From Bryoerythrophyllum caledonicum (Eukaryota > Streptophyta > Bryopsida > Pottiales > Pottiaceae): DNA of 64,000 nucleotides. The notes under the pieces were generated by a model that was given only the letters and a program-made list of their open reading frames with translations, was not told the DNA's origin and did not search any database. A program made the position numbers and the translations under genes. The number at the start of each line of letters is the position of its first letter. The stretch's first letter is position 1. The stretch spans positions 38,020,371 to 38,084,370 of the forward strand of contig OZ020515.1 of NCBI GenBank assembly GCA_963971425.1, given 5' to 3'. Shown here piece after piece: positions 1-64,000 of the stretch.

Positions 1-1263
1 TTTCCACATAAATGTTGTAAACCCCCCAAAACTCAAGTACTCCATCATACTACTAAAATCATAATCTACGCAATGAACCAAGCAACGATCAACCACGTAG
101 TCAACCGTGCAGTGAACTACAAAAACGTTGTAATCAACTACGCAATTAATTGCGCAGTCAACCGTGCAATGAATCATGTTACTTTCTTTTCCTTCTACAG
201 TTTGTAATATAAAAACTACATTAAAATGGTTGGACTATTGCGTTGCAAAGCAAGCGCCAATTGCTAGTAACTTAATAAAAAAATTAACTCATGGCATATG
301 AATCATGGAGGAGCATTACCTTGCATTGGGTGGGACCAAAGAATATTGATTGCCACTTAACTCATGCATTCTATTGGTGCAGAATTTGGGACATGAAATT
401 GTTTGGTTGTCTTTATTTTTGTATCAAAATCTCACCTTACCTTTCTCTTTTCATTGCTCTTTTGGAAGGAATTTTGGGAAAATTCTATTTTCTTCCTTAA
501 AAAGCCATATATATTTTTTCATCTATGGCTATTTTACCTTTGGAATAAGAAAATACGTCAAAACTCATGGTTTCTTAGATCTTTTAAAAAAAAAACTTCT
601 GTAGCAAATTGTTTTCTTTTAAATTTTTCTTAAACCTTATTTTAGAAATCTCCAATTTTGTGTTGCCGTTAGAAAAGGTAAACAGTCATAAGTGCATTCT
701 GAAATTAGTAGAATACAAACATTTTGCACTACATAATATATATTTTGGTACATTTATAATATCATATGACCAAGCAAAAGGTGCAACCTTTCAAAGCAGC
801 AATGTGACTAGTATTAACTTTTCATATGCATATTGCATCTTTGTTTGGTGATGGAAAAACAAAATGTACCATTATAAATATTGTTTCATGTTTAAACTTT
901 ATAAAATCACCTTCATCGATATAATTGTCCCTTTCTAATAATTTGCATTCTTCGTTTTGTTAAGACCAACGTGCATTTTCTGAAGAAGGGTTCAAAATGG
1001 AAACTTTCCATTCAAAAAAAATGAAGGATTGCGAGAAAGATATTCACATTAGAAGAAAGAAAGACATTCATATTAATGGTCTTAAAATTTTTTTGATTGT
1101 TTTGGCAATGAAATCTACTTCATAATTTATTCATGAAACTTATTGAAGGCATTGAGGATCACGTGTAGAAGACATGGATAATTTTCAAAAATACGATTTA
1201 TTTGTTTAGGAAACATATGTTTCATAAAAGAAAGAAAATAATAGATAATTTCTCACACGTGGC
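1..1263. other. AT-rich spacer, no gene seen
   Basis: No convincing coding region. Positions about 65-180 hold a degenerate short tandem motif of about 20 bp containing GCAGTCAACCGTGCA, seen three to four times. The rest is AT-rich sequence with only short chance open frames. Confidence 0.5.
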
Positions 1264-1880
1264 ATGGCAAGGAGAAAAAGGAGAAAAAGACAAGGGCGGA
1301 AGCGCCGATCTAAGAAATATGCCATGAAGAAACCAGAAGTGACAACTAGTAACAATGACGAAGCAAGGAGACACCGAGCCCGATCTGCACTAGTGGCACG
1401 ATTGCCTGGAGGTGCTTTTCGAGAATTTTTAGTACAAAACATCCCAGGCTACACATCGTTAGAAGGTACTATATGTTTTTATAATGCTTTTGTTTTTTTG
1501 AATAAATCAATTTAATAACAAAAAAAAACTTATTAAACCCAACAAATAATCAGATGATTCAAAAACTTATAATGAAGAATAGAATCTTACCAACTAGATT
1601 ATATAACTATTGGAATATGATTCTTAACTTCAAAACATATAATACGCACATACACACGCTTGCGCACACGCACATATATATAATGATGATCTAAAGTATT
1701 TTTGAATTCTACTATTTAAACAATGCAGATACTTTGTTAGATGAGTATGTGAAGACGGTTGGAAAGTGGGAAGGTTGGTTGTTTTTTTATTTAGGTGTTA
1801 TTTACATCTTAAAGAATTTTACAAATACCCATAATCCATTAGTAATGGGGCCAAGCTCTCTTCTTGCGTCCTCTCTTTGA
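1264..1880 (+). CDS. Tentative three-exon gene for a small basic protein
   Basis: I do not recognise the product. A reading of three exons, 1264-1465, 1729-1773 and 1795-1880, gives 110 residues with a stop at 1878-1880. The joins are GAAG/GTACT to TGCAG/ATAC and GGAAG/GTTGG to TTTAG/GTGT, and both introns are in phase 1, so the frame stays open throughout. The second intron would be only 21 bp, which is very short and a real weakness. Residues 3-20 are almost all Arg and Lys (RRKRRKRQGRKRRSKK), like a nuclear or nucleolar targeting signal. Exon 1 is richer in GC than its surroundings. It could instead be a fragment of a larger gene with more exons on either side. Function unknown. Confidence 0.28.
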
Positions 1881-2362
1881 ATTTTTTCAAAATGAGTCAC
1901 CTAATTCACATCAAAGATGCACGAGTTTTATGTATGTAATAAAGCTAAAGATTGGTTCATTATTCTATTCTATCGCAAATATCAATGCCAATAACATTGA
2001 AGAATGCAGCATTCAACAAGATAGAAACACATTTTGTAGCATAGAGAACAATTTCATGTACATTCTTGAAATTTGTAGCAACAGAATTGAATTTTGATAC
2101 TTGTTTATATATGTGACTAATCATATATTTGTACAACTTAAGAAGTTCTCTAATATGTACAATATTTAAAAAAATGTGATCATCTAAACAATAAATTGAA
2201 ATTATATTCAATGATTTTGAATTATTTAAATTTTAAAGTACAATTTTTTTATAAAAAAGATTCAAAAGCTCAATGACTCTGAAGGATTAATGTAAAATTT
2301 ATATGGGGTTAATGTTTAAATAATTTACTTGTTTAAAACAATTACCAATAAGAAAATTATAA

Positions 2363-2654
2363 CCCTTCAAGGCCAATGAGGTATTTTGGCCAGAGAAAAT
2401 CTACAATTGTTCTACATCATGCAAAGTGGCATCTTCGCACAAGATACATTTCAGCACAAAAATCTACAATTACACATCATGAAAATTATTGTTACAGTAA
2501 CTTGCTCATGTTTGCACCAATTGTTGTGGCAATGGTCTCTATAGATACCCATCTTCCTCCACCTCTTTTTCATAGTTGAAGTCTTTCATGGAGGTGAGCT
2601 CTAATAGTTCCTATTGAAATTATTGTTCCAAAACAACCCAAAATTAACTTGGGG
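2363..2654 (+). repeat. TTAA-type MITE family B, diverged copy
   Basis: About 290 bp starting CCCTTCAAGGCCAATGAG and ending with GGGG. It aligns by eye along its length with the better copies at 27370-27673 and 33173-33463, sharing the block around GTGGCAATGGTCTC and the run CATCTTCCTCCACCTCT. The flanks are TA-rich but no longer an exact TTAA pair, so this copy looks old. Non-coding. Confidence 0.7.
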
Positions 2655-3955
2655 TTATATTAGCCCTCCCCAATGAATTTTAAATCTCTATGTAAAACTT
2701 TATACTGTATGTCTAGTAAAGCCGGGCCCATGGCTAAAAAAAAACCTCTCAACCCTCTCAAATGTGATTGAAGCATGATTTTGCATTCTCATGTTTACTG
2801 AAATGAGAACCTTAGAAAATGATAGTCATCTTGCACTTGGAGTGGATTACCTTACCTAGTGGTCGCTTTCAACACCTCCTTGTCAAAAGAATTATTTTTC
2901 TTTGATGCAGTGATTTCGGCACAATGGGTATCACCCAAGTATTACATAGGTATCACCTTGATATCACATGGGTAATCACCTAGTCAAAAAAAAAAATTCC
3001 ATAATTTTGGACAACTCTCCATTTCGAATGAATTATGTACGAAAGCGACCACGGCGTAGGGTATGCCTATAGAAGCGTTCAGGTTGAGGCCCTAGATGAT
3101 TATGTGATTGAAGTGTGTTGTCAAATTTTCTCTTGCTCTGGAGACATGGTCCCTTGAGAAGAATTTTGAGGTTGTTTCTGTATGTGTGAAGCAACGATGA
3201 GTTTGAATGTTTCCGGCTGCCTCTAGTTCCTAGTTGCCTCTTTCCACAGGATGATGGTGGTATGCCAGCTTGAGGTTCACAAGTGCTTCCTAACAAGGAC
3301 TGACGGAGCAATATTCATTGCAAAAGAGAATAAGGTTCATTCTAACAAAAAGAAGAGTCTAACAATATCAGCTTCATTCAAGTTCTCAACCGATATGAGA
3401 ATTTCAGGTCTAGTCTAGTTGGATGGTAGTCTAGACTACCATCCAACTTATGAATATCCCCTGAATGCATCATTTAGTTAAATCTAGAAAATTCAGGGAA
3501 TTATGGACTTTGGACTGAACGCATCATTGGGAGATCTCCGGTTGGATTACATTAGAATCATCCGGAGATTTATCAAATCATCGGGAGATGTGATCAACGT
3601 TCATGATTTCTTGACTTTACATAGTCCAGTTTTAGTTAAATATGTCATTTGATCATCAGCTCAGGCACACCCTAAAACATGCACAACAACCAAGTCGGAG
3701 AGATCGGACAACCTGGATCACCGACCTCAAACTCTTCAACAAAACTATCCCATGAAACATATCACTGGACTCGTTTACGATAATACTTCCTCCGGAACTA
3801 ATTGAGAACACCATCCATACAAGAGCGGCAAACATCAATCCCTAAAACTATCGATATCTCTTCTACAGCTTTGTTTTGGGAATATTGTCCACCATCTCCC
3901 ACCGCCTGTTGGCAATATTGAAAAGAAGGAACGTGCAGGTGAGCTTTATCGGCAC
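2655..3955. other. Spacer with unexplained patches of coding-like composition
   Basis: About 2880-2990 holds three to four copies of a GGTATCACC-like word. About 3035-3340 has higher GC and short open frames on both strands (for example 92 codons, minus, 3033-3311), but I can assign no domain or splice pattern. It may be the remnant of a host gene. Confidence 0.3.
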
Positions 3956-3959
3956 TGGC

Positions 3960-5160
3960 CACCACAAATTGATCAGCTCAACCAATTAGCACATTGTTAT
4001 CTGCCGATGCGGCACGTCGTCCGAGTGCACAAGCACGTACATGAGAAGGTCACTAGAAGAAAATAGAGCGTATAGCAACGTTTTGAAAAACGTCTAAGGG
4101 CTTGCTTTGTACATAAAACCACGCTATTGTTGCTTCTTTAAAAAGCAAGGCCCTAGGCATTGCTTAATTTTTTTCAAAACGTTGCTAAACACCCTATTTT
4201 CTTGTGGTTGGTGGCCGTTGGTGGGACGCTACAATGGGCAGCACCGCGTCGGATTGCATGAGGTGTGCAAACAACCACCCTGGAATTTGCTTATACTCGC
4301 TCCATTGTTCATCCGCCATGTTGAGCTTCCACACCAGCAGCGTCCTGTGCTCATTCTTTGTCACTTCAAAGAGCGCCCCGGCCCAGTGTCTAAGACCATG
4401 GAACTCGTCCTCATCTGACGCATCTCGTGGAGGCGTTGCAAGAGCACTCCACTGGTTAAAATTAGGGGAGTAGACATGGATCTCGTTGGAGTCTATCCAA
4501 AGGTACATCTTGCGCAGAAGCTGCACGCAACTCTTAGGCGCGATGCTCTTAGACGACCGCCTGGACCGCACCAAACGGGACGGCTTTGACTCCACTTGTT
4601 GGTACGCGAGTCAAGCATGAGCATGTCCACAACATAGCTTGCGTGTACGCCCTGGAGGAGTCATCAACCATCATCCGTAGCACACTTCCGTACACGTACA
4701 CATCTGAGATGCTTCGATAATATTGCACACAGACATCATAGTTTCAATGGACATTGAAGAGTGCATTTGTGACATCTATGTCGGTAAGATGGTTGGAGGA
4801 CTCCGACACCTTGTAATGCCTTTGAAAGAGCACACCCTCCACCTCAAACGGCTCCCGAAGGTTCTCGATCTTATGCTAGTTATAGGGGTACGCGGTTAAC
4901 CCCTCCATCGGGTCACATGATGGCCACCATATACAATGCCCGGTTTTGGCGTGCAGTGCGAGCGTGCCGAAACAGGAGCATTCATGCCTGCTCTTTCGAA
5001 TTAGTAGGAAGAAAGGCTCCCAGATATGACCCTGGTCCTGAATTAGCAATGGACATCGCTGACTTGCCCGCTTGTGCCATTGTTTGCACACTCTTTAAAG
5101 AGCAGGTAGTAGTCCTCGACTAGCAGCGCATCAAAGATGTCTTGCAAAATTTCTTGGATT
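3960..5160 (-). pseudogene. Decayed F-box/kelch-like gene
   Basis: F-box proteins recruit substrates to SCF ubiquitin ligases through an N-terminal F-box, and plant members often carry kelch-like repeats. On the minus strand the 5' end (about 5150-5090) reads LQDIFDALLVEDYYLLFKEC, resembling an F-box. After a change of frame, MCKQWHKRASQRCPLLIQDQ (5091-5032) continues it. Downstream come blocks resembling F-box-associated beta-propeller segments: VLFQRHYKVSESS, YLWIDSNEIHVYSPNFNQW (in an open frame at 4194-4595) and LLVWKLNMADEQWSEYKQIP. The frame changes at least three times, a stop falls near 4750, and a fold-back transposon at 4051-4206 interrupts the 3' part. A further matching piece, MYVLVHSDDVPHRQI, lies beyond it near 4030-3980. 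The family call rests on motif resemblance only. Confidence 0.5.
4051..4206. repeat. Fold-back MITE with CACTA-like ends
   Basis: About 156 bp that folds on itself. The left arm starts CACTAGAAGAAAATAG and the right arm, read in reverse, starts CACAAGAAAATAGGGTG; both continue into TAGCAACGTTTTGAAAAA, then a looser inverted pair around AGGGC..TTGCTTT. The CACTA start suggests a CACTA (En/Spm) derivative, which would leave a 3-bp duplication; the flanks GGT and GTT are not a clean match. It sits inside the F-box-like pseudogene. Confidence 0.6.
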
Positions 5161-5190
5161 GAACAAAGTCTTGGTCCTCAACAACTCTGT

Positions 5191-5236
5191 CTTCTCTCTC
5201 TCACTCACACTCTCTCACACTCTCTCTCACTCATAC
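5191..5236. repeat. CT-rich microsatellite
   Basis: An interrupted CT/CA simple repeat (CTCTCTCTCACTCACACT and so on). No function visible. Confidence 0.8.
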
Positions 5237-6770
5237 TAGTATATTTACTTGTCATCTCCAACGAAATAATGCAAGTTTTTGTAATAAGCCAACTAAAATT
5301 GTAAAAGTAAAAAAGAAAAGTAAAGTCATCTGCAGCCGCCTCATAGGGAGGGTAACACCTAGGTATCACAATATGATACTCATAGGGCCTTAAAAAAAGG
5401 CCTACGGAAATCATGTAATACCTAGGTGATACCCGCCATAGGAGTCCGCAACACGTGGATTTACTTTTATTATTTTTGTTTTTGTTTTTACTTGTATACA
5501 ATCTATTAAATTATCTAAACTTACATTATTCTTTGTAGACAACAAGTAATTATACTAGTTACTCTATATATAATAATACTAGTGGACCCTTGTTCCCAAC
5601 GGGCCAATGATAATCCTCAATACAGTAAACATATGCCCATTATTTAGATACCCGGATTTCCTACGTGTATAAAGTAAAAGTGACCCGGATATTGCCACGT
5701 GGCGCATTTTGAGATGCCTAGGTATCGATCCGGGTATTAACCCTTGGTCATTTGTTATATGTATACCAACCCATAGTCTTCAATGGATAATGTGAGTTTA
5801 GGGAAGTTAATTAAAATTGTAAAAGTAAAATAAATAGTTAAATAAATAAAAGTAAATGCCACATGTTGCGGCCTGCTAGGATGGGTATGACCTAGGTATC
5901 ATCAATTTCCATCACCGAGTATGTCCCTTCCTCTTTTACCTAACTATTGCCACGTGTCAAAGAAGGTCAATATCGAAGTAGGTCGGATATCGCCACATGG
6001 CGCAACGGATTGCGTGGGTACTGACCATGTATTTGCCCTTGCACTTTTATTATCTAGGTAGTAGAAAAAAAAGGAGGGTAAGCCCTAGCGATAATCCTTG
6101 GTACTACCCCAATATATTGAGTGTAAACGATGGATACCTCAAGTAAATAAAGGATATCTACAGCAAATAATGGGTATCTAAAGTAAACAATGGATATATC
6201 ATAGGTATACGAGGGGTACAATTGATTTAGCCCGTCAAGGACCACAGGGATCAATTAGTGAGATATCAAAATAGCTAAGGGTTTAAGATAACTCAACCTC
6301 CCAACCATAGAGGAAAGCACAAGAAGTACGGGTCTCTCCATAATCCCGCCCTCTTTACAATAACCAAATCGCTCCTAATATTGTCCCTCCAAACTAGAAT
6401 CCTTCACTGAAATTTTCTAATTTTAGACCATCATTCAAGTTTAAGTTATTTTATAACTTTAGTTCTACATCCGCACGTTTACTTTATAACTATTTAAGAC
6501 TGATAATATGACTTGTGGCTTTGAATGTGTTCAAAACAAAGAATTGTGAAGAGGTTTTGGGGTTTATATATATAATATATAGATAGAAGATATAGTATTA
6601 AAGTAAAAGTGTAATATAAAAGTATCAAAGTAAAAGTATAAAATCTTCCATTAAGCTTACTGCATAGACACTCATTGGTAAATTTTATTCTTCACCGAAA
6701 CTTGTGGAATTTTTTGCAATGCATACAAATCCTTCTCTACCTCGTTGGGAAAAACCCATCTCCACCCACC
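5237..6770. other. AT-rich spacer with a recurrent CCTAGGTAT word
   Basis: No gene seen. The near-palindromic word CCTAGGTAT or its relatives, often joined to GATACC, occurs at about 5357, 5427, 5708 and 5891. A loose repeat of AAAGTAAACAATGGATATC-like words runs from about 6115 to 6200, and a second AAAGTAAAAGT run lies at about 6599-6640. Confidence 0.4.
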
Positions 6771-6776
6771 ACTACT

Positions 6777-6786
6777 ATATAAATAG
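6777..6786 (+). promoter_or_regulatory. TATA-box-like site
   Basis: TATATAAATAG follows a C-rich stretch (CCACCCACCACTACTA), a plant-like core promoter context. No coding region follows on the plus strand before the 3' end of the large minus-strand gene at 7525. If used, the transcript would be non-coding or antisense to that gene. In AT-rich DNA this may be chance. Confidence 0.25.
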
Positions 6787-7524
6787 GTCAGAGAGCTTAA
6801 GTTGGTGGTTCAAGGACACAAGCTGGAAACAAACCTTCAATAGCCTCAACTCAGCATACCTAACATAATTTTGCATCAAACCTCCATCTCACAAGGTCCA
6901 TCTTTACAATAACATTTCCTGGCCAGGTGCCATAACACAACAGTATTACTTCAATATCAAAATAATCGCAAAAATCTTAATATAATTTGTCTTCTGAGTA
7001 TGCTCAGCTCACAAACACAGCACATTTAGCGTGAGCAAAACTGGTGAGTAGCGCTAACCAACCATCTTGCTCAAGCACATCTACACATGATTCATCCTAA
7101 AAAACCATAACTATAGCTACTATGTTACACAACATAGCTGACAAGTATTCAAAGGAATTCGACATAGCAGATATGTAAACTGGAAGAATGCAAGCACAAT
7201 CAACTAGAGCGCCACTGCTCCCCATTTGCCTTTGTCTGCTACTAAATTACCACCTTGAAATTCTGTACAATTGTGGTCACTTTGCGTCCATTTCTGTCCA
7301 TTCACAACGCTTAGTAATTCACGTCCAGACATGTCTAGAGTTGAGCCTCCTGGAAAACAGCCATCACATGACCAAGTACTGCTACATGTGCAGTGTTAAG
7401 TATATCTTACCAGTGCAAACTTGATAATTGATCACTTGGGCGAACTGTTCGGAAAACTTGCATCCTCCTTAACACAACTTGTTCATTTCCATGTTGGAGC
7501 TGGTACATTACAGAGCATAATCTG

Positions 7525-10500
7525 CTACTGTTTGACCTGAGGTGATCCAAGGCAGTTGACCCACATGGAAGAGGACTTTTTGTGCTTGCTTTGGCTGAGG
7601 TCTCGCTCACTTGCAGCTCGAGAGGGCGTGCTCTTCACACGGAACAGTCTTCTGATGAAGGAAGGGCTATTAGTGCTTGCAGTTCCCTCCACGGCCTTCA
7701 TGTGAGCATCCTCCAGAAGCAGGCTCCTTAACGGCGTGTGCAGCTTCAGCTCCTTCCCCTTGGGCTCAATAATGGAAGGTAAAGTCGTCCCAGAGGCTGG
7801 TTGGATCTGGTCATCCTGTGCTTCAGGAGGTGCTGCAGCTTTGAGGGAGCTAGGGGTGCCTTGTCCGCCGCTTGAGTATGCCTCGGCTTGCTCTTCCCAG
7901 AGGTGGTCCTGTTTGGAGCCTGAGAACGGCGGCTGGAGAGCCTGGTACAAGGCAGCAGCTTGAGGCAGCTCCTGATCCGGAGAATCCATGTCCTCATGAT
8001 GTGGAGTGCGTTCCAGGCCGCTAGTAATCCATGTCTCCTTCACAAGCGCCAGGGTTTCGGAATCGTCATCAACATGGTCTGCACGATAATTCTCAACCTT
8101 GACTGCGTCCTTGTCACTTGTTAGGGCGCCGTTCGAGTGGCGCACCAACTCTTCGTCCCCCTTGTAATCAGTACTGTCACTTTGTAGCGATCGAATTACA
8201 TCATCGGGAACTTGACATACCAACACATTGCCACTTGAAGGATCATGGTCTCCTGATGAAGGATCCAATTGAAGGATCATGGTCTCCTGATCCTTCAATT
8301 GTACAACGGTATCTTCCTCTAGATTTCCGTTTGAAGTACTCTCCGCTTGCTCAGCATTAGAGATGTCGTCTTCAGATTCCGATATGACAAGTGTTTCTTT
8401 TGGGCTGCTCACCTCAACCTTGACAGCGTCCGTATCCTTGTCACTTGTCATGGCGCCGCCTTCCGTCTTTGAGTGGCACTCCGTATTCTCACTTTGTCTA
8501 AGTGAATCAGGAACTTGACATACCAACACATTGCCACTCGAACTCATGTTCTCCTGATCCTTCAGTTGTACTACGGTTTCTTCCTCTGGATTTCCGTCTG
8601 TATTTTCCGCTTGCTCAGCATCAGAGATGTCACCATTAGTGTCGGACTCTTCATCCGAAACGACAAGTGCTTCTTTTGGGCCGCTCACGTTAACCTTGAC
8701 AGCGTCCGCATTCTTGTCACTTGTCAAGGCGCCGCCATCCGTCTTTGAGTGACACTCCGTATTCTCACTTGGTCTAAGTGATTCAGGAACTTCACGTACC
8801 AACACATGGCCACCAGATTCACCGTTCTCCTGATCCTTCAATTGTATTACGGTTTCTTCCTCTAGATTTCCGTTTGAAGTACTTTCCACTTCGTCAGCCT
8901 CAGAGATGTCACCATTAGTATCGGACTCTTCATCCGAAATGACAAGTGCCTCTTTTGGGCCGCTCACGTTAACCTTGACAGCGTCCGCATCCTTGTCACT
9001 TGTCATGGCGCTGCCATCCGTCGTTGAGTGACACTCCGTATTCTCACTTTGTCTACGTGGTTCAGGAACGTCACGTACCAACACATGGCCGCCAGATTCA
9101 CCGTTCTCCTGATCCTTCAATTGTACTACGGTTTCTTCCTCTGTATTTCCGTTTGAAGTACTTTCCACTTCGTCAGCCTCAGAGGTGCCTGCATTTCCAA
9201 TCTCTTCATCTGATTCCTTTACGCTGCTCACCTCGTTCTCCTCGGACATGGACCTGTCCTCTGGCAAGGTCTCTCCTCCCTCCGAGTCAGTCTTCCAGGT
9301 TGGGTGCGGAATTTCCATCTCAAAATCAGAGATTTCTGCATCTGTACTGTCTTCATCCCAATTCACAAGTGACTCTTTCTCCTCAACCTCGACGGCAGAA
9401 GAAGATTCTTTTACAAAGGTCTCTCCTTCCTCATCAGTCCTCCAAAGTGGGTGCTGAATCTCCTTCTCAACATCACCTTTTTCAGCGTTTGCATGGAGTG
9501 CATCTGGGGCAATAATTGAGTCCTCGAATGTAGGACTGTGATCCACCATCTCCACCGTGGATTCTTTGCCTACAATATCCTCTTCTTCTTCACGAGTTTC
9601 TTCGTCAACTATCAAAGCTTCAAGTTTAGCATCCAACAGTAAATCTTCGTGATTTTCCATCACTACCTCCTGAGCCTCAACCATTGGCTCTTCCACCCCG
9701 GGCATTGCTCTTTCCGCCTTTTGCACCACTCCTCCGTTTAAGTGTACCTCCTCAGGGTCAACCTTCGAGAGCCCCTCATCAACCAAAAGTGGAGTACTGT
9801 CTGGGAGGTCTTGGCCAGATTCAACAAGCCATTCCAGGGATCTATACACCACAGTGTCCTCATCTACTTCTTCCTCCACGCAGCTTCCATTGAAACTCTC
9901 CACCTCATCATTGTCAGCCCTACTCCATGAGTGATTCTGTACGTCGCACAGATCCAAGTCTCTGATGCCTAGGCCCCCTTGCACCACGACATTGTCAACA
10001 CCGTTTACCTCACCCTCAAGCACATCTTCGTCTTTGCACGATGAAGGATTTGACTGTTCTTTCATTCCGGCAACATCCAAATCCTCGAAGCGTTGTGCAT
10101 CCTTCAGAAATGTATGCTCTTCAAAACAGTCCTCTTCACTATCAGCACGGATGTCATTGGCACCATCTGAGGTGTCCTCAACCTCAAGCAACGACTTTTG
10201 CGTGGTATTTTCTTCATCTCTGCCAATTGTTCCGGAAATAACCATGATCTGAGCATCGGCACAACTTGAGTTCTCGGCACTGAATACCGCCTCGTCCTCG
10301 TCCTCGAACAATACTGGCTCATTCTGGAGCCTACCATTTAAGAATACGGTAATATTGTCCCTTGAGTAGACTTCCTCTCTATCGTCAACGTTCACATCTA
10401 ATGAACTTGTGTCTTGGTCAGACTTCTCAATGTTGTCCATGACATCTTCTGGAGAAAGATCGTTGTGTTCCAGACTCTCCCCTTCCATATCACTCGTCGA

Positions 10501-13500
10501 TGAGAAGTCTGGAATGATGTCTCCTTTCATGTCTCCATTCAGAGTGCCTTGGCTAGGCAAACCTTGTGAGGTTGAATCTCCTGCAGAACCTCAATGATAT
10601 TAGTACTTGTAATCTAATATTCCTTCCATCATGATTAGAATTAGGTGAAGATGGGAACATTAGTTTTGCTTAATACCTGAGATACTTTCCGCATCTTTCA
10701 TGGCATGACCATCTTCGGGCAGAGATTTATCAGAGAGAGCAGCTTTCTCTACTTCGGGACCATCCTCTGTTGGTGAGACATGATCCACTGAGCCTGATAT
10801 TGATGTTCCATGGAGAAATGGATTCGCGGCATGATGTTCTTCGCGCTCATTTGGAGTAGTTGAAATAATAACGCTTGAGGTGTCATCAATTACTAAATCC
10901 TCTGAGTTAAAGTTGCCTCTTGCATCAGCTTCTTGTATTGGTGATTCACATGGATTCGCCCTTCCGTTGGATTCTGCTAGAAAGTTAAATAACACGAAAG
11001 AATGTTACAAGTACTAGAAAATATCAACAATCAAACTGTTATTCCCACTGATTTCCAGACACAAAAATCAAAAGCAGACCGTATTGCAGTCAAAGGACAA
11101 TAATATTACCTTCATGGAGCGAGTCACATTGGTCATCAGCTGTCAGTAACGGTTCGATCACCTTCGAATGCCGCTGCTCTCCAACTATCCAGTGATCATC
11201 TTCACATTTGATTTGATCGTGCCTACCATACTCAATGATAGGAGCTTCCCCAGCTGAAAATACGAAAGGTACTTCATCTTTCCCAAGAATGCCTGTCGGC
11301 GCCTCAGTACCAATGTCAAGAGACGCAGTTGAGATGACCTACAACACAAATAACCAGATTTATTCTAGTCAAAAGCAAACTCCGGAGTCTTTATAAACGA
11401 GACAAACTTTTGACACAGCTCATCAAAACATTAATAAATCAGTACGATCTGAATGCGCACTAGAATGACTTTATTAGTAGACTACCTCAGCTTCTGCATC
11501 AAACTCGTCAGGTATTATGTCATCATCCTCAGAAGTGTCGTCATCTGAAGCTGAGAAGTCCTGCAGAGTTACGATGACTGGAGATTGCACCATTTGTGGC
11601 TCAAGGTCGACTTCAGACATGTTGACACCAACAGCAGCGGATTCAACAGAAATTCTTTGATCTTCCTGGAATTGCTCATCTCCATGAGAGGAGTGTTGCA
11701 CTGTCACTTCGATATCTCTTGATGTTAAACTCGTGTCTTGGAAGCTGTTATCTCCAAGTACTGTAGTAGAATTGAGCTCAGCCCCTTCCTCTGAGTTGTC
11801 GACACCTTGATATTCCAGCTCCGGATCGAAAGTCATCTGCACCTCCGGTCCACGAATTAAGTTTTCAATCCTTTCTTGCCTGGCATCTCCATGGAATGAT
11901 TCTTCCTCCATAATACTGGCCTGCTCTGTGACAATATTGATTCCACCAACTGCGTTTGATTCGGATGAGTCAACCTCCTTCGTAGCTACACCAGAATGAG
12001 GAGAAGTCTGACCATCCTCCACATCGGTCAAAATCTTCAAGTCAAGAGCATGTGAAATATCATCAGTCTCTGGAATCAGAGGTCCCGAGAAATCCTTCAG
12101 GTTGCAATCATCTTGAGCTGCTCCTCCTCCTTCAGAACTTGCATAGGAATCCACCGCCTCTAGCGTGATGGGATTCTCTGAGCTAGGTTCTAATTCAGTG
12201 CTTTGCACATGAGAAATGTGTCTATCTGACACAACAGAAGTTTCCCAAGAGCTGTCTGGAACTGTGGTACCAAGCTCAGGTTCAAGGTGCAAATAATCAT
12301 CATAATCGAAGTTGTGGATATTTACACCACTGACCGCATTGCTAGATGGCTCCTCAACATCACCAGTCGCTGAAAAGGAATCGCCATTACCAGATGTGTC
12401 ATGAAGAGGAATTTTTTTAATGGAGGCTTCCACCTCTTCCACTTCTTTGTCATGTAAATCCAGTGTTGTATCAACCAAATAGGAACCAGACTCACCAACA
12501 TCCTCAAACAATATTGGATTCAGCGGCTCCTCTGGTCTCAAGACGTCAAACAAGATAACCTCATCTGAGCCAGCTCCGTACAGATGAAACACTTCGTCAG
12601 ATTCTTCGTCTTCCTCTTGATAGGCAGCGTCCATGACTTGATGATATTCTGAAGACACTGTTGAATCAGGAGCATCTTTTGGCAGTGTTACCCCCAAAAC
12701 TTCTAGCTTGGTTGCAGCGTGATACCTTTCCAAAGTCACTGGAGAATCAGGAGCTGCATCTTGTAGAGGTGTCTCCCCCACGGTTTCACCCACTAATTCA
12801 GCATGATACCTTTCTAATGACACTGGAGAATCAGGAGCTCCATCTTCTAGAGGTGTCTCTCCCATGGTTTCACTCACTAATTCAGCATGATACCTTTCTA
12901 AAGACACTGGAGAATCAGGAGCTCCATCTTCTAGAGGTGTCTCTCCCATGGTTTCACCCACTAATTTAGCATGATACCTTTCCAAAGACACTGGAGAATC
13001 AGGAGCTGCATCTTTCAGAGGTGTCTCACCCATTGTTTCACCCACTAATTCAGCATGATACCTTGCTAAAGACACTGGAGAATCGGGAGCAGCATCTTTT
13101 AGAGGTGTCTCCCCCACGGTTTCACCCACTGCTTCAGCATGATACCTTTCTAAAGACACTGGAGAATCGGGAGCTGCATCTTTTAGAGGTGTCTCCCCCA
13201 CGGTTTCACCCACTAATTCAGCAAGATACCTTTCGAAAGACACTGGAGAATCAGGTGCTGCATCTTTCGGAGAAATTTTTGCTACAGTTTCTAGCTTGGT
13301 TTCACCCACCCCAGCATGATGTTCTGGAGAGTAATCAGGAGCATCATTTGGAGGTATTTCTACGTTGGTTGCACCCACCTCAGCATGATAAACCACTCGA
13401 TCCTCTTCCGGAGGTATCCCTTCCACAGTTTCTAACTTGGTTGCGCCCACCTCAGCATGGTGATCCGTTGAATCAAGACCCAGGTCTTTTGGAGGTGTTT

Positions 13501-16272
13501 GTTCCACGATTTCTAACTTGGTTGCGTGTGGCTGATCTGACTGCTCAACAGTCAACTTCAGTATACCAATGACAGGAAGGACGGAAACAGGCAGCTCAAC
13601 CGGAGGTAGGGAATTTTCTGCATCGTCAGCTGTGCTAAGAACTAGTAGATCTTCTGCATCATTTTGACCTGCATCGTCTGCAGTGCTCTGAGTCCAGTCT
13701 TCTTCAAAGATCTCCATGTCTTGATCCAGGTTATATCTTGACCCATCCCGATACTGGGGAGCAAACTCGGACTCAGTGGGCAAGGCTAGTTTAAGAAGGC
13801 CAGTAGTATATGGTGAATCTGAAGAAGTGTCCTCCTGGTTTGGACTATTAACCACAACTATATCAGCATGGTCACTTTCATCAACAACCCTGTTTTGAGA
13901 TTCTGCAACATCATCGAAACTCTGCTTCAGATTCAGCTGGGAATCTTCAATAATCTCCTCCAAAGATTCATCATCACTTGATTCGACTACTTGCTCATCA
14001 GTAGTAGCTGATAGCTGGTCCTCAGCTATTGGCCTTCTCCCCACCTCCAGCTTCACGATCAAATCCTCTGCAACCTGGTCAAGCTGGAGAATTTCTTCTG
14101 CGCTTTCCAAGGATGACATGGGTGCTTCTTTTTCACTCGGAGCTTCACCAGTCTGCAAATCTTGAGACGAACACCTCTGAAGGAAAGCTTCAACGGCCAC
14201 AGTGGACTGATTCATGTCACGGCCTGCAGAACTTGAAACATCAGACAACATTGACGTCTCTCCCTTGGTTACGGCCACAACAGGCACCACAAACTGTGGC
14301 ACTGAAAGCTGCGGTGAGTCAAACGTCGTCTCTATTTGGGTACGAAGTTCAGCTTCAAAAGTATCTTCAACTTGTGGTGACTCAAAAGTAGCATCTCTTC
14401 CTCTACAAAGCTGAGCAGCTTCAAAACCATCGTCAGCTGGGTCGTCAAGCATCTCACAGAAGGAGTTTAACTCATGGTCCACATGATCATACACCCCGTT
14501 TGAAGCATAATATCCATTTGAAGATATTGGCTCCTCGTCCAAAGCAGGCTTGATTGGAGGGTCACCTAAGACGAGGCTGTCATCAGGCTCCGGCAACTGA
14601 GACAGAGACGAGAACATGCAGACGTTATCCTCGGAGAGCCAAGAAGTAGGCTCATGATCCAAGGAGCTGCTCACCCCTGTAATACTATCATCATTCCCGC
14701 TCCCCTGCATTAAGGAAACCAACAACAGCGTCGATCTCTCCTCAGCTTCTTCTTCTTCATCATGCTGCACCATGTGATCAGACGAACTTTTCTTCACCGC
14801 GGCTCTGTCGAACTCATACTCGGAGTACACCGTCACCGACTGCATCTCAGGCCTTGTCAACAACTCCGAGGCATGAGTGACGTGGGCAGCACCTTTGTCG
14901 GTTCGTGTCCTGGATCGACCTATGCAAATAAGAAAAATAAATTAAAACCACTGAAAAAGAAATGCAGCATAATTCACTCTTTGTTAATGCAACATTCTTG
15001 TATCTATTGTGTAGACGCACTATGAGTTTATAAACTGGCACTAAAACGAATATAGCCTTAGCTTCTTTTGACTGATCCAAGACCAAAGATTTAGAGATTA
15101 ATGGTGAAGCTGGTGTGAAGCTTACCTAGTTGAGGTGGAGAAGGAGTCAATTTGCGCCCTGATGAAGACTTTGATGATCTCAAAGAGGGGCTTGGGGAGG
15201 GCTTCCTCTCCGGAGTCTTTTTATTCCCTTGAGAGAAAGTCGACAACAGTTCACCCTCAAGTAAGGCGTCTGCAGCTGCTAATTCAATGGTTCGCACAGC
15301 GCCTTTTGTGGACTTTGGGGTCAAGCGCGGTGAGGACAGCAGCTTCCCCTGGAGCATCTTGCTGTCTAAGGATGCCCTGACCGGTGGGGATTTCTTCGGA
15401 GTTGTGAGCCCGTTAATACTCCTGGCAACTTCGGGTGGTAGTTTCTGAGGACTACTGGGCATGTCTTTCTTCAAGCTACTATCACTTGATTTCCTCGAAG
15501 GAGACAATGCTGCACGTGCAGCAGCTACCGTAGGCTGCTTCTCCTTTGCAGTTCCTGGTACAGGTCCACCTCCAGTTTTTTTTCCTGGAGAACCACTTGC
15601 CTGTGCCATAGCAGGGCTTACTTTCTTGTGCCCTCCTGCACAGAAGTAAACATCTTGGTGAGCAGCGACCATAGCCTCTGAAAAACTAGGACTGGAGCTC
15701 CAGATCATACGACTAGAATCCTCATGAAAGAGATTGATGGCCTCTGTACTCAAGCTAGAACGAGAGTTCGTCTTGCACCAATAATCTTAGCCACCTTGTT
15801 CCTCTTCAAAAGCTAGTTCAGGACGATTTTAATGGAAAAAGAGAGGTCAAATATCATGATGTCTCGCTTAAGGAATAACTTCATTTCCGAACGTACCTCC
15901 TTTGGTCAGGAACGAATGCAGTTTCTTTTCATCATGAACAGGTGAGCTTGAGCTGATGCTGAAGTCGAGTCCCTTGGCCAAGTCATCGAGGCCGCCAATG
16001 GACGACCTCCGCTTCTTCAAAGCAGCTGCAGGAGATGCAGCTGCACCAGCAGGAGAAGCAGTAGTAGGGGTCCGAGGTGATGAAGGTATGATCACACTGG
16101 ACTTCCCTGTGATAGTTTTGGCTGGGGAAGAGTATACCAGATCTTGGTCTCCTGAATCCAAAGAGACACATGAGATAGAGGACGAGCTACGCCGGTGCGG
16201 CGGACCGTGAGCCCTGCTTGTGGAGCTCGACCTCTTCAGCTTCGGGCCGGAAGAAGGAGAAGGACTCCCCAT
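7525..16272 (-). CDS. Six-exon gene for a 2634-residue acidic, low-complexity protein
   Basis: I do not recognise the family. Coding exons on the minus strand are 16272-15897, 15635-15126, 14919-11486, 11338-11110, 10976-10677 and 10580-7525. All five introns have GT-AG ends and every phase agrees (1, 1, 0, 1, 1). The start ATG at 16272 gives MGSPSPSSGPKLKRSSS and has an in-frame stop a short way upstream. Residues 1-320 are Ser/Pro/Lys-rich and basic, with many SP and TP sites (SPRTPTTASP, PSPSPSLRSSKSSS). Residues about 320-2530 are strongly acidic (Glu, Asp, Ser) with two internal repeat arrays and no globular domain that I can see. The C-terminus turns basic again (FIRRLFRVKSTPSRAASE) and ends SSSMWVNCLGSPQVKQ. 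A disordered scaffold or cytoskeleton/chromatin-associated protein would fit, but that is a guess. Confidence 0.85.
8090..9235 (-). repeat. Coding repeats of about 90 residues in the last exon
   Basis: Four to five imperfect tandem units of about 270-280 bp, in frame within exon 6. Each unit encodes EEETVVQLKDQENGESGG, then a VLV..VP stretch, SENTECHS, LTSDK.ADAVKVNVSGPKEA and a SDEESDTNGDIS linker. Length differences keep the frame. The unit nearest the C-terminus (about 8090-8340) is the most diverged and carries a small internal repeat (DPSSGDHDPSSG). This indicates recent expansion by unequal exchange. Confidence 0.85.
12730..13310 (-). repeat. 84-bp (28-residue) coding minisatellite in exon 3
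   Basis: Seven head-to-tail units of exactly 84 bp encode GETVGETPLKDAAPDSPVSL followed by ERYHAELV. The spacing of the AGGTGTCTC word is a constant 84 bp. Units differ by few residues (K/E, A/G, E/A). Weaker, older copies extend to about 13510. Each unit carries one SP site, so copy number sets the number of possible phosphorylation sites. Confidence 0.9.
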
Positions 16273-17720
16273 CTTAGTTGACTCAACCAACTTCAGTAGC
16301 CAAATATCAAATCACATCTGCCATAAGAGACATACCCTCACATTGGTGAGCACCAGTATGTGTTAGGGAATGAAAAAAAGATCGTTTTTCGTATGTTTAC
16401 TGCTCCTCTATACATCACATACACAGACACCAAAAGCTACATTGTTTTCCTAGAATGGTAAAGGAGAAACACTTCCTCTCAGCAAAAACTGGTACTCACC
16501 TGGCCTTGCTATGCACATTCCTACGCAGGCTTGCAGTTCGAGATTCTGCACAAGAGCATTGTGAAAACCACACAAACCGAGATATTATAGGTGAGATCCC
16601 AAATCTGTTGAGAAGAAAACTTGTTCCAATGCTGGTGCAGTTTCATGATCTTCGGCTTGCCATGGCCGTAGTTTCATGTTGAGTCTTCAAAAGCTTGCAC
16701 CCTTCAACGGCCAGTACCCATCCTCCTTAACCTAAGATTATAGGTCAAACGCCAGAAACAGACAATGTGAACCTCAAATGGTCTTCGCCCATCACCAGTC
16801 ATGCCATAAAATCACACCACGGCTATGGAGCTCACAAGAACACCCTACAGCAGCCACCCCAAACCACGACTCACAACTTCCCAACCCTACACACAGCAAG
16901 AAAAGACGGGACGCTTTCAAGAAACCATCTTGAACCGCAACGTTCAACACTCAACTAAAGACACTGGGATGAAGAAGCAAAAGCCCCAGCTTTTCAGCTG
17001 CTACAATAACAACCAAAAAAAAACACTCATCACCGCTACAACCAGCTGACACACACACTCATTGTGTCTTATCCTCCCAGCTCAAAGTAATACCAGTCTA
17101 GCAACAAATGCCGCCCCATTATGGACACAACCACCACCCTGCCAATGAATGCCCCGCTGCTCACGCTGCAACCCCAATGATGCTCCCACAAACACATCGC
17201 CAACTCAAAAACCAAGTGTGGTACCTCCAAGACACAAGCCAACGTCTCCCTCCTTCCTCAGCAAGATGACACCTCCAAGAAGCTCCGGCTGCTGTATGCA
17301 GTCATGGAGTGAGCTCTTCACTGGAGACAAAGCTGGGATGATAAAGAATGCAGTTGTAACAAAGACAAGCAGCTATGGCCGGGTTCTCTTCAAGACCAGA
17401 CCACCACTGATCACCATCATCATCCTCATGTCAAAGCTTGGAAAAAGTGAGAAGGAGGAGGAGCAAGAAGGTCCCTGTTGTGAGGAAGCTCAGTGTGGGC
17501 ACTCAAGAGGACTCTGTCTGTCTGTCCGTCTGTGTGTCTGTCTGTCTGTCCGTCTGTCTGTCTGTGCAGAAGAGGTGATTGCGATCAGAGGAAGACTGTT
17601 GGAGTGCAGATGAGTGTGGGCAGAAGTGTTTGGTGGCAGGAAGGACCACATTCCACAATAATTCCCTCTCACCTCTCTCTGCATGGGCCCTTGAGCCATC
17701 CTCATTATTACCATGTTAAC
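16273..17720 (-). promoter_or_regulatory. Probable 5' leader and promoter side of the large gene
   Basis: No long open frame. On the minus strand a strong donor, CCAG/GTGAGT, lies at 16500/16499, and an acceptor, GGCAG/ATG, at 16319-16318 lies 45 bp before the start codon, so a 5'-UTR intron at 16499-16318 is likely. A further acceptor-like CTTGTGCAG precedes 16552. The region is richer in GC than the spacer to its right and ends at a TTAA-type repeat near 17720. A microsatellite sits at 17513-17566. Confidence 0.45.
17513..17566. repeat. (TCTG)n microsatellite
   Basis: About 13 units of TCTG/TCCG/TGTG, read as CAGA on the strand of the large gene. It lies about 1.2 kb upstream of the start codon, in the probable leader or promoter. 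Confidence 0.85.
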
Positions 17721-18111
17721 CCTTTAAGGAAGAGCGACAATGGGCGGAATCTACGAGCGTTGTAGATTATGTTGTTTTCCGTCATCAAGGCAGCATGTAC
17801 ATTCCGCCTATGGTCTCGTCCTTGACCCTTCAAGAACAAGCGACCATTTCTGGATCGTTTCGGCACGATAATCTTGATAGCAAGCGCTACAAGCGACCTC
17901 CATGAAAGATTGAAACAATGATGAAGAGGTGTAGGAAATTGAGCATTTTTTGAGACCGGTGCCATGAGAATCGGTGCAAACATCGGTGAGCTATAGTGAT
18001 TTCCTTGAAGTGGGGTCGCAATGAAGTGTACCCTATGTGTAGATGTTGTTCTACATGGTCTTGAACACTTGTAGATTCTTGCAGGCTAAAAGAGCTCATC
18101 AACCTTAAACA
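17721..18111 (-). repeat. TTAA-type family B copy, reverse, next to a partial element
   Basis: 17823-18111 matches family B in reverse: GACCCTTCAAG at its left, then words shared with 27370-27673 (TAGCAAGCGCTAC, CATGTTGTTCTACATG-like, AGAATCTTGCA). 17721-17822 begins CCCTTTAAGG after TTAA and looks like the broken end of a related element. Non-coding. Confidence 0.6.
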
Positions 18112-18932
18112 ATTACAAAAGGTAAAAGAGTGTGCATGTTGTACTAAGAATCTTACCCACCTTTCTTTGCACCCCATCTTGTAGTAGGAAAAGAAGAAGT
18201 TTCTTTTGTGCCTTACACAACAATGTGTGAAATGTTTGACTCCGGATACAATTTTTTTTTCTATTAAAGACAAGAATTTTTTTACAATATCAAAGGAAAT
18301 AATACTGTGAAAACTATATGAAAAATCTTAATGTCAATAGAAACTTCTAGCCAAAATTTTGAGCTGCTAGAGTCTGCACTTTGACAATTATAATAACATA
18401 ATTTTTTTCTCTAAAGGTCCAATGTGAAAAAGGAATTATGCCCATGAAACTACTGCTATGCAATATCTTCCTAAAAGTTTTGATAAATTCATGATAAAAA
18501 ATGAGAATATAGAAACTACACTGTTTGTAGCATATACTGTGGACCATACTATTTCAAAATATTTGCATTGATTCTTGTATATGCAAATAGCAGTGGTCCA
18601 CTTCAATTCTCAATCTACACCAAATCATGTACCTAATAAGATAGTGTGGGATGTTTCAATTTTATTGACACAAAATTAATGTGGATTGGTGGAGAGGTGG
18701 TGGTGAGTGGTGATGAGGTGGGGGTGAGCAATGGGGAGTGGAAGATATTTGGTAGTGAGTGGCAGTGAGGTGGCAATGAGGGGTGTGACACATGCTGAAT
18801 GTGTCTAAATCAACTTTGTTCCAAGACCAAAATTGATGTGATCTGCACATTATTACCCACATTACCAATGCATCCAACTATATACAATGTTTGGTGTATC
18901 CGAAATGGAAAACATCCCCTCATAAAATGGTC
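18112..18932. other. AT-rich spacer
   Basis: No gene or clear element. A GGTGG/GGTGAG-rich patch at about 18683-18785 (words GGTGGTGAGTGG, GAGGTGGCAATGAGG) is a decayed G-rich simple repeat. Confidence 0.5.
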
Positions 18933-18937
18933 TTAAA

Positions 18938-19741
18938 CCCTTAAACGTCAAAAGATGCCACTCGTGGCCATAGTATTTTACATGTATAATATCGTATTTG
19001 AACATGATAAGGTTGGGATATTTAAATGACCTCCAAATGAAAGATGTTAGGGGCGGTTTACACTATAGACCAAGAGCCGTGACCAAGGAAAATGGATTAA
19101 TTCCATGGTCACACTTCATGGTCACACTTCCATGGTCACACTTCATAAAAATGTCATTTTTAAAACCCTTGGGCCTCTCACTAAGTGTAAACCGAACTTG
19201 GACCGGGAGGAATGACCATGTACTAAAAAGTGGGCATGCTGATTTTTTTAATGAATGCCTAAAAAAGACAAAAAGGGTGGCCGCCATTGTATCTACAGTA
19301 ACGTTGGGCCCCTTCCCACAACAAAAAAAAACAAAAAAACAAAAACGATTTAAAAAATAATGAAACTGCATTTCCGGCCCATGGTCCCCTCGTTTCAGCA
19401 ACGAGAGAACCCATTTAGCCTCTCTCGCCGCAAAATCCGGGGGACCCTCCAACATTATCCATTAGGCCTATTTCTAGGCCTTTTGAGGACCTCAACTCCT
19501 TTGGTCACTTTTCTTTTTTCCTCCTAGTGTAAACCCAAGTCATCCCGGGACAAGTTGATGGAGCCAATCACAGAATTAAGAGGGTCATGGGACAAGTTCT
19601 TGGTCCGTAGTGTAAACCGCCCCTTAGTTGAAGAGTTTTCAATCTATAGGTGTAAGTCTTGCTAAAATTTAGTACATTTTTTTGTATTCCATAGAGTAAA
19701 ATACGTCCCTGTAGGTACTGTTCCCAACTGACGTATAAGGG
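18938..19741 (+). repeat. TTAA-type MITE family A, split by a Harbinger-like MITE
   Basis: Starts CCCTTAAACGTCA and ends TGACGTATAAGGG, a 13-bp inverted repeat with one mismatch. Its two halves (18938-19049 and 19624-19741) align with the uninterrupted copies at 32202-32414 and 32880-33109, sharing CATGTATAATATCGTATTT and CCAAATGAAAGATGTTAG. About 226 bp without the insert. Non-coding. Confidence 0.85.
19050..19623. mobile_element. Harbinger-like MITE, copy 1 (574 bp)
   Basis: Ends are GGGGCGGTTTACACTA and its exact reverse complement. It is flanked by TTA at 19047-19049 and 19624-19626. The uninterrupted family A copies read AAAGATGTTAGTTGAAGAAT-like across the site, so the insertion and the 3-bp duplication are proven. 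A second copy, 572 bp, lies at 59034-59605. This copy has an internal triplication of TCATGGTCACACT near 19105-19143 that the other lacks. No transposase; moved by a partner in trans. Confidence 0.92.
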
Positions 19742-19970
19742 TTTAGGGGATTTGCTGGGATTCTTTTAGCAACTCATTTCCTACCAAAAAATACCATGTC
19801 CTTGAATGTCTAGAATGCATGTCAATTGTACCATATCGGAAAAGATACAGTATATCACTCTCAGCTGCACACTATCAAATTAAGTACATCTTCTTTGACC
19901 ACCCTTGCACATCATCTCCCACATCCTTGTTTTGACAACCTCCATAAAATTCAGATAAGTTTATTATTTT
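19742..19970. other. Spacer between repeats
   Basis: Short AT-rich stretch with no recognisable feature. Confidence 0.4.
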
Positions 19971-19974
19971 TTAA

Positions 19975-20927
19975 CCCATAAATGAAGAAAGGTCCAAAGT
20001 CCAAAGTGGGCTTTTGAATATCTCGGGCATGTTCCCATGGTTGCAAGATATATTTAAAATTCTTTATCATTTGTGCAAAGATGCAAGAAGATAAGAGGCA
20101 CATAGGAATGTAATTTTTATCCTCATAGGACCTCTAGAAAAAAATTTATGCCATCTTCATAGAAAAAATTGAGTGAAGACACGTTGGGCAACTCCAAAAA
20201 CTTTTGCTACGACACTGTATTGAATGTGAGATTTTTGATACCAGCAAGTGATATTGTTTCTTTCTATACTAAACAAAAACATTTCTTGTCTTTAGTGAAA
20301 GATTGCATTTAATCCCAAGTCACCCATTTTTACACATTGTCACACATTGTTGGGCAAGGTACCAAAAAAACTTCTTCATACCCACATAAACTTAGAGATC
20401 TTCCAATATTTTCACTTTTTATTTTTTCTACTACAAGATGTGGTGTAATCCTACTTGTTGATCATTGGATTCTCATTCTAAAACAAATCAAATTCATAAA
20501 AAAATAAAACATGAATTGGCACTTTTAGAACCTTTTCTCGTTGCACAATTTTATTTTTAAAAATATACTACACCCCTTTTCTACCTCTAAAAATTGATGT
20601 ACAAGGAATCGATATCATGCTTAACATATTGGTAATGAATTTAGACCTTCAGTAGTGCAAAAAATTGACACCAAGTGAAATCAAAGTCTGCTGATACACT
20701 CAATGAAGAGAAGAAAATTATATTTTTTTCAACTTAAAACATTATAATCTTTCAATTTGTGCGGTCAAAGTTTATGAAATTGTGCAAGTATATTACTTTA
20801 TAAGTCTTAATTGAGATCCTACGGCTAAAGCTGGAAACAAAAGTTTTTATTTCCTTCCTTGCTCATTGCATCAGAATCAGCAAATTTAAAGTGTTTTTGG
20901 TGTGAAATTGTCAAGGAAATTTAGGGG
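19975..20927 (+). repeat. TTAA-type family C element, old copy (about 953 bp)
   Basis: Starts after TTAA (19971-19974) with CCCATAAATG and ends AAATTTAGGGG. From about 20190 it follows the copies at 31233-32127 and 38900-39844 closely: the words TTGAATGTGAGAT, GGGCAAGGTACCAAAAAAA, GTCAAAGTCTG and TTGAGAT.CTA are shared in the same order. The first 200 bp are more diverged. No coding region. Confidence 0.7.
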
Positions 20928-21252
20928 TTATATAAAAAGTTGGCAGCCATCTCTTTTTGTCCATTTCTCTAAATTCATATATCTATTTAGTTTATTTTTT
21001 GAACAAATGAATTTAATAGATGTAAACAAGACTAGCCCTCTCAGAATTTACATACTAAAGATGTTTCCAAGTCACATGAGTTACTTCTAAACTCAACCAC
21101 AGTTTCAATAAGATACCCTCTCTTTTTATTTTAATATTACTACGTGGATACTCTTAATGTGCATTAGCTCAAAGGAAGAGCTTGGTATCCTCATTATGGA
21201 AGAGCTTGGTGATTTTAAAACTCAAGTTAGAACTAGATATAGCACTCTCTAA

Positions 21253-21540
21253 CCCTTTAGGGCCCAAGGTCCATTTTTGGGTTGTTTCGGCATGATAATC
21301 TCCATAGCAAACATTATAGGCCACTTCCATAAAAAATTTAAACTTTGACATAGAGGTGGAGGAAGATGGGCAACTATTGGGACTGGCACCACAAAAATCA
21401 GTGCAAGCATTAGCAAGCTACATAGATTGCCATGAAGTAGAGTCACAATGAAATGTACTATGTGCTTAGATATTGTTCTGCATGATCAAGAACACTCATA
21501 GATTCTCGCATGCTAAAAAAACCTCATCAGCTTTAAAGGA
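21253..21540 (-). repeat. TTAA-type family B copy, reverse
   Basis: About 288 bp starting CCCTTTAGGGCCCAAGG, with the reverse complement of the family B body (GTTTCGGCATGATAATC, GGAGGAAGATGGGCA, GATTGCCATGAAG). Similar to 17823-18111 in the same orientation. Confidence 0.65.
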
Positions 21541-22783
21541 TAAAAAGGAAAAAGAGTGTGCATGTTGTACTAAGAATCTTACCCACCTTTCTTCTCTTCC
21601 CTTTGAGTTAATCATGGTAATATAACTTTGATCCTCATAAATGTAGATGAGAATTGATGTCAAAATTCTTTGTGTCTTTGCATCATGTGCATCAAATTGA
21701 TCCAATAGATATTTGGAATTAGGAGATAGGGAATTTCAAGTTTGCCATCAAGTAGAGAGTGTTCATAAAGCAACTTGCAACAAGCACATTTATTGCCATT
21801 CCAATGGGCCTCCTACATGAAAGGACAATGGCATTATTGAAACCAGTGGTGCCTTTGTTTGCATATGTCCCTTTTCTACCTGAAAAGCTACCACACAATG
21901 TTCCCACATGAGATCCATGTTTTATTATTGAATGTAAAGAGAGTGGTATGTGGGCTACTTACCATCTGGTAGAGCAGTGGAATGCAATTCAAACTTTGTT
22001 GCTGGTTTCTCTCACTGAAAGTAGCTTTGGTCTGAGGTACCCTCGCCCCCACAACCAAGAAGTTAAGCAATGTGCATATATGGAGAGAACAAATATTAAT
22101 GATACTTTTCTTTTTGTGATAGCCAATAGAATCGAAATTTCAATCCAAGTGATTTCATAAATTTTCGTTGAAATGTCAATTAGTTATGAATACTCAAAGT
22201 GCGTTGTTGGGTTTAGCTGGTGGCTACCAATAGGTACCCGTTAAAAGTAGTGAGCAAAAGTAAGGGATCATTACTAATTGCAAACCTCCATTTGGAGCTA
22301 AATGCATGGTAATGGGATGGAAGTCGGTTGCATATACCCCAATTTCATAGGTGTCTGTTATGGATTTTGGTTTGTTACACGGGAGTTACTATATACGTTA
22401 CCAACATGTGGAACGAAATTTTTTACAAGAACTAAGCTCCTATTAGTAATGTAATCATGTTGATACTAACATTATGTATTACTTAGGTTTTGGTGGCCTT
22501 AGCAATAATGCTACCCACAACATATTCTTCTGCGATGGGGTACAAAATCCCTATTAATAATGTAAGAACATTAGATAAAACTCAAAACCAAGATTAAAGT
22601 TACCTATGCGACCCAACCTAAGGATCATTAGTCCCTTTGAGTTTATTATGATAGAGTACAGTCAACTCCTTCTACAACACCCTTGTTGATTTGTTCACTT
22701 GTTGTAATGAAATGACTTTGGTCCAGGATTGTGTAGTGTGAGGAGGGCAGGCCGAATACTACAATGAAATGGTTGTTGTAACA
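21541..22783. other. Spacer, no gene seen
   Basis: AT-rich. Short frames up to about 70 codons have no domain and no splice support. I find no tRNA or rRNA gene here. Confidence 0.45.
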
Positions 22784-22785
22784 TA

Positions 22786-22996
22786 CAGTGTCAAGCAAAA
22801 CTGAGTCAAGTTTTGGTAATTCGAAATTCAATTACCAATGTAGGAAAACTGGCAATAGATTTGCACAAATCATAAATTGTACAAGATAGCAATTTCAGTG
22901 GGCTACAATTTGATGCAAAAGAAAGTTCTTCTTACATTCATATGTACAAGAAAATTACATTCAAAGGAAATTGTGTCTCTTGACTCAGTTTTGCAT
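22786..22996 (+). repeat. Left 211-bp terminal inverted repeat of the Tc1 element
   Basis: The outer end carries AGCAAAACTGAGTCAAG. The inner end carries the same word inverted, CTTGACTCAGTTTTGCAT. Each arm thus holds two candidate transposase sites facing each other about 170 bp apart. Sleeping Beauty-type IR/DR arms instead hold direct repeats. Confidence 0.9.
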
Positions 22997-23092
22997 GCCA
23001 TTGAGGACTCATGAGCCAAGACATGTGTTTTGCATGCCACAAATGCATTGAGGATGTATGAGCTCAAATTGGCTTGGGCATGTTAAACTACA

Positions 23093-24181
23093 ATGTTGCA
23101 ATACTCCATGGACATTGTTAGTATACTTTTATTACTCAACATGGTGTACTTGAAGGAGCTTTCTACAAGCGCTCATACAGACCTTGATAACTCTATTTTG
23201 GTGAAGTTGCAAGCTGGTAGATTCACAAGGGATGTAGCAAGTGAGTTGCAGGTGTCTCAAAGTCATGTTGCAAGACTTAGAAGGAAGAGATTGTCTGATA
23301 TTTCTACTAGTAGTGGTGGTAGAACACAAGTATTAACAGATGCTCAAAAGAGAGCATGCATTAGAGCTGTCAGTGCATCAGGAGGATTTGAAACTGCGAC
23401 ATATGCTACCCAGCATGTACGTGAGGAATGCCAAGTTACTGTAGGTGTTGATATGGTGAGAAGGGTCTTACGTGCAAGAGGACTGAGATCAAAAGTGAAG
23501 CAGAAGAAATCGAAATTGAACCAGAGACACATCAAAGATCGACTTGAATTTGCTAGGCGCCATGAACATTGGACCATTCATGATTGGGAGCACATCATCT
23601 TCTCTGATGAGACAAAGGTAAATCGATTTTGCTCCAATGGTCGCAGTTGGTGTTGGATTCGCAATGAACGGTCTACTGATTTAAAAGAAGTGAAACAAAC
23701 CGTAAAGTTTGGTGGTGGTTCTGTCATGTTGTGGGGTTGTATGACATTTCAAGGCCCAGGCATGTTTTGTAGAATTGAAGGAAGAATGGATCAACATGAG
23801 TACAAAGATATTTTGCAAAGAGATTTAATGTGCACGGTGATGGCATATGATCTTGATCCTTTGAATTTGATATTTCAGCATGACAATGATCCCAAACATA
23901 CAGCAAAAAGTGCTCGCCAATGGCTAAAATCACAAAACTTTGATGCTCTTAAGTGGCCTGCACAATCTCTTGACCTAAATCCAATTGAACATCTTTGGGT
24001 AAGGCTGAAACTTCGTCTTAACCAGTATGAAAGTGCTCCAAAAGGAATTTTAGAGTTGTCAGAACGTATTGAGGAGTGTTGGGCTTCTATAAAACCAGAG
24101 GAGTGTAGGAGGTTGTACGAAAGCATGCCACGACAAATCCAAGTTGTTTTAGCTGCCAAAGGCAAGTGGACAAAATATTAA
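23093..24181 (+). CDS. Tc1-type DD34E transposase
   Basis: The 362-residue product cuts and pastes the element. Residues about 33-68 form a first helix-turn-helix (GRFTRDVASELQVSQSHVAR). An SGGR linker stands where Tc1 proteins have GRPR, and about 82-140 form a second helix-turn-helix. The RNase H-like core has D172 (FSDET), D264 (FQHDNDPKHT) and E299 (NPIEHLW). With 34 residues between the last two it is DD34E, the Tc1 pattern, not the DD39D of plant mariner-like elements. FGGGS and VMLWG motifs (207-215) are present. The length is usual. The first 25 residues are hydrophobic and unlike the family, so a start at the Met at residue 6 or 17 is possible. No lesion seen. Confidence 0.95.
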   Translation: MLQYSMDIVSILLLLNMVYLKELSTSAHTDLDNSILVKLQAGRFTRDVASELQVSQSHVARLRRKRLSDISTSSGGRTQVLTDAQKRACIRAVSASGGFETATYATQHVREECQVTVGVDMVRRVLRARGLRSKVKQKKSKLNQRHIKDRLEFARRHEHWTIHDWEHIIFSDETKVNRFCSNGRSWCWIRNERSTDLKEVKQTVKFGGGSVMLWGCMTFQGPGMFCRIEGRMDQHEYKDILQRDLMCTVMAYDLDPLNLIFQHDNDPKHTAKSARQWLKSQNFDALKWPAQSLDLNPIEHLWVRLKLRLNQYESAPKGILELSERIEECWASIKPEECRRLYESMPRQIQVVLAAKGKWTKY

Positions 24182-24199
24182 GTTGTTTTTTGGTTGATG

Positions 24200-24410
24200 A
24201 TGCAAAACTAAGTCAAGAGACACAGTTTCCTTCGAATGTAATTTTCTTGTACATATGAATGTAAGAAGAACTTTCTTTTGAATCAAATTGTAGCCCACTG
24301 AAATTGCTATCTTGTTCAATTTATGATTTGTGCAAATCTATTGCCAGTTTTCCTACATTGGTAATTGAATTTCGAATTACCAAAACTTGACTCAGTTTTG
24401 CTTGACACTG
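24200..24410 (-). repeat. Right 211-bp terminal inverted repeat of the Tc1 element
   Basis: Reverse complement of the left arm with about five differences. It starts 18 bp after the transposase stop, so the element carries almost no spare sequence on this side. Confidence 0.9.
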
Positions 24411-24412
24411 TA

Positions 24413-25466
24413 TGCTCTTTGTAAAAGAAGCTCACTACAACAGTTCAGTCTGGGAGCTTCACAAGCAACCTTCCCGTGTTTACAACTTTGTTTTTGTGTG
24501 TCTTTAACAACATGAGCAAGTACTTTCTAGGTCGTACGTACTATTCCCAAAAGATTCTTCATTCAATAAGGCCAGTGTTAGTATTATTCTTCTTCTTCAT
24601 CATCTTCTTCTATTGGACGTACATGTAGTAGCACTGTGGGCATTAAACGATTTAATATTAACTTTGTGGACTGACCAAAGCACTGGACACTGAACAAAGC
24701 ACTTACCCACTTGTCAATAATGCTGCATGCAATATAGTTGGCCATAGCACAAAGCAAATTCTGACTGGCCTCTGCTAATTTCCGCACTTCTTTCCGAGGG
24801 AGAGTATCAGGACTCTAGCACAAAACAACACACACAATGGACACTGCAACTGTAATTTGAACGTGGTTGCTTTTTCCTCTGGCCAAAGTTTTGCATGGTA
24901 CGGTAGAGGCACCCAATTCCAATCACTTAAGCCAGTTTGGGACTCAAATGACATTGTATGTCAAAAACATTTATGTAGAAAGATGCGGAATTAGGAATGA
25001 AACTCAACAAACATTTATTCAAATTTAATCTCAAAGATTTGCAATTGATATAGAATTTAGAAGCCCAAAAACCAATGGAGCCCAAAATCAAATTGTAGAG
25101 TAGGTGAGATTTGGTGCCCTCCTTCACCCGATGCCAACAAGTGAGAGTGAGTAAAAAGAGAGCAGACATGCCATGGATAACCAACTCATGGAGGCACCCA
25201 ATGCCGATCGGCCTTGTTCGAATTTTGAGGCAAGGCCACCAATGAGAGCTCAATTGAGGTGGAGCAACCCAAAATTGCACACTCCATGACCTAATGCCGA
25301 TAACGAGTGGAGTTTTCAAATTTTGAGTTATTGGTTTTGAATCGCTTCAAGAACCATTTCATGTATTTACCATTTTCATGCACCATTACATGCATACTCT
25401 ACTGGTCGGAATTGGATGGCCGATTGGAATTGGGTGCCTCTACCTTATACTACTTGTTTTGCATGC
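24413..25466. other. Spacer, no gene seen
   Basis: Contains a short CTT/CAT simple repeat at about 24584-24608. The stretch from 24900 to 25320 has a few coding-like short frames on the minus strand (130 codons at 24927-25319) without any domain I recognise. Confidence 0.4.
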
Positions 25467-25469
25467 TAA

Positions 25470-25954
25470 GGGCCACTTCACACCTAACGCCCGAGTCGAG
25501 AGTCCGTCGGTTTCCACCAATGAGATTGCTTGAATGGCCAAAGTCCGGCCTTCACACCAAAGGCCTTCGTCTTCCAATGTGCCTACATAGCAACACTTTT
25601 AGAGAGTTTTGGCTCCAAGGCGACGGACTCTCCAGCAAAACTTGGATCGCCGTTTTTAGTCAACCCAAACTTCCTTTGAGAGTCCGTCAATTTTTTTAAT
25701 AAAATAATCAAAATATGACAAGATCTGGACCGTTAGATGAAAGAGGCCGGATTAATTGGCTGATTTTTTTTGGCATAATGATATGGGGTTTGGACTTTGG
25801 ACTTGGGCTTTGGGGCTTCACACCACAGCCGCCCAAAGGCTTCAATATATATATTATTTAATGTTTTTTTAATCCAAAAGTTTGGACTCTCTCCATAGTA
25901 TAGGCAGGAATTTTGACGGACGGACTCTCGACTCGGCCTGGTGTGAAGCGGCCC
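25470..25954. mobile_element. Harbinger-like MITE with long inverted repeats (485 bp)
   Basis: Ends GGGCC(A/G)CTTCACACC, followed in both arms by CGAGTCGAGAGTCCGTC, giving inverted repeats of about 38 bp. It is flanked by TAA at 25467-25469 and 25955-25957. No transposase. It differs in sequence from the 19050 family but has the same type of ends and target. Confidence 0.88.
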
Positions 25955-25957
25955 TAA

Positions 25958-26477
25958 GGTATAACCCCCCCCCATGACTGCCACCTTCCTATCACTGCCA
26001 CTATATATTTGGTCCCAATCTCACCCCATACCGGCCCCATTTACATCCATTCACTCATTGTGAGCTCCGAACTAAGGCTTACTATTGGTCAAGGCCCCTA
26101 ACTTTTGGTCGGCGCTAATGGGGGTACCTAGTGGCAGTAATAGGCGAAATATGGCAAATCACTTTGAAAATTACAACTATTTCACATCTCATGAGAAAAA
26201 TATAAAATCACTTGGGTTGAGATTGTAAATCTAGTGGCTATCATTGAAGAATAAATGTATTATTATTTGGATTCTTCTTATATGCACATTGCTTAAACTG
26301 TCGGTCATGGGGGTATACCTTACATTGCTATGGTATCCATCTAAGCAAGCCTTGTTGTCACCTTGTGGGCAGGTCCACTGAAATGGTTTGCAATGCCATG
26401 CTGCATGTTATGATATTTGAAAACTGCGCTTAGAAATTGTGGGACACAATTGTAATAAGTAGAGATGTAAAGAGATC
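25958..26477. other. Spacer, no gene seen
   Basis: Opens with a C-run and otherwise shows no repeat or coding feature that I can support. Confidence 0.4.
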
Positions 26478-26804
26478 GGATATTTAACCAAATATGGACA
26501 AATGAAAGTCCAGAATTAGTGGTCGGCTGCCAGCTGAGAGCTGCCAAAGCATCTTATCAATAATCTTCTAAAGTGCCTAACTCACTCATTTTCTATCCAA
26601 ATGGAGCATATGAGATGTTTTTTTGGCATCTACGGAAAATGTAGATGTCAAAAAACACCTCATATGCTTGATTTTGACAAAATTTGAGTAAGTTATGACC
26701 GTTTGAACATTTCATACGAAGAGAAGCATCGGCTGGCAGCCGATAAGAATTCAGAGTCTAATTGGTCCACAAATGGTGATTTTGTCCAGATTTTGTTAAA
26801 TATC
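26478..26804 (+). repeat. Hairpin MITE family D, copy 1 (327 bp)
   Basis: Ends GGATATTTAACCAAATATGG and its near reverse complement (GTTAAATATC at the right). The centre (about 26606-26668) is an imperfect hairpin: GCATATGAGATG.. pairs with ..CACCTCATATGC, and TGGCATCTAC with GTAGATGTCA. A second copy of the same length lies inverted at 28918-29244. Non-coding; the target duplication is not clear. Confidence 0.85.
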
Positions 26805-27365
26805 TGCTAGAGCCTTTTTTTTTTTTTAGTGGGATAGCCACAATGGCTACAAAGGGGAGGGAGTTGTAGCACTTTTGGCTTCCGCCTGAAACCATACAAA
26901 ACCAAATTTTCTCTATAAATATCCATTTTGGAGAATTCATCTCCACAAACAAAGAATTGTACATCCTTTTTGGCGATAGGATGGAGTCTTGGTTGTTCAT
27001 TAGTGGCAATATGGCAATATAGCAACGGTCATCAATGAAGTTTTGGCGACATGAAATCATAATTTTCCCACTATTTTTGGGAATATTCTTTTGGGGGAAT
27101 TTTTCTTGCAATTTGGCTCCAAATTGACAAAAAAATAAGGCCTGGATGTAAATGTAGGGACACAATTTGACCAGGTTGCCATGTAACTCCACCAAGGTCT
27201 CAGACTTAAAATCCTCGCCTTCAGATTCAAATCAAACAAGTGGATGTAAATCAAGGAAGGATTGCTTTAAACTATGGTAAGAATACTCATAATCAAAATC
27301 AAACTATGGTAAGAATACTCATAATCAAATTGACTATAGGTGCAGATATGTTAACCCTTAACCCT
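26805..27365. other. Spacer with telomere-like TTAACCCT words at its end
   Basis: No gene. 27253-27330 contains a 28-bp direct repeat (AAACTATGGTAAGAATACTC, twice). 27351-27378 reads TTAACCCTTAACCCTTTAACCCTTTAAGG, overlapping repeated TTAA targets. Confidence 0.5.
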
Positions 27366-27369
27366 TTAA

Positions 27370-27673
27370 CCCTTTAAGGCCAATGAGTTGTTCTGGCCTA
27401 AGAAAATTTACAAAAGTTCTAGATCATGCAAAATGACATCTAGGCACGGGGTACATTTCCGCACGAAAATTTACCAACTCATTCCACGGGAATCACTATA
27501 GCTTGCCTATGCTTGCACCAATTGTCGTGGCAATGGTCTCAATAAATGCCCATTTTCCTCCATCTCTAAGTCATGGTCTTTTTTTTCCTCCAAGGTGGTC
27601 TTTAGCGCTTGCTACAAGGGTTCTTATGCCAAAACGACCCATATATGGTCGTTTGGCAGCTGGCCTAAAAGGG
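27370..27673 (+). repeat. TTAA-type MITE family B, best copy (304 bp)
   Basis: Starts CCCTTTAAGGCCAATGAG, ends CTGGCCTAAAAGGG, and is flanked by TTAA at 27366-27369 and 27674-27677. The inverted repeat itself contains TTAA (CCCTTTAAGGCC), giving the family an internal target site. Non-coding. Confidence 0.88.
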
Positions 27674-27922
27674 TTAACGATGACACCTGGGACTAGGCTT
27701 GGAAGATGCCATAAGTGGATACATTTCATCACGACTGATCACTACAAACATCATTGTAGTTTGCCCGTTAAACTCAAGCGCACATCCTCATCCCATTTGG
27801 TGAAAGCGCAAAGATCCAAGGAACTTATATTAGGCCGCGGATCAAACAGAGATGAAGTATGGGTCCACCAATTCGCAAATTACTCCAGAAGTGACCACCT
27901 ATTGGCCTCTATCCATAACAAG

Positions 27923-28399
27923 TTAAAGGCTTATGAGCTCACGAGGCTTGGTAGGATCTACAACTGTAATAGATCATGCAGAACATCGTCCACACAAAAG
28001 GTATGTTTCATTGCAACTCCACTTCACGGAAATCATTTTAGTTTGCAATGCATGCATTGATTTTGGTGATGTCAGTCCTGATAGATGCTCATCTCGCTCC
28101 GCCTCTAAATCTTCCTTGGAGGTGGCATACAACGCTTGCTATAGAGGTTAACGTGCCCAAACAACTCAAAAATGAACGTCAGGCCTTAACCCTTTAACGC
28201 CGGGGGTTTTTACAAGGCTATGTAGAATCCACGAGTGTGATAGATCATGCACAACAACTGATAGATAATGCATAGAGAGTACATTTCAAGTTGATCCCAC
28301 TTCACATAAATCATTGTAGCTTTTCAATGCTTGCACAGAAGGAGCAATACCCGGAAGCACCTAAATCAGCCCAAAAACAACCACCTCCACAGGAAAGGA
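27923..28399 (+). repeat. Two chained TTAA-type family B derivatives
   Basis: 27923-28185 and 28190-28399 both follow the family B body (GATCTACAACTGTAATAGATC, AATCATT.TAG.TTGCAATGC-like, CCTCTAAATC). They abut at one shared TTAA (28186-28189), and the next element starts at another TTAA (28400-28403). This is a head-to-tail chain in which each TTAA serves two neighbours. Confidence 0.6.
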
Positions 28400-28403
28400 T
28401 TAA

Positions 28404-28894
28404 CCCTTTTCCGGCTCGCTATGTTTTTGGAAAAACCAAGCTTTATGCTAATTTTTTTCTTTAAACCGGATTTTAAGGAAGTTCAATGTCTAATATTAAT
28501 ATCTAACCTTACAAAATTGAACTTAACCCATGACCTAAACTTTGGGGAAATTTTGCACAACATCCAACTATTGATGGAATAGATTATAGTGTTTAAAGTG
28601 ATTGTATTTTGGTAGTGAAAACTATGGATTTTGGAGGGTGTATTGTTTCAACCATTAATAGATTCTTGCAAGAACTTTTTTACTTTGAATAAAAGCAATT
28701 CACATGTGCACTAGGTTGATAGCTTCACACTGTCATGTCATACGTGAATAAATTATTTATACAAAATTATTGGTGATTTTTTTTGCTTTTTTGTACTTGA
28801 TTGTATACAAAAATGTTCCAACCTTAAACAAATCAAAATGGAAGTTTTGTATGCAAGGAGACAGATCAATAATCACAAAACAATGAAGAATGTC
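28404..28894 (+). repeat. TTAA-type family F, copy 1, left part
   Basis: Starts CCCTTTTCCGGCTCGC after TTAA. It matches 33468-33838 over most of its length (ATAGATTCTTGCAAGAA, TGCACTAGGTTGATA, GTACAAAAATGTTCCAA, GGAAGTTTTGTATGCAA). It is interrupted at TTAA (28895-28898) by the 1459-bp element and resumes at 30362 with AGACAAAATTCAATCAAG. Confidence 0.82.
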
Positions 28895-28898
28895 TTAA

Positions 28899-30357
28899 CC
28901 CCTAAAAGCCCAAGAACGGATATTTAACAAAATCTGGACAAAATCACCATTTGTGGACCAATTAGACTCTGAATTCTTATCGGCTGCCAGCCGATGCTTC
29001 TCTTCGTATGAAATGTTCAAACGGTCATAACTTACTCAAATTTTGTCAAAATCAAGCTTATGAGGTGTTTTTTGACATCTACAAATTCCGTAGATGCCAA
29101 AAAACATCTCATATGCTCCATTTGGATAGAAAATGAGTGAGTTAGGCACTTTAGAAGATTATTGATAAGATGCTTTGGCAGCTCTCGGTTGGCACCCGAC
29201 CACTAATTCTGGACTTTCATTTGTCCATATTCTGTTAAATATCCGATCAAGGCATTTTCCCTCATGAAACACTCCAAAACTGCCATCATCAACAAGTGGC
29301 AATAAAATCTAACATTAAAGTCTAATTTTAGACTTTGAACCGTACAATATTAAAAAATACATGTATATGAACTTACAACACAAATTTGGTTGCAATCCAC
29401 CAAACGGATGTGAAGATTATAGCGTTGGAAGTGCAGAGGAAAGTATTTTTCCCCCCTTGCCCGACAAGATCAGCCTACTTTGACTGGGCATATCTTCTAG
29501 TTTTTACATTGAAATGTGATCAAATCTTTTACCAATATGACTTACATGCTATTAGCTATTTGTGTGCAAAATTTGAGGTCAATTTGAGGGGTAATAGATG
29601 TAGAAATATATACTTTAGTGAAAGGTGGTACAAAATGATGACAATTACTACATAAGTGATATGAAATTGTTTGCTTCATACTGTCAAGTTGTTGCATTTG
29701 AAAATCCCAATGGTGGAAACTTTCAATGTATTTTTTCACTAATTTTAGAAAAAGAAACGTCTAAAATTAGTAAAATCAATCATTTTCATGAATATATGGA
29801 ATAAATAAAGCATTATGGAAAAGGGCAGTGCTTGAAATTGGGTGGCCAATTCGTCCCGCCGTTGATAGCCCTCGCAGTTGGACGGGAAAACAAAAAAAAA
29901 ACACTTTAAAAAAAACACTTTAAAAAAAAAATCTCAGCGGGCCCGCTTCCGACGCGGAACGCTGGCAGGCCAGCTAAGGGCTGGTTGTTTGCTATTTTTT
30001 TTAAATTATTTTAATAACTCTTTTAATAATTTTCAAAGCTTTTTCCACTTGGACTTCGTACATAGAAGTTTGGACTCCTTTCCTCGTCCTTTCTGTCCCA
30101 AAATTTTGCCCCATTTTTCTCCTCAAATTGCAATGGTTGACATGGCTCTCCATAGTCCAGACTCCCCGTTTTGACCTTCGAAGGCTAATAACTTTTGAAT
30201 CAAAAGTCCAAAATCATATTTGAAAAATTCCCCATATAGATTTCATCGAGGACAATGCGGTGTAAAATTTTCATAAGAATCGGAGTATTTTTTCCACTCA
30301 AAGGTACATGCCCAAAATCCAGAACGTGCGCCCCACGTACACTTGGGCTCTTAGGGG
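28899..30357. mobile_element. TTAA-inserting element family E (1459 bp), piggyBac-like ends
   Basis: Starts CCCCTAAAAGCCCAAG and ends CTTGGGCTCTTAGGGG (15 of 16 positions pair), flanked by TTAA at 28895-28898 and 30358-30361. The uninterrupted sister of the host sequence at about 33805-33835 has a single TTAA at the same point, so the 4-bp TTAA duplication is demonstrated. It contains a family D hairpin MITE 19 bp from its left end and a GC-rich patch at 29930-29985. No transposase seen. Confidence 0.9.
28918..29244 (-). repeat. Hairpin MITE family D, copy 2 (327 bp), inverted
   Basis: Reverse-oriented copy of 26478-26804 with the same length and high similarity by eye. It is nested in the family E element. 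Ends GGATATTTAACAAAATCTGG and CTGTTAAATATCC. Confidence 0.88.
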
Positions 30358-30361
30358 TTAA

Positions 30362-31228
30362 AGACAAAATTCAATCAAGAGTTTAGACCAATATCAATTT
30401 TAGACCAATATCAATGTGCATGTGTGTGAAATACAACATAGTATGTGGCATGATGTTCAGTGTATTCACAGTATTCACTGTATTTTAGAGTATTTTCTGT
30501 ATTTTGTGTTGTATTCCTAACTTTCCCAAGAGTTCTATAACTCCAAATCACGCTTGGATTGTTGGAGAGTGTTCATGTAATGTGTGCGCAAATCTGAACC
30601 TCGTATCTTGAAGCCTAATTCCTCATGGATTTCATGCAAATTGAGTTGTAGCACATCCAGAGTCCCATTTTGGGCTTCCTGGGCAGTAAAGGGTGAACAG
30701 GGTTAATTTCGGCTGGTGCAATTTGGAACCTGAAAGGCAGAAATAAAGGCCTGGTTTTCCATATCTCAGCACCTGTGTGGGTGATTGCACATAATTTTTC
30801 AAGTGCTGTAGAGTTTTGGGAATGCTCCATAAAGTGAATAGTATTGGAAGTACCACAACATAATTATTATCCTTTGCGGATCAGCATTATTATAACTAAG
30901 GCGATGATTTGGACTGTGAGGCTGTCACATTGTCATCAGTCTATGATTGACCCACTTTAAGTTAATAGTGATCACATGAGGATGGATGAGTGATTGCCTG
31001 ACGTGTCCGGGCTCACTTTTGCCAGGATCTTGTGTGGTTTGATGACTTTCTCTTAAGTTTCCGAGACTTCATTGTTTACTAACTTACCGTATATGTATGC
31101 GAAGTTCATCATAGAAGGATGACTTAAAACCAAAATCCATTAACCAAAACTCACCAACTTCTCTGCACTTCCTAGATTTTAGGAAGTAATGTAGGATTTC
31201 TTACACCACTTGTACATTGACCAATGAC
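30362..31228. other. End of family F remnant, then spacer
   Basis: 30362 onward continues the family F copy; its right end is not clear (a GGGTTAA at about 30707-30713 is one candidate). Short duplications occur here (AGACCAATATCAAT twice at 30385-30418; a TATTCACAGTATTCACTGTATT run near 30460-30500). No gene seen. Confidence 0.4.
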
Positions 31229-31232
31229 TTAA

Positions 31233-32127
31233 CCCCTAAATTACCAAGAGTCCCCTCGGGGACTCTTGAAGGTTCGTCAGGTTCCTCTTATGTCAATTAT
31301 AACATTATTTTATTGAAAAAATATTGTAGACGGAAATTACTAAATGCTTTGTGTGAGTCCAATTTTTCCTAAATCCAAGATTTAATGAAAAAGTTATAGG
31401 GTTTTGATGTTTACATGAGGAAAGTGGGCACTTTTGTCCCAACTTCAAAAACTTTTGCTAGGACATTCTATTGAATGTGAGATTTTCATTACTAGAAAAT
31501 TATATTATTTTCTTTCATATTGTCAAAAAAAATCTATTGTCTTTAGTGAAAAATAGCATATAAATCCAAGTCAAACATTTTCACACATTGTCCACATTGT
31601 CGGGCAAGGTACCAAAAAAATATTTTTCCTTTCCACATAAAACTTAGAGATCTTTATATTTTCAAAACAACCAATATTACGTTTTTTCAATTTAAAATAA
31701 AACGTGAATTGACAATTTTTGAACCTCCACTCCTTGCACAATTTTTTGAATATGCTACACACTTTCTTTACCTCTAAAAATTGGTGTACAAGGTGCATAC
31801 TTAATATTATGCTTAACACGATGGTAAGGAATCTAGACCTTGTGTAGTGCAAAAATTGGACACCAAGTGAAGTCAAAGTCTGTTGATCCGCTAAACGCAC
31901 TAAATGCAGGGAAGCAAATGAATCCTTTTGTACTTCAAACACAATAATCATTCAATCCGTGCTGTCAAAGTTTATGAAATTCTTTGATTATGTTGCTAAA
32001 TAAGTCTTAATTGAGATTGTATGGTTTAAACTTGAAATAAAGGTTTTAGTTTCTTTCCTTACTCATTGCACTAAAATGACGAGTTTTGAAGTGTTTTTTG
32101 TTTGAAAATGGCTTGGTAATTTAGGGG
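31233..32127 (+). mobile_element. TTAA-type family C element, best copy (895 bp)
   Basis: Starts CCCCTAAATTACCAAG and ends with the exact reverse complement, flanked by TTAA at 31229-31232 and 32128-32131. Related copies lie at 19975-20927, 38900-39844, 40842-41788 and 63939 onward. No long open frame. A palindrome, GAGTCCCCTCGGGGACTC, sits just inside the left end. Confidence 0.92.
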
Positions 32128-32201
32128 TTAATTAGTGATGTAAAGACAACCTATGATTTTCCCCTTAAATTTTGGAAAGACATAGAAGTTGGTGGGTTTA
32201 A

Positions 32202-32414
32202 CCCTTAAACATCATAATGGCCCATTAGGGCCACAATATTCTACATGCATAATGTCGTATTTGAACATGATGAGGTTCATATATTGAAATGAACCCCAAA
32301 TGAAAGATGTTAGTGGAAGAATCTTCAATTCAAAGGTGTAAATCTTGCTAAACTCAATACATATTTGAATTTTATAGAGTAAAATACGTGGCTGTACCTC
32401 AAGTGACGTTTTAG
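32202..32414 (+). repeat. TTAA-type MITE family A, copy 2 (213 bp)
   Basis: Starts CCCTTAAACATCA, ends TGACGTTTTAG, flanked by TTAA at 32198-32201 and 32415-32418. It shows the uninterrupted sequence across the site that the 574-bp MITE occupies in copy 1. Confidence 0.85.
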
Positions 32415-32418
32415 TTAA

Positions 32419-32875
32419 GTTAGTGAGTTTTTTGAATTACTGTACAACACACCCATGGTTGGAATGAAATGCATTCAGAAATGTTTCATTCCATTTTGAA
32501 TGCGTTTCAAATTGCGTTTCAAAATGTATCAATGCAACAGCGCATTTCTTACTGGTTTCAGAACATAATCAAATGCAAAATCAGATGTGTTTCCTTTTTA
32601 CAAAACACATTGTAGAGAACTCTTATGAAACACACTTTGCAACTATGGTCACACATATTGAGGCTGACAGAGCTTCACAGACATTTGAATTTTGAAGAAT
32701 ATGAGTTCATAATTAGGAAACCTGGAAGGTATGACGAGTGCTTTCAAAGTGAACCGTTAAATGTAATTATACCAGCATGTATTTAATTATGTAGGATACA
32801 AAAAATGTAGAAAAATTAGCAAGACTTAAACCTTTGGGATGACATAATTCACATCATGCCAACATATAAGGTCCA
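32419..32875. other. AT-rich spacer
   Basis: A run of related words (AAATGCATTCAGAAATG, GAATGCGTTTCAAATTGCG) at about 32468-32600 suggests a decayed short tandem repeat. No gene seen. Confidence 0.4.
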
Positions 32876-32879
32876 TTAA

Positions 32880-33109
32880 CCCTTAAACGTCATAAAGTGC
32901 CGCTGGTGGCCATAGTATTCTAAATGTATAATGTCGTATTTCAACATGATAAGGTTGAGATATTGAAATGTCCTCCAAATGAAAGATGTTAGTTGAAGAA
33001 TTTTCAAACTGAAGGTGTTAGTCTTGCTAAACTTTAGTACTTTTTTTTAATATTCTACAAAGTAAAATACGTCCATTTATTCATGGTTCCACACTGACGT
33101 TTTAATGGA
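32880..33109 (+). repeat. TTAA-type MITE family A, copy 3 (about 230 bp)
   Basis: Starts CCCTTAAACGTCA after TTAA (32876-32879) and ends CTGACGTTTTAATGG. Same internal words as the other two copies. Confidence 0.82.
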
Positions 33110-33172
33110 TAACATTTTAAAACTAATAGGCCAGACTATTGGAAATTTGGATAGTGATAATCTTTTGTTTAA

Positions 33173-33463
33173 CCCTTTCACGCACCGATGAGCTTTTATG
33201 GCCTGTGAGAATCTACAAGTGTTCTAGACCATGCAAGATGATATCTACACAATGGATACATTTTGGTACAAAAATCTACAGACTCATTTCACAAAGATCA
33301 GTGTAGCTCGCCGATGCGTGCACAAGTTGTCATGGCAATGGTCTCAATAGATGCCCATCTTCCTCCACCTCTAAATCATGATTTTTTTTTTCCTTTGAGG
33401 TGGCCAATAGCACTTGCTACAAAGGTTCTTGTGCCAAAACGACCCATATATGGTTGTTTGGCC
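33173..33463 (+). repeat. TTAA-type MITE family B copy
   Basis: Starts CCCTTTCACGCACCGATGAG after TTAA (33169-33172) and follows the family B body to TTTGGCC. It stops at a TTAA (33464-33467) where family F copy 2 begins, as if F had entered the TTAA in B's own terminal repeat. Confidence 0.75.
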
Positions 33464-33467
33464 TTAA

Positions 33468-33838
33468 TCCTTTAGCGCCCACGTCATGTTTTTCCAAAAC
33501 CAAGAAATGTGCTAAGAAATATACCGTATATTGGTAATGAAAATCGTGGACTTTGGAGGGTATACTACTTTATCCATCAATAGATTCTTGCAAGAATTTT
33601 TTACTTTGAATAAAAAAAAAGTTCACATATGCACTAGGTTGATAACTTGGCATTGACATATCATATGTGAAGAAAACATTTATACATGATTATTGATGAT
33701 TCTTTTACTTTTGTCTAGTTGATCGTGTACAAAAATGTTCCAAACTTATACATATGAAAACGGAAGTTTTGTATGCAATGAGAGAGATCACCAATCACAA
33801 AACAATGAAAAATCTCTTAAAGACAAATTTCAATCAAG
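33468..33838 (+). repeat. TTAA-type family F, copy 2, with the empty site for family E
   Basis: Starts TCCTTTAGCGCCCACG and matches family F copy 1. At 33811-33835 it reads AATCTCTTAAAGACAAATTT with a single TTAA (33817-33820), the unoccupied form of the site that family E fills in copy 1. It is cut short near 33838 by the 3' end of the LINE. Confidence 0.8.
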
Positions 33839-33840
33839 AA

Positions 33841-34200
33841 GAAGAACTCTGGTCCCTGAAGGGAGGCCGTAGTGAGTAAAGTGTCTATTTATTCCACCAC
33901 TAAATCCATGTCCACCGAACATAGGTTTAGTAGTATGGAACTACTCCCCCCTCTCGAGGGTAGACACCATGTACCCAAAAATGAGTAAAAACTAGTAACC
34001 AGTAACTAGGAACTAAGGACCAATCAGAACCATAGAAGAAGAACTCGGGTCTCCGCAGGGGGCCGGCGTGAATAAAGTGTCTATTCTTACCACCACAAAG
34101 CCCATGTCCACCGGACGCGGGTTAGTAATATGGAACTACTTCCCCCTCTTGAGGGTAGACACTATGTATCACGTAACAAGTAAACAAGAACAAAGAACCA
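33841..34200 (-). repeat. Two tandem copies of the LINE 3' tail
   Basis: Units start at 33841 and 34038 (GAAGAACTC) and share GGGTAGACAC, CCCATGTCCACCG, AGTAATATGGAACTAC and AATAAAGTGTCTATT. The period is about 197 bp. They lie at the 3' end of the LINE and directly abut the family F repeat. Confidence 0.75.
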
Positions 34201-34274
34201 CGGACACCAAGGAGGCTATTGAGGACATAGTGTTTGGTTAGTTTTCTTGGGGGGTCAAGTGTGTTTGGGATGGG

Positions 34275-35340
34275 TTAGTTGTTTTCAAGTCTCCTTTTGG
34301 GTAGGAGTATGGACATAGCATGTTGGATTGCAATAGTGTTAATATTTGTGAAGATGGTCTTAATTGAGGTCATGGAAATTTTGAATGGATCTTCAAGGGT
34401 TGTCATTGAGGAGATAATGTTGGTGGCTCTAGCACCCGCGGTGATGACAATGAGGGGGTATAGTTTCCATCCGAGTGCTTGAATATCATTGAGAAGTGGT
34501 TGATATTTATTTAATTTGTTTTCGATAGCTTCCGGTGAGAATATATCATTACAATATTTGAATTCTATAAATTGAATAGTGAGATTCGGGTCCATGTGGG
34601 TCGGTAGGGGGTCATTGTATGGTAGTCCTTTAACACATAATAGGTCGGGTTTAAATCTTGTGTTACAATGACATCTTTGAGTATGGCATGGATATGGTAA
34701 TAACCATGAGGAAACCGTGTTTCGGAACCATATAGTTCCATTCGAAGAGATGATATGCATAGATTACATGTGTGCTTTTGAGAGATTTTAAGGAGTATCA
34801 CATAATTTTGGAAGAGGTTGGATATTTTTTGAGTTTTTGCTTGTGTAGAAGTATGGACAATGAATGGATATGCAATGGTATTAATTTTTGTGAATGTCTT
34901 TTTAATTGAATTAATGGAGATATTGAATGTTTCTTCGAGACTTTTCATAGAGGGGATAAAGGTAGTAGCTCTAGCTCCAGCGGTGATGACAACGAGGGGT
35001 TCAATTTTCCATTCAAGAATTGCTATGTCATTAATAAGTGGTTGGTATTTATTGATTTTGTTTTCGATTGCTTCTGGAAAAATCTGTCATCACAATATTT
35101 GAATTTGATAAACTAGATAGTAAGGTCTGGGTTAATGTGGTCCGGTGGGGGGGTCTTTGTATGCTAGTCCTTTGACGCATAGTATGTCTGGTTTAAATTT
35201 GGCATTGCAATGACAACTTTGGGTTCCACATGTGCATGGAAGTAGCGATGGGGAGACCGTATTTTCTTGTGGATTATTGTTGAAGGTTCCGGCGTCCATA
35301 TATATAAAGCACCGGGATTTATTTGAGGATATAATTAGTT
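34275..35340 (-). pseudogene. LINE C-terminal restriction-like endonuclease, duplicated in tandem
   Basis: Two copies with a period of about 542 bp. The distal one (34760-34275) is open for 161 codons. A Cys/His knuckle, CHTQRCHCNTRF, leads into KPDLLCVKG and then TIQFIEFKYCND, giving a PD..ExK active-site pattern, followed by GWKLYPLIVITAGARAT. The proximal copy (about 35340-34800) reads CTCGTQSCHCNAKFKPDILC, but its ExK glutamate has become Lys and a stop precedes it. A Cys/His knuckle before a PD-(D/E)xK nuclease at the C-terminus is how R2-like and Dualen elements end. The nuclease would nick the target to prime reverse transcription. The call rests on motif pattern. Confidence 0.65.
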
Positions 35341-35590
35341 TCCGGATTTTCCATACGGCTTTGTTGTGTCTTTTAATGATTAGAGAATGTATGTGATGGT
35401 TTTGGCATTTGAGGAGTAGTATGGGATAGCTTGGGCATGTTTATGTGGGTATTTGGCATTTCAGTGAGATGTTTCTAGTCCTTCATTAGTTATTTTATCC
35501 ATTTGTTCGTTTTTTCTCTATTGACATGTGCTCTAACTTTATCGAGGGTTGTAATTTGTGTGTAATTCTGTAGCACTTGAACCATAGATG

Positions 35591-36022
35591 TTAGTATGGT
35601 TTGGACGGGTGGTTAATGTGGAAGGTAGGGTGTGTTATTTGTGTGTTTAATAGATACAAGACGTTTATACAATCAGTACAGATGTGTGCACGTTCATTAA
35701 CGATTTGTGTAGTGATAATTTGGAGGGTTTCATGGAAGGCCATCATTTCAGCTTTGAGGATATTTTGAAGTCCATGTAGTCTTTTAGATATTTTTATTTC
35801 TTTGGTACTGTTGTATATGGCATATCTTGCTTTCTCTCTATGCCAATGTCCTAGACTTACTACTGTCGGTTCTTTGAAAAAACCATCTGTGTAGTAGCTA
35901 TATGCGGGTTTGAATTTTAGAAGGATATAGTCACAATATGTGGGAAGGCAGAGTGGTGTAGTGAGGCGGGTTTGTGTCGTGTTTGCATTTTTAAGTTGGG
36001 ACCATTTTTTGTTGCCATTCAC
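35591..36022 (-). pseudogene. LINE RNase H domain
   Basis: A 143-codon frame. YYTDGFFKEPTVVSLGHW gives the first catalytic Asp, LKAEMMAFHETLQII the Glu, and AHICTDCINVLYLLN the second Asp, the order and spacing of retroelement RNase H. The domain would degrade the RNA strand after cDNA synthesis. The last catalytic residue falls beyond the open frame. It lies between the RT linker and the C-terminal nuclease, as in RNase H-bearing LINEs. Confidence 0.75.
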
Positions 36023-37822
36023 TTGGGTTTGGAAAGGTGTAGGTGAAGGTATTTTTGTGCATTATTGACATATATTGAGGTTATTTGTTATGGAGGTAAG
36101 TGTAGCAGTTTGTTCCATGTATCAATATTATTATTTGGGTGGTGTATGGTAGATGACTCAAACCTGGGTTTGTTTTTTAATTTGGGTGGAATAGTCGGTT
36201 CTTCATATAGTTATGAATCTGCCTTGAATAACGCAATGATGTGAGAGTCCGGGAATGGGCTAGAATGTTGATTAAAGTTTTGGTACCAGTTCTTATCTGG
36301 TGTTCTAATATGGATGGAGGGGAATTTTGGGTTTCTTTTGGCCGCAAGTCTTGGCCAATGTATTGCTTGTTGCGTTTCTTCTACGTTGTGGAGGTGCGCA
36401 ATACCATTTCCAATCCATTTGTGGTCAAAGGCATTTCCTAGTGAGCCAAAGATTTTGTCTTTTTCAAAGGATGAATGGAATTTAGTTAGTTGGATGGGGC
36501 ATGTGACGAGGGATGAGAAGCATGAGTGTTGGATGTTGAAGGATGAATTTAGTGAGTCTAGGATGGGCGTGGGTAATGTGTATTGTGCAAGTTTAATGGG
36601 GTCATTTTTGGCATGCAGTTCCTTTATCTTTAGTATAGCCAAACCATTTCAGTTTCAAATGGTTGGGTTACTGGTTATATGTTTGTGGGAGTTTGCAATT
36701 TGTTATGGTATTGATTCCATAGCCATTGGAGTCTGGTGGCGGGAATGGTGATTAGATGCCTTCCGTTGTTTTTGTATATATGTGCAAATGTGTTCATTAA
36801 TTTTAATTGTATTGTTTGATGTGAGAATTTTTTTTAAGGTTGCATTCGGTTGTGTATATATTGAGGAGGGGAATGATTATAGGTGGGGTAACGGATCTTG
36901 AGTCACGAGATTGCTCTTGGGGATGATGTGCTTGAATGATTTCAAGCAGAATTTGTTTTGGGTGTTTTGATAATGTTGTGTTAATTGTGTGGAGTTATGG
37001 GTGGAGCCGTTTTGGTTGTGCCATGGGAAGAGGTTCCGTTGAGACAACCATTTATTGTAGGTATTCTTATTGTGTTTCCATTAGTACGAATATTTGGTAT
37101 CATTCTTTATAATTTTGATTGAATCAATATGTTTCCTATGTTTATGGTCAAGAATGAGATTTATGGGATATGCGGTTGGGTTTTTAAGGATGCAAGTTGG
37201 TGTGGGGGTAGGAAAGGAACGGTGCGGCAGGTATGGGGGGATGAATTGGCTGAAGGTTGTTTTTGGGGTGGATGTTATTGTTGGTGGTGACACATGCCTC
37301 TTTAAGTCTATGGAGGTTTGGATGTGTAGAGCATGGTGAGGCGCGTGTGTTAGGGCATGGAAGGTAGCAGAATGGTTGTCGAGCAATATTAAGAGCGCTT
37401 TGAATTAGTTAGGATGGTGTAGCGTGAATTGTTTGGAGTCATTGTGGTTCATAATGCATGTTCCATTTGGAAGTTTATTTTCTATTAAGTCTGTAATATT
37501 TATTGTGAAGAGTTTTTGTAAAAGTTTTTGGCAAAGATGTTGGTTAATTCTTGTGTTACACTGGATTTCTTATAGCCACATCTGTTCCAAAGGTGAGGGT
37601 TCTAAGAGAAAATCCATGAGTGTGGTTTTTAAGTATACTTTTGTTTCATTTTTAGTAGGATAAATATTTGGGTGATTGGTGCTCTAATGCAATTGTCTTT
37701 GTTTATTCTAAGAATTTTTTTAGCACCGCTGTGTTTGGCAAGGATAGAGTGTGTGAGTCCTTGGTAAATCTTTCCAAATCTACCTTTGTTGTGGAGTGCA
37801 TTTTGAAATTGTTCCCTCTACA
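36023..37822 (-). pseudogene. LINE linker between RT and RNase H
   Basis: Low-confidence coding remains in several frames: ALHNKGRFGKIYQGLTHSIL near 37790-37730, a Pro-rich stretch at 37386-37081, and 143 codons at 36642-36211 ending FPDSHIIALFKADS. Stops and frame changes are frequent. Its right end at 37814-37822 is the target repeat of the 7.3-kb insertion. Confidence 0.6.
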
Positions 37823-38378
37823 TTATCACATACGTCCAAAATCCAAGCACTCGGATGTCCCAGATGTCCCGTCCATCCAGACACGGGTAAATTGGCGGTT
37901 GCCCAATTTACCCCTAATTGGTGCTCGATTGCCCGGCAACCGCGCCGGTCGCCTCGGTTGCCCCAAGATTATAGTGTTTGAAGTGACCAAGAAGGGATTT
38001 TTCTTCCCTACGTTAAATAGATTCGTATACTTTGACTTTGACTATTATAATGTTTTGCATTACAAAAGTTATAAATCTTATACCAATACGGTATAAATGA
38101 GGTTAGGTCCTTGTACTACAATTTCTAGAGGTAGACGTGGAGTGAAGCATTTTCAAAAAAATTGTGGAAGGTGCGGTGTTTATTAAAACTGACCAGTTTA
38201 CATTTTAATTCTTTCATTATTCATTTCTCCCATACTGTAAATCCAAATGGACAAAATAAATATTCAATTGGCTTTTCCAAGTACCAAAAATAAAATGAGG
38301 AAAAAAATCATCGTTTGTAATATTCATATGGAAATAAGATTTCTTTAAATGCTATTTTGCTCCTTGCACGACAAGTAA

Positions 38379-40271
38379 GGGGTGTTTCACATTCCGACCA
38401 AGCGTCAACGTGCCGATTACTACTACATTAAATATTGCATTTATTGTAGTGGACACTATATATGAACCTCGACACTAATTGCAAAGTTGGCAATTACTGT
38501 AGTGACACTAAATCCAAACCAGTACACTATTTGTCAAAAGTAGAAGAACGAGGACAAAAAGCTAACCAAAATTTGGTTGGAATGAGGATGAGAAGTCAAT
38601 GGGGGAGAATAAAGGCATGGTGGCCGGTAGCCTATAGATGGTTGATTGAAGCTCACATTAAATGAGATTGGCGGCCACACATTAACTGTCCACTTGTTTA
38701 CAAATAGTGTCCAAGGATAATTACACTATTTTTACCATGACACTAAATGCAATCTCTAGTGTAGCAAATTGATTGGTGTAGAGTCCCAAAATCGGCCTTT
38801 GTCGGGTCTTTGGTCTCTCACACTCAGACCAAAGGTCGAGATAGCAAAGGCGCTAAATTGCCTACGTGGCATCACTTTCAAGAGGTTTTGGTGCCTTAAC
38901 CCCTAAGGTGCCAATTGTCAAAAATGGGCTTTTTGAAAGTTCGGTCAGGTTCCTATGGTGTCAATTTCCAACATTCTTCTTTGAAATTTTCACTATAGAA
39001 AGACATTACCGAGACCTTAGTGGGAAAACAATTTTTTCCTAAATTGGACATTTGATGAAAAAGTTATAGGGTTTTGGATTTTAAATGGGGAGGGCGGGCA
39101 CCTCGGGCACCTCCAAAAACTTTTGATAGGACACTCTATTGAAAGTGAGATTTCCAGTACTTGCAAGTAATATTGTTACCCTTCATATTGTCAAAAAAAA
39201 GTTCTTGTCTTTAGTGAAAAATAGCATACCAACCCAAGTCAAACATTTTCACACGTTGTCACTCATTGTCGGGCAAGGTACCAAAAAAACTTCTTCTTTT
39301 CCACATAAAACCTAGGTATCTTTATATTTTTCAATTTTTATTTTTTCCACAACAATATATAATGTAAACCTTCATATTAAATATTTGGAATATCAATCCA
39401 AAACATATTAAGTTCAAAAAAAATTAAAGTGTGAATTAACAAATTTCGAGCCTCCACTCCTTGCACACTTGTTTTGAATATGCTACACCCCGTCTCTACC
39501 TCTAAAAATTGGTGTGTAAGGAGCTAACATCATGCTTAACAAGATGGTAATGGATTTAGACCTTATAGAGTGAAATTTTTTGACACCAACTGAAGTCAAA
39601 GTCTGCTGATCTACTAAACACAAGGAAGAAAATGAACCATTTGCTTGACTTCAAACACTACAATCTTTCAATCCGTGCGGTCAAAATTTATGAAATTTTG
39701 TACATGTATTACTTAATAAGCCTTTATTGAGATCCTACGATCAGAACTAAAAATCAAAGTTTTTGTTACCTTCTTTATTCATTGCACTAGAATCCATTAA
39801 TTTTGAAGTGACTTTGGTGTAAAACTGTCACGGTACCTTAGGGGTTAACTTTGGTACCTTAAGGATTGTTTGGGATTCTATTTGCGTTTGGAGTAAACTC
39901 TTGCCGAGGTGCCAAACATCTTTTCCATGTTCCGGTGCTTGTGCTGGAATTGTTTGTCTCGTGAGCATTTTGACCATTTTTAATCATTTTAATTCCAAAA
40001 ATGTGTTTTCTTATAGGCTCCATGACTTAAGAAAATGAGACTCGTTTTTATAAAAAAAAGAGGATTTAACAAAGTAAAAGTTGGGACTTGTCACATAGTT
40101 TGGATCACGACCTCACAACTCGATACCTCGGGCTTTCACACTACAAGGATCCAAACTCCGCAAATTGCAAATTTAATATTTCTCCAACTCCAAAACTCGG
40201 CATCTTGGCATAGTTTGGTCCTCTATAAAGCACTCGGCATCTCAATGCTTGCTCTTTGTGTGAAACCCCCC
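38379..40271. mobile_element. Harbinger-like element with a nested family C insertion
   Basis: Starts GGGGTGTTTCACA and ends TGTGTGAAACCCCCC, flanked by TAA at 38376-38378 and 40272-40274. Without the nested family C copy and its extra TTAA it is about 944 bp. No transposase. The inverted repeats are short, so the pairing of these two ends is less sure than for the 574-bp family. Confidence 0.6.
38900..39844 (+). mobile_element. TTAA-type family C element (945 bp)
   Basis: Starts CCCCTAAGGTGCCAATT and ends CGGTACCTTAGGGG, flanked by TTAA at 38896-38899 and 39845-39848. The body matches 31233-32127 in order and spacing (GGCAAGGTACCAAAAAAACTTC, GCTTAACAAGATGGTAATGG-like). Confidence 0.88.
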
Positions 40272-40841
40272 TAATGCACATGATTCAAATTAAAACCAAA
40301 CCCTTTACATTGAAGTGTAAACCATACTTCATTTTTATATTGAAAATATACAAAATCTGGCAATCATCTTCTATGAGGCGCCGTGGATGACCGTGAGGTT
40401 GGCTGCCAACTAGCACAGCGATGGCGGGAGTTTTTGATAAATGACTCATTTTTTTGATAGAGTAGGCCAAGTAGTGATGAAGGCCATTTTTTTCATTGTA
40501 CTATGGTTTTCTATTAATACATTTTACCTTGCATCTTCCCATGTATACGACTAGTATTTTTTGCTCCATACAACATTTTATTTGCAACTAAACAACATGA
40601 TATTTATTGGTATTATGATTGCTACTAAATAACATGTTAGGAATTTTTAAATATGCTACGCCCTTTTTTCACCTTCAAATATTGGTGTACAAGAAACTAG
40701 TATTATGCTTGGCATGAGAGTAAATTAATCTATAAATTGCAAAAATGAACCATACTCCCAACTTACAACCTTAACATTGTTCAATTTGTACGGAATCCAA
40801 ATGAACACATACAAACAAAACTCATTGGGCAATGATCTTTA

Positions 40842-41788
40842 CCCCTAAGAGCCCATTAAATCTTGGAGGGACGATATTTATTTTGGATACAATCCTGAAA
40901 TTAGAAGAGAAAACTTTTTTCTTCAAAAAATTTACACTACATTGTCCGGGCTCCGTAATAAGAGCTTTGTGGATATTTATTTATTTTTGGATTCACGGTT
41001 TGAAAATGAGTATAATAATTCCATTCCACTTTCAAGTAAAAAATGGGGACTACGGGCAACTCCAAAAGTTTTCTAAACGTTTCTATTGACATTGAGATTT
41101 TTCATACATATAGAGAATATTACTTTCCTTGACGATGTCAAAACACAGTTCTTGTATTTAGTGTGAAAACACATTTTAACCCGTGTCAAATATTTTCACA
41201 CATTTTGGAGAAGAGGGGAAAAAAACAAAGATCTTTTCTACATTAAACCTACCCATCTTCATATTTTTCACGTTATTATTTAATATGACAACAATATGTG
41301 ATTATTACCATCTTATCAAATTTCAACCTTTTGGATGATCATTCTAAAGCACATTGAGTTCATAGAAAAAGAAGACGTGAAATGACAAATTTTGAACATC
41401 AATACCTTGAACAATTGTGTTGAATATGCTACACCCCTTTTATATAGCTAAAAATTTGCATATAGGCAACTAGAGTCATGCTCAACAAAGGTAAAAGGTT
41501 AAGGATCTCTGTAGTGCAAAAATTTGTTTCCACTTGAAGTTAAAGTGAGCTAATCCACTTAACACAGAGAATCAAATGAACCATTTTCTTGACTTCAAAC
41601 ACTATGATCTTTTAATCTATGCGATGGATTGCAGTCCAAAAACTACGGTGAGTTTGGATAGAATTATATTGAAAGATATTACGTTTTAAGATCCAAAATT
41701 AGACCTAAGAATTAAAATTCCTCGCCATTTATTCAAAGAGGCAGTTTTAGAGTCTTACACATGGGAAAATGCCGTGGGCTCTTATAAG
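40842..41788 (+). mobile_element. TTAA-type family C element, diverged (947 bp)
   Basis: Starts CCCCTAAGAGCCCATT and ends GTGGGCTCTTATAAG, followed by TTAA (41789-41792); the left flank is TTTA. It has the family C body with more differences than the other copies. Its outermost bases (AAGAGCCCA) are closer to those of family E, so C and E may share ends. Confidence 0.75.
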
Positions 41789-41792
41789 TTAA

Positions 41793-43130
41793 ATCAACAT
41801 CAATAATTTAATCTCACCTAAAGATAAGATTTAATTATTCCATATTAAGTTTCATGTATTATATATCAATATTTACTTCCATGTCAAATAATGAACCTTC
41901 ATAATCACTGATTTTTATAACATGCTAGTTATAAGTTATGTATTATAATTGACGCTAACTTTAATATATACTCATTAATTTCTATTTATATGAATTTATT
42001 ATCATGATTCATGATTCACACCTATATTTAGTTTCATGAATTATAATTGAACGTAATGTTACACGTATAATTATTCAACATTCAATTTGAAGTAATTCAA
42101 AATTCAAAAGATGAATTTAATTTCATAAGTCACCTCTTTTTCAATATTCATCTACTATTATAAATTACAATACAACAAAAGTTTCATTACGTAATGTAAA
42201 ATTGATTAATACAATTGTTGTTTAATGTAAAAGAAATTAACATTTACTTATATTATTATAAAAAACTCTATATTCATGACAAGAACCTAACATCCGTCAA
42301 ACACTATTTCTTGTATGAAACATAGTAGGTTACAATTAATAGAGGCTACTCTTATAATAACTTGGTGTACATGGAATATTGATTACTAATTTACTATGCC
42401 TAAAATGTTGACCTTCATATGATTGTTTCTTGGAATAAAAAATTATAACCAAACTAGTATTAAGGAGTATTACAACAATTGAAACAAAAATGGCGTTCAA
42501 CCGGACAAATTTGAAATCATAGCCTCATAGGTGATAAAATGATTTAAAATAAAAAAATTGAAACTTTGTATATATTATACAAAAGAAAGAGGTAGTGTAT
42601 ATACAAAAGTTTAATAAAATTTGGATGATATACAATGATAAATTTTCAACTTACATGGTAATTATTTATAACGCTATATTGAAGAATATGGATAATATGG
42701 ATAATATTTTTTTATTAACACTATCTTGTCCTATGAAAACATATCCTATGTAAAGTTCAAGTTATTATGATAAGGTTGTAATAATTCATTTTTGTCCCAT
42801 AAGACATTTTTTTTGCAACTAAATATCATGATATTCATTAAGATTTTTCTTGCAATTAAATAACCGGGATTCAAAAATTGTCACATACAGTACATGGCTT
42901 ATCAATATTTTGGAGTTACCACTTTTTGGCCTACATCACTATATGTGGCATAATTTTCAATATAAACCGGTTGAAGTAAATACGGAATAGAATCATAGAT
43001 TTGCAATTTAGCAATCTACATTTAAAAACAAAAAGTCACTCATGTGAATAACAATGAATAACGTATATTTGTCTCAAAAGTCAAAGGTACATAAAACAAA
43101 ATGAATGGGTTCTATGTGGCAAGGAAGTAG
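41793..43130. other. Very AT-rich stretch
   Basis: Few G or C bases, no open frame of note, no repeat I can define. It may be internal sequence of the 7.3-kb insertion. Confidence 0.5.
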
Positions 43131-43134
43131 GTTG

Positions 43135-43740
43135 CACACCCGGAGTCGCTCAATTGGCGATCCTTCCGAAGGGGCAACCAGGCTGGTCGCATCCTAGAAG
43201 CAGCCCGCCCCGGGCAACCCCTCTCGGAGGACAACCGGACCGGTCGCTTGGGCGGTTGCCCCCGGCGACCTTGGGAGTGAGCCCCTCCCAAGTCGCTACT
43301 AGGCCAATCGCCCCTGAGGAACCTTGAGAAGGCAACCTTTTTTTAAGGGCAACCGGGAAAATTGTCCTCTAGGAGGAGTAGCCTTCCATCGGCCTTTGAA
43401 GGAAGCCCCTCTAAAGTGGCGGCGGGCCCAACAACTGGCCTGGTTGCCCTGGGCCGCCCTGTCACCCACGACTAGAGAGGGGTTGCAACGTCGCCCTAGG
43501 CGTCTTTGAAAGGGTAGCTCTTTCCGGAAGGCAATCGACCCGGTCGCCCTGTAGGATGCGCTGCCCCGTGGCGACCTTGTAGGGACAACCCCTCCCAGCA
43601 GGCGATCGACCGGGCCTCCGGCTCGGTCACCTGGGTGGTCGTCTTTAGGAGGGTACGCCTCCCGGCGACCTTGAGAGGGCAGCCCCTTCCAAGGGGCGAC
43701 GAGTGGAGTGATCGGCTCGGTTGGCAAACGGGCAAGGTAT
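43135..43740. repeat. GC-rich island of GGTTGCC/GGTCGCC words
   Basis: Sharp switch from AT-rich to GC-rich DNA. The words GGCAACC, GGTTGCC, GCGACC and GGTCGC recur every 20-60 bp in both orientations, with a looser period near 60 bp built around CTTGAGAGGGCAGCCCCTCC-like text. The long open frames here (for example 194 codons minus) reflect composition. Similar but shorter blocks lie at 37870-37970 and 44970-45050. Confidence 0.7.
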
Positions 43741-44950
43741 GATAACATTCCCATTGGACACGCTAAGGTCTTCAAGAAGCTGGAGGAGGTGACAACATTG
43801 CATTTTGCAAAGGGGAGCGTGGAGGGAATCTCCACCGAAGAGGTCACCATGACGGCATTCATGAATTGCATGAACCGCATCATCGTAGACTAGATAGAAG
43901 ATCTTCACTGTTCGATGGCCGGCATGTTTATAGATGGATCCGTGGTAGAAAAGTACGTGGAAAGAATTGAAGTTGCAATGATGGCACTATCTAATTATGA
44001 AGAGGAGCTATCTCCAGTCCGAAATAGAAAGCGCCGTCGGGAGGAAGAGAACAAATTTTCGCCCAAATCAAGATGGCAAATACAGCGTGTAGACAACAAA
44101 GCAGCCAAAAAGTTATGGCGGGCCTTCATTGCAGCTCCCGCAACCGGCTTTTTAGACCCTGGGCAACTAGTGCTACTCACGGAACGCATCGCACGAGGCT
44201 TCTAAGGGCGAGCTCCGAGACTTCGGGTGATACTTGAAGCCATTTTTGAATTTGAAACAACAAAAATTATTGATGTCACTGCTAAGAGAATCAGTGAATT
44301 GCGTAGATTTAATTGCCGTGCATTCCAAATGGCTAGAACTTAGAGATGATGTGTGAAAAGTCATGAATGTCTGCCAATGAATCCTCTATCCACAAGAGGT
44401 AAAGTTTGAATTGGAACAAGCTATGGCAGACTCTCGGTTGTTGCACAGTTGCAAGTCATTCGCTACCCCCTTGTGGCATCCACTCATAGTGTTGTCATCG
44501 TCGTGTCTCCTTTGACCTCCGCTCCACTCGTAGCATTGTCATCATCTTCCCCCACCCGTTCTTGGTTGCTCCCTTTGATTTTGTTAAGGTGCAATATTGT
44601 CAATTTTGTCTTCTTCCAATGTAGCCCATCTTTGACCCTAGAATCAAGCCTTTGAGGCCTTTGAGGCACCCACCTTGCTACGCTTTGCAAATGTTCGAGA
44701 GGATTCCGCCACTATTGTAGCAAGCAGCCGTGTCCTCTAGTATCCATTTGTGCAAGCGTGCCAAAGTCATTCATCAACGGGCCCATATTGACACTCCTAT
44801 GATGAACAAGGTAATCGACACTCCGTTCGCATTGCAAATCTTTTGCTGTGAAGCAGAGTTTTCCACGTGGTTAGCAGCCCGCATCGTTGCGTCTACTAAA
44901 CTCCCCTGCTTAGCGGAGTGTCATGTGCCCATGTAGAAAGGTGCAGAAAT
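43741..44950 (+). other. Possible coding remnant inside the 7.3-kb insertion
   Basis: Plus-strand reading gives an open stretch to 43893 (VFKKLEEVTTLHFAKGSVEG, TAFMNCMNRIIVD) and then 43915-44205 (RKRRREEENKFSPKSRWQIQ, NKAAKKLWRAFIAAP). The composition is coding-like, and a KRRREE basic patch is present. I cannot match it to a transposase or host family. It could be a captured host fragment. Confidence 0.3.
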
Positions 44951-45099
44951 CAATGAACACTTACACCGGGATGACGAAGGCGACCGGGCCTACAGGGCGG
45001 CGAGCGGGCAGGGCGACTGGACAACAACCGGGCAGCTACCGGCGGTAATAGGGTTATAAAAGTTTTTAAAAAAATCTTTTGAGTTATAGATGTCCCGGG

Positions 45100-45142
45100 G
45101 AGCTCCCGTCCGTCCCGTCCGTCCCGTCCGTCCCGTCCGTTC
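45100..45142. repeat. CCGTCCCGT minisatellite at the insertion edge
   Basis: Four to five units of CCGTCCCGT, then TTCGGACAACCTAGG, just inside the right edge of the 7.3-kb insertion. Confidence 0.8.
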
Positions 45143-45166
45143 GGACAACCTAGGTACCCCTATTCA

Positions 45167-46244
45167 GTAAAGGTAAGCGTTTTTAAGGGAGAAAGCATCT
45201 AATCCAAATAAATTTTGAGGAATTTGGGTTATAACATTTGACATAAATTTGGGAAGACCACAAATGGATTTTTGGAGAGCTATGATTTTTTTGTTTATTT
45301 TTTTGATAGCGGGCCTAGAATATAGGACTGCGTAGAAACTGTATGCAACTCCAGGACTCAGTACTGTGTGTACAATTATTATTTTTTATTTCATAGTGGT
45401 TGGGCATGGTATTAGTTCTTTGCATTTTTTAGTAAGTTTTGTGGTAGTGGTGTGGATTTGTTTCTTCCATTTAATGATGTGACAAAGTTTTTGCTTAGAT
45501 ATACGTATGGTTCGTTTCGATGTAGTACAGGGATGGGTTGGTTACGGTATTTTATGTTGGCGGTTTGCATAAGTGCTTTGAATGCCGTAGAATTCATTTT
45601 GGATTTGTTTGGACATTCTGTGGCTGCACATTTTTGTGTGCCAACATCCATATCGGACCAATCGCATAATTTGTTAATTTTATTGAGTTGGATTTGTAGT
45701 GATCTGAGTTTGACGGCTATAGCGGCAAGGTCATCTGCATAGGCGGTCGAGTCAATGGTGACTTGTGATGTTCCAAAAGTGTAGCCGTTATTTCATCTTT
45801 GCATCCATTTTAGTAGTGGTTCTAAAAAGATAATTATAGATATGGACTTAGGGTATTAGCTTGTATGGTTCTGCGTTGTCTAGGGATGGGACCGGTCGTT
45901 CCAAAGTATTTCTCAACGTATGCAGTGGACAAGTGAGAGTATATGTATCCAACTAGTGTGACTACGTGAGTGGGGTACTTGAGGTCAGACATAATTGCTA
46001 GTAATCTTGCGTAGTCAATGGAGCCAAATGCATTTTTGAAATCAATATAGAAAATGCATATGTCTTGGTTTGTAAATTGTACATCTTCGAGTGCGGCTAT
46101 TATAGTTTGAAGTTTTCTATTGGTACTTCTTTCCGCACAAAAGCCCTCCCGGTTGTCGTATAAGATTTGGTGTTTTTCTCCATATGAGGATAGTATAGAT
46201 GTGAATGTGCTTGTAAGGAGTTTATGGATAGTGTTGGCTAATGC
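45167..46244 (-). pseudogene. LINE reverse transcriptase
   Basis: Minus-strand reading gives IALANTIHKLLTS at the 5' edge, NREGFCAERSTNRKLQTI, ICIFYIDFKNAFGSIDYARL and, further on, STAYADDLAAIA, the RT catalytic box. A thumb-like stretch follows (AYSFYAVLYSRPAIKKINKK, LQKSICGLPKFMSNVITQIP). This is the non-LTR type of RT. It has stops and frame changes, mainly between about 45900 and 45800. Both edges are insertion junctions: AATT at 46245-46248 on one side, CCCTATTCA at 45158-45166 on the other. Confidence 0.85.
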
Positions 46245-46669
46245 AATTTGTCGTGTAAAGAAAGATCGATAACCACAACAGATCGAGAGTCCTAACCAAC
46301 ATCAAATAAACGAAAAACATACACAAAAACAAGTATACGTAATACACCCTCAAGTGCCCCCCCAAGCGGATAAAGAGACCCTCTATCCAGCTAGGACCAA
46401 ACAACACTAATAAGACTAAACACCACGGTGATGTCGCTGCAACAACTGTACGCATCCAGCCAAAGATGTCACCGTCGTCGAATCAATCAGCATATGAAGA
46501 AGTAACAAAGAGATGGTAGGCCGGGTGCAATGTGAGCCCCATCTTTAATCGCCTTAGGCAATTTTGTTGCCAATCCCTTGGTCAATCTCCACGTTGCCTA
46601 TCCCTGAACCGAAACCAAGAACTCCAACTGGATGGCAACGCACCACACAATGACAAGTCTATGAGGAAT

Positions 46670-49367
46670 TCAAGCCGTTTCATCGGGTGAAACGTGACTC
46701 GAAGACCTCCGACAACGAGGGCAAGTCCAATCCCCGGACGGTAGAGTAGAGAGAGGCGGCGTCAAGCAAGCCATATGCCAACCACGTTGGCAATGGTCAC
46801 AAAGCAACATAGTAGCCGCACCCTTCTTCTCACCACACACAAAACACGGAAGACCCTGTGGCACAACGGCCAACTCAGGATGCACGGAGCCATCAATGGG
46901 CAAATGGCACGGCGCGCAATTTTTGGAGTGCTCACGACACTCCCGGCCATCTTTGCCTTCCAGCAACAAGATGCCACTAGGCAACACATCCTTCACACGA
47001 AGAATGGTGCGCCCAGCCTTGACGTCCAACGTCGTAGGTGCCTCACGCTGCAAATAAACGTAATATCCAGTGGAGAAACGCCGCAACTGAGGTCGATAAG
47101 CGCCGCTGCGAATGCGAGCGTACCGTAATGTGTCGCGGTGTTGAGCGATGGATAAATTCTCCATGGCCATTGGCATGGCCCGCTTGAAGAACTCCGCTCG
47201 GTCACGCAGACACTGGATCCAGACCTCTGGATCATCCAAGTCCACAACTGGGGCCAACTTCTCCCATACAGAACTGGGTAGAATCGGCTCCCGTCCGTAC
47301 AACAACTGATACGGACTGAAAGTGGCCAAAGAGGCGTGCCGGCTAAACCGGTATCCCATGGCGATCCATGGTATCATCAGATCCCAATCACGGTGGCCAC
47401 CCTGAAGTAATCCATACTTCCGTAGTCCACGCTTGACGGTCTGAACCACACGCTCCGCCAAACCGTCCGCTTCCGGATGATCCCTAGAAGTGGTACGATG
47501 GTCAATCAAAGCCTTGGTGCACAAAGCCTCGAAAGCACCAAGGAACTCACGCCCTTGGTCAGTCAACACCTCAGCTGGGGCTCCAAAACGAGCGAGCACC
47601 CGGTCAAGGAATGCCATGGCCGCCAACTCCGAGGAGTTTTGTGGTAATGCCACAAGCTCAATCCACTTGCTGAAGTGCTCCACCATCACCAACACGTATT
47701 TGGCTCCACGTGGGGTGACAACAAGTGGCCCGGCAAAATCCAGAGACCAACGGTAGCCCAAACCCATGATGGGCAAAGGCTGCAACTGTGGTGACAAGGT
47801 GTTGAAGCTGGATCTGACCCGATCACAGACTTCACACCGTGAAACATACGTGGCGACCTGCTGATACATGCCGGTCCACCAATATTGGCTGCGCAACATC
47901 GAATGAGTCCGCCGCACGCCAAAATGACCAAGGTCTTCGTGTACCTGCCGTACCAACGAAGCCCTCTGATCCGGTCTAGGAACTATACGCCTAATTCCAT
48001 CTGGCCACAACCGAAATAGAAAGCCGTTCTCCCAACGGAACCTCGCTATCCGGTGTCCAACTCGATCACGCTCCATGGCCGAAAGAGCGGGCGGAAGTGT
48101 GCCATATTGCAGCTTGTGCAAGACTGGAATGTCTTCCCACACGTCGCTAACAACCTGGGCCTTGTCCGGTTCCTCATCCGCTGCCATATCAGGCAACGTC
48201 GATGTGGATCCAGACATCAATGTGAGGTAGGCTGCTGCATGCCACCCCGGGACAGACTCCTTGTCACAATCCCCATGCCACCTGACACCAGTCAAATCCT
48301 CCTCCGATGGACTTGGATTGCGAGATAGACCATCCGCATCCAAGTTCGTGATGCCCGCCCGGTGTACAACCTCAAAATCATACTCCTGGAGCAACAAAGC
48401 CCACTTGGCAAGCTTGCCAGTAAGCTTGTCAGACTCCATGAGCCACTTCAAAGACTGGTGGTCGGTCACCAAAGTAAAACGTTGCCCATACAAGTAGGGT
48501 CTAAAATGAGCTATGGCCCAAACCGCGGCCAAGGCCTCCCCCTCATAGGGCGAATAGTTGGACTCCGCGTTGTTGTTGCTCCTAGAAGCAAACGCTACAA
48601 CGTACTCCTGTCCCTCATCATCCTTTTGAGTCAACACGGCTCCCAATCCTACTGCACTCCAATCTGTGTGCAAGTGGAAAGGCCGTGTAGCATCTGGACG
48701 CCGCAGTACAGGCGCTGAACCGAGCTTCAGCTTCAAAGTAGCAAACGCCTGTTGTTGCTCCCGTCCCCAAGTCCATGGCTGATCCTTCCCCGTGAGAATA
48801 GTCAAAGGCTTGGCAATCAAGCTAAAGTTCTTGACAAACCGGCGATAGTAATTCGCCAAGCCAAGAAAAGTTCGAAGCCATGACACGTCGATTGGGGCTG
48901 GAATCTTCTGCAACGCATCCACCTTGGCCTGTTGTACGCCAAGACCTCCTGGAACAATCATATGTCCCAAATATGGCAACCGATCGTGGAAGAACTTGCA
49001 CTTGCCATGGTGCAAGCACAATCCCCACTGCCGTAACCTCTCAAACACCGCCTGAAGATGCCTCACATGCTTCTGTGGGCTGCTACTAAAAATGATAACA
49101 TCATCAATATAGCATCGGGCAAACGGTAAACCGGTCAACACCTGGTCCATCACCCTCTGAAACTCAGCGGGTGCGTTCTTGAGGCCAAATGGAAGAAACT
49201 TCCAATGGTAGAGTTGATCTCTCTCATCTAGATCAACTCCCCAGAACGCGGTCTTCACCCTATCTTCCACCATCAATGGTAACTGGTGGTAACCGGACTG
49301 CAAATCCAGAGTACTAAATACTCTGGAGTGTCCCACTGCATCAAACAACTCCTCTGGCGTGGGCATG
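46670..49367 (-). pseudogene. Gypsy pol: RT (C-terminal part), RNase H, integrase, PHD
   Basis: A long open stretch encodes, in order, RT from the FSTLDLQSGYHQ box through CYIDDVIIFS (about 49095-49117), the thumb, and RNase H (HLHTDWSAVGLGAVL; EGEALAAVWAI; LVTDHQSLKWL). The integrase has an HHCC zinc domain (HEDLGHFG..CEVCDRV) and the DDE core (RWSLDFAGP, LTDQGREF, GLAERVVQTVK). After the integrase come a GPY-like tail and a PHD finger. RT then RNase H then integrase is the Ty3/gypsy order. This is part of a broken element. Confidence 0.93.
46700..46850 (-). pseudogene. PHD finger at the end of the gypsy integrase
   Basis: The last 58 residues of the pol frame read CFVCGEKKGAATMLLCDHC, then QRGWHMACL and WTCPRC. 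This is the C4-H-C3 zinc pattern of a PHD finger, including the Trp two residues before the last Cys pair. PHD fingers bind histone H3 tails. Many gypsy elements carry a chromodomain in this place to steer integration, so a PHD here would be a substitute reader. The histone mark cannot be told from sequence. Confidence 0.88.
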
Positions 49368-49372
49368 GGATA

Positions 49373-52158
49373 TGTGAACCAAATAAAACCCCCCCTAGTG
49401 GAGGAATTTATTGTGAGCACAAGGTCCTACTTCATAAGCTTAGCATTGCAAGAGGGCTCATGCATACACATACACAACGTGACCTTAGTTTTGTAAGCGT
49501 TTACTATCATGTGAATTAGTGTGACTTGCCTCAACTAGGTTAGACAATTAATTTGCTTGATGCACCTTAATTACCTTCGTGGCCCATATCCTTCCTTTAC
49601 CTTCTTTCACTTTGCTTCATTTCTCTTCTGTCACTTTTATTTTATTTTATTTTTTTAATTTTTTATTTTTTTAAAATTTATTTTTTCTTTTATTTATATA
49701 TATATATATTTATATGTTTTTATTTTTTTTTATTTATTTTTATTTTTTTTTTAATTTTAATTTTTTTCTTTTTCTTTTACTTTTTCCCTTGGTTGAGCTC
49801 ACTCCATTCAATTAACCCCAGCCGCTAACCTTAGTCAATAAATTCAATTCACATTACCAAATCTTTGCACACAACTTGTCCAACTTCAAAACTCAATAAC
49901 TCTTAGTGGTTTTATCCAAATTCCGATTTTTTTTTAGCCTACCATTACTAGTTCCACATAACCAACTTGATGAGCAATTGAGAATTCCAATTCGACAATT
50001 GTATTAACACCCAACAAGACGACCAGCAGTGATTCACCCCACAAAACACTCAATTACCAATTCCCCATGCACATTCACATACAATTCATTCAATCATCCA
50101 AGAACCAGGGCTAATGTAATCAAGTATCACGTGATTGGCAAATTCATGCTTGAGTCATACAACCTAAATTTTCACAAATTTTGGCAGCGCTTCCGCATGG
50201 AGTTCCAACACCGGAAACCCTAACAACAATTGCAGCAAGGATCTACACATAGGTTCAATCTACATAAAATCAGCACAAGGTGGGAGAATCGAACTCCCTG
50301 TCAGATGGTTGAGGAGCTCCTCGGTCGATCTGCAGCTCCTTCCTGCTCTCGGCTGGAGCCTCACTGCCGACTAGTTGAAGCTGCACTCTGTCTCGCACTC
50401 CGCTGCCGCCTTCCGCTTGCAACTGCAGCTTCCAGTGCCTTCCGCTGCCTCCGCGTGCTGCTCGCCTCCGCACTGACAGCCTTCGGCAAGGTGATCATCA
50501 CACAACCCACACGAATCCTCACAGAGCCTCCACACCGAGGCTCTACCGAATAACGACCTCCAGCAGGGCCTCCGACGAACACCACAAGACGACGACCCTT
50601 GGTACCACCTCCACCGAGACTGTAACAACAACAAAAGGGCCACCGCGATCTTCAACAGCGCCTTCCCACCAGAATCCACGACCAACAGGGGGACGGCCTT
50701 CCCGATCACCGGATCACAACTCCAGCAGCACCTCCCACTCACTACGATCTCACCAACCCACGCGAATCCGAGAACTTCACACCAAGAACCCCGACAGCGC
50801 AGAGTGCAGCAATGTTTTTCACACTCCGCCCCTCTCCACACTCGCGCTCAAAACCCCACGAACAGACTTCTGCCGCTCGGCGCCGCAGCTCCCTTCTCAC
50901 CAAGACCTGCTGCACCTCCCTCGCCAAGCACCAGCCACTTACTCCGCCGTGCTTCAAGCGACGTCACCTCCGCATCCACAGATCTCCTGCCTACTGCAGT
51001 CAAAACCGCAGGAGAAAAAGAAGGACCCACGAACACACAATCTCGCGCTCTGCTCCTGGCCGCCTCTTCACCCCGCGCTCTTCCTGACAGCTCGTCACTG
51101 CCCCTACCTACAGCGTACTTCCTCGCACCGCCAATGCACGCCGAACTCTCCAATTCCAGCCTTGTGATTAAAATCACGGACGCCACCACAGCCGCATTCC
51201 CCGACCGTGTAGCGTCCACTCACTCCGGCTTCCACTGCCGTGCATAGAGCCTCTTTGCCCCGAGCCAATCTAGCGTCACAACCCTCAGCCAGCAACCCAA
51301 CGTGCACACACCTCAGACCCTCCCAGACACTCTCACATTCCAGATTCACACGAAGAAGCTCTGCCCTCCGCTCTTCCCTGTCCTGACGCGAGACCCCCAC
51401 GGCCCAAAAAAAAAACGAGAGAGAGCGAAAACAACTCCCTGTTCGCAGTCAACCCAGTGCCCTCCAGCTCCAACGGTAGCCGCACACGTAACTCACGCTG
51501 GAAGTCCAGCGTTTCTTCAGCAGATTCCGGGGAATATTCCCCGGGAAAACCCAAAATTCCCCCGAGCCAGCTCGGGGGAAGGAAGAAAACAAAAAATAAA
51601 AAAAAGTTTTTAAAGGCAGCTTCGGCATGCCATTAAGGGCAGCCCATGATCGCCAATAATTGGTGCTAATTTCTCCCCTCGTCACCATCTAACTTTTCTA
51701 ATTTCTTCCAAGGCCATGTGCCACTACTTCGTGCATGGTTTTTAAAAGATTAACTACCAGAGTGGCCACATCATGGTTGCACTCCGAGTTTTGTTTACTT
51801 TTGTTTTTAGTTTGTTTATTTAATTACTTATTTTTCTACTTACCTCTTTGGTTTTTTAGTTTGTTTTTTCCAAGGCTTCCTCCCATTGTGTTGAAAACAC
51901 ATGTGGTTTGAGGTGTCTCCCCTTTCTTTTTTCTTTTTTCTTTTTTTTTTAATTTTTAGGTTTTTAACAAAATTAAATCTCCAATTGGGGATGATGACCT
52001 CCTTCTACATTAGGAAATGGCAAGTAAAAGGCCTTTTCGAGCCCTTTAACCACAATAGGTGGTTTAGTCTAACCATCTCACCCCAACTACCACTTCCTAA
52101 TGCTAACTAGTTAATCTTAATGCCCAAATGACATCGTGCGCCGGTTTTGGGGCTCACA
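49373..52158. mobile_element. 2.8-kb LTR-type insertion in the gypsy pol, probably a solo LTR
   Basis: Starts TGTGAACC and ends GGCTCACA, and is flanked by GGATA on both sides (49368-49372 and 52159-52163), a 5-bp duplication as LTR integrases make. RT coding flanks it on both sides. I see no gag or pol inside and no direct repeat at its two ends, so a single long LTR fits best; a non-autonomous element is the alternative. 49625-49790 is T-rich, 50280-51600 is GC-rich. Its ends differ from those of the gypsy element it hit, so it is another family. Confidence 0.72.
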
Positions 52159-52163
52159 GGATA

Positions 52164-52600
52164 CCGATCCGACTTGGTCTTACGATTGACCGGTCTATAA
52201 TCCCCACACATCCGCTTCTCCGTCCATTTGCCAAAGATGTCCTTCTTCGATGGCATCACCGTGGCACAAGCGTACTCGTCGTTGGAGAGCTCAATCAAAC
52301 TGGCGGCCAACAACTCCTGACAACGAGTCTGAACCCCAACTTTCTTAGAGAGACTGAGCTTGTACGGTCGTTGGAAGATCGGGTGGTCATCCTCCAACTG
52401 AATGTGAATCGGTTTGCCTCTATAGCCCTCCAAATCATGGAGACTAAAGGCAAAACAACTACGATACGAACGTATAAACGCTCGTACCCTCCGTGCCTCG
52501 GCACCAGTAAGATGTGGCCCCAAATCCAGAGGCCAATCATCAAACTCCGTGGTCTCTTTCTCCACCGTAGAAGACTCACCGCGTTCCGGCACGGCCGGTG
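52164..52600 (-). pseudogene. Gypsy RT, N-terminal part
   Basis: Contains IQLEDDHPIFQRPYKLSLSK, ELLAASLIELSNDEYACATV and CGDYRPVNRKTKSDRYP, the usual entry to gypsy RT. It lies directly after the methyltransferase region and before the 2.8-kb insertion. Part of the broken element. Confidence 0.88.
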
Positions 52601-52899
52601 ATTGCTACTTGGTAGCAGAGAGGGCATTAATGCCCCCAGACCCCTCACTCACAGGATCTACAGAAAATCCCGTGTCGTGATGATAAAACTCGGAAAAGAT
52701 ATCCCGAGCATATTCACGGCCAAAGTCCTCTGCCAAGGCTGCAAAGACACGCTGAGCACGAAGCTCCTCAGCTGCATGCCTCTTCAAACGAAAAAGCAAC
52801 TCCGCTTCCTCGATCTCTATGAGATGTGGCACCGCTGCCCCCTGACCATCAGAGTCTGCCCCCAGCACGCGTGGATGGTCACTCGAACGGCGTTGAGCG

Positions 52900-53870
52900 G
52901 CGAAACAGAGGCCACATACCCAAACGAGTGTGTTGAGATCAATGGCTTGACCCAACAAATAACGGCGCTGGCCCTCAGAAAGATCCGGTGCGGCGGTGGT
53001 GCGTGTCAAAAAGCCCATCACCCGCTCCCACTCATCGGCAGAAGGCTCCTCGTAAGTTTGGGAAGAAGAATCCCAAACCATGCCCGGACCACGTGTCCTG
53101 AAGGCAAAAGAGCCCGGATAGCACATCAAGGTGGGAAATGCCCCCCGAGTTAAACCAACGCGGTTGACCACCGCCAATGGTGGCTCATCCTCCTTGGTAA
53201 CCTCCGTGGATACACGGTGGTCATCCAAAATGTCATCGACCTCACGGTGCACGGGCCGTTGCACTTGAGCAAGTGCAGAAGTGAGCGTCGTGGATGATGC
53301 CATGTTGATCCAAATCCAACGTGGCCGATGGGCGTAAGATCACAACGCCGCGGCATCAACAAATGTAGGGGGACCAAGAAGGTGATGGATGTACGCCCCA
53401 TCCTCACGCACTTTCGTCCGTGTATTCCCCAATGGGGGTACATTCTCAAAAATGTACCCCGGTGGTGTCGATTGGTGGGTAATCCACCACTGGACGAGCC
53501 TGAGCAAATCCGCAAATAGACCCGACCGTGGATCATCCAAGCCACGTCCACTTCCCGCCCGTGAATGGCCTTGGCAAGGCCATCTGGCAATCACCAAGTC
53601 CACGTGACCTAACCGGTGAAGATCATCCTCACTGATCAACGTCACATCACGTGGCAACTTGCCAAAACACCCTCAAATCGCAGAAGATGGTAACTGCTCT
53701 GGATACAACGCCAGAAGATGCTGAATGTGATGGTGAGCGGCATGGTTGGCTGCAAAGCCACTATCCACGTGGATATACCGTCGTACCTTGAGCCCGACCT
53801 CCAACACAGCCGCGAGCCCCGTACTGATACCGGCAAATAACTCCACAAGGGTAATACCCTCATCTGGTGA
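52900..53870 (-). pseudogene. Cytosine-5 DNA methyltransferase region of the gypsy element
   Basis: Cytosine-5 methyltransferases move a methyl group from S-adenosylmethionine to cytosine. In order on the minus strand: motif I, TLVELFAGISTGLAAVLEVG (about 53860-53800, in the same open frame as gag-protease); motif IV, LVIARWPCQGHSRAG with the catalytic Cys (about 53590-53550); motif VI, YIFENVPPLG (about 53450); a motif VIII-like LTRGAFPTLMCYPGS (about 53150); motif IX, PSADEWERVMGF (about 53030); motif X, RRYLLGQAIDLNTLVW (about 52960). Between VI and VIII lies a variable stretch where the target-recognition part belongs. A span near 970 bp fits a catalytic core without regulatory domains. 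PCQ and ENV are the canonical forms. The region is broken. Confidence 0.88.
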
Positions 53871-53872
53871 TC

Positions 53873-56525
53873 GCCACTGAATAGTACGAGCCAACAACGG
53901 AGTGGAAGAGTCCACTGAAGGCAGTGGAGCATCAAGAGCATCCACGATCTCTCCACTCAGACGAGTGAGCTCCAACGGTGTCCCCCACGGCGGAAGCGGA
54001 TCCTTGCAATGACGGATAGGGATCGCCAATGGTGGGTGCTCGCGTGAATCCTCTACCACAGACATAAATGCATATGTCTCCTCCAAAAGTGAAAAAGCAC
54101 ACGGCAAGTCTGATGCCAGAGCACTACACCCAAACATAGCGTCTGTCGTCGAAGTCACCGCGCTAGCTACGAAGACTACGGGGATGAGCTCCTTCCTGCC
54201 ATCACCGGCAGACCACCCTGGCCTAATCCAGGCCTCCTCCGTCCAGTTATCCACCCCAAATCCAAGTGGATATAGTGCCTGCTGGCCCACCAAAATATCG
54301 TAGTTGGTGGCGCCAGTAACAGCGCACTGAAGGGAGACATGGGAGAACAATGGACCAGATCCCACGCCAAACATCAACTGCAACGGATGTCGGGTGTAGC
54401 CCATGGCCTTCTCCGTGCCCCCAACCGATGTAACAATCGTGAATGGACAAGGCTCGAGGTCCAAAGCACCTAGACCCAAATCCAGGGCTGGCTGCTTGCC
54501 AATCATCACTGGCTGAGCCCCGGAGTCCAAGATAACACGTAGGGGGGTAGCTCGAGTGGAGTTGCCATCCGTACGGCCTACCACCATGACTCCATTGTCA
54601 TTCACCAAACGTACCACCCCTGGACGCACACTACGTCGCTCCCGTGCCGACCGGGCTGCAACGTCAGACAAATAAGCCACTCCAGAGATCAAGGCCCGAT
54701 CCCTGGACGACTGCTCCATAGGTGTGGAAGTGGCATTGGCCTCAAACGCGGAAATAGCCTCCGCCGCCAACTTGGCCAGCATTGCCACCAAATCCTCCTC
54801 AGTGGGTGGAGCGGTCACTGCTTGTGACACTTCCAACGACGGAATGGGCACCTTGCCTTCCAACATACTACCCGCCAAATGGAATATACTGGATGGTTGA
54901 AAATCCGGTGTGAGAAAGTCCACACCAGCAAACACCGGCAATTGCAACACCTTATACGCCAAGGTATGTACAGCATCTCCAGGACTGGAAGAAACCGGTG
55001 GGACCGGAATCGAAGTGAGAGCGGCAGTAGAAGTAGCCGCATCCGCGATGCTGAACGACAGAGGTAGCCGGGACTGACCAATGTGGTCCGGCAAACCCGC
55101 ATGGCGTGAACGACCGCTACTACCCGGCACAGTGGAAGAGGGTGCCACCGCCTGTGTAATGGTCTGAGCACGAGTGGCAACCGCTGCCACCACCTCCCCC
55201 GAAGCGCCATACAAGTAGCGATCTAAGGCTGAAGATGAGCCCTGACCCGTCATCACAGGCCGTGTGTCTACCACTTGCCCCAAAGAAGCCATCGCGCTCA
55301 TCTGCTTCTTCAACTCCGCCAATTCGGATTGAAGTGACTTCACGGCATCCGTTCCAACAGCCGAAGATCCTGGGCGCTTCTCTGGGTGAAGAGAAAAGCA
55401 GTTCTCATCACTGTGGCCAGGCTTGCCACAGTGAGAGCATGTCACAGGCTTCTTCCCCTTGCTCCCAGTCTTCTCCGTAAGCTTGGCCGCCTCGGTCTTG
55501 GGCTTGGCCTTCCTCGCCACTGCCTCCTTCTTCTTCGGACAATTGGGGTCCCCCTTGGTGTGACCGGCCTCTCCACAAGCCCAACAATGCACAACCTTGT
55601 CAGGTTGTGCTTCTGCCAAGCTATCAGTCGCCGTAGCAAGCTTCTTGGGCTTCGGAGCATCCATAAGCGACGTGACCAAGTTTGTGGCCTCGCTCACACC
55701 CAACGCCCGGTCAAGCGCTTCCACCTCGGCGAACGCCTGAGCCAAGGTCGCGTTGCCGTGGTACCGGAAGAGCAAATGCGGACTGATCAACTCTACCATC
55801 CGCTTGTCGAGCTTGGAGATAAAAATCTTCACAAGTTGGCGCTCCGTAAAGACATCACCAGCCTCCGCCGCCAACCGTGCCAACCGTGTGTACATGGTGC
55901 GTGGCGTGTCTTCCTTCTCACGGCGGAAGTCCTCGATGCGGTGCATCTGATCGCGCCGAAACCCCCCGTACTCCACCTCCAGATGCGCCATGAATTGCGC
56001 CAAAGGATCGAAGGCTGGCGGGTTGCCAACCGCCACCAATGCTGCACGTGTGGCTACGGCCAAACGAGACATGGCCCTCATGCCAGCTCGTTCGTCCACA
56101 ATGGCAACACCCTTGCCCTTGGAGTCCTCACCGAGGAAACTCTCCTCCTCCATGGGCTCCTCGGTGGAAGTCGAGAGTTGGGCAACCGCACTCTCCTTGA
56201 GTGCAGTGACCAACTCCACACGCTGGCGCCAATACTCCTCAACCGGGCGCAACTCTGCCTCGTGCTGCGTGGTCCACCTCCCATATGTCTGAAGTGCCTC
56301 CAGCTCCAAATGCTGGGGCAAAAGCTCGAACGCGTACCAATCGTTGAACGACGGCGTCCGCTGGCGCTTCTCCTTCATCCAAGTTTGAAATCGGAGACGC
56401 CAATCGGATAGGGAGATGCCCCCAGCCCGTCCCGAGAACCTGTCTCGCACGACATGACGGTGATCGTCCTCCATGTCGTCAAACGTGCCCACACTCCAGA
56501 CCCGAAGCCTACGGTCGGTATCCAA
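53873..56525 (-). pseudogene. Gypsy gag and protease
   Basis: A long open stretch starts MDTDRRLRVW. A gag core of helical text (residues about 40-330) precedes two zinc knuckles: CWACGEAGHTKGDPNC, an unusual long spacing, and CSHCGKPGHSDENC, the classical CCHC. A Ser/Ala/Thr-rich linker follows, then an aspartic protease with LRVILDSGAQPVMIG (about 54540-54500). The same stretch runs into methyltransferase motif I, so the enzyme is joined to the gag-protease polyprotein. Part of the broken element. Confidence 0.9.
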
Positions 56526-58231
56526 CGCCGAAACAGGCTTAAAAGCCTCGTCGGTATCCGACCCTGGCCCAAAGTCTGTGGTGGAAGTACTCTCCGAGTG
56601 GTTTGGTCAGGGAGAGTGGTAATACCGACTCCGGGTACTCACCATAAACAAAAACCACCTCGGGATCTATCTACGGGTACTATCTAAAGGATAAGGGTAC
56701 AAACGGGCAACCTGCACCTACAAAATCACCAAGCTGTGTGGATCACCGGTCATCACCTCCGACTACCACAGGTCCAACCACATCCCCCCACATAGAAAGG
56801 TCTTGCCGGCCATAAATCCGACTTCACCCCTACGGTACCCTATCACAAACTGGAACAACAAGAAATGGGGCCACCGGAAAATACCGGCAACAAGCCCGCA
56901 ACACGGGGGAGGTACCGCACAAGAATCCAGAAATCAAAACCGGATCCTCTCCCCCAACAACATAAAAGCAGGAAAATGAAAGAGACAACGCCACTAGCAC
57001 ACGCCTGCAGTGGATGCCTCAAAGTCGCAAAACCTGCAAATCAAAGAGAAACACCGCAAGGTGTGCCCCCAATGTCTAAAAACTAAGGAGGTAATAGAAT
57101 CCTATGGTCACGGTGTTCAAAAACACTAGTCCCCCAACGAAATTCAAACCATGGGTGACAAACGTGCCAAAACGTCAATCCAATACTAGAATTGGATAAA
57201 TGATGAGATTCCTTAACTATAAACGAAAGTTTCACTCAAAACTAGAGTAAAAATGCACTAGCTAATTACCTCCGAAGTTAGACACTAAACACTTTTATTT
57301 TTATTTTTTTATAGGTCACATAAACATGTGATTGTTTTGAAGACACCTAAAAAATGTCGGTTTTTGAAAGTGCTAAAAACCTAAATTTTACTGCTTTAAA
57401 AGGCTTATAATTCCTCTGCGAACTCAAATCCGCAATCGGAATCCAAAAATAATCAAAATTGCAAAAGTTAAAATTTTGATGTTTTGGTCCAGGGATGTGC
57501 TGAAATTTCAGCCCAAAAGTGACGGTTTTAGGAACTTCGGCACGGTTTAGGGTCCCTAACGGAAATACGTACCCCAACGGATTTGCGACCCAGCGGATGA
57601 AAACTGCCACAGTGGATGAAAAACCACCGTGGATGAAAAATCGCGCGGCGGATGAAAAATTTGCACAGCAGGTCCAGAAGCTGATCCACCTTGCTCCAAT
57701 CTTCTACCGCTCACAACTTCTTCAAAAATTGTCCAAATCGCACGCCGTTTGTCGCATTAGCTTCCTCTAAACCCGCTCTACGACATCATGCTAAGTACCC
57801 ACAAGTTTTCTCACAATTTCTAGCTCCATAAGACGAGATCTAATTGTAGAAAATGGAGGGTCTTTGTCAAGTGAATCACATGTGTTTTCCACAAGAAGTC
57901 AAGCGACACGCACTCCACAAGGGGAGAATCAACGAGTGCAACTAAAGTAGAGAATGCGGAGCTTTTACTAATGATAAACCATCACTTTACAAGCAAAGAA
58001 CTCACTAATCACTCTCTAACCTCACTCACAAAGCTTGACTTGACAAAGATGTCAAGTCAAGGACGTGTGCGGTGCTATACGCACACGCATACAATCCTAA
58101 GTGGATGAAAATCATCCGCGGATGAAAACGGAGCGTTGCCGTTCGTCCCTGAACACACGTAGATTAGTAACAAACTAATCTACGCTAAAATCTACGATAC
58201 GGAGAGACCCTCGACGCCACATCCCGTGACA
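56526..58231 (-). other. Leader and outer end of the gypsy element
   Basis: About 1.7 kb before gag, with no coding region. It contains a repeated GTGGATGAAAA word (57600-57655, and again near 58100-58130) and a GTCAAGTCAAG-type stretch near 58030-58065. The outer end is CGTGACA next to AATT. I could not place a primer-binding site or define an LTR here. Confidence 0.55.
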
Positions 58232-58235
58232 AATT

Positions 58236-59030
58236 GGTCTATGATTTGGAAGCATTGAGGGGTTGCCATTTTTATATAGTAATATCATAGGAGCGGTTTT
58301 CCATGAGGCGGAGATTTGTTTTTGTTTGTAGCAATAAGAGAAGAATTAGAAGAGGAGTTCATGGAATCTCGGGGGCATAAGTTTTAGTATAGAGTTTGGG
58401 ATGCGGTTTGGCTGTAAGGTTTTATTGTTTCCTAGATTTTTGAGGCATATATTATATGTGGCTTGGTTAAAGTAAGTGTGTAGCAGGATTTGTGGTTCAC
58501 CACATATGTCTTTAGTGAAGCCGTCAAGGTTATGCCATGGATATTGTCTTATTGCACATGGACATGCAGGTGGATGGTTTGGCAAATAGTTAGATGTCGA
58601 TACAGTTGGCCTATTATTTTTTGTTTGTTGATTATATATTTCATTTGCAATGTCTACGGGACTAGTTAATATATTGTTATGTTGGTTGGTGATGTAGTCT
58701 AGAAACAATCTTGATGTAGTCAAGATTCACTACTTTTGAAGATTCTTTGGTTGATTTTCTTTGAGTTGGTTTCATATGATTGTCTGTATGTAGAAATCGC
58801 TTTCAATATTTTCTCTTGTATACTTGAGAGTTATTTTCCTGGCTTGTTTGTTGGCCTCTTCTGCATTTAATGCAATTATATCATGTAACCATTTGTGATA
58901 TATAGGGAGATTGTGGCGGTAGGATTTAGATATGGTAGAGGGTTTGTACTTCTTGGCAAATGGGGTGGATAAACCATCTTGGGTTGTTTTTAAGTATTCA
59001 AATTGTTTTTTGAATGGTATGGTAGGTGGT
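58236..59030 (-). pseudogene. LINE linker between APE and RT
   Basis: A 125-codon frame at 58723-58346 ends LQPNRIPNSILKLMPPRF, the text that usually precedes LINE RT. The minus strand then reads APMILLYKNGNP and NHRPI up to the AATT junction at 58235. Stops and frame changes are present. Confidence 0.7.
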
Positions 59031-59033
59031 TAA

Positions 59034-59605
59034 GAGGCGGTTTACACTATAGACCAAGAGCCGTGACCAAGGAAAATGGATTAATTCCATGGTCACACTT
59101 CATAAAAATGTCATTTTTAAAGCCCTTGGGCCTCTCACTAAGTGTAAACCGAACTTGGACCGGGAAGAATGACCATGTACTAAAAAGTGGGCGTGCTGAT
59201 TTTTTTAATTAATGCCTTAAAAGGACAGTATTGCCTAAAATAACAAAGAAAATAAAACAAGTCAAAAAGACAAAAAGGGTGGCCGCCATTGTATCTACAA
59301 TAACGTTGGGCCCCCTCCCAAAAAAAAACAATTTAAAAATAATAAAATAACATTTCAGGCCGAGGGTCTCCTCGTTTTAGCAACAAGAGAACCCATTTAG
59401 CCTCTCTCACCGCAAAATCCGGGGGACCCTCCAACATTATCTATTAGGCCTATTTCTAGGCCTTTTGAGGACCTCAACTCCTTTGGTCACTTTTCTTTTT
59501 TCCTCGTAGTGTAAACCCAAGTCATCTCGGGACGAATTGATGGAGCCGATCACAGATTTTAGAGGGTCATTGGACGAGTTCTTGGTCCGTAGTGTAAACC
59601 GCCCC
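59034..59605. mobile_element. Harbinger-like MITE, copy 2 (572 bp)
   Basis: Ends GAGGCGGTTTACACTA and the reverse complement of GGGGCGGTTTACACTA, flanked by TAA at 59031-59033 and 59606-59608. Same family as 19050-19623, with a 40-bp extra stretch near 59230-59270 and without the internal triplication. It lies in the LINE between APE and RT. Confidence 0.92.
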
Positions 59606-59799
59606 TAAGTGTTGTTTCCACGTTTTTTAGAGTTTATGTGGTAAATATCCTCCTCTTTTAGATGTTATGTTTGTTGGTTGAGGTATGGATGAAGCTTTAG
59701 AGGTTTTCTCGAGAGTGTTGGAGATGTTTTTAGTCAATGTGTCTAGAGTGTAGCAAGCTTCAAGCCATTGATCTTGAAAAAGTTGGCTAGTAGTTCTTA

Positions 59800-60650
59800 A
59801 AATTATTTGAAAGGGAGTCAATCTGTGTGGAGTTTTCTTCAAAAAGCATTGTATTGAACTCTTGTACCTTGTTATTAGAGATGGGGTTAAGAATTCTAAC
59901 ACTTTTACTAGTGGTTATTATCGGTGTTCTACTGGTAAGTATGTTGCGAGGTATTTTTAGTTGGATTGGCAGATGTTCTACTAGTAAGTATGTTGTGAAG
60001 ATGTATAGTGCATGGTTGGTTGTGATCACTGATTATATAAAATCCGACTATTAGACTCCAATCTTGGTAGTTGTATCCGTTTTGTCTAGAGTATTGTGTG
60101 TCTACAGGGATATCTGTAAAGTTTAGGTTATCGATAAAGTTGCGCCATTGGTAGTCACTAGGTTGTGGAGGGGTGATATAGTTTCCATGTTGTCTTCCAA
60201 TTAGTACAACATCTCTATTGAAGTCCGTGCATAGTAAATGTGTGTGGTTTTGAATATTGTTAATTGATGTGGTAATGGAGTTTTTGATGTCTGCAATAAA
60301 TCTAACATCTTCCTGATGGGACGGCATGTGGATGTGGAGATTTTAGTGATGTTATCCGGGAAAGCATATGATTTGTGTATTAGTGTTAGAAGACCCCTTT
60401 GAGCTAGAACATAACAAATGCGTTGTTGTATACATCTTGTGAATGCAAGGGTGTTGTTAGAGATAACTTTGTATTTAGGGAAAATTCTTTGGATGTGTTT
60501 GGTGGATTTAAAGATTGTAAGCCTTGTTTCTTGAATGGCGATGATGGCCGGAGGTAAAGCTGAATTGGTGACAAGATTTTGAGGCATGCAAGGGCAATGT
60601 TGAGTAATAGGGCGTTCCATTTGATAATACTTACATTCTTATCAATGATA
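59800..60650 (-). pseudogene. LINE apurinic-type (APE) endonuclease
   Basis: Minus-strand motifs in order: VSIIKWNALL (near 60635), AIIAIQETRLT with the metal-binding Glu (about 60555-60525), the GLLTLIHKSYAFPD strand, HLLCTDFNRDVVLIGRQHG with the Asp-Phe-Asn box (about 60240-60190), and ISDHNQPC with the final Asp-His (about 60030). These are the signature residues of the exonuclease III-like domain that nicks target DNA. Two frames are used and stops are present. Confidence 0.82.
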
Positions 60651-62018
60651 TGTGGGCTTTGATTTTGTAGGGGGATGTATAGGGGTGGTCAAGGCGGTTG
60701 TGTGTAGTCCATTATGATATTGAAGCATCTATTTGCTTCGTTTATAAGTTTGTGAGGGAGAAATGGAAAGGTTCTTGAATTAGTTCAAGTGTTGGGGTGG
60801 GCTTTGACTGTGGATGAAGTTGTATAGTTTATCGTGTATTGAATCTTTATGTTGAATGATTTGTTGACTTTTGTCCAATTTTTTTGTGTGAATGTGCCTT
60901 TCTGGTGGATTGTCTAGGGTGGATAAGTTACTAAGGAGAAGTTACTAAGGAGGATGTTGGTCCAATGAGTTGAGTTGGGGTTACGTAGGGCTAGTATATC
61001 ATTCCATTCTTCTAGAGAAGGGTGGATAGTGATTATTATGGCATAGAGGATATGTGGTGGTGGGTGCATGTACATTTGTTGGATATATTAGGCAATGTGT
61101 AGAAATGCGGCGTTTTGTGTGTTATGTAGCGGGTGGATATAGTTTATTAAAGGTGCAAATGTGTTAAAGATATGTTGGTATTCTAGATGAAGTTTAATGG
61201 TGTTTGGGATAAAATACATCTTAGCTTTTTTTTTATGTGTAAAGGGGTGTGTTTTCAATATATTAGGCATGGGTCCAAGGTTTATTTCAATGTCTACTTG
61301 GTGTAATAGTAGTAGTAAATTGTGAATTTTTTTTGTAGAAGATAATGTGTTTGTTGTTTTATTTTTTTATTGCATAATGTTTCTTTTACCATATGTTTGT
61401 GTTTTGCTTTTATCTTTAGGTAATTTTGTATGCTTGGTTGTTTGAATGAGGTTTGTGTCGGTATTGAGTTTTGTATTTATGATGACTTTTTCTAGTGTGA
61501 GTGGTGTTTGATTTGTTTTTTTGAGAAGGTTTGTATCTGTTTGATTGTGTATTTTCTTGTATGATATCACGTGTATTTTTTTGCATATTTTCATGAGAGT
61601 TTTGTGTATTTTTATGTGTATTAGATGGTGTATTTGTTTATGTGTGTCTTTGTGTATTTATTAATGTAGTGTTATGTGTATTGTGTATGTTTGTATGTGT
61701 ATATACACATATATGAGTGTTTGTATATGTGTAAGTATTTATCATTGGAAATCGTATTTGATGCTTGTACTTGGTATAGTAGTTGGTAGGATATTTGTGT
61801 TTAATATAAAATACATAGTATATTATACTTCTATAGTAGATGATACAAAAGTTGTATGACGTATGTATATACATATAACATATAATATTTTAATATTAGG
61901 ATAGTAAACAATACATAATTTGTATGTAGTATTGAAACACATATATACTACTATGCATATAATACTAGTAGAGTAGAGGTCTACATATAAAGTATGATTC
62001 CACATGCAATGTGTATAA
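60651..62018 (-). other. LINE stretch between ORF1 and the endonuclease
   Basis: AT-rich, with weak minus-strand open frames (61594-61367, 61270-61088) that may be the start of ORF2. 61640-61740 is a decayed TGTGTATGTG simple repeat. No domain recognised. Confidence 0.45.
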
Positions 62019-63715
62019 TTATGTATTAGGTGGTAAGTATGGATTACTGTGTGGTCTTTGTTCTTCACATGTTTGGCACAATGGGAGCTTGTTTTCAAGT
62101 CTTTGTGGAGTTCTCCTCTTCATGGCTTGGAATGCAAACATTGTGAAATTCATAGCACTGTCCACCTTATCCAGTTGGTCCACCAATTCACCGTGTTGTA
62201 TATCATTGTAGTTCTTGCTTTTTTCTAGCATCTTGTTGTTGTTTTCCTCCCAGGCTTCCTTTAATTCCTTCTTGGTAATGGCGGCTGGGGCATCTTGTAT
62301 CATGAAGGTTGGAGCAATATTGACCATCGCAACATTAATGTCATCGAACCCAAAGGCCTTGATTTGCCCCTCGGTGGGGGGTTGCCTACCCTCCAAACTC
62401 TTCCAATGTGGAGCAAAGTCCACGTAGTTGTCATCAATGCCAAAATGTTTCCTAACAAATTGCTTATACACAATGGGGTTAGTGCACTCCACACTAGCTT
62501 TACAATTATGCCTACCGTCAATTTCCTTATGAAACCATACAAAATAGATGTTGTACTCGCCCATGATTTTTTTAATAGGGGTTATGTTGTCTTGCACATT
62601 CATGAAAAGATGCAAAGAAGAGAGGGTAAGAGATATGGAATCCTTCTTTGCCTTGACTTCAGGAGTGATGCGTCCAACGGTGTAGGTTTTTCTTGTCTTC
62701 ATGATCTCTTGATGGGTGGTAATGTGTTGTAGTTGGATCTTGGAGGCTTGAAAAGGAGTAATGGCCGCAATGAAGGCAAACGAGTCTCCTTCCACCTTAG
62801 TCACCTCCGTGGTCTCATAGTCTTGGCTACGTTTAAAGCTATTGTAGAGGATGTCCTTGAAGAATTGATGGAAGGAGGTACCTATCAATGAGTCACTTCT
62901 CACTTATACGGAAAGGTTAGAGGAATTTAGCATTTTGGGGGTAAGATTTTCACACTTTTTCAATGATGTTTTGGTAATCAAGTGTGAGAATGAAGGGCCT
63001 AATGCCTATTAGCAACATAAGAGTATAGGTTTGTAATTTAAGTAGGTGCAACTTAAGCATCCCGGTCTAGACACCCTTTTGCCTACCTCTCTTAACACTA
63101 TGACATTGAATGTAAATAGGATCCATAACATTTGAGCCTAATTTGATGTCCATCACCTCTTGTTTATAAGTTGTCATCTTGTAAACATCATCATGCAATT
63201 GGAGGGAAGAGGGGGGTTCAAGGTAGATAGCCACATGGAAGTCTAGGGCCAAACCTGTGGCACCGGTGATATTGATGCCTTTGGAAAGTTAAATGATGTT
63301 GTAGTGTTGTTCATTAATTCATGGCCTTGAGAGAGGATAGTAGAGTTGTGGGATCCTTGGAAATGCCATCTTTGTAGCCTTGAACTCTTTCGCCTTGTGT
63401 TCCTAGAAGTTTCTAATCGTCATATCCTCCACTTTCTCATTGCAAGGAAGTTCCTCTAGGCCTTCTTCAATTGCGAAGCACTCCATAACTTCAAACCCTA
63501 GCCAAAACTTAAACGTCATGGTTATAGGGTCAAGAAGAAGGGAGGTATCTTCTTCATTGTTGGCTCCATTGCTCTTTTTGCTATTGCATGTCTCCTCTAT
63601 ATTTTTCTTACTATTTTCTCTTTTGAGGTTAGTTCTTTGTTTACAACTCCTTCATCAATGTCCATCATTTCTTTCAATTGTAGCCTGGGTTCTTTTACTA
63701 CCAGTCATATTTTGA
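62019..63715 (-). pseudogene. LINE ORF1-like protein
   Basis: The best part is a 294-codon frame (62903-62019). It includes GEYNIYFVWFHKEIDG, ASVECTNPIVYKQFVRKHFG and FAPHWKSLEGRQPPTEGQIK, an alternation of strands and helices that might be an RRM-like RNA-binding fold, then a lysine/glutamate-rich helix (KKELKEAWEENNNKMLEKSK), likely a coiled coil. Upstream frames (63252-63067, and text from about 63715 starting MTGSKRTQATIE) appear to be its N-terminal part, with several stops. Its position ahead of the endonuclease is where ORF1 belongs. Function by position and shape only. Confidence 0.55.
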
Positions 63716-63934
63716 AAACTTCGTTTGCTTGTGGTTTTTTTAGGTCAAAATGTTGGGTTGAAAATGCAAAGAGGGAGAGAACATACCTTTGAGGGAGTGG
63801 CACTGATGATGAACACCTTCTTCCTCCGTGGTCCGTTGAATTGAACTTTGGTTGGAGGAAGGGGCTCTGACTAGCATGTGTAATGCTTGGATTTAGAGGA
63901 TTGTTGAAGGAAAAATGGGGGGTTGCTGAGAAGA
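63716..63934. other. Possible 5' end of the LINE
   Basis: No coding region. The LINE start must lie here or be lost; I find no copy of the family F sequence that flanks its 3' end, so the 5' junction is not identified. Confidence 0.35.
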
Positions 63935-63938
63935 TTAA

Positions 63939-64000
63939 CCCCTAAAGTTCCTTGACAATTTCCCTCAAAAACTATAAGTGGTACTAACTTTCAAACCACA
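63939..64000 (-). repeat. TTAA-type family C element, cut by the window end
   Basis: TTAA (63935-63938) then CCCCTAAAGTTCCTTGACAA, which is the reverse complement of the right end of the family C copy at 19975-20927. The element continues beyond the window. Confidence 0.8.

Follow-up and report, generated by a model that had tools for sequence, protein, structure and literature searches.

A Ty3/gypsy family that regularly carries a DNMT3-type cytosine methyltransferase in the moss Bryoerythrophyllum caledonicum, with relatives across green plants

We analysed a window of 64,000 nucleotides (the whole stretch of contig OZ020515.1 from 38,020,371 to 38,084,370) of the moss Bryoerythrophyllum caledonicum, whose minus strand carries an entire, degenerate Ty3/gypsy element. 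Its features, in window coordinates, are as follows:

46249..58231, minus strand: whole degenerate Ty3/gypsy element, A-body-B (alignment to copies L048-L051, exact ends)
58232-58235 and 46245-46248: target-site duplication AATT in both flanks of the element, exact
57867..58231, minus strand: left terminal repeat A, 88% identical to A of copy L048, beginning TGTC
57831..57885, minus strand: end of A and primer-binding side, with a 12-nt reverse-complement match within A
53673..56606, minus strand: gag, protease and methyltransferase to beyond motif I, a single open frame (domains named by likeness to sibling copies; Pfam named none for the piece itself)
55586-55539 and 55439-55398, minus strand: gag zinc knuckles
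54530-54510, minus strand: protease DSGA
52857..53939, minus strand: DNMT3-type cytosine-5 methyltransferase domain, 361 aa, two in-frame stops
52605..52607, minus strand: TAG separating methyltransferase from reverse transcriptase (RT), context TAG-CAA-TCA
52159..52604, minus strand: N-terminal part of RT (alignment to an intact copy)
49373..52158, no strand assigned: foreign insertion within RT, not the element's own (alignment to an intact copy)
46670..49372, minus strand: rest of RT, RNase H, integrase (H2C2 and DDE core) and C-terminal PHD finger
46846-46712, minus strand: PHD finger of the integrase
46249..46349, minus strand: repeat B, ~100 bp, ending ...CACGACA, with a polypurine tract-like G-run before it

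The order RT-RNase H-integrase with a DDE core makes this a Ty3/gypsy element by its enzymes, and the RT stays in the gag-protease-methyltransferase frame beyond the TAG at 52605. The copy is dead, and intact relatives exist. In the alignment with the intact copy, the two borders of the ~2.8 kb insertion at 49373-52158 overlap by 5 bases, and self-comparison revealed no clear terminal repeats in it; the copy also lacks the A-B unit that other copies have after B. Against a copy of subfamily B (see below), identity is mostly 82-92% over 52633-58231, which spans gag, protease and the first part of the methyltransferase, and is lower behind the left A; downstream, over 46249-52632, it is 92-98%, so that the window copy resembles a mosaic of two sublineages of B. 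An RT frame at 45834-46301 (RVT_1, E = 4.3e-5) extends over the right-hand boundary of the element; the latter may have been inserted into or next to another retroelement. A Tc1/mariner-type transposase frame of 364 aa lies at 23087-24181 (DDE_3, E = 8.8e-13).

The initial annotation of this DNA had read the motifs of a cytosine-5 methyltransferase, in their proper order, between the protease and RT of one gypsy element, with motif I in the frame of gag and protease. Both readings hold: the profile PF00145 matches at 53340-53672 on the minus strand (E = 6.4e-11, 42.7 bits, cut-off 22), spanning motifs IV and VI, and the domain of a sibling copy aligns over all 361 residues with 52857-53939 (minus strand; C2:38073227-38074309 in contig coordinates) at 92% identity with two TGA codons inside. 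Motif I lies at 53823-53846, within the open frame 53673-56606, followed by motif IV (53562-53582), ENV (53427-53447), motif VIII (53307-53330) and the later motifs (53138-52935); taken separately, the frame pieces on either side (53673-56606 and 52605-53339) had no Pfam match at E 0.01. The frames themselves had to be redrawn, in that gag, protease and methyltransferase share a single frame, interrupted by stops at 53673 and 53340 and free of frameshifts. The statement that the enzyme lacks regulatory domains stands for the enzyme itself, as judged by Pfam, but not for the element, whose integrase carries a PHD finger.

Across the aligned rows of the family, the catalytic Cys is present in 81/81, the Glu of ENV in 83/83 and the Arg residues of motif VIII in 82/83 and 83/83, while only 41 of 82 rows retain the Pro that precedes this Cys. 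Motif IV reads ECQ rather than PCQ in P0024, P0034 and P0063 (domain before RT) and in P0041 (domain between RNase H and integrase). The closest solved family is DNMT3, and both fold and profile are DNMT3-like and farther from the tRNA enzyme DNMT2. The dN/dS of the methyltransferase falls between those of gag and protease; one protease comparison (L034-L042), with a dN/dS of 2.6 on 9 changes, counts against the interpretation that we prefer below. At the level of sequence, the domain is complete and under purifying selection in the family.

We then surveyed the host genome (437 Mb, 894 contigs), marked as that of a green plant by 58 chlorophyll a/b-binding matches, for further copies. A subfamily-A probe scored 105 places out of 2183 candidates (85-100% identity) and a subfamily-B probe 113 out of 2295 (78-100% identity). 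Because subfamilies A and B are only ~52% identical, no place is common to both lists, giving a lower bound of at least 218 places in two subfamilies. A scored methyltransferase lies within 3 kb upstream in 38 of the 45 scored RT-PHD places (45 scored of 7889 candidates), and six of the remaining seven show one by tblastn in 500-base stretches; the last, L056, has no methyltransferase domain at the expected spot by the same search, which counts against the preferred interpretation. A methyltransferase lies upstream of the right end in 30/32 cases for subfamily B, the distance being 4.17 kb in most, and in 33/49 for subfamily A, where most lie 4.23 kb away. Among the B|A borders described below, 50 of 84 have a scored methyltransferase upstream, which again counts against the preferred interpretation; the ends without one may be truncated copies or may have unscored domains. 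The Ty3/gypsy family therefore carries the methyltransferase regularly, at mostly near-constant spacing to the element ends, and copies lacking it, which the initial annotation would have taken as the sign of a one-off insertion, are not the rule.

The stop between methyltransferase and RT is conserved as well. Guided by the last residues of the first frame, we looked for its end in ten elements and in L002-L030, and found it in 33 subfamily-A rows (29 different copies), all of them with UAG-CAA and 31 of 33 with a YYA codon thereafter; both subfamily-B copies read and the window copy have UAG-CAA-UCA. The type I readthrough context is UAG CAR YYA (PMC11166343). With a UAG in this context placed after the methyltransferase, the enzyme should be made together with Gag and protease, in excess of RT and integrase. 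We infer that the UAG is read through, in which case Gag-protease-methyltransferase would be the abundant product and RT-RNase H-integrase-PHD, made by readthrough, the rarer one.

By its enzymes the element is a gypsy element, and by its ends it is unusual, since these are split rather than identical direct long terminal repeats (LTRs). Ten elements were fetched, and all seven with both ends found carry A on the left (362-374 bp aligned) and B-A-B on the right; L040 showed B-A-B at the right end only, and L042 and L046 yielded neither end. Repeat B is 99-101 bp long in subfamily B and 230-233 bp in subfamily A. Within an element, A copies are 98.6-100% and B copies 99-100% identical, so the insertions look young. 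In 7/7 elements and in the window, the sequence begins with TGTC, finishes with GACA and has an exact 4-bp duplication on either side. The inner B|A border reads GACA-GC-TGTC, a perfect palindrome, in the eight copies with a B-A-B right end; the 84 such borders of subfamily B across the genome comprise 68 exact ones, 14 with another middle dinucleotide and 2 longer ones. A G-run adjoins the first B in both subfamilies, and the site next to the left A contains a 13-nt reverse complement of sequence inside A in 7/7 elements (12 nt in the window), compared with a maximum of 10 nt in 300 random draws for one copy. In self-priming of the Tf1 type, the primer site is complementary to the 5' end of the RNA. 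The site beside A suggests that the RNA of this family may likewise prime itself.

These ends can be assembled into a scheme. The element RNA would prime its own reverse transcription; with the site beside A as minus-strand primer and the G-run as plus-strand primer, the LTR of the cDNA would be B-A and the cDNA BA-body-BA. The ends of this cDNA would be joined into a circle, leaving the A|B border as the scar of the joined ends, and the integrase would cut the palindrome GACA-GC-TGTC on both strands and insert A-body-B-A-B, which is BA-body-BA permuted by joining its ends and cutting at the first palindrome. Cutting of the palindrome after CA on both strands would leave two-base overhangs, as in ordinary integrase 3' processing. 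The A-body-B form of the window copy would fit a one-LTR circle or a later recombination between two B copies. Border counts apart, the scheme is one that we infer from sequence, with element ends taken from this host only. It offers a checkable account of a gypsy integrase using a circle. Foamy-virus integrase is reported to cleave the palindrome of back-to-back ends in 2-LTR circles (PMC1180852); that palindrome is an LTR-LTR junction, whereas the one in the moss lies inside the predicted reverse-transcription LTR and was read from integrated copies. In two places, A|B borders lie one A-B unit apart (C12:23035028 and 23035633, 605 bases; C202:2074 and 2538, 464 bases), the spacing expected of copies with an additional A-B unit.

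The strongest competitor to circle integration holds that A-body-B-A-B was copied by DIRS-like template switching, without any joined-end circle cut by integrase. The repeat order is indeed that of DIRS elements (PMC5890265), and the A|B borders are identical within a subfamily in 77 of 81 cases (47/49 in one sublineage of A and 30/32 in subfamily B), a uniformity greater than blunt end-joining usually gives and a point against the preferred interpretation, although the border patterns detect only borders with intact flanks and larger variants would escape. Of the four variants, three have one extra base; the other has three primer-side bases and one polypurine-side base, which speaks against template switching. 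So do the exact 4-bp duplications and the DDE integrase, and the polypurine run at B and the self-complementary site at A, which predict an LTR of B-A. The element is also not of the DIRS class, for an rve integrase was found and no tyrosine recombinase (PF00589 at E 0.05 in seven frames). We consider template switching unlikely, albeit the most serious challenge to integration from a joined-end circle.

A PHD finger (E = 1.6e-10 to 1.5e-9) closes all four integrase-bearing frames scanned, including that of the window; its best solved relatives include those of PHF12, CHD4 and KDM5B. Several of these relatives read unmethylated H3K4. By analogy, a role at the H3 tail is a lead, and with less certainty the finger would read a histone H3 tail at the target. 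Among the titles and abstract openings listed for PHD fingers in gypsy integrases, none concerned this family.

Retrotransposons are normally targets of DNA methylation, and an old, successful family with a methyltransferase under selection reverses this arms-race picture. It is plausible, as the initial annotation had suggested, that the enzyme sets the methylation state of new copies. Methylation of an element's own cDNA was proposed by de Mendoza et al. (PMC5890265) and is the role that we favour: with less certainty than the preceding steps, enzyme present in the particle at Gag dose would methylate cDNA cytosines before insertion, and new copies would arrive already marked, in chosen chromatin. 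Taken as a whole, we hold with moderate confidence that this is an old and still recently active green-plant Ty3/gypsy family with a DNMT3-derived catalytic domain in its polyprotein, which would mark its own cDNA and integrate from circles.

The enzyme could instead act mainly on host DNA or chromatin, or on RNA, as the abundant product predicted from its Gag-side placement might allow. The CpG observed/expected ratio of the elements (0.76-0.88 vs 0.41-0.80 in the flanks and 0.56 in window positions 1-45000, a comparison that mixes subfamily differences with decay) shows no depletion and thus no footprint of heavy self-methylation at CG, which counts for this reading and against the preferred interpretation. 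What speaks against this reading is nothing direct, but a likeness to DNMT3 rather than to the tRNA enzyme DNMT2, and we regard it as improbable. The transitions in the window copy, counted in its 96%-identical part against a single reference copy that may itself have contributed some of the changes, number 29/551 at CG, 26/421 at CHG and 27/1509 at CHH; CG and CHG, alike changed at about three times the rate of CHH, point to ordinary plant silencing after insertion, a further argument against the preferred interpretation.

Somewhat less probable still is a domain kept for a non-catalytic role, for instance the binding or coating of cDNA in the particle. In half of the rows, another residue stands in place of the Pro that precedes the catalytic Cys. 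This would fit such a role and counts against the preferred interpretation; the same goes for the silence of the Klebsormidium nitens gypsy enzyme in yeast, a result that its authors call inconclusive (PMC5890265). The Cys, Glu and Arg residues retained in all or all but one aligned row, however, argue for catalysis, as does a methyltransferase dN/dS lying between those of gag and protease.

The family extends well beyond this moss. A search with the domain returned 67 proteins, of which one is a hagfish DNMT3A and the other 66 belong to elements, judged by their domains or by likeness; with the domain as a profile there were 253, of which 120 were listed. Named sources among the matches listed are Marchantia polymorpha, Marchantia paleacea, Calypogeia fissa, Sphagnum fallax and Sphagnum troendelagicum, together with Closterium, Mesostigma, Haematococcus and Monoraphidium; most others are metagenome contigs without a name. 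A search with integrase-PHD (442 matches, 120 listed) adds Klebsormidium nitens and Volvox reticuliferus, the protein of the latter also having part of the methyltransferase; no Klebsormidium methyltransferase is named among the 120 listed of the 253 profile matches, most of which are nameless. One family methyltransferase, P0189, is assigned to a metagenome bin of bacteria (Candidatus Obscuribacterales) and probably comes from a misbinned contig. A single host methyltransferase gene inserted once into one gypsy copy, of which the window indeed holds just one, is refuted by the copy survey with its two subfamilies and mostly near-constant spacing, and by the same domain order in relatives from other species, so that it retains practically no probability.

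Two layouts occur among these relatives, with the methyltransferase either before RT (layout 1: this host, Marchantia, Closterium and some contigs) or between RNase H and integrase (layout 2: Haematococcus and many contigs). From 184 proteins (the 67 domain matches and the 120 listed of 442 integrase-PHD matches, overlapping), we built a methyltransferase tree of 82 proteins with a span of 250-420 and an RT-RNase H-integrase tree of 65 proteins with all three domains long enough, each with two rows of the host genome added. Layout 2 forms one clade in the former (44 rows, SH-aLRT 99; 13 rows of the tree were labelled layout 2 only from a domain shortly before the integrase) and in the latter (25 rows, SH-aLRT 100), both trees being quick searches supported by SH-aLRT only, in which long branches come together, with one cellular outgroup and three rows of unequal letter make-up. 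The latter clade holds the long rows P0136 and P0181 without methyltransferase, which we read as domain losses, and P0160 and P0162, also without it and too short upstream to judge. One capture followed by one move would be the simplest, though unproven, account of the two layouts.

Putting these lines together, we propose tentatively, and with slightly more doubt than belief, that a green-plant gypsy clade integrates from joined-end circular cDNA, its integrase recognising an internal palindrome (two ends, 2 nt apart) rather than the cDNA ends. On this proposal the clade would also combine the two parts of a de novo methylation system: a DNMT3 writer produced in Gag amounts and, on the integrase, a PHD reader of the H3-tail type. 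These would go back to a single ancient capture, the domain having moved within pol later. The question of who methylates a new copy thereby becomes testable in bryophytes, as Marchantia, a laboratory model, has relatives of the element.

One element family of this kind is already known from an alga, and relatives are now found across green plants. As stated in the initial annotation, charophyte elements do offer a parallel: KnitGypsy-Dnmt3 of K. nitens has LTR gypsy domains, a Dnmt3-type domain in an intronless reading frame under purifying selection, and repeats in the DIRS-like order A-coding-B-A-B (PMC5890265), and the moss element shares both the Dnmt3-type domain in a gypsy polyprotein and the repeat order. 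The circle scheme would explain these DIRS-like repeats, reported in 2018. An integrase-PHD fragment of K. nitens (KFL_015960010) is 53% identical to the moss element over 71% of the query region. The two differ in that the K. nitens domain lies in the Pol ORF and is described as an acquisition of the K. nitens lineage (PMC5890265), whereas the moss domain precedes a leaky-type UAG and has relatives in bryophytes, streptophyte algae and chlorophytes; the main text of that paper does not mention a PHD finger, which is present on the moss integrase. Of the dinoflagellate retrotransposons encoding cytosine methyltransferases, SymbioDIRS-Dnmt3, active on CG in yeast, has the repeat order of the moss element but a tyrosine recombinase in place of a DDE integrase with 4-bp target duplications, and SymbioLINE-Dnmt is an ORF1/ORF2 element without LTRs, unlike the moss element (PMC5890265). 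A literature phrase search for retrotransposon-encoded DNMTs gave only this paper; retrotransposon-embedded DNMT3s are also mentioned, with Copia and DIRS named, in PMC12344493.

A further comparison is REM1 of Chlamydomonas, which Perez-Alegre et al. are said to have described in 2005 as a green-algal Ty3/gypsy element with PHD-finger and chromodomain modules. It resembles the moss element in its group and its PHD finger and differs from it in that it is not known to carry a methyltransferase. The integrase module of REM1 is described as truncated, in reverse frame and with a chromodomain (PMC2774666).

Other sources of such domains were also considered. A search of the host genome with hagfish DNMT3A scored 43 places, none distinguishable as a host DNMT3 gene, and many of them, among the part compared, coincide with element places. 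A viral source was set aside: in a scan of viral contigs that used the single domain and could detect only its close relatives, two stretches matched by pattern and neither was confirmed. The best PF00145 match of the genome, L001 (C14:16016358-16017317, minus strand; E = 2.4e-62), is a single-frame, bacterial-looking modification methylase on a chromosome-size contig, for which gene transfer or contamination is possible.
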